IMG/VR virus record: IMGVR_UViG_3300030117_000011
Location: 1 to 22,455 of that record
Length of the DNA stretch: 22,455 nucleotides
From: a virus
Strand: one strand, 5' to 3'
In this document: positions 1-22,455 of the stretch, piece after piece
Position numbering within the stretch: position 1 is the first letter of the stretch
Layout of the letters: every line of letters begins with the position of its first letter
The notes under the pieces: model-generated
What the model was told of the DNA's origin: nothing
Seen by the model: the letters and a program-made list of their open reading frames with translations, nothing else
Databases searched by the model: none
Position numbers and translations under genes: made by a program

Positions 1-725
1 AAAATAAAGTTCACTATACTACTGATTATAGTATATTTAGCTATCTCAAAGGCAATAGAGATATAGTTAATAAGCACGTAAAAGATCTGTCCACTGAGAT
101 AGATGAACGAGATTTAGAAATACCTATTATTGTCAATGAAAAGATGGAAGTATGTGATGGTCAGCATAGACTCGAAGCATATAAAGCATTGGATAAGCCA
201 GTAGCATATATAATAAAAGATGGCTTAAGTTTAACAGATATTAGAAAGCTAAACTCTGTCAATAGAAAATGGACTATGCACGAGTATATGATGTCGCACT
301 TCAAGTTAGAAGTTCCTGATTATGTAAGCCTTGAATGGTTTGTCAGAACCTATGGCTTCAGTGTGTCAGACTCACTAGCCATGTTAAATGGCAAAGGGTA
401 CTGCAATACTCATGATATGAAATTGTTTAAGGAAGGTAAGTTTGTTATTCATGATTTAGAGAAAGCAAAAAAGACTGCCACCTGCATTGACTATGTTGGT
501 GAATACTTTGAGCATTATAGGAAAGTGTCATTTATCCGTGCCATGATCTCTGTAATGAATGATCCAGTATTTGTTTGGAGTATCTTTGAAAATAAGCTGA
601 AAAACTTTTCATCTAAACTTACTAATCAAGGTAGTCGTAATGATTTTATTCTTAATATTGAGAAGTTATATAACTATAAGACTTCACCTGAAAAAAGAAT
701 AAGGCTAAAGATTTATGGCAGTTAG
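1..725 (+). CDS. ParB/sulfiredoxin-fold protein, 5' end outside the window
   Basis: The frame is open from base 3 with no stop, so the gene begins before the window; the ATG at 144 is internal. The 47 codons before it are protein-like and include a GNRDIVNKHVKDL stretch and PIIVNEK, which run straight into the DGQHRLEA motif encoded at about 156-179. This layout (a 'NR..n..hv..L...i' segment, then 'PIivn' and 'DGQHR') is that of ParB-like nuclease/CTPase-fold domains found in many phages as stand-alone proteins. The rest, about 180 residues, is rich in charged and aromatic residues, and I recognise no second domain. The role could be DNA binding or an early host-takeover function; the sequence does not decide. 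It is the only gene on the + strand and converges on the late block, so it probably belongs to a different (early or middle) transcription unit. The stop is TAG at 723-725. Confidence 0.75.
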   Translation, partial: NKVHYTTDYSIFSYLKGNRDIVNKHVKDLSTEIDERDLEIPIIVNEKMEVCDGQHRLEAYKALDKPVAYIIKDGLSLTDIRKLNSVNRKWTMHEYMMSHFKLEVPDYVSLEWFVRTYGFSVSDSLAMLNGKGYCNTHDMKLFKEGKFVIHDLEKAKKTATCIDYVGEYFEHYRKVSFIRAMISVMNDPVFVWSIFENKLKNFSSKLTNQGSRNDFILNIEKLYNYKTSPEKRIRLKIYGS

Positions 726-818
726 TCGTAAATGGTATAGTAATTGCAAAATATTACTAATCAAGCTGATTTGCCACCTGATTAACAGGAAGTAGTAAAA
801 AAACTCTTGATTTAAGCC

Positions 819-853
819 TCATACAGAGGGGGAAAGCACCCCCTCTAGTATGA
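819..853. terminator. Long G-rich hairpin between convergent genes, likely bidirectional terminator
   Basis: Bases 825-832 (AGAGGGGG) pair perfectly with 839-846 (CCCCCTCT) around a 6-base loop. After one unpaired A at 847, the stem continues with 819-824 (TCATAC) against 848-853 (GTATGA), giving 14 base pairs in total. It begins about 20 bases beyond the endolysin stop on the - strand and about 95 bases beyond the ParB-like stop on the + strand. Neither side has a U-tract directly at the stem. On the - strand a run of seven T follows about 16 bases later (797-803 in + coordinates). Position and strength suggest an end point for the late transcript. The lack of an adjacent U-run leaves open an RNA-processing or stabilising role. 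Confidence 0.7.
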
Positions 854-872
854 TTGTACCCTAGAATATCGT

Positions 873-1319
873 CTATTCACTGACACTTTTCATTTCTTGA
901 ACAAGTCTATCTGCCCTATTAGGTACTTGATTATACCACCTAGAGTCCTGCATTTGTAGTGCGGCTTCATTCCAGTCACGATTATCGACTGCTTTTTTCA
1001 TCTTGTGAAATCGAGAGAGTCTTGGTCTGCCCATATTGAACATCATGTTTGCCACAATATGTTGCACCTTGACTGGTAGCACATCAAAGTCTTGATAGAT
1101 ATGTTTACATTCCTCAATAGTGACAGATAAATCTTTTTCAAAAAGTTCATTAACTCTTTCTTCTGTTACTGGTGTGCCAACATCAGCACCATATTCTGTA
1201 TCCCATTCAGTGATAAGGTGTCCTATGCCACAAGTAGGTAAACCTAAATGATCTAGATAGATCTCGTTCTTAACACCTTCATCTCGTTTTAGTTCTTCTC
1301 TGAATTGTTCTATGTCCAT
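873..1319 (-). CDS. Endolysin, T4-type lysozyme (GH24 muramidase)
   Basis: This 148-aa protein cleaves the N-acetylmuramic acid to N-acetylglucosamine bond of peptidoglycan at the end of infection. The catalytic triad of T4 lysozyme (E11, D20, T26) is present with identical spacing as E14, D23 and T29, followed by GIGHL at 31-35. Other T4-like stretches are NMMFNMG (91-97) and SRWYNQVPNRADRL (126-139). T4 lysozyme is 164 aa, so this is a compact complete form. No signal peptide or signal-anchor is seen, so export should depend on the holin encoded directly upstream. Its ATG overlaps the holin stop by one base (TAATG), with an upstream AAAGGG as possible ribosome site. It is the last gene of the late block, just before the hairpin at 819-853. 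A cysteine (C30) sits next to the catalytic threonine, where T4 has isoleucine. Confidence 0.95.
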   Translation of the reverse strand: MDIEQFREELKRDEGVKNEIYLDHLGLPTCGIGHLITEWDTEYGADVGTPVTEERVNELFEKDLSVTIEECKHIYQDFDVLPVKVQHIVANMMFNMGRPRLSRFHKMKKAVDNRDWNEAALQMQDSRWYNQVPNRADRLVQEMKSVSE

Positions 1320-1714
1320 TACTTCTTACCCTTTATCATTTTAGCCGCTTGACCTACACCTTTAATACCAAAACTTGCAGATACAGCTATATATAATAAG
1401 TATTGATACCAGTCAGGTAGATCAGCAAGTACAGCAAAACCTTCTTTGACGTACTCTCTCATACTGGGTATAAAGACCAGTATGGCAGGAGCAAGTAGGA
1501 CAACCAAAGCAAATTCATCTTTCCAAGAATCATTGGAAGCATCTGCCATCTTGCCTTCCCAAGCCACCTCACCTGCGGCAACTTTCTCAGCGACAGAAGC
1601 TCGAGCCTTTGCCTCTGCAACTTTAGCTTGACCATCAGCTTTTGTTTTAGCAATCTTGTTTTCAAACCATGAACCTGCAAGATTAGCTATTGGTCCTATC
1701 AATGCTTGTATCAT
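1319..1714 (-). CDS. Holin, GTA-type three-transmembrane family
   Basis: This 131-aa protein probably forms the inner-membrane lesion that lets the downstream endolysin reach the cell wall. It starts with a short amphipathic segment (MIQALIGPIANLAGSWFENK), followed by an Ala/Lys/Glu-rich helix (about 20-58), the motif WKDEF (64-68), a hydrophobic segment (about 68-83, ending FIPSM), an 'EGFAVLADLPDWYQY' linker (91-105) and a second hydrophobic segment (about 104-121, ending ASFGIKGV), then a basic tail KMIKGKK. This arrangement (WKDE, then FIP, then PDWYQ, then ASFGI) matches the 'Holin of 3TMs, for gene-transfer release' family (PF11351), known from gene transfer agents and alphaproteobacterial phages. 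The adjacent endolysin supports the call. The ATG overlaps the preceding stop by one base (TAATG) and has a GAGGG upstream. Confidence 0.85.
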   Translation of the reverse strand: MIQALIGPIANLAGSWFENKIAKTKADGQAKVAEAKARASVAEKVAAGEVAWEGKMADASNDSWKDEFALVVLLAPAILVFIPSMREYVKEGFAVLADLPDWYQYLLYIAVSASFGIKGVGQAAKMIKGKK

Positions 1715-1914
1715 TAGTATACCCTCACTTTCTTTTCATCTACTTTTGGTACAAGTTTACATATGCAATTATATGTTACGTTCTCACCAGTAGCACTATC
1801 ATATGTTTGTTCACTTAAATATTTAGTATAGAATGTGCAGTCAGTGACATTTCTAAAGTATATGCCACCTTGTGCCACACCATTTAGGTAACAAGCTAAC
1901 ATAAATGCTGTCAT
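1714..1914 (-). CDS. Small cysteine-containing protein in the lysis cassette, function unknown
   Basis: The protein has 66 aa, with a short hydrophobic start (MTAFMLACYLNGVAQG), a central NVTDCTFY stretch and a C-terminal CICKLVPKVDEKKVRVY. It has four cysteines (C8, C27 and a C-x-C pair near the end). The N-terminal M-L-A-C resembles a lipobox, but no basic residue precedes it and it is only eight residues in, so lipid modification is doubtful. The ATG overlaps the upstream gene's TGA (ATGA), and its own TAA overlaps the holin start, so it sits in a translationally coupled trio ending in holin and endolysin. An AAAGG lies about 7 bases before the start. An accessory lysis role is an inference from position only. 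Confidence 0.7.
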   Translation of the reverse strand: MTAFMLACYLNGVAQGGIYFRNVTDCTFYTKYLSEQTYDSATGENVTYNCICKLVPKVDEKKVRVY

Positions 1915-2381
1915 ATTATACCTTTCTTCTTAGCTATTACTGCAAGTACTGTAGCTACACCTGCAAGTAAAGTGGTTATAAGTATAATTAAAATAAATTT
2001 TAAAAAAAGATCTTTGATTTCTTCTCTACGTTTTTGTGCTTTATCTGCGGCTTCTTTTCTAGATTTACGAGCTTCAGCACAGAACTGAACGTAATCTTTG
2101 TATAGATTAGCACGACCATATAACTGCATATACTCTCGTAGTTTCTCTTGCTTGACTCGTATCTGTTCCAGTGCCATGAACTCTTCAAGATCATTGTCTT
2201 GTTTGCCAAGCATATTAGTCCAGATACTATTCTTTTTTTTATGAAGATCTTGTCTAAGTTTCTCTTCAGCACCTACAAAATTAGAGATTGCAGATCCTGC
2301 TGAAGCTATATCTTTACCATTTTCAAGTGTTTGTTTTATAATTGCGAAGGCACTATTTGCGACCATTAACATTTCAAGCAC
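1911..2381 (-). CDS. Conserved phage protein with coiled coil and C-terminal membrane anchor (GTG start)
   Basis: The protein has 156 aa. Residues 1-17 are mildly hydrophobic. A segment around 35-60 (FVGAEEKLRQDL, then KKKNSIWTNMLGK) leads into a long charged helix with heptad character (about 62-125, very rich in Lys, Glu, Arg). A single strong membrane segment (about 126-150, LKFILIILITTLLAGVATVLAVIA) ends in KKKGII. I recognise this as a type of protein common near the lysis genes of marine phages, but know no assigned function. The start is GTG: GAGGTG sits about 5 bases upstream and overlaps the stop of the previous gene (codons AGG TGA). ATG codons at residues 4 and 6 are alternatives with worse spacing. 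The topology predicts a cytoplasmic coiled coil with a tail anchor. Confidence 0.75.
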   Translation of the reverse strand: MLEMLMVANSAFAIIKQTLENGKDIASAGSAISNFVGAEEKLRQDLHKKKNSIWTNMLGKQDNDLEEFMALEQIRVKQEKLREYMQLYGRANLYKDYVQFCAEARKSRKEAADKAQKRREEIKDLFLKFILIILITTLLAGVATVLAVIAKKKGII

Positions 2382-2385
2382 AATG

Positions 2386-2610
2386 TCACCTCACATTAAG
2401 AACCTTATCTAGTTTATCTTCTAGTCTATGCAATGCTTCCATGACACGACCTGATGTATCACGCAGATCTTCTTTAGATGCGTACTCTTCTCTTGTTTTA
2501 TTAAGTAATATCTGTAGACGTTTGACTTCTGCAAACATCTTATTAAATGCCCAAGCAAATGGCATGATGATAAGTGTAATGATTATATTCCACACTAAAT
2601 CTAACTCCAT
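2386..2610 (-). CDS. Small membrane-anchored coiled-coil protein, function unknown
   Basis: The protein has 74 aa: one N-terminal transmembrane segment (about 6-24, VWNIIITLIIMPFAWAF) followed by a charged helix (25-74) ending EALHRLEDKLDKVLNVR, with clear heptad spacing of Leu/Val. No cysteine or enzymatic motif is present. This N-anchor plus coiled-coil topology is shared by many small proteins of phage lysis regions, including inner-membrane spanins, but a spanin would normally be longer with a partnered outer-membrane lipoprotein. Its ATG overlaps the upstream TAA by one base (TAATG), with AAAGG about 8 bases upstream. The short distance to the holin gene makes a membrane or lysis role plausible but unproven. 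Confidence 0.75.
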   Translation of the reverse strand: MELDLVWNIIITLIIMPFAWAFNKMFAEVKRLQILLNKTREEYASKEDLRDTSGRVMEALHRLEDKLDKVLNVR

Positions 2611-2846
2611 TAACTAGCCTTTGAGTTTTCCATAGCCTTAGTAGTTTCATCATTGCTAAGTGAAGTCTTTAATGCTTGTAGATATTGTTGATGTAATATA
2701 TTGGCATCTTCAAAAGCATCTTTAAGATCATTAGCTTGCTTTTGAAACTTAGCAACCTTAGTTACTAATCTTATTTGCTCTATAGATAAATCTTCTTGAT
2801 TATACTTTTTACCATCAATATTAATTACGTTTGTTTGTTCAGTCAT
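2610..2846 (-). CDS. DUF6447-like small protein
   Basis: The protein has 78 aa. It begins with NVINIDGKKYNQEDLSIEQI (residues 6-25), the pattern 'INIDGKeY...dLS.e' of DUF6447 proteins, followed by an amphipathic helix in which lysine and glutamine alternate with leucine (about 30-62, KFQKQANDLKDAF, then QYLQALK) and a short Ser/Asn-rich tail. The family occurs as small stand-alone proteins in phages and has no established function. It is soluble, with no membrane segment. Its start has AAAAGGA about 6 bases upstream in the 10-base gap after the chaperone-like gene, and its end is coupled to the next gene by TAATG. Its place between fibre genes and lysis genes says little about its role. Confidence 0.75.
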   Translation of the reverse strand: MTEQTNVINIDGKKYNQEDLSIEQIRLVTKVAKFQKQANDLKDAFEDANILHQQYLQALKTSLSNDETTKAMENSKAS

Positions 2847-2856
2847 AGCTATCCTT

Positions 2857-3213
2857 TTAAGTTGGTTCAGTTGGAAATGTTACGTTTGTTAATATACCAT
2901 CTACAACTTTAGGATCAGCCGTAGACGTTAAATCTCTAAGTGCCTGACGATAAGTTATCCACTCAGCTTTTTTACTGTCAGATAATTTACTGTCTGTTAC
3001 TTGTGTCCAATCACACAATGACAATCTAAAGTTTCTTTCTTGACGTAGTAAATTCATTGGATAGCCAGATTCTAACTCTGCCATTTTATCTGTTATTTCT
3101 TTTTCAGTTGGTTCTGTCTGTGATGTGTCTTTCCAATCAAGAACATCATTACTCATGTTCCATTCTGCATTTGGTCTAAGTGCATGTATTGCATCTGCTC
3201 TAAAATATGGCAT
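2857..3213 (-). CDS. Tail-fibre / tail assembly chaperone-like protein (Phage_tail_APC type)
   Basis: The protein has 118 aa. The C-terminal half carries the recognisable pattern R-x2-RN-F-x3-L-x-DWTQ (about 57-71), then KLSDSKKAEWITYRQALRDL (76-95), which is typical of the Phage_tail_APC family (PF16778) of presumed tail assembly chaperones. The N-terminal half (FRADAIHALRPNAEWN) is family-variable. Such genes commonly sit directly behind a fibre gene and are thought to help fold or mature the fibre; here the ATG overlaps the fibre stop by one base (TAATG), in line with that. Binding to this particular fibre is inferred from position. Confidence 0.8.
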   Translation of the reverse strand: MPYFRADAIHALRPNAEWNMSNDVLDWKDTSQTEPTEKEITDKMAELESGYPMNLLRQERNFRLSLCDWTQVTDSKLSDSKKAEWITYRQALRDLTSTADPKVVDGILTNVTFPTEPT

Positions 3214-6200
3214 TATCCAGCTATCTCCATTGCAACCATTGTTGATATTTCGCCACCTTCATTATAATTCAATCCATCACTGCCACTGGATCGTTTAATA
3301 TTAATTGAATATGTAACTTGACTTGTAGTACTAGGACTATCCAGTTTAACAAATTCCGAAGCATTTCTTTTTATACTTCCACTATCTCTTTTTGCAGTTG
3401 TATTTGCTATAGCAGTACTATCTCTTCTTAATTCAAATGCAAATTCACCACTTGTATTAGTACCACCTAAGTTATAACTCATACTACAAGTAATAAAAAC
3501 CTTACTACTTGTTGATGATGGTGTTATATTTATAGAATGAGCTTGAACAAAACTATTAGAAGATGTTGTTGCTACACCAGTTATTGAAGATTCTACAACT
3601 TGTAAAACTTTACCAGTAACAAGTGCTGAACCGTTAACTTGAAAACCACTTGTTGCATTGAGTGTTCCAGTAATTTTTGCACCAGTATTAGTAGTCTCAA
3701 ATTTAGTAGCACCATTAAATCTAATATCTACTTTATCATCATTAAACGCATCTAGCATAATCGTGCCATCAGCTTTTGATAATCTTATAGTCTGTCCTGA
3801 TATGACTAAATTACCTGACCCACCAGTTTCTCTAATAAATGAGTTTACACCATCTGTTCCTATCTCTAGTTGTCCTGAGTCAAAACTTATTTTGTTATCA
3901 TTACCAATAATTACATCATGATTAAATGTAGCAGTTCCTGCATCTGACATATCAAGAGTAAGTGCAGTTACCTCTGAGCCACCATCATTACCTTTGAATA
4001 TTATGTCTTTATCTGAAACTGCTGATTTAATGACAAAATCACTACTTGAATTAGCAAAACGACCAATTTCTGTGCCTGCATCATGTATTTGAACATTACC
4101 AACATCAGCATCAAGAATAATTGCACCTGCTACATCTACAGTTAAGTTACCACTTGAAACATCTATTTCTTGTCCAAGAACAGCAAGATTACCTATTGAA
4201 AATCCTGTGTCTGAAACTACAGAGCCAGTAACAGTTATACCACTTGAACTAGTTTCTAATTTAGTAACATTATTATGGAAAAGTCTTACTACACCATCTT
4301 CAGCACCAAATAAAATATTTTCATCTCCAGCAGTATTCATAACTTTAAAATCATCAGCTTGTATTTGTAAATTACCAGTGCCTGAATCTTTTATTATAGA
4401 GTTAGAACCATCATGATAAATTTCTAAATCTTGAGATGCACCAAGTTTAATCCTGCTATTGTCACCAAGAAGTAAGTTTGCATCATGATCTATGGTTAAA
4501 GCAGTTCTTGTTTCACTATCATCTTGAAATGAAAATACCATACTAGGCTCAACGGTATCCATATCTTCGCCACTAGCCATAGTATTTCTAAATGTAAGAA
4601 CTCTTGTGCCATAAAGTATATCAGTAAATCTGCTTACATCAGTATCGTTAATTCTTATGTTTGGCGAACCATCATTTAATACTAAATCACCAGTTACAGT
4701 TAAAGCACCACTACTTAATGTGCCAGTAGTTGTTATATTCTTATCTTGTCCGTCAAGATTACCACCTAGTTGAGGTGTGGTATCTTCAACAATATTTCCT
4801 ATGCCAGTTACATTTACTGCCTGAAATGAACTTCCATCAAAAAATTTAAATGTATTATCAGAAGTATTAAAGAACAAATCGCCTGCATCATTATTTGAAG
4901 AAGGGTCACTGCTACCTACTCTATATCTTTCAGCAAAACTTGTCACACCTGATAAATTAGATGCTACTGTATTTACATTAGCTATTGATCCACCAACACT
5001 ATTTACATTGCTTACTGCACCTGCAACTGTAGCAATATTACTTATAACACCTGAAGCATTTAGAGCAGATATATTTGAGTTTGCACCTGCTACTGTATTA
5101 ATGTTTGATATTGCTCCTGCAACTGTTGATATATTACTATTTGCACTTGCAACAGTAGATATATTGCTATTTGCACTAGCCACTGTATTAACATTACTAA
5201 TGGCACTAGCTACTGTGCCTATATCACTTGCATCACCTGCAACTGCAGTTACATTACTAGCAATACCTGCTACTGTAGTAACATTACTTGCAACTCCTGC
5301 TACTGTAGTTACATTAGCTTTGATACCCTCTACTGCATTTAGATTAGATACAAAATCAGATGTAGCCAATAAATCAAGATCAGCAACTATTGCAGTTGTT
5401 GCTAGTGTATTTAAGTCAGCAATAAAATCTGATGTTACTGCCGCCATATCTGTAACAAAATCACTTGTTACTAAGTTAATCTTACTTACAAATGTACTAT
5501 CAATTAGTGCCATATCTGCGGCAAAATCAGATGTAATCAATGAGGCTTTACCTGCTACTGTAGTAACATTACTAGATATACCTGCTACTGTGCTAACATT
5601 ACCTGATATTCCTGCAACTGTAGTCACGTTACTATCTATACCTGCTACTGTAGTAACATTGCCACTAATACCTGCAACTGTATTAATATTTGCGGTAATA
5701 GCTGATAAACTATTTACATTTGCTATTGTTGGTCCTGCTTCAGCCGCTCCAGTAGTAGCATTAAATCCTAATACTGTACCTTTTCTTGATGCAAGTAATG
5801 GTAATTCCATAGATACTGCATCATCAAACTCCTGCAACCTTATTGCCCGTGAAGCTGAGTCATTAAAATCTGACTGTATTGCAGTCACAGTATCTAACTC
5901 TGTATTTAACTTTGATATTTCAAAAGCACCTGAACTTGGAAAGTCTGTAGTTCTTGATAAAGGTATATCACGAGTGATGACAACTGTACTGCCACCAGTA
6001 GCACCAGTGACAGATGTTGTTACAGTTCCAGTAGAACCATTGCCACCACTTACAGTATATAATGAAGTATTACTTGTACTTGCATCAAAGGTACGTTCAG
6101 TACCATCAACAAAAACATTTAAGTCTGTTGATGCAGTAAAAAACACAAATGGTACAGCAAATGAGGTTTGAGTTGCTCCCTGACTTACTGTGTAACTCAC

Positions 6201-6233
6201 TCGTGGTGTATTTGCACTCAAAGCTATAGTCAT
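3213..6233 (-). CDS. Tail fibre with T7-type N-terminal attachment domain and repeat stalk
   Basis: This 1006-aa protein is the probable receptor-binding fibre. Residues 1 to about 165 form the T7 gp17-like virion-attachment domain: an N-terminal beta part with YTVSQGATQTSFAVPF at 14-29, then TVVITRDIPLSRTTDFP (83-99), FEISKLNTELD (104-114) and RAIRLQEFD (129-137). Residues 182-430 are tandem 10-residue repeats of the type NVTTVAGIxS, interrupted by a different repeat at 231-302. Residues 435-480 hold a small domain (AGDLFFNTSDNTFKFFDG) common in marine phage fibres. Two related beta modules follow, at about 595-625 (DLEIYHDGSNSIIKDSGTGNLQI) and 788-812 (LEIGTDGVNSFIRETGGSG). A Ser/Thr-rich tip (about 878-1006) follows. 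The start has AAAGG about 8 bases upstream. The protein is longer than T7 gp17 (553 aa), mainly through the repeats. The host receptor cannot be told from sequence. Confidence 0.92.
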   Translation of the reverse strand: MTIALSANTPRVSYTVSQGATQTSFAVPFVFFTASTDLNVFVDGTERTFDASTSNTSLYTVSGGNGSTGTVTTSVTGATGGSTVVITRDIPLSRTTDFPSSGAFEISKLNTELDTVTAIQSDFNDSASRAIRLQEFDDAVSMELPLLASRKGTVLGFNATTGAAEAGPTIANVNSLSAITANINTVAGISGNVTTVAGIDSNVTTVAGISGNVSTVAGISSNVTTVAGKASLITSDFAADMALIDSTFVSKINLVTSDFVTDMAAVTSDFIADLNTLATTAIVADLDLLATSDFVSNLNAVEGIKANVTTVAGVASNVTTVAGIASNVTAVAGDASDIGTVASAISNVNTVASANSNISTVASANSNISTVAGAISNINTVAGANSNISALNASGVISNIATVAGAVSNVNSVGGSIANVNTVASNLSGVTSFAERYRVGSSDPSSNNDAGDLFFNTSDNTFKFFDGSSFQAVNVTGIGNIVEDTTPQLGGNLDGQDKNITTTGTLSSGALTVTGDLVLNDGSPNIRINDTDVSRFTDILYGTRVLTFRNTMASGEDMDTVEPSMVFSFQDDSETRTALTIDHDANLLLGDNSRIKLGASQDLEIYHDGSNSIIKDSGTGNLQIQADDFKVMNTAGDENILFGAEDGVVRLFHNNVTKLETSSSGITVTGSVVSDTGFSIGNLAVLGQEIDVSSGNLTVDVAGAIILDADVGNVQIHDAGTEIGRFANSSSDFVIKSAVSDKDIIFKGNDGGSEVTALTLDMSDAGTATFNHDVIIGNDNKISFDSGQLEIGTDGVNSFIRETGGSGNLVISGQTIRLSKADGTIMLDAFNDDKVDIRFNGATKFETTNTGAKITGTLNATSGFQVNGSALVTGKVLQVVESSITGVATTSSNSFVQAHSINITPSSTSSKVFITCSMSYNLGGTNTSGEFAFELRRDSTAIANTTAKRDSGSIKRNASEFVKLDSPSTTSQVTYSINIKRSSGSDGLNYNEGGEISTMVAMEIAG
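4944..5690 (-). repeat. Tandem 30-bp repeats encoding the fibre stalk
   Basis: Within the fibre gene the DNA repeats with a 30-bp period (10 codons, consensus NVxTVAGxxS). The 20-mer cctgctactgtagtaacatt occurs identically at 5266-5285, 5551-5570 and 5641-5660, and many diverged copies lie between. A central stretch (about 5328-5545) breaks the period with an 11-12-residue repeat of the type TSDFxxDLxxL. Copies are diverged enough to be an old expansion, but the identical 20-mers would still allow recombination. Confidence 0.9.
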
Positions 6234-6268
6234 ATCTTACCTTTACTAGTTTTTGTTACAAATGTCTA

Positions 6269-9200
6269 TTAATATCTATATCTTTCTTTTTCATCAGCTA
6301 AAGATCTAAAATCATCATCAAGACTTAATAACTGCAATATTGGTAAATTATAAGATAAAGTTTTCATACCTTCTTCAGTTCTATCATTTAGTAAATCATT
6401 AGCACCAACAACCCATTCTCTAATCATAGAAGGACTTGCACCTGCAAAACCAAATGCTGTATCCCACCCATCAGCTTTATATCTACCTTTTAACCAAGAA
6501 TCATCAGGATCATGTATGCCACTGGCAACTGCCACATTCAAAGCATGATAAAATAAATCACCATATAAAGCAGTAACACCTGAATGATCTACAACTCTCA
6601 TTAATAATTCAGGATAGTCTTTATTCTCAAACCACCAATCAGGTTTCTTTAGTGATAGTGTTACGTAACTCATAGCCATAAGTGATATTGCACCTGCTAA
6701 TCTATTTTGTTTAGCAGGATCTATCAATGCACCAAGAACTCTTGAGTGTGCCGCAAATGCAAAGTTATAGAATTGAAATGGCATTGCCATTGTACCTGAC
6801 TCTAGTCTTGCTACTGGAAAAGAATATGTACCATCTGCTCTTTTTCCTACTGATGCTCTTGGGTCTGGCTCTATGCCCATTGCTCTCATGTAGGGTCTCC
6901 ATTTCTTGTAAACAAATCCATCCATCATTGTTGGTCTATCAAATGCAGTAGCATGAATAATAGTATTTCTTGATGCAGTATTAAAATACGTTATTACTTT
7001 TGACTTTAATTCTCTTGCCGCTTTTGATGAAGTATCCCAACCACCTATATTTAATAGTGGCATACCAGTATCAGTTTCTTGCCATGCACCTTTTGTAAGA
7101 ATATCTTTAGCTAACTTTTCATCAATGCCATATCTTGCAAGTTCAATAACATCAAACTCATTCTTTCCATAGTTTTTTAGTTGCTCATAAAACTTTGGCA
7201 CTCGTATAGCCGCATCAACTAGTTTACCAATAGAAGTAATTGGTGCTAAACCATTCGCTTTATAAAACCAATTTTCTGCTTGTTCTAACCCCTTCTCAAC
7301 TCTACCAACTTGTACTGGTCTAAGATTATCATGCAACATTCTGTGATGTGCAGTAGGTCTAATCATCTCCAATGCTTCACCCATGTGCATAAGATCTCTA
7401 GCATTCATCTTCATCTTATCAAAGTTACCATCAAAAGCCTGAACTACACCCCTGAATACTTTGCCAAAGCCATGTTCAAATATAGGCATAGCAATAGTTT
7501 CAGTAAATGATGATATACCTGCACCATACAAATATGTCATACCACCAACTCTTTTTATATTTCTAGTAAATGCAGTATCCCATCTATGAGGCTCTCGTGT
7601 CATTTGTCCTGCAACTCTTTCAAAGTCTGCAAGAAAATCAGATTTAATTTCAGCTATTTGTTTATCAGTATATTTGTCAGCTTTCATTCTAACTTCCATA
7701 CCTTTAATAAGGCTACCAATATCTTCATCACCAAAACGTCTAGCAAATTCAATACGAAATCCCATTTTCTTAGAATACTCTGTCATAATCTTTGGATCAC
7801 GAATAAGAAAGTCCATGACTTTCCACTCAGGTATATCAGTAACACGCATCAACAAATGCTTACCTTTACCAATGCCTTCACCATAAGTATAAGGATCATC
7901 ACCTTTTTCAAGAATAGTATCTACTATTTCTTCTGCATACTTTCTAGCATTCTGTCTACCTTTTATAGTCTTAGCAATACCAACATCAACATAGCTATTT
8001 TGTGCTTCTTGCCACCTAGTAACCTTACCTTGCTCAATAAAATGTTCCATAAATATTCTAACAAGTTCTTCTTGTTTACTTGGATCTGCTATAAGCATTT
8101 CTTTATTATAATATAATGGAAACTTATAGTTTGCTCTTGTTGGTCTATACTCTTCGTAAAACTTAATTTTCTTTTTTAATTGTGCAAAATTTAATTTCAA
8201 TATCTCTTTCATTACTGGATCTTTTTCAGCAGTAATACGTTTAGGATAATCTTTTAATTCAGTTTCAAATTGTTTTACATTTGATTTAATTACAGTTCTG
8301 TCATGAAATAAATTACCATCTTGCGCTCGTTGATCTATATCTCTTAAAAAATCTTCAAGCCTTCTCATTGCCACTTTTTTGAACTCAGGTATATTATCAT
8401 AATATTTTCTACTCCAAGCAGGATTACCATTTAATATAGATAGATCTATAATCTCTTGAGCAAATTCATCATATGTAGGTGGCTTAGCATTTAAATTAGT
8501 AGCATGATTTACATATGTTTCTGTTTCTTGTCCAAACCTTCTCTTCAAAGATGTAGCTGTGCTACGATAATCTAAACCTGCAATAGTACCAGTACCTTTT
8601 GTTTTAGTATAAAATTCATTTAATAGCTTTCGCCATTCAACTTCAACTTGTAAACCTAATGCACCATATTGTGTTTGTGCCATATCGACTGATTGCACAC
8701 CTTGACCTAGAAAGTTTTTCTTTAGTGGTGTAACACCATTATATGCAATACCTGCATGGATTGCTCTTACATAACTAGGTGCTTCTTTAGCATCTTTACC
8801 ATCACGATACACATAACTTTGTATTCTACGAGCAGGTATAAAATGATTTATAAAGTTATATTTATCAAAAGCATTTTTAGCTAATCCTTCTTCACCCATA
8901 TAATCTGCATATTTACCTTTAATAGTATCAATATCTGTTTCATTTTTTAAAGGATTCTTTCTATTCTGTATTCTTGTTTTAATAGCACCAAATGAATTAG
9001 CTACACCCCTAGTGCCACCACCAAGCAAACCACCAAAAACAGTATTAGCTGTAACATTACTTATTACTTCAGCAGGTGTATTAAATGGATCAAATGGCGC
9101 ACGAATCAATTCACTACCAACACCAAACAATGCACCTAACTTAGCTGTTTCTTTACCTACACCAAAAGCTGACTTTGCTGACCAAGCCGCTCTCACACCT

Positions 9201-9640
9201 ACATTAAATACTGGTAACATAAAAGCTATATTAAGTGGATCAAGAACACCTGCCACTAAAGCACCACCGAAACCTGCTCTATCATATATAGTTCTATTCT
9301 GTTCTATTGCCTTTATGTCATTTAAAATATAATTATAATGATCTAAGTTTTTTGATCTAGCTAATTCATCTGCATAAGCATAAGCATTATCTGCAACCAT
9401 CTGTTGTTTAAAATCAAATGCAGGATCTTGTTCAACATCAGAAAAATTATAATACTCTACTGTTCTATTTGTTAATGGCAACCACTGATACTTTAGTCCT
9501 GACACCATAGATTCCATAAACGTAGGATCTGATGTTCCTTCATTATTAGCTAAACTTCTATAAATAGGTTTAAAGTTTATTAATGAATCAGGTGTAAACT
9601 CTTTACTAAAATCTTGTTGTCTAAATATTAAATCTGACAT
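6269..9640 (-). CDS. Internal virion / DNA ejection protein, gp16-like
   Basis: This 1123-aa protein probably belongs to the ejected inner core that carries phage DNA across the envelope. I see no catalytic motif. Residues 1-120 are charged and aromatic, residues 122-216 are glycine-rich and hydrophobic (FGGALVAGVLDPLNIAFMLP, then ANTVFGGLLGGGTRGVANS), resembling a membrane-inserting part, and a long, mostly helical, charged region follows. A second less polar stretch (VGGMTYLYGAGISSFTETIA) lies about two thirds along. The call rests on size (T7 gp16 is 1318 aa), the glycine-rich region and position after two other ejection-type genes and before the fibre, the T7 order 14-15-16-17. Its ATG overlaps the previous stop by one base (TAATG). 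The 35-base gap after it is the longest between it and the fibre, with nothing recognisable inside. Confidence 0.65.
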   Translation of the reverse strand: MSDLIFRQQDFSKEFTPDSLINFKPIYRSLANNEGTSDPTFMESMVSGLKYQWLPLTNRTVEYYNFSDVEQDPAFDFKQQMVADNAYAYADELARSKNLDHYNYILNDIKAIEQNRTIYDRAGFGGALVAGVLDPLNIAFMLPVFNVGVRAAWSAKSAFGVGKETAKLGALFGVGSELIRAPFDPFNTPAEVISNVTANTVFGGLLGGGTRGVANSFGAIKTRIQNRKNPLKNETDIDTIKGKYADYMGEEGLAKNAFDKYNFINHFIPARRIQSYVYRDGKDAKEAPSYVRAIHAGIAYNGVTPLKKNFLGQGVQSVDMAQTQYGALGLQVEVEWRKLLNEFYTKTKGTGTIAGLDYRSTATSLKRRFGQETETYVNHATNLNAKPPTYDEFAQEIIDLSILNGNPAWSRKYYDNIPEFKKVAMRRLEDFLRDIDQRAQDGNLFHDRTVIKSNVKQFETELKDYPKRITAEKDPVMKEILKLNFAQLKKKIKFYEEYRPTRANYKFPLYYNKEMLIADPSKQEELVRIFMEHFIEQGKVTRWQEAQNSYVDVGIAKTIKGRQNARKYAEEIVDTILEKGDDPYTYGEGIGKGKHLLMRVTDIPEWKVMDFLIRDPKIMTEYSKKMGFRIEFARRFGDEDIGSLIKGMEVRMKADKYTDKQIAEIKSDFLADFERVAGQMTREPHRWDTAFTRNIKRVGGMTYLYGAGISSFTETIAMPIFEHGFGKVFRGVVQAFDGNFDKMKMNARDLMHMGEALEMIRPTAHHRMLHDNLRPVQVGRVEKGLEQAENWFYKANGLAPITSIGKLVDAAIRVPKFYEQLKNYGKNEFDVIELARYGIDEKLAKDILTKGAWQETDTGMPLLNIGGWDTSSKAARELKSKVITYFNTASRNTIIHATAFDRPTMMDGFVYKKWRPYMRAMGIEPDPRASVGKRADGTYSFPVARLESGTMAMPFQFYNFAFAAHSRVLGALIDPAKQNRLAGAISLMAMSYVTLSLKKPDWWFENKDYPELLMRVVDHSGVTALYGDLFYHALNVAVASGIHDPDDSWLKGRYKADGWDTAFGFAGASPSMIREWVVGANDLLNDRTEEGMKTLSYNLPILQLLSLDDDFRSLADEKERYRY

Positions 9641-12600
9641 TATTTAGTTACTGCCTTATATATTTGTTTAGCTTTTCTTTTAAAGAATGGTGTTCTTGCA
9701 TCAGCATGAAAACCAAACAATGATGCTCTATCAAACACTCTATCCTCTGTCTGTGTTGATAATATAGTTCTTCCAGTTACAAAGTTACCATCAAATATAT
9801 TTTGATCGTCTTTTTCATAGTTATAAATTAAATGTGACCCTGCTCTTTGAAAATAAAAAGCTCTATGTTCAGGATTAGTTGTATTCAAAGCCTTTGTTAT
9901 ATTTCTCCAATATTCAACAAACTCACCTTCACCATATCCCATTTGATAAGCATGATCTAACATAGCCATCTGTTTTTCTACAGAAACTAAAGCAAAGTTA
10001 GGGAAATCTTTTACAAATTGTTTATAGTTTTCTGTCATCTTTGCAGTAAATATTGCATCTGATTCAGTTTTTTTAATAATAGTGCCATACTTTTCATCTA
10101 TAGCTTCTGCTATTCTTTCAAGAGTCATATCAGTTTTCATTAGTTGTCTTATTTCTTTTATTGCTTGTTGACCTTTAGGACTAATCATAGCCATCTGTGC
10201 ATCTGTAATAAACTTAACATTTAAACCTGCACCTAAAGATATAGTAGCATTTTTACCAGTGCCATCTACATAAGCTGTGCCATCATACCCTTCATGTCCT
10301 GCAACATATTTTACATTACGAACAAAATCATCTTGAACATCTATAGAATCACTTTCATCAAATACTTTTTCTAATTGATTTTTAGTTGCTTTATTTAAAG
10401 ATGGATCTCTTATAACTTCATCATAAATAAATTTCCAAGCAGGATTTGTAGTACCAGTATTTTGTAATTCAGGTAAATCCTGATTATTTAAAGTAACATT
10501 AGTGTCTACACCTATGAGATCTAATAAATATGATATACCTTTTGCTATAGGACTTTCTCTTGGTGGTATATTTTCAGATACAAACTTTTGATCGTTTATT
10601 AAATTATTCATAGGGTTGTATCCTGCATCTTCTAGTGCTTTATCAAGAGTAGGATTTACACCATAATATTGTTCTCCAAATCCTTTAACCATAGATGGTG
10701 GTGGACTTGTATTATCTAATATATTTATAATATCTTTTATTTGTGGCTCTGTTATTGTGACACTATGATAATTCTTTTCTAATATTCTTTTTTTAGTTTC
10801 ATCTGCTTTCATAGACATTTCAAAATCTACATCATCAGTATCTATTGTAATATATGTGCCATATTGTGACATAATAGGTTGCTTTGTAGTTATATCTGCA
10901 ACAATAAATGACATACGACTAGCACCTTTATTACGAGAGTCTGGTATTAATGCTACATTATCACCAATATTAAGTTGACGTTTATTAGATATAAGATCAC
11001 CTGCTTCATTTTCTACATAGTTATTTTCAACATCTAATCTGTTTTGTACATGACGTAAAAAGAATTTACGACTTGCATCATCTTTATATTTCATTATGTA
11101 ACTGTGTGGATTATGTATACCAAGTCTATTACCATATAAAGAAAATACTATACCATCATCTATTTCCATAGTATTACGAAATGTACTATTTAAACTTTCT
11201 ATAAACTTTTTTTTATCTAATCGTACTACTGTACCATTTGGTGTTGTTACTGTACCTTTATATAATTTATATCTAATATATTCTTTGTAATCACCAAAAA
11301 ACTCAGGAGGAATATCACTGCTTTTTAATACACTTTCTATAACATCTTTTGCCTCTGAGTTTTCATCTAATCCAAACTCAGAAGAATAAGATGATATTGC
11401 AAGATTCATTTTTTCTAAAGTTTCAGGTAAAGCTGTTGCTATTTCAAAAGCATCAAGAATACCCTCACTACCTACAATATCAACAACATCTTTTATATCA
11501 TTAAATCTTTCATATGTTGCTTTATACTTGTTAGGATATCTAGCATTACCTTTTGCATCAAAACCTATTTGATTCCAAAGATCATATATTCTTTCAGCCG
11601 CATTTGTTTTTGCTTGTGATGACATATTACCAAATATTGCTAAAGGTCTAGTATTCGTAAATAAATTTTCTAATGTTGAAGGCAGTACTGTATTCTTTTT
11701 TAAATATTGGATTGTTTTTTCATATTGTCCTTTATCCATTTTTAATAAAGATTGTATTGTTAATGGCTGTCCTATAATCATAGATATGCCTTGATTCAAT
11801 CCTTTACGATTATTTTCAGTATCTTTATGAACACCAATACCTTCAACTAAATTTTTAAACTTTTGTGCTTCATACATTTCTGCAAGATTAAGATTTTCTT
11901 TAGCAGCATCTCCTGCTCTATTACTTAAATATCTTGTAATGTAATCTCTATCTGAATAACTAAAGCCAAACTGTTTATTTAAACCTGCTAGATACTGCAT
12001 ATCTTCCATATTAATTTTATTTTTACTTACCCTTAAATATGCTTCTTGTATTGGTGATACTTTTCCAGTTTGAATTACATTTTCCATAATTTTTATTGCT
12101 TTATCATCAGTAGGATTCTTATCTATGATTTGATTTAATATGCCACTAGCACTATATATTTTCATCTTACGTCTAATTTCATTTATAGCAGGTGCTTTCA
12201 AACCATACTTTTTACCTTTAAGTTGCTGAATAGCAGATTCAATATAATTATTTGTTTCTTTGATATCTGCTGATAAATCATCTGCTTCTTCAATATTTTC
12301 ACCTAAACTTATATTTCTTAAATTATAATTAAGTGCTTCTAATGTTCTTACTTCATCATCAATAGCTATTTTTACATCTTCCATAGCTATACGTTCTTCT
12401 TCGTCAGCTACATCATTAAATATTTTATTACTATGATACACAGCTTGTTGTTCTATCTTGGATAGAAAAGCAGGTATAAAACTTTCCATTCCATTCTTTT
12501 TAAAACTATCTACATGACCTTTGATATAATCTTTAGAGGCTTCATCAAATCCATCTTTATCTAAAGCATAGGCTTGATGCAGTGTATTAAACTTTTCTTT

Positions 12601-12909
12601 TGCAAGATTCATTAATTTATTTGCATATCTTGCTTCTAATATAGATCTAGCTTTAACTTCTCCAACTTTTGAAAAGTTACCTTTTTCAAATGTAAAGTTT
12701 CCATGTCTATCAATAATAGGTAACGTTTTTGCAGTTTCAATATCTGAGGTAATGGCATCTCGTTTAGCTTCTGTAAAAGCTATATTTTGTAATGTTTTAC
12801 CAAAATCTGCTATGGCATTACCTAGTGATGTTGCACCAGTGTCAGCTTGTACTATACCTACTGGTTTATTTACAAATGATGTTTGTTTTGATTTTATAAA
12901 TTCTACCAT
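9640..12909 (-). CDS. Virion ejection protein with C-terminal lysozyme-like domain
   Basis: I place the start at the ATG 12909-12907 (1089 aa), one base after the stop of the upstream gene; a longer frame would need TTG at 12945 and overlap that gene by 35 bases. Residues 1 to about 850 are long helical charged sequence without a recognised domain, as expected for a T7 gp15/gp16-type core protein. Around 865-1010 lies a GH24-like muramidase: HEG (E873), AYVD (D882) and ATISLGAGL (T889) reproduce the E-x8-D-x6-T triad spacing, and QMAMLDHAYQMGYG (about 969-982) resembles the 'A..dfayN.G.g' core of that fold. The enzyme would cut peptidoglycan locally during DNA entry. In T7 the murein-cutting domain lies at the N-terminus of gp16 and is a transglycosylase, so the fold and the position both differ here. 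The end is coupled to the next gene by TAATG. Confidence 0.8.
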   Translation of the reverse strand: MVEFIKSKQTSFVNKPVGIVQADTGATSLGNAIADFGKTLQNIAFTEAKRDAITSDIETAKTLPIIDRHGNFTFEKGNFSKVGEVKARSILEARYANKLMNLAKEKFNTLHQAYALDKDGFDEASKDYIKGHVDSFKKNGMESFIPAFLSKIEQQAVYHSNKIFNDVADEEERIAMEDVKIAIDDEVRTLEALNYNLRNISLGENIEEADDLSADIKETNNYIESAIQQLKGKKYGLKAPAINEIRRKMKIYSASGILNQIIDKNPTDDKAIKIMENVIQTGKVSPIQEAYLRVSKNKINMEDMQYLAGLNKQFGFSYSDRDYITRYLSNRAGDAAKENLNLAEMYEAQKFKNLVEGIGVHKDTENNRKGLNQGISMIIGQPLTIQSLLKMDKGQYEKTIQYLKKNTVLPSTLENLFTNTRPLAIFGNMSSQAKTNAAERIYDLWNQIGFDAKGNARYPNKYKATYERFNDIKDVVDIVGSEGILDAFEIATALPETLEKMNLAISSYSSEFGLDENSEAKDVIESVLKSSDIPPEFFGDYKEYIRYKLYKGTVTTPNGTVVRLDKKKFIESLNSTFRNTMEIDDGIVFSLYGNRLGIHNPHSYIMKYKDDASRKFFLRHVQNRLDVENNYVENEAGDLISNKRQLNIGDNVALIPDSRNKGASRMSFIVADITTKQPIMSQYGTYITIDTDDVDFEMSMKADETKKRILEKNYHSVTITEPQIKDIINILDNTSPPPSMVKGFGEQYYGVNPTLDKALEDAGYNPMNNLINDQKFVSENIPPRESPIAKGISYLLDLIGVDTNVTLNNQDLPELQNTGTTNPAWKFIYDEVIRDPSLNKATKNQLEKVFDESDSIDVQDDFVRNVKYVAGHEGYDGTAYVDGTGKNATISLGAGLNVKFITDAQMAMISPKGQQAIKEIRQLMKTDMTLERIAEAIDEKYGTIIKKTESDAIFTAKMTENYKQFVKDFPNFALVSVEKQMAMLDHAYQMGYGEGEFVEYWRNITKALNTTNPEHRAFYFQRAGSHLIYNYEKDDQNIFDGNFVTGRTILSTQTEDRVFDRASLFGFHADARTPFFKRKAKQIYKAVTK

Positions 12910-12910
12910 G

Positions 12911-13351
12911 TTATGTAATACTCGCTTGGTATCCTGCTGTAGCAAAAGAACTAAACATTTTATATCTATATGCTCTACTTAGATTTCTTGCTTTTAATGT
13001 TGCCATTTGTTGTTGTTGTGAAAACTTAGAAAGATCTGCTCCTAGTTGTACATTTGCTCTTGCTACTGTAACTGCATTATTTTCTTTTGCTTTTTCTCTT
13101 AATCGTTTCAATGATCTATCACTACCTTCATCTCTACCCATTACACCTGCAAGACTTTGATTTGTATCTTTAAATGTTTGTAGTTGTGCCATGATTTGAT
13201 TATGTTCTTGTATACCTTGTAACTGTCTATACTTAGCTTGAGATTTAAGATTTCTTACAGCTAATGCACCTTCAGCTTTTACACCTCTTGCCGCACTCAT
13301 ATAACCTATACCTTGTATAGCCGCCGCCGCTATTAAAAAAGGGTTTGCCAT
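12911..13351 (-). CDS. Internal virion protein, gp14-like
   Basis: The protein has 146 aa. The N-terminus is small-residue-rich and hydrophobic (MANPFLIAAAAIQGIGYMSAARG), followed by a long helix rich in Ala, Gln, Lys and Arg (about 25-135: RNLKSQAKYRQLQGIQEHN, then GRDEGSDRSLKRLREKAKEN, then SKFSQQQQMATLKARNLS). A hydrophobic N-terminus followed by a Q/A-rich helix just behind tail tubular protein B is the pattern of T7 gp14-type ejection proteins (196 aa in T7), which form the outer-membrane part of the DNA conduit. Sequence identity to gp14 is not evident; the call leans on position and composition. The ATG overlaps the stop of the nozzle gene by one base (TAATG). Confidence 0.65.
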   Translation of the reverse strand: MANPFLIAAAAIQGIGYMSAARGVKAEGALAVRNLKSQAKYRQLQGIQEHNQIMAQLQTFKDTNQSLAGVMGRDEGSDRSLKRLREKAKENNAVTVARANVQLGADLSKFSQQQQMATLKARNLSRAYRYKMFSSFATAGYQASIT

Positions 13352-15627
13352 TAAAATGCCACCTCTACTATCATTCCATTAATCTGTAAATCCAAAGGAA
13401 AAGACTGTGATACTATAACTCTAGGATCACGACTATATCCTAATAATCTAAACTCTTCTTTACCAGTTACAGCAGATCTTTCCATAAAACCACCAGTTAC
13501 AGTATCTGTTGTATTCCTTATAACCAAATCTCTACTCGTTGATGTTGTACTTGGTCCTTGCACACTTACAGCAAGTGTTGAATGTAAATCTAATATGACT
13601 TTAGGTATTTGTCTAGGCTCTCCAGTTAAAGGTCCACCTTGTATAGCCGCATCTATTGGTAAAGTTTTAAGAGTAGGAGTAAAAGCATATCCTATAAATG
13701 CCTGACTTAATCCACTCTTTACAGCACTAGCATCTATTTCTGCACTTGCTACTGTAAACTCTCCTAAGAAATCATTACCATTTGTTGCTTTAACCACAGC
13801 ATTATTTGCAAAATGCGAACCTAAACTTCCAAACACACTAGCACTTCCACTAAATGTATTACAAAAATCCATAGGCATATCATCTTGGAACTCTTCTAAA
13901 AACAACTTAGTTGTACCTGAGCCATCATCTCTAGCACAAACTACAAACAATCTTTCATGTACTGCACATATACTATGCCATAATCCTTGTGTATCCCACA
14001 AACTCCAACCTGCTTTTTGATCCCCTCTTACAGAATAAAACACAGCTATAGTGCCATCATTATTTATTAGAAAAGCATAAGACTCACTTCTATTCAATGC
14101 ACCTTTGATAGATGTTTGCTGTACTGGATCTAGTATAAGATGTGGTGCAAGACCTGATACAGCCACAGATGTATATGCACTTTCTGCATCTGTAAATAAA
14201 AACTCTCTCAATGCACTACCAGTTTTCTGTATAAACAAAGTAGCACCATCAAATACTGTAGGCTTTACAAAGCTAGATCCAAAAGGTGTCTGCCTTCTAA
14301 TCTGTGCATTAGCAGGTGTTACTGGTTTGTTAGCAACAGTAGGAATAAACAACTCAGCACCAGTAGTGAATATTTGTAAATCTCTATTAGATACTAAATG
14401 TCTTATAGAAAAGATCTCACCAACATTAGCAGTAAGATCAAGAGCATCATTATCTTCTGCATCACCTATATCAAAGTTAAAAAATAAACCTGACTTGCTA
14501 CCCCATATGCCATCAGGCTGTGATAAAGTGCCACCAAACCAAAGTCTATTTTGATGAAATGTAACTGCGGCAGGATAACCACGAAGAGCAGAATAACTTT
14601 GCTCACTAAACTCAGTGGTAGCCGCACCAGTTACAATGCGAGGACTACCACCACCTATAGCACTAGATGTAGCAGTAGCACTACTACCTGCTGTAAATTC
14701 AAATGTATTTTCATCAGGAACAGCAGTAATAGTTCTTGCACCATTTATATTCGTATTAGCTATACCACCTACTGCACCTGATCTCTCAAAAGTAACTGAT
14801 GCACCAACAGCTAAACCATGTAAGGCTTTTGTTACTCTTACTGTGCCACTACCCTCAAAAGTTTTAATACTATCTATCTCAAGTTGCTGTCTTAATGTGC
14901 CACCTACAGTTGCAGTTACTTGTGTAGCACTTGTGAATCCAGTTATTCGACATCTTGTTTCACCTACTAATAAATCGACACCTACATGACTAGATACAAA
15001 ATAATCTGCTGACGTTGTAAGAGTAACACTACCAGTAGTGCCACTTGCAGTTATAGTCATACCTAATGGTTGAAAACTAAAGTATGGCTGAAATATATCA
15101 TTACCATCTCTTGATGTATCAAAGTTAAATGTAGATACAGTAAATGTAGTAAGACCAGTTCTTTCTAATATTCTAGTTTGAAATGTATTGTGACATATAA
15201 ACATAAGATCACCTTGCTGTGCAAAAGTAATCTCTTCAAGATATGATGCTGATGTTGTATTGACTAACCATGATTGACTAGTAAGCGACTGTATAGATGA
15301 CACAGTGCCATCACTAGGACTAATCTGAAATATCTCTATTCGTGTATTGCTAAATGCTATTATATATTTTTCATCATCTGAAAATATGAATGGTTCTATT
15401 CTTACACTTTGTCTAAGACTAGCTAGTGCTGTAAATGCAGGATTACTACCGAAGTTATGTAATCTTTTTGTACCAGTTCTTTTTTTTAATCCACCTTCAG
15501 ATCTAATAAAAAAGTTTCTTACCTGCTCACCTGCATTAGTATATACTTTTGTATCTGTCCTAGATGTCAAAGAAGGACTTATCTCTCCAAACTGAAAGTT
15601 ATTTAATGGCACTCTTACTCTAGCCAT
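13351..15627 (-). CDS. Tail tubular protein B (gp12-like nozzle)
   Basis: This 758-aa protein forms the nozzle of the short tail below the gp11-like ring. The N-terminus (FQFGEISPSLTSRTDTKVY, then VRNFFIRSEGGLKKRTGTKRL) is the hallmark of podovirus tail nozzle proteins: a 'GEiSP.l..R.D...Y..g...neN....GG...RpGt' pattern. Beta-rich sequence follows, including RLWFGGTLSQPDGIWGSKSG, where a new propeller blade probably begins. Length is close to T7 gp12 (794 aa). The ATG follows the stop of tail tubular A immediately (TAA-ATG), with an AGGAGA about 6 bases upstream inside the end of that gene. No disruption is seen. Confidence 0.93.
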   Translation of the reverse strand: MARVRVPLNNFQFGEISPSLTSRTDTKVYTNAGEQVRNFFIRSEGGLKKRTGTKRLHNFGSNPAFTALASLRQSVRIEPFIFSDDEKYIIAFSNTRIEIFQISPSDGTVSSIQSLTSQSWLVNTTSASYLEEITFAQQGDLMFICHNTFQTRILERTGLTTFTVSTFNFDTSRDGNDIFQPYFSFQPLGMTITASGTTGSVTLTTSADYFVSSHVGVDLLVGETRCRITGFTSATQVTATVGGTLRQQLEIDSIKTFEGSGTVRVTKALHGLAVGASVTFERSGAVGGIANTNINGARTITAVPDENTFEFTAGSSATATSSAIGGGSPRIVTGAATTEFSEQSYSALRGYPAAVTFHQNRLWFGGTLSQPDGIWGSKSGLFFNFDIGDAEDNDALDLTANVGEIFSIRHLVSNRDLQIFTTGAELFIPTVANKPVTPANAQIRRQTPFGSSFVKPTVFDGATLFIQKTGSALREFLFTDAESAYTSVAVSGLAPHLILDPVQQTSIKGALNRSESYAFLINNDGTIAVFYSVRGDQKAGWSLWDTQGLWHSICAVHERLFVVCARDDGSGTTKLFLEEFQDDMPMDFCNTFSGSASVFGSLGSHFANNAVVKATNGNDFLGEFTVASAEIDASAVKSGLSQAFIGYAFTPTLKTLPIDAAIQGGPLTGEPRQIPKVILDLHSTLAVSVQGPSTTSTSRDLVIRNTTDTVTGGFMERSAVTGKEEFRLLGYSRDPRVIVSQSFPLDLQINGMIVEVAF

Positions 15628-16215
15628 TTAACTTCTCCTATTAGAAATAAATCTTGACGTTACTAATTTCCTTGTTGTCTGTTGCTGTGCATCTATGTTT
15701 CTAGCTTTTGCCATTAATAAATTAGCTTTTGTTTCCATTAATTGCATCAAGTTATCATCTCTAGCTATTGATGTAGCAAAGATAGATGCCAATGAATATT
15801 GTAATGCTAATGAAAAATATGATGGAAAATCAACTTCATCTGCTCTAAATGTAAAGTCTGCTACTAAAGTATCTGATGTTGTGCTATCACTAAATACTTT
15901 ATCACCATATACTGTAAACTCTATTAAATTATCATTTATAGTTACACCATGTAATACTAATAAGTTTGCAGGTAATTGATGTGCTATATCAAATCTGCCA
16001 GTAGGTACATCAGATAATTGATTGAGTACAGCTTGTTCTGTAGCAAATCGCCATCTTGCTGTAGACAACATGGCTCTAACTGTATCCTCATACATATTAG
16101 TTGCTACTAAGGCTTCAGTACTAGAAGAGTCAAATGAAGTAATAGGTTCTGCACCAATAAGAACTAAGGCTCTTGATGCTATATCTATTGCTGAATTTGC
16201 TACTGTACTTGCCAT
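15628..16215 (-). CDS. Tail tubular protein A (gp11-like)
   Basis: This 195-aa protein forms the ring that links portal to nozzle. It opens with SAIDIASRALVLIGAEPITSF (about 8-28) and has ATNMYEDTVRAMLSTARWRFAT (about 38-59), the two stretches that define the podovirus gp11-like adaptor family (T7 gp11 is 196 aa). PTGRFDIAHQLPANLLVLHGV matches the 'yppdcL.v..v' part. No clear Shine-Dalgarno is visible before the ATG, because the 7 bases upstream lead straight into the hairpin at 16223-16242. Translation may therefore depend on the hairpin's state or on a transcript processed there. The last codons contain the ribosome site of the next gene. Confidence 0.93.
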   Translation of the reverse strand: MASTVANSAIDIASRALVLIGAEPITSFDSSSTEALVATNMYEDTVRAMLSTARWRFATEQAVLNQLSDVPTGRFDIAHQLPANLLVLHGVTINDNLIEFTVYGDKVFSDSTTSDTLVADFTFRADEVDFPSYFSLALQYSLASIFATSIARDDNLMQLMETKANLLMAKARNIDAQQQTTRKLVTSRFISNRRS

Positions 16216-16222
16216 ATAAAGA

Positions 16223-16242
16223 TAGGGGGATTGCTCCCCCTA
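16223..16242 (-). terminator. Perfect 8-bp G-rich hairpin downstream of the capsid gene pair
   Basis: Bases 16223-16230 (TAGGGGGA) pair completely with 16235-16242 (TCCCCCTA) around a TTGC loop. It lies 3 bases beyond the stop of the small head gene and 7 bases before the ATG of tail tubular A. On the - strand the bases after the stem are TCTTTATATGG, which is U-containing but not a continuous U-run. T7 also has a terminator behind its capsid gene that lowers downstream expression; this element is in an equivalent place. An RNA stabiliser at the capsid mRNA end is the alternative. Confidence 0.7.
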
Positions 16243-16245
16243 CTC

Positions 16246-16512
16246 CTAATCTCCGTCTGTTTCTGCAACAGCAGTACCATCTGAAACGTCTACAGTAGTA
16301 CCATTGTTTGATAAGACAGTTACAAAGTTAGTTGTTGGTGTATTCGTATCTTGCACAATTACCAAGTCACGAACATTTAACATATTTATAGATTCACCAG
16401 TAAAATAACCTGCTGAGTTTACAGTAGCTATTGTATCTGTAGTTTGATAAATCCATAAGTTAACACCACTTGCTCCACCAATTCTGTGTAAGCCACTTGC
16501 ACTATAAGCCAT
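16246..16512 (-). CDS. Small capsid-adjacent protein, possible head decoration
   Basis: The protein has 88 aa and is beta-rich. The core has LWIYQTTDTIATVNSAGYF (residues 19-37) and LVIVQDTNTPTTNF (50-63), the pattern 'W.Y.T.D....V...GYF..a...l...D.I.v', which I know from small proteins directly behind major capsid genes in many phages. Function in those phages is mostly unassigned; a capsid decoration or head-fibre role is suggested by position and by a very strong ribosome site (AAAGGAGG about 6 bases before the ATG), the strongest in the window. That fits a protein made in capsid-like amounts. The tail is acidic (ETDGD). It lies 11 bases after the capsid stop and just before the hairpin. 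Confidence 0.75.
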   Translation of the reverse strand: MAYSASGLHRIGGASGVNLWIYQTTDTIATVNSAGYFTGESINMLNVRDLVIVQDTNTPTTNFVTVLSNNGTTVDVSDGTAVAETDGD

Positions 16513-16523
16513 TTAAACCTCCT

Positions 16524-17336
16524 TTAATTATTATCAAGAAGTTCATAGACACCATTGTTATCAATAACAACAGCACCCATAGACATCATTGAGGTTGCTA
16601 AATGAGATACTTTTTCTGCAATATAGTTTAGTTCTGTACTTACATCAGCACCGATACCTAAACCAACAGCAGTGGTATGATATGCCATATTCTTACCTGC
16701 TGTGATAGCCGCAGTAGAAAAAATCTTAAATCCTAAGAACTCTTTCATTGTCATGCCACCTGCAAAAGGTAAGTTCTGCTCACCAACAAAGTCTGATGAT
16801 GCAAACTCAGTAATATTAAATAAGTCAGCATATCCCTTTGGGTGCATAGCAATATATCTGCCACCATCTTCTGGAATATTTGCAGTACCAAAAGTTTCAA
16901 ATACAGCTAACAAATCTGCTTTTTGAACAGCAGAACTTGTGTCATGTATCTGTGTACTATTAGCACCTGAATCCATTGCAGTATAAAGCAACTCGTCAGT
17001 TTTTCTTCCAAGAGCCGCCGCCGCACTTGTTGCCACAGCTTGTCGCTCATCTATATTGGTCTTTAGCTCATCTAACTTGTCGATAAACTCTGCGGCAAAG
17101 AAGTCCTGCATTGTTACATCTACAGTTGTATGTGCTAGTTCCATTGGTGTTACTTGTCCATTTCGAGATTTAGTACTCGCAGTTCCAGTACCAATTTTCT
17201 GAAACCTTGCTGTATTTCCTTGTACGTTAGCTACAGTACGGACAGTATTTCTTAATTTACTACCCATTCTTTGATAAGCTAAATGCACTTCGGTCTCGAA
17301 CTGGGTAATAAAGGCTGTATCTATTGTATTAGCCAT
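16524..17336 (-). CDS. Major capsid protein, HK97 fold (Phage_capsid_2-like)
   Basis: This 270-aa protein forms the icosahedral shell. The N-terminus ITQFETEVHLAYQRMGSKLRNTVRTVANVQGNTARFQKIG (residues 10-49) and the next TPMELAHTTVDVTMQDFFAAEFIDKLDELKTNID (63-96) show the order 'q....l.yQ...s.Lr..V.......g..a.F...G', then a 'TP...........dy.aa..iD..d......d' core found in HK97-type capsid proteins of the Phage_capsid_2 class. The G-rich NLPFAGGMTMKEFLGFKIFST is the usual late beta region. It is shorter than T7 gp10A (345 aa) and no frameshifted long form is evident. The ATG has GTGGAG about 8 bases upstream, and the gene has its own 81-base leader with direct repeats, the longest leader in the block. 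High expression is expected. Confidence 0.9.
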   Translation of the reverse strand: MANTIDTAFITQFETEVHLAYQRMGSKLRNTVRTVANVQGNTARFQKIGTGTASTKSRNGQVTPMELAHTTVDVTMQDFFAAEFIDKLDELKTNIDERQAVATSAAAALGRKTDELLYTAMDSGANSTQIHDTSSAVQKADLLAVFETFGTANIPEDGGRYIAMHPKGYADLFNITEFASSDFVGEQNLPFAGGMTMKEFLGFKIFSTAAITAGKNMAYHTTAVGLGIGADVSTELNYIAEKVSHLATSMMSMGAVVIDNNGVYELLDNN

Positions 17337-17371
17337 TTCAGTTCTCCACTAAAAAGTTAAAGTTACATTTT

Positions 17372-17407
17372 ATCTAGTTATCCAATGTTAGCTTCATCTA
17401 GTTATCC
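17372..17407 (-). promoter_or_regulatory. Two 12-bp direct repeats ahead of the capsid gene
   Basis: In the 81-base space before the capsid ATG, the 12-mer GGATAACTAGAT (- strand; atctagttatcc on +) occurs twice, at 17396-17407 and 17372-17383, with a 24-bp period. After the second copy comes TAAAAT, which resembles a -10 box, but no good -35 lies at the right distance. Both repeats contain CTAG, and the spacer also has an A/T-rich character. This may be a promoter or regulator-binding site that boosts capsid mRNA. No other copy was noticed in the window. Confidence 0.4.
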
Positions 17408-17417
17408 GTTAGGGCTA

Positions 17418-17951
17418 TCAGCTACAAACTGGGCTATATTCTTTATTTACCAAAATTTTTTCGCCTTTGCAACGTACAAATCGCAAAACAGCAAAACCAT
17501 TAATCATTATAGGTTGTTCTATTACTTCAAAACCTATGTAATCTAACCATTGTAATGTCTTAGCATGGTCAGCAGGTACTACATTTTCTAGCTGATAATA
17601 CTTATTTTGAAAATAATCTACTACTGGCACACACCATTTAAGAAACTTTCTTTGTATTTTATATATATCATATGTGCCTAATGCCCATATTTTACCAATC
17701 ATATTATCCAAAATAGGATTGCAACCAAAGATAAATGCAGGTTGTCCATCAATCATAACACTAAAACTTTCACCATTTGGCTCTCTAATACCTGCCATCA
17801 AAGCACGAAAAGGAGTTGCACCATGTATCATGCACTCTCTAACATCTGCATCTCTCATATTATTTTGCAGATAATTTAGATGTTTTATATGTGATTTGAC
17901 TATAGGGTATCCATCATAGATACCCTCACCATTAAATTCTCTTGAAGCCAT
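17418..17951 (-). CDS. gp13-like GNAT-fold protein (Phage protein Gp13-like)
   Basis: The protein has 177 aa. It looks like the Gp13-like/DUF2833 family (PF11090), a GNAT-type fold that includes T7 gp13, an internal virion protein needed for assembly but not found in the mature particle. Visible points are the opening IKHLNYLQNNMRDADVRECM (22-41), PFRALMAGI (47-55), a central sheet SVMIDGQPAFIFGCNPI (64-80), the helix-turn 'GKIWALGTYDIYKIQRKFLKW' (86-106) and the end WLDYIGFEVIEQP (135-147), the GNAT-like 'WL..lGF'. The usual acetyl-CoA P-loop (R/Q-x2-G-x-G/A) is not evident, so enzymatic acetyl transfer is doubtful. It lies between scaffold and capsid, whereas in T7 gp13 follows the tail tubular genes. 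The ATG overlaps the end of the scaffold gene by 20 bases. Confidence 0.75.
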   Translation of the reverse strand: MASREFNGEGIYDGYPIVKSHIKHLNYLQNNMRDADVRECMIHGATPFRALMAGIREPNGESFSVMIDGQPAFIFGCNPILDNMIGKIWALGTYDIYKIQRKFLKWCVPVVDYFQNKYYQLENVVPADHAKTLQWLDYIGFEVIEQPIMINGFAVLRFVRCKGEKILVNKEYSPVCS

Positions 17952-18669
17952 CAGTTATTTCTTGAACATATGCTTTATCTCTTCTTGCAGGATCATAGTA
18001 TCTAGGATCTCGCATCTTAGCCATAAGATCTTCAATAGTAACTTTAGATGGTGATGATCCTTGAGCATTTGGTGTAGCTTGTTGCATTGATCTTTGTATA
18101 AGTTCTAATGCCTTTATACCTTCTGCACTTGTGCCAAGTTCTGCAACAGCATCTCGCAGTTCTTCAGGAAAAAACTTATTAACAAATAACTGTGTAGCCT
18201 CTACTCTTGAATTTGCATTATCACCTAAATCTTTTTTTACTTGCTCAAGATCAGGTTGATTACTACCAGTATGCTCTGCCCATTTTGTTATACCTTCATT
18301 AAACTCATCTTGTGATAATCCATTTTCCCAAGAATAATCTGCCCACCATTTAAGTAATGGATTAGTTGCGGCTTCACCTTCATCAAGTATCTCAGGTATT
18401 TGATAGTCACCTGCACTAGCAGGTCTATTAGCATATGCTTCTGTTTCTAACTCTTGTAAAACATTAGCCTTTATATCTTCTTCTTTCTTTCCTTTCCATG
18501 ACTCTAGTTCTGAGTATGACTTAGCCATATCTTCCCAAGTATTAAACTTTTCAGGTAAGCCTTCAGGTCTAGTTGGTTCAGCTACAGACTCAGTAGTTGT
18601 GGGAGGTACACTAGCTTCTGTTGGGGTTTCTGTAGCTGATTCTGTTGGTGTTGCTTGTTCTTCACTCAT
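17932..18669 (-). CDS. Capsid assembly scaffolding protein (gp9-like)
   Basis: This 245-aa protein is transiently inside the procapsid and leaves before DNA packaging. The first about 35 residues are Thr/Pro/Glu-rich low-complexity (PTESATETPTEASVPPTTTE). A highly helical acidic body follows. The C-terminus is more basic, with MAKMRDPRYYDPARRDKAYVQEITDGFKRI, the 'm.dprYwd...rD..yv..v..GF..l' end typical of gp9-like scaffolds and likely to bind the coat. T7 gp9 is 307 aa, so the size is normal. No proteolytic cleavage site or fused protease was seen. The ATG overlaps the Bbp19-like gene's TGA (ATGA). Confidence 0.9.
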   Translation of the reverse strand: MSEEQATPTESATETPTEASVPPTTTESVAEPTRPEGLPEKFNTWEDMAKSYSELESWKGKKEEDIKANVLQELETEAYANRPASAGDYQIPEILDEGEAATNPLLKWWADYSWENGLSQDEFNEGITKWAEHTGSNQPDLEQVKKDLGDNANSRVEATQLFVNKFFPEELRDAVAELGTSAEGIKALELIQRSMQQATPNAQGSSPSKVTIEDLMAKMRDPRYYDPARRDKAYVQEITDGFKRI

Positions 18670-18917
18670 TTCTTTATCCTTTGTGCATGGTTGATTCTCT
18701 TAACTATTAAAGCCACTAAATATCGTTGCCCTTCCAAATGCCTAAGTTCTGCATCTGAAATATTAGCACCACTGACTGCTTCGATAGTTATTGACTTTAA
18801 ATACTGTAACATCTCCAAACCATTTGGAGTTTTGAATACTGATTCTATAACTTTGGAAATTTGTTCGTCTTTATCTTTAGGTCTAGGATATCCGTCAACC
18901 CCCAAGTGTTGCGGCAT
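18666..18917 (-). CDS. Bbp19-like small protein
   Basis: The protein has 83 aa. The pattern FKTPNGLEMLQYL (28-40) followed by EGQRYLVALIVKRI (62-75) is that of the Bbp19-like phage domain ('vF.t..G..vl..L ... F.eGqR.vv..il..l'). The family is small, helical, commonly placed between portal and scaffold genes in podoviruses, and of unproven function. It starts inside the end of the portal gene (23-base overlap), with an AAGGAGAA about 7 bases before its ATG, and is coupled to the scaffold gene by an ATGA overlap. A role in portal or capsid nucleation would be inference only. Confidence 0.8.
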   Translation of the reverse strand: MPQHLGVDGYPRPKDKDEQISKVIESVFKTPNGLEMLQYLKSITIEAVSGANISDAELRHLEGQRYLVALIVKRINHAQRIKK

Positions 18918-20442
18918 TAGGTAGTTCTCCTTGCTGTTGCATCTGTTGCATCTGTTGTGCCATCTGTACTAACTGTTGTCTTTCATCTGCATCTCTAATT
19001 AAATTATCAGGCACACCAAACTTCTTTGCTAAATAGAGTGCAGTTTCTTCTGATGATATAAGAATATTTAATATTTCAGGACCGAATGAACCTGCCACAG
19101 TTTGTAGGAAACGATTAAGAGAAACAATATCTTGATTACTCTGTGCTTGTGCTAGGGGAGAAACACTACGAATTTTAACTTCCCTACCATTGACTGTTGG
19201 CATTTCTATTCGACCCTGCTTCTGTAATATGTAGACAACTCTTTGTAATAATGGTTGCACCATCTCGGATTGCAATCTACCAAATGCTGATCCTATCTTT
19301 CTTGATAGATCTGCCATACGTTCTGCAACCTCTGTAGCTGATGCAGGTGTTCTATTAGGATCACCTAACATATCATTATACAAAGCTCTCTTTATATTAT
19401 TCCTCATATCATTTAAAACTAAATTAGCTACATCAAAAGAACCTGCCGCTCTAATAGGTTGTAATCCTTGAGAGTTTGGTGCTTTTGGAATGACTGTGCC
19501 AGGGACTAAGTTTATTGTGTCAACATTAATAACACCATCATCATCTATCTGATAGATACCTGATATAGCCATCTGTGCATTTTCTAAGATCATTTCTATA
19601 GTTAAATTACAGGTTTTGATTGCACTAAGAGCATTTAATGCAGGACCTCTGCCATATATTTCACCACTAGCTTTGCTCCATCTAAATGCAATAAATGGGT
19701 TTGAACCTACACCTTTATAGATTTCAGACATAAACATTTCTTTATGACCTTGATCTATTATATAATATCCATATTTTTCTTCATTAGGATCATCATATAA
19801 CTTACAAGATATCTCTAAAATTTTTCTTTTAGCATCAGGGTTTCTTGTCATATCCTGTAACATTTGTGGTGTAAATACAGCATTAGGATATGCAACCATT
19901 AAATCTTCATTTTTAATATGACGTTCTCTATAAATATGATCTACCTTACCATCAGGTCCAGTATCTAAAACTACATGAGGTAAAGGTATAGATTGAAATC
20001 TTATAGGATTAACTGCATCACCTTCCATAATGCAAAGAACAGCAGTGCCAAGTGCAAGATCTATAAAACATTCATGTATCTCTTGTGCAAAGTTTGAGGT
20101 CTGTAATATTTCAAATACATAATCAGTTACTTGATCTAGTGCATTATTTATATCATCTTTTTCTTCTTCAGGTACTTCTTGACCAGTAACAAAGTCTGCC
20201 CATCTAGCAAAGTTCGGTGTTAGTCCTGATTGTAATCTTGATGCAAATTCTTGAATACCCACAACTGCTGTTTCATCAAATATTCTGTCATCTCGTCTTT
20301 CACCAACTGTTACAGTTTTAAAACCTTGACGTTGTGGCAAACAGAAATCAAATATTTCATCATAAACATCTTCAAAATGCAATCTATGAGCCTTTGCTTT
20401 CTCATAGTTTTGAAGTAATTTTTCTACAGTCTTTTCATTCAT
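18895..20442 (-). CDS. Portal / head-tail connector protein (gp8-like)
   Basis: The protein has 515 aa. It would form the dodecameric channel at one capsid vertex, through which TerL drives DNA and to which the tail attaches. The opening LLQNYEKAKAHRLHFEDVYDEIFDFCLPQRQGF (9-41) and IFDETAVVGIQEFASRLQSGLTPNFARWADF (54-84) are characteristic of the 'head to tail connecting protein' family (PF12236). A later DPNRTPASATEVAERMADLSRKIGSAFGRLQSEMVQPLLQR stretch is the conserved stem and wing region. Length is close to T7 gp8 (536 aa). The C-terminus is Gln/Met-rich (VQMAQQMQQMQQQG), giving a CAG-like DNA repeat near 18930-18965. The ATG overlaps the previous TAA by one base (TAATG). Confidence 0.95.
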   Translation of the reverse strand: MNEKTVEKLLQNYEKAKAHRLHFEDVYDEIFDFCLPQRQGFKTVTVGERRDDRIFDETAVVGIQEFASRLQSGLTPNFARWADFVTGQEVPEEEKDDINNALDQVTDYVFEILQTSNFAQEIHECFIDLALGTAVLCIMEGDAVNPIRFQSIPLPHVVLDTGPDGKVDHIYRERHIKNEDLMVAYPNAVFTPQMLQDMTRNPDAKRKILEISCKLYDDPNEEKYGYYIIDQGHKEMFMSEIYKGVGSNPFIAFRWSKASGEIYGRGPALNALSAIKTCNLTIEMILENAQMAISGIYQIDDDGVINVDTINLVPGTVIPKAPNSQGLQPIRAAGSFDVANLVLNDMRNNIKRALYNDMLGDPNRTPASATEVAERMADLSRKIGSAFGRLQSEMVQPLLQRVVYILQKQGRIEMPTVNGREVKIRSVSPLAQAQSNQDIVSLNRFLQTVAGSFGPEILNILISSEETALYLAKKFGVPDNLIRDADERQQLVQMAQQMQQMQQQGELPNAATLGG

Positions 20443-20669
20443 TACATATCGTATTCGTTGTAGAAACCTATGCCACCACCTGAACCTCGTAGCAATGATC
20501 TTCTACCACTACCTTTTCTTTTTGCAGTAATATTTTCTTCAAGCACCTCTTGTCTAGCATCTGCTCTCTTAGCTGTTTCAACTTCTTTTTGAGCATCTCT
20601 TTCCATCTCTGCTTCTTTTTCTTCTTTAGTCGGAGGTGGAGGACTTGAACGACCACTAGGTAAACACAT
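20442..20669 (-). CDS. Small protein between terminase and portal
   Basis: The protein has 75 aa. It begins with a Pro-rich stretch (MCLPSGRSSPPPPTKEE), has a highly charged helix (about 15-48: KEEKEAEMERDAQKEVETAKRAD, shown in part) and ends with a basic RKGSGRRSLLRGSGGGIGFYNEYDM. Small proteins with an MC(L/F) start, Pro-rich segment and GRRSLL...GSGGGxGF end are seen next to portal genes of marine podoviruses; no function is known to me. The start has GGAGAG about 5 bases upstream; the stop is shared with the portal start (TAATG). No lipobox or membrane segment. Co-translation with the portal suggests a virion or assembly role, by inference. Confidence 0.75.
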   Translation of the reverse strand: MCLPSGRSSPPPPTKEEKEAEMERDAQKEVETAKRADARQEVLEENITAKRKGSGRRSLLRGSGGGIGFYNEYDM

Positions 20670-20679
20670 TAGACTCTCC

Positions 20680-22200
20680 TTACATTCTTGCCCATAAGCC
20701 TACTCGTCTTTGAGGTTTTGCTCTGCGATTAAAGACATCATAATCTACTCTAGCATTAAATGTTTCTATCTTTTTATTCATGCCTAGTACCTGCCTTCCT
20801 TCACCTGAACCCAACATCAAATACTGTAAAGCATCATGGATATGTGAGTATCGATCTTTCAGAGGTTTATCTTCATATCGTTCTCCTGACACCTGAAGTC
20901 TACGATATTGATAACCCCCCTCAAACCCTTTTACCAATTCTTTGCACCTAAAGTCAATTAAAATCCCTGATAAGCCATCTACCATTCTATTTAATACAGA
21001 TGCTACAGACTCTATTCTTAACGCAACATCATTGCTTTGCGTAGGTCTAGCAGTCAATCCTGCACCTCGCAATATCTGAAAAGGAGTTGATTCATCTGTT
21101 TGAGATCTAAAATCTCCTGCTGGGTCACCATAAATATGCACTTCACAGTTTGCATATCGTGTTGCTATTTCTGCACGAAGTAACTCTGCAAATCTTACAA
21201 CTCCCATATCAAAAGCTACAATCTCTTGTAATATATTCCATCTACCTCTAACCTTTTGACCAAAGACTGCCGCAGGTGTAAGACCAAAGTCTAATCCTAT
21301 ATATACTGGCACACCATCTGCTACTGGTATTTCTTCTTTTGCAACATGAGTATCAGCTACAAACATATTATAAACTGGCTTACCATCTTGAATACTACCA
21401 AGCCTATTCATAACATACACATCAATCCAAGACTTTGTTTTACCTTGTACTAAATTAGGATAATATGAATCTAATATGTTTTTAGTATTCTCTGCTTTGT
21501 CATTTGGTAAGTATCCACTAACAATACCATCTTTATCTTTTTCTTCTATCATGCCACTAGGTTGTGTAAAGAATCTCCAGTTATCAGGCTTAATTAACAT
21601 ACGACTTTCTTCCAAAGTAATATGATCTGGAACTGGAACTTCACCTGACATAATTGACCACCAATGATCTTCTTCAGGACTATTGGTATCACAAATAACA
21701 CCTGACCATGTAGCACCACCATCTTTAACACTAGGATATCTGCCAACTCTCATAGTACAAGCATCAATAATAGATTTAGGTATTTCTCTAGCCTCATTGA
21801 CCCACACACCAGTAAGTTCTAATGATAATAATTTTTTTACATCTTCAGGTCTATCAAGAGCAAGAAAGATAACTTCCATCTCAAGATCACCTGCTGTAAT
21901 CATATGAGTATATGGCACAGACCATGCAAACTTACCCCAATCTTGCTCAGGAAACCAATCAAGCCAAGTCTTGATAGTTGTTGTTCTAAGTTGTGGATTA
22001 GTATTTCTTATGATTGCCCATCTGCTTTTTCTCTTACCTGACTTATCAGGTTCTTGCATTAAGGCTCTTCTAAATATTTCTATACTACAAGCAACTGACT
22101 TGCCACTACCAACTGGACCTCTAATGCCACGAAAAAAAGTATTGTCTTTCATAAAAGACTTTAGGATATCACCATCAGGTTTATACTTAAACGTTATCAA
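20680..22200 (-). CDS. terL: Terminase large subunit (DNA-packaging ATPase/nuclease)
   Basis: This 506-aa protein pumps DNA into the procapsid and cuts concatemers. The N-terminal ATPase has Walker A GPVGSGKS (28-35), a Walker B-like GVWVNEAR (131-138, with N-E where many ATPases have D-E), and the coupling motif CDTNSP (170-175). The C-terminal RNase H-type nuclease shows three acidic residues: D304 in GLDFG, D359 in GDPAGD and D456 in HIHDAL. All motifs are intact. The start is TTG at 22200: a stop in the same frame lies just upstream (about 22219-22221), and no ATG or GTG comes between; the next ATG (M17) would leave only 11 residues before Walker A. A GGAG lies about 12 bases before the TTG. 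The gene overlaps the end of the 64-aa gene by 14 bases. The order TerL to portal differs from T7, where gp19 is at the far end. Confidence 0.97.
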   Translation of the reverse strand: MITFKYKPDGDILKSFMKDNTFFRGIRGPVGSGKSVACSIEIFRRALMQEPDKSGKRKSRWAIIRNTNPQLRTTTIKTWLDWFPEQDWGKFAWSVPYTHMITAGDLEMEVIFLALDRPEDVKKLLSLELTGVWVNEAREIPKSIIDACTMRVGRYPSVKDGGATWSGVICDTNSPEEDHWWSIMSGEVPVPDHITLEESRMLIKPDNWRFFTQPSGMIEEKDKDGIVSGYLPNDKAENTKNILDSYYPNLVQGKTKSWIDVYVMNRLGSIQDGKPVYNMFVADTHVAKEEIPVADGVPVYIGLDFGLTPAAVFGQKVRGRWNILQEIVAFDMGVVRFAELLRAEIATRYANCEVHIYGDPAGDFRSQTDESTPFQILRGAGLTARPTQSNDVALRIESVASVLNRMVDGLSGILIDFRCKELVKGFEGGYQYRRLQVSGERYEDKPLKDRYSHIHDALQYLMLGSGEGRQVLGMNKKIETFNARVDYDVFNRRAKPQRRVGLWARM

Positions 22201-22381
22201 TGTTTGTATTAACTCCGATCCTTAATAACTTGTCTACTGTTTCAGGACCAATAACAGCTATAACTTTATCTGCTTCCCTATCAGTACAGAATTGTTCAGG
22301 GTGATGTTTCAGGTGTACTCTCTTAACAACCTCTCGAAGTATTCTTCTCTCTTCAATCTTTAATGTGTGTAGAAAGCTCAT
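22187..22381 (-). CDS. Small basic/helical protein upstream of terminase, function unknown
   Basis: The protein has 64 aa: an amphipathic charged start (MSFLHTLKIEERRILREVVKR) followed by HHPEQFCTDREADKVIAVIGPETVDKLLRIGV. The 'TdREADKviavIGPETvdkL' block is a pattern I associate with small proteins ahead of terL in marine phages. No enzymatic motif or membrane segment is seen. It could be a small terminase, given its place and size, but it lacks a recognisable DNA-binding helix-turn-helix and is shorter than T7 gp18 (89 aa), so this is only a possibility. The ribosome site is weak (TAGG about 7 bases upstream). It overlaps terL by 14 bases, suggesting coupling with the TTG start. Confidence 0.65.
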   Translation of the reverse strand: MSFLHTLKIEERRILREVVKRVHLKHHPEQFCTDREADKVIAVIGPETVDKLLRIGVNTNIDNV

Positions 22382-22389
22382 TTTGTAAC

Positions 22390-22455
22390 CTACGAGTAGC
22401 TTCTGTATTTTTTCGTTTTTCTTGCAATCGCTTTTGGCTGTTTAGATACTTGTTT
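22390..22455 (-). CDS. C-terminal end of a further late-block gene, cut by the window edge
   Basis: A frame enters from the right edge and ends at TAG (22390-22392), 8 bases before the next ATG. Its 21 residues are basic (SKQPKAIARKTKKYRSYS at the end). A second frame also enters and ends about 34 bases further in (LQNELSTHIKD end), overlapping the 64-aa gene. Too little is visible to choose firmly; I prefer the first because its spacing to the next gene is normal. No function can be assigned. Confidence 0.4.
   Translation of the reverse strand, partial: KQVSKQPKAIARKTKKYRSYS

What the first reader, a model, noticed from the sequence alone, without database searches (positions are those of the whole stretch)
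9640..12909. Virion ejection protein with a C-terminal GH24-type lysozyme domain
The E873-x8-D882-x6-T889 triad and following glycine-rich turn are seen at the C-terminal end of a 1089-aa core protein. T7 carries a transglycosylase at the N-terminus of gp16 instead. Here a muramidase-like fold with a different position has apparently been adopted, and the window holds a second, lytic GH24 enzyme, so one phage would use two lysozymes of the same general fold for entry and exit.
Basis: partly seen in the sequence, partly recalled or inferred. Interest (0 to 1): 0.65.

Follow-up and report, generated by a model that had tools for sequence, protein, structure and literature searches.

The report
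Entry lysozyme on phage ejection protein
A marine short-tailed phage carries, at the end of a large protein predicted to be injected into the host with its DNA, a T4-lysozyme-like domain that probably cuts the cell wall on entry; this arrangement is already known from phages such as phiKMV, so this is a distant new member and not a new kind of system.

Summary
No single-sequence Pfam, PHROG or PDB search finds the domain. A family of 28 non-redundant relatives (26-98% identical) keeps E, D and T invariant. It matches T4 lysozyme and phiKMV gp36 well above shuffled controls, and its AlphaFold model has the T4-lysozyme layout: E at a helix end, D at the end of strand 1, T at the start of strand 2. 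Gene order (nozzle, small ORF, this gene, gp16-like gene, tail fibre) places it in the T7 gp15 / phiKMV gp36 slot. The neighbouring gp16-like protein has no transglycosylase, and a separate T4-type GH24 lysozyme (873-1319) serves lysis.

The contrast with T7 is correct but not new: phiKMV gp36 has a C-terminal lysozyme in the same slot, and SP6, K1E and K1-5 have similar enzymes. Separate entry and exit lysozymes are known from T4 (gp5, gpe) and phiKMV (gp36, gp45). Activity and presence in virions are inferred. One further observation: related phages lacking this domain mostly carry a zincin-like HExxH domain in the gp16-like protein; no record strongly carries both.

The parts
9640..12909 (-). 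1089-aa protein in the T7 gp15 / phiKMV gp36 slot, C-terminal lysozyme-like domain
   Evidence: ORF; synteny with T7 and phiKMV; no single-sequence family hit
9706..10344 (-). Lysozyme-like (GH24-like) domain, about residues 856-1068
   Evidence: alignment A4; AF2 model; Foldseek; profile scores
10291..10293 (-). E873, predicted catalytic acid (T4 lysozyme E11)
   Evidence: invariant
10264..10266 (-). D882 (T4 lysozyme D20)
   Evidence: invariant
10243..10245 (-). T889 (T4 lysozyme T26)
   Evidence: invariant
6269..9640 (-). 1123-aa gp16-like ejection protein without the N-terminal transglycosylase part
   Evidence: phrog_342 E 7.9e-28, aligned from profile position 216 on; no SLT hit; no HExxH
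12911..13351 (-). 146-aa protein in the gp14 slot
   Evidence: position only; the Hodr ORF in the same position hits phrog_418 internal virion protein, E 1.5e-4
13351..15627 (-). Tail nozzle (gp12-like)
   Evidence: PF25675 E 7.8e-13; phrog_376 E 7e-104
15628..16215 (-). Tail tubular protein A (gp11-like)
   Evidence: PF17212; phrog_394
3213..6233 (-). Tail fibre
   Evidence: phrog_21412 tail fiber protein E 3e-27
873..1319 (-). Separate lytic GH24 lysozyme, 148 aa (E14, D23, T29)
   Evidence: PF00959 E 8.2e-10; PHROG T4 gp5/endolysin families; tblastn to T4 gp5 and gpe type lysozymes

Best explanation
The gene encodes a large virion protein in the gp15 slot of a T7-type ejection module, with a divergent T4-lysozyme-like muramidase fused to its C-terminus. 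After adsorption the protein would leave the head with the other ejection proteins. Its C-terminal domain would cut the glycan strands of peptidoglycan (Glu as general acid, Asp and Thr positioning the water or substrate), so that the trans-envelope channel can form. In T7 that job is done by the N-terminal transglycosylase of gp16, which is absent from this phage's gp16-like protein. The free 148-aa T4-type lysozyme does the separate job of lysis at the end of infection. Shown here: the domain, its fold prediction, the invariant residues, the gene order and the missing transglycosylase. Inferred: packaging in virions, ejection, catalytic activity and timing.
For: E/D/T invariant in 28 relatives. 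AF2 pLDDT 77 overall and mostly 85-95 in the core, with the T4L helix-strand-strand layout at the active site; same in the full-length model. The eleven best PDB matches are structures I know or believe to be T4-lysozyme fusions (identity of the fused part from my own knowledge), and predicted phage lysozymes match with TM up to 0.59. Family members hit the lysozyme end (about 760-900 of 908) of phrog_2083 'internal virion lysozyme motif' at E down to 7e-8; phrog_2083 is the phiKMV gp36 group. 14 of 28 members hit PF00959 at E<=0.1. Profile 18.1 bits on phiKMV gp36C, 16.1 on T4 gpe; 4,900 shuffles reach at most 7.4. Synteny with T7 and phiKMV. Strong purifying selection on the domain, dN/dS 0.05-0.11 against the three closest relatives, versus 0.19-0.29 in the rest of the protein. 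Literature: PMC8954989, PMC5380687.
Against: The window sequence alone passes no curated family cut-off. hhalign probabilities against single sequences are low (19% for gp36C, 3% for the window's own lytic enzyme). The N-terminal 820 residues show no detectable homology to T7 gp15 or phiKMV gp36 by profile or fold, so 'ejection protein' is a synteny call. The TIGxGH turn of T4 lysozyme is TISxGxGxN here, without the His. No activity or virion proteomics data exist.
Confidence: 0.85

Rival explanations
1. The domain keeps the lysozyme fold but is not catalytic; it binds peptidoglycan or serves as a structural part of the ejection channel.
For: The turn motif departs from GH24 (TISxGxGxN, no His), and close relatives of the phage do without the domain.
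Against: E, D and T are all invariant across sequences down to 26% identity and dN/dS in the domain is 0.05-0.11 against the closest relatives; a dead domain would be expected to lose at least one of the triad.
Confidence: 0.08
2. It is a related clan enzyme with another substrate or activity (chitosanase GH46-like or pesticin-like).
For: A GH46 chitosanase and a phage GH46 protein appear lower in the fold lists; PF16754 Pesticin matches four members (best 6.8e-4).
Against: T4-type lysozyme families match more members and score better; pesticin is itself a muramidase of the T4 lysozyme fold (own knowledge).
Confidence: 0.04
3. The 1089-aa protein is not ejected; it is a tail or baseplate component whose lysozyme acts from outside, or an enzyme used at lysis.
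For: No sequence or fold link of the N-terminal part to gp15 was found.
Against: Exact T7/phiKMV gene order, a gp16-like neighbour, and a dedicated lytic GH24 elsewhere in the window.
Confidence: 0.06
4. The resemblance is chance and there is no lysozyme fold.
For: The motif alone is weak and single-sequence searches are empty.
Against: Independent agreement of the family profile, shuffles, PHROG hits and fold search.
Confidence: 0.02

Closest known systems
phiKMV gp36 (KMV36C domain; PHROG 2083 'internal virion lysozyme motif'; Krylovirinae)
   Same: C-terminal lysozyme on the protein between the nozzle/small-ORF pair and the gp16-like core protein; the phage also has a separate lytic lysozyme (gp45); family members match the gp36 lysozyme end by profile
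   Different: The window protein has about 190 more residues, an unrelated-looking N-terminal 820 aa, a longer lysozyme domain (about 210 vs 160 aa) and TISxGxGxN in place of the GxGH turn; different, marine lineage
T7 gp15/gp16 ejection proteins
   Same: Gene order and the need for a peptidoglycan-cutting enzyme during ejection
   Different: T7 has the enzyme as a lytic transglycosylase at the gp16 N-terminus; here it is a lysozyme-like domain one gene earlier, at the C-terminus
SP6 gp36 and K1E/K1-5 virion lysozymes
   Same: Lysozyme carried by an internal virion protein of a podovirus (PMC5380687, PMC8954989)
   Different: Not compared by sequence here
T4 gp5 (entry) and gpe (exit) lysozymes
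   Same: Two enzymes of one fold in one phage, one for entry and one for exit; best-known fold relatives
   Different: gp5 is a tail-spike hub protein of a contractile tail

Membership tests
GH24 / T4-lysozyme fold | Catalytic Glu-(x8)-Asp and following Thr, conserved | tested here: met
   Invariant in 28 sequences; D-to-T spacing is 6 here and 2 in other members, against 5 in T4
GH24 / T4-lysozyme fold | Lysozyme fold with E at helix end, D/T on the beta hairpin | tested here: met
   AF2 secondary structure and Foldseek; prediction, not experiment
GH24 (Pfam PF00959) | Curated Pfam score cut-off | tested here: not met
   Window protein has no PF00959 hit; 14 of 28 relatives hit at E<=0.1, best 2.3e-4. 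So it is not filed under PF00959 itself, only as GH24-like
GH24 | Muramidase activity | not testable with these tools
   -
phiKMV gp36-type virion lysozyme (phrog_2083) | Lysozyme domain at the C-terminus of the protein before the gp16-like gene | tested here: met
phiKMV gp36-type virion lysozyme (phrog_2083) | Sequence match to the gp36 lysozyme end | tested here: met
   Five of the 8 relatives scanned one by one match it at E<=0.01 (7e-8 to 1.3e-3), 8 of 28 at E<=0.1; the window sequence alone does not
phiKMV gp36-type virion lysozyme (phrog_2083) | Homology over the whole protein | tested here: not met
   Only the active-site stretch aligns; filed as same arrangement, not same full-length family
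phiKMV gp36-type virion lysozyme (phrog_2083) | Present in virions | not testable with these tools
   -
T7 gp16-type transglycosylase | SLT/transglycosylase domain at the N-terminus of the gp16-like protein | tested here: not met
   Alignment starts at phrog_342 position 216; no SLT in the protein nor in 20 related records

The most novel reading that the evidence does not exclude
In this group of marine podoviruses the ejection module carries alternative, exclusive enzymatic cassettes. Phages either have a lysozyme domain at the C-terminus of the gp15-like protein, as in the window, or lack it and have a zincin-like HExxH domain inserted at varying places in the gp16-like protein, suggesting two solutions to one step of entry (or two linked steps).
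Probability: 0.2. Interest if true: 0.5.

Novelty: new member of a known kind. Interest (0 to 1): 0.3.

Why it matters
It adds an uncultured marine phage group, too divergent for current single-sequence annotation, to the list of podoviruses whose entry lysozyme sits on the gp15-slot protein. It supports the published view that the cell-wall enzyme moves between ejection proteins. The 28-row domain alignment gives a profile that could annotate the family, whose members otherwise return no lysozyme hit or only weak ones.

Tried and rejected
Single-sequence Pfam, PHROG and PDB searches gave nothing, and tblastn against 50,697 phage records with the window protein and two relatives gave nothing. 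hhalign between the domain and the window's own lytic lysozyme was not significant, and 7.6 bits in HMMER is at the shuffle ceiling. A recent duplication of the lytic gene into the virion gene is therefore not supported. Fold search of the full-length model for a gp15 match failed, as did profile comparison with T7 gp15. A genome-contig scan for the domain (host or prophage) found no relative. I considered an SLT domain in the gp16-like protein of the window or its relatives as the real entry enzyme and rejected it. A literature search for the nearest isolate by name found nothing.

Full report
What was checked. The window is a 22,455-base virus record held in IMG/VR. The finding's coordinates hold a 1089-aa ORF on the minus strand; the plus strand there is closed. 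E873, D882 and T889 are present as stated.

Anatomy. On the minus strand the genes run: terminase (PHROG match), portal (PF12236), scaffold-like ORF, capsid (PF19821), tail tube (PF17212), nozzle (PF25675), a 146-aa ORF, the 1089-aa ORF, a 1123-aa gp16-like protein (phrog_342), tail fibre, small ORFs, and a 148-aa lysozyme (PF00959, E 8.2e-10). This is the T7 order gp11-gp12-gp14-gp15-gp16-gp17 and the phiKMV order gp34-35-36-37-38. By portal, the nearest cultured phages are Pelagibacter phage EXVC031P Hodr (58%) and Methylophilales phage MEP301 (37%). A marine, SAR11-like host is therefore plausible but not shown.

Is the lysozyme domain real? The window sequence alone matches no family. Scans of viral contigs with the protein, the portal and the domain brought in about 100 relatives that carry the domain or its gene. 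Twenty-eight non-redundant domains, 26-98% identical to the window, align with E, D and T and the SxGxG(F/L)N turn conserved. A profile of these scores 18.1 bits on phiKMV gp36C, 16.1 on T4 gpe, 15.9 on T4 gp5 and 15.4 on phi-2 gp34, while the best of 4,900 shuffled lysozymes scores 7.4. Individual relatives match PHROG 2083, 'internal virion lysozyme motif', exactly over its C-terminal 760-900 of 908 positions, down to E 7e-8. Pfam Phage_lysozyme is the family that most members hit. The AlphaFold model (28-row alignment, pLDDT 77, pTM 0.71) puts E873 at the end of a helix, D882 at the end of the first strand and T889 at the start of the second, as in T4 lysozyme. The full-length model repeats this. 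The leading Foldseek PDB matches are receptor and other structures that I know or believe to contain fused T4 lysozyme, and predicted phage lysozymes are matched with TM up to 0.59. PDB E-values were no better than 0.015, so the fold match rests on the consistency of the list. Three-dimensional distances could not be measured because coordinates are not returned. Against the three closest relatives, dN/dS in the domain is 0.05-0.11, compared with 0.19-0.29 in the rest of the protein.

Function. Published work places the cell-wall enzyme of podovirus ejection on gp16 in T7, but as a lysozyme on the neighbouring ejection protein in other phages. PMC8954989 says that some gp15-like homologues, such as those of K1E and K1-5, carry lysozyme activity and calls domain swapping between ejection proteins thematic. 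[quoted passage not shown] aeruginosa peptidoglycan. phiKMV's own record calls gp36 'structural protein containing C-terminal lysozyme domain, part of the phage injection needle' and lists a separate lysozyme gp45 for host lysis. The window phage fits this: the gp16-like protein starts at profile position 216 of phrog_342 and has no transglycosylase. The simplest mechanism is a muramidase used at entry, with the free T4-type lysozyme used at exit. The enzyme activity, packaging and timing are inference.

How far it is from the known. The arrangement is the phiKMV one. Homology to gp36 is confined to the domain, and the N-terminal 820 residues have no detectable relation to T7 gp15 or to any solved structure. 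I therefore call it a new, divergent member of a known kind: same working principle and slot, not the same full-length family.

Side observation. Relatives with closely similar portal and nozzle proteins fall into groups with and without the lysozyme domain. Several that lack it carry a roughly 130-aa zincin-like HExxH domain in the gp16-like protein, at residue 300, 889 or about 1111 in different phages. The nearest Pfam family is MPTase-PolyVal, E 0.002 for one domain on its own, below its cut-off. Of 42 records with a gp16-like gene, 31 have the lysozyme domain, 8 the zincin, none both and 3 neither. In an independent set of 29 zincin-bearing records none has a strong lysozyme match and one has a weak one (E 0.0016). 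The counts are biased by how records were fetched and by shared ancestry, and many records are fragments. Zincin domains are already described as the commonest domain of phage-injected 'polyvalent proteins', where they are thought to process the polypeptide (PMC5512222), so this need not be an alternative cell-wall enzyme.

Noticed in passing
L175:639-1073, L172:3370-3777, L178:5404-5811, L171:5768-6250, L182-L213; Hodr L008:29503-29880: Zincin-like HExxH domain inserted at varying positions in gp16-like ejection proteins of related phages that lack the gp15-slot lysozyme domain; 0 of 42 records with a gp16-like gene carry both, 1 weak candidate among 29 further records. Hodr keeps the domain but has no HExxH.
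   Followed up: partly
gp16-like protein, residues about 233-253 in window numbering (window 6269-9640); inserts in L110, L118, L130, L134, L148: A second insertion hot spot: relatives with the lysozyme domain carry 135-243 extra residues of unknown type here (no convincing Pfam hit).
   Followed up: partly
L010:9501-11642: In small Vibrio phages related by portal, the gene in the same slot is annotated 'putative lytic transglycosylase' and hits phrog_1044 endolysin: possibly a further enzyme type in this slot.
   Followed up: no
window 17418-17951: 177-aa ORF between scaffold-like and capsid genes hits phrog_308 'internal virion protein', E 1.1e-27, away from the other ejection genes.
   Followed up: no
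window 1319-1714: 131-aa ORF next to the lytic lysozyme, phrog_2524 unknown function, weakly similar over 48 residues to Hodr's predicted holin: candidate holin.
   Followed up: partly
window 3-725: Plus-strand ORF open at the window's start with a DGQHR stretch resembling ParB-like nuclease/DGQHR domains (read by eye, not searched).
   Followed up: no

Follow-up and report, generated by a model that had tools for sequence, protein, structure and literature searches.

A twin RNA module with a C/AYAA internal loop before phage capsid genes, a candidate operator for head-protein synthesis

The capsid-to-scaffold ratio in lytic dsDNA phages is an old question for which few RNA mechanisms are known. 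Phage T4 has translational operators, mRNA sites in a dsDNA phage that are read by phage proteins, and ribosomal protein leaders exert autogenous control through a structured leader. The scaffolding protein of phage P22 autoregulates by post-transcriptional feedback on head-protein synthesis, and we know of no RNA site for this control. The MS2-type coat-protein operator is a short hairpin with conserved unpaired bases that acts in virion-protein expression (PMC5758548). Structured RNAs have also come from marine phage DNA as the manA and wcaG RNA motifs, which are tied to metabolic genes, and the word "capsid" is absent from the main text of that work (PMC2864571). In pelagiphage Skadi, according to its published description, no ribonucleotide switches were identified (PMC10504331).

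The stretch of DNA analyzed here, called the window, comprises the 22,455 nucleotides of IMG/VR virus record IMGVR_UViG_3300030117_000011 and carries two copies of a small RNA module at its capsid leader. With the MS2-type site the module shares a short hairpin, conserved unpaired bases and a connection to virion proteins; the MS2 site is located at the start of the replicase gene in an RNA genome, whereas the module belongs to dsDNA tailed phages, has a C/AYAA internal loop, usually comes in two copies and is freely inverted. The likeness to the T4 operators, as mRNA sites read by phage proteins, extends neither to the proteins nor to the sites, and no twin C/AYAA module is known to us among them. 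In contrast to ribosomal protein leaders, the module has no Rfam match and stands at phage head genes, not ribosomal genes. The likeness to P22 would lie in feedback on head-protein synthesis. The unusual trait of the module is that one small unit is used twice or more, in either orientation.

Against Rfam 15, positions 16900-17900 of the window gave, at E values up to 5, only two chance miRNA matches below the gathering score and at other places. Nine sources searched at the gathering score and seven further sources searched at E up to 1 gave no match. A literature search, with most subscription papers outside its scope, found no description of such an element. As far as these searches go, within Rfam 15 and the literature covered, the module is a new RNA family of the cis-regulatory leader type.

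The repeat pair and the hairpin in the window leader

The initial annotation had drawn attention to two 12-bp direct repeats with a 24-bp period in the capsid leader. Both were located exactly: the minus strand has GGATAACTAGAT at 17372-17383 and again at 17396-17407, with the two starts 24 nt apart, and the match grows to 15 nt once one mismatch is allowed. The further claim that no other copy exists holds over the 22,455-base record at up to one mismatch. Six exact 12-mer pairs 12-40 nt apart occur in the window, compared with a chance expectation of 0.13 on average and two at most (60 order-1 simulations of the window), and five of them fall at 5266-5591, where 12-mers repeat 30 nt apart within a long ORF (3213-6233). 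The leader itself, 17337-17417, is flanked by the capsid ORF (16524-17336, minus strand) and the stop codon of the ORF at 17418-17951 (minus strand).

The repeat pair consists of RNA module halves, not of a DNA direct repeat, as read from the sequence and its relatives: each GGATAACTA forms the 3' half of a single module. The module is made of a lower stem of free sequence, a 1x4 internal loop and a cap that opens with a C-G pair. In the internal loop, a single unpaired C faces AYAA or, rarely, AYAC or AGAA. The window has two modules, one inside the other, in a single hairpin that spans the capsid leader, with the inner module UAG-C-CC(UAAC)GG-AUAA-CUA separated from the outer module UAG-C-CCA...UGG-AUAA-CUA by a short AGCU/AGCU stem. 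The functional unit begins upstream of the leader, in the last codons of the ORF at 17418-17951, so coding may add to the conservation of the outer 5' arm; the module arms downstream of that stop codon are noncoding. The features are as follows.

17932..18669, minus strand: scaffold (capsid assembly) protein (PF05396, E 5e-9)
17418..17951, minus strand: ORF upstream of the leader, internal virion protein-like (phrog_308, E 1e-27)
17434..17436, minus strand: outer module, lower stem 5' strand UAG; pairs with 17375-17377 and covaries in relatives
17430..17433, minus strand: outer module, unpaired C (17433) and cap 5' strand CCA; C in 65/65 unique rows, where the parse required CC
17420..17423, minus strand: predicted middle stem, 5' strand AGCU; complementary to 17390-17393 and overlapping the UGA stop of the ORF at 17418-17951
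17415..17417, minus strand: inner module, lower stem 5' strand UAG; pairs with 17399-17401
17408..17414, minus strand: inner module, unpaired C (17414), cap CC and loop UAAC; C in 65/65 (parse-required CC), cap paired in 98-100%
17396..17407, minus strand: first repeat copy, the inner module 3' strand GG, AUAA, CUA, by exact match and covariation
17390..17393, minus strand: predicted middle stem, 3' strand AGCU; complementary to 17420-17423
17372..17384, minus strand: second repeat copy plus one base, the outer module 3' strand UGG, AUAA, CUA, by exact match and covariation
17344..17347, minus strand: Shine-Dalgarno-like GGAG of the capsid gene, by sequence
16524..17336, minus strand: major capsid protein, 270 aa (PF19821, E 8e-59; phrog_3437)

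Counterparts of the middle stem were recognized by eye in relatives. Single-sequence minimum-free-energy folding of the window leader gives another fold and no signal (z -0.03), so it does not favor the nested hairpin; the stems in the window are only 3 bp long. Between the module and the Shine-Dalgarno-like site, at 17351-17371 (minus strand), lies an AU-rich stretch with a repeated UAACUUU; many relatives have similar stretches, and it may resemble the leader of T7 gene 10.

Covariation in relatives

Leaders of relatives were cut by their unpaired motifs alone, with pairing not required, and all 81 unique leaders parsed; dropping six short-end rows left 75, of which 65 are distinct. The counts were anchored on the unpaired motifs because whole-leader alignment with MAFFT shifted the C-CC columns between subgroups. 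Among 1035 column pairs ranked by corrected covariation, predicted pairs of the two modules fill ranks 1-7, the three inner lower-stem pairs taking ranks 1-3. Changes were also traced along a tree of the capsid coding sequence: by inference, 61 replace both partners with pairing retained, 11 retain pairing through a change in one partner, and 30 include an unpaired state. When the partners are slid by -2, -1, +1 and +2, paired double changes fall to 6, 1, 0 and 4, compared with 61 for the true partners. In 20 aligned hairpins that represent three capsid lineages, 90.7% of cells are paired versus 65.1% after shuffling, and the covariation score of 0.725 compares with 0.201 for shuffled alignments and was reached by none of 500 shuffles. 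The leader almost certainly contains a conserved RNA structure, judged from these sequence comparisons, and the covariation points to RNA structure under selection, as a translational operator requires.

The stems change and the loop stays. UAG/CUA is exchanged in relatives for CAG/CUG, GCGA/UCGC, GUGA/UCAU, UUG/CAA and others, and the loop stays constant across stems whose sequences differ widely. In both modules, 65/65 rows have C at the unpaired position, where the parse itself required CC. For the four-base loop, 61/65 inner and 63/65 outer modules have AUAA or ACAA and the remainder AYAC, the parse having accepted only AYAA or AYAC. Both modules of locus L061 carry the AYAC variant, a concerted change too rare to test. 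At the outer cap, B1 is C-G in 65/65 rows and B2 is paired in 98%, with the pair types TA 25, CG 24, TG 11, AT 3, GC 1 and one unpaired. This last column bears on the CsrA/RsmA sites, which have a constant GGA within a hairpin loop: here the base preceding the G is part of a covarying outer pair and the site sits in an internal-loop context, and this candidate was rejected.

These data also decide the DNA reading of the repeat, in which a single protein would contact both 12-bp copies from the same side of the helix. An exact pair of 12-mers with a 24-bp period fits such an operator, and 12 viral contigs, which resemble one another around the start of the capsid gene, contain exact copies of the spaced pair. 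Elsewhere the pattern dissolves. In the leaders of 79 more capsid-relative loci (from the best 80 of ~600), the 12-mer is not the conserved part, and a check of relatives' capsid leaders for its conservation found it varying freely with the module kept. Its letters covary with partners in upstream arms. Core-to-core spacing in the 81 unique leaders is 24 nt in 29, 25 in 26, 26 in 11, 27 in 8 and 31-34 nt in 7, so helical phasing is irrelevant. The module is strand-specific, with no antisense copy of its strict form, and in other lineages it is found in permuted forms, inside out or on separate hairpins, which is sensible for RNA only. A DNA direct-repeat operator needs a conserved repeat and a fixed spacing, and the 81 leaders have neither; this reading is refuted as far as computation reaches and we give it hardly any weight. 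What survives of the earlier proposal is a conserved twin element directly before the capsid gene, for which two recognition units are typical.

Placement of the module at head genes

In its strict form (at least three lower pairs), the module was scanned for without loci L001-L014 and L185-L264, mostly repeats of other loci. Within the 1,145,008 bases of loci listed, 216 strict modules lie within 230 nt upstream of capsid starts and none lies elsewhere or antisense; two more in the leaders of the cut-short loci L091 and L159 bring the total to 218. Rearranged loop letters are near zero, except for AYAC (6) and ARAA (4) in leaders. A looser scan in both orientations over 1,290,204 bases of loci listed found 152 modules in leaders, 9 elsewhere and 11 antisense. 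The homologue scans of viral contigs each took the best 80 of ~600 loci.

A test free of any capsid query searched all viral contigs with two patterns whose stems were chosen arbitrarily. Among the 240 matches listed, 139 precede a PF19821-like capsid by no more than 300 nt, and a second module is nearby in 70 of these 139 but in only 6 of the 101 others listed. Those six comprise one cut-off leader of a PF19821-type capsid, one GP7-type capsid and four scaffold-like ORFs (L452, L467, L474 and L525); at L525, the twin module sits between portal-like and major head protein genes. L572 (reverse strand, ~510-650) has two modules and a possible third before its GP7-type capsid. Since that capsid is GP7-type, Epsilon15, BcepC6B and Mel-JY33, which have GP7-type capsids, were scanned, and no module was found at their capsid leaders. 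A single module-like hairpin stands ~110 nt before a major tail protein gene in L677 and L650 (4 contigs), and the L471 type has one module in 12 similar contigs, without a second; both may be chance. In the phage genomes scanned, gene classes other than capsid and scaffold have no module above background. A riboswitch is unlikely, as the module is associated with head genes only. The window and seven other module-bearing sequences (four of them complete phage genomes) have detectably in common only the portal, the capsid and two tail-tube families.

The form of the module differs between phage lineages. In Baldr-type leaders it stands on two separate hairpins, with two strict matches in 70/79 leaders among the loci listed, a modules-per-leader count that overlapping matches inflate. 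HTVC010P-type leaders, again among loci listed, have an inverted module in 71/76 and, under a looser rule, a second module with AGAA or AUAA in 76/76. A third copy, inverted, lies in codons ~4-14 of the scaffold gene in 57/59 of the listed HTVC010P-type loci that reach far enough. The stems of this scaffold-gene module include CACAG/CUGUG, CGGAG/CUCCG and CGGAGC/GCUUCG, the pairs being kept as amino acids and length vary. In Skadi-4, by eye, the capsid-proximal module is kept in a variant form though the overlying peptide differs. Vibrio phage CKB-S2 has one module in each orientation, and each of the three Manatee Spring phages has one or more, weak in MW202572.

Bacterial chromosomes hold the module as well. 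Alphaproteobacterial chromosomes and MAG contigs (Azospirillum, Micavibrio and Geminicoccaceae; capsids 42-54% identical) have their own versions, for example CUGGCCGG-ACAA-CC(GAAA)GG-C-CCGGCCAG. In 79 bacterial loci (512,239 bases; from the best 80 of 101), 25 strong modules are in the 220-nt leader, two are outside it and none is antisense; at a lower threshold, 32 of the best 80 leaders (of 101) have a match. Among loci listed, a capsid 44-49% identical to that of the window occurs in many Azospirillum species and in Micavibrio and Geminicoccaceae relatives (loci L371, L383, L384, L386, L388, L390, L392, L393, L398, L408-L412 and others). This even presence hints at a long-kept prophage or a gene-transfer-agent-like locus. 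In the MAG contigs L430 and L433, a variant with five loop bases, GG-AACAA, occupies this place, ~30-100 nt ahead of the capsid.

The module is also missing from relatives. Among 22 named records with a relative of the window capsid whose leader was read, 11 have it: Baldr, CKB-S2, HTVC010P, HTVC034P, HTVC024P, HTVC100P, Lederberg, Skadi-4 and the three Manatee Spring phages (one weak). It was not found in the capsid leaders of the other 11: Hodr, MT838907, MEP301, SI2, HTVC028P, ZP6, Vibrio 1.182.O, YeP5, Vibrio 121E34-1, PG9A-1 and D453. The capsids of the Vibrio phages 121E34-1, PG9A-1 and D453 are 81-85% identical to that of CKB-S2, which makes loss of the module possible. In three Vibrio phages without it (L276, L277 and L278), a GC-rich hairpin stands in its place, possibly a replacement.

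Candidate readers and the operator reading

Several known signals were sought at the window leader. No intrinsic terminator (GC stem plus T run) was found in 17337-17440, and no minus-strand sigma-70 promoter match lies near the leader; sigma-70-like matches in 16200-18700 number 4, compared with 9.8 in shuffles.

One candidate role is in RNA processing or decay, in which the fold would be cut, or would protect a new 5' end, and so yield a stable capsid mRNA from the late transcript. The module does lie between late genes and ahead of the capsid, and a terminator-like hairpin with a T-rich tail at 16222-16243 (minus strand) follows the 88-aa ORF after the capsid, so the capsid and this ORF may form a separate cassette. 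The stems, however, are short for a double-strand nuclease, the module also occurs inside the scaffold ORF, and 47/57 Baldr-type leaders show a -10-like hexamer immediately upstream, so that no cut is needed there. We regard processing as improbable.

Put-type antitermination RNA acts on RNA polymerase through nascent RNA, and the module might be a transcription element of this manner. Such phages use the host polymerase (PMC10504331), and the polymerase is conserved across hosts. Yet the module is at head genes rather than operon starts, its scaffold copy is within a coding region, and no terminator was found in the window leader; this role is less probable again than processing.

The module likely acts by binding a protein and would then be the recognition site of an RNA-binding protein. 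A less likely candidate is a host factor, either the ribosome or a widely conserved nuclease or RNA-binding protein of bacteria, that would read the module and raise mRNA stability or translation. Scaffold and capsid are proteins required in bulk, and the target mRNAs encode the two most abundant virion proteins. Occurrence in Pelagibacter and Vibrio phages and in alphaproteobacterial chromosomes would also suit a host factor, as would the modules before head genes of other families. Against it stands HTVC019P, which has no module, a different capsid and its own RNA polymerase and was recorded from HTCC1062, the host strain of HTVC010P too. The background-level occurrence outside head genes in the phage genomes scanned counts the same way, and the scaffold site in the first codons fits repression better than help.

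The reading preferred here, at a probability of roughly 0.45, is a protein-bound operator for head-protein synthesis that a phage head protein would read. The module is placed only at capsid and scaffold genes, from which control of their synthesis is inferred; the operator would tune translation of the two proteins, or their mRNA level, to what head assembly requires. The likeliest ligand is a phage head protein, capsid first and scaffold second, though as an identification of the binder this falls a little short of even odds. As an oligomer, it would bind two modules and repress or balance its own synthesis. In the scaffold gene, the site is near the position of initiating ribosomes, inside the first codons (57/59), so a bound protein should hinder initiation there. 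Window-type capsid modules end ~30-60 nt before the start codon, which leaves the ribosome site uncovered. Counting against an operator is the absence of the module in close relatives. Counting against a head protein as reader are the modules before head genes of other families (L572; L452, L467, L474 and L525), which weaken the tie to a single capsid family.

The C/AYAA loop may represent a new unit of RNA-protein recognition, and the module is a marker for locating head genes in unannotated viral DNA. The presence of the module in cultured HTVC010P-type pelagiphages and in Vibrio phage CKB-S2 makes the proposal directly testable. More tentatively still, a head protein may read the twin C/AYAA module on its own and its partner's mRNA, balancing shell against scaffold, in a system widespread in tailed phages. 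If this is true, some of the ocean's most abundant viruses would have an RNA feedback loop in head-protein synthesis, and the feedback module would be one kept in alphaproteobacterial chromosomes and before other head-gene families too.
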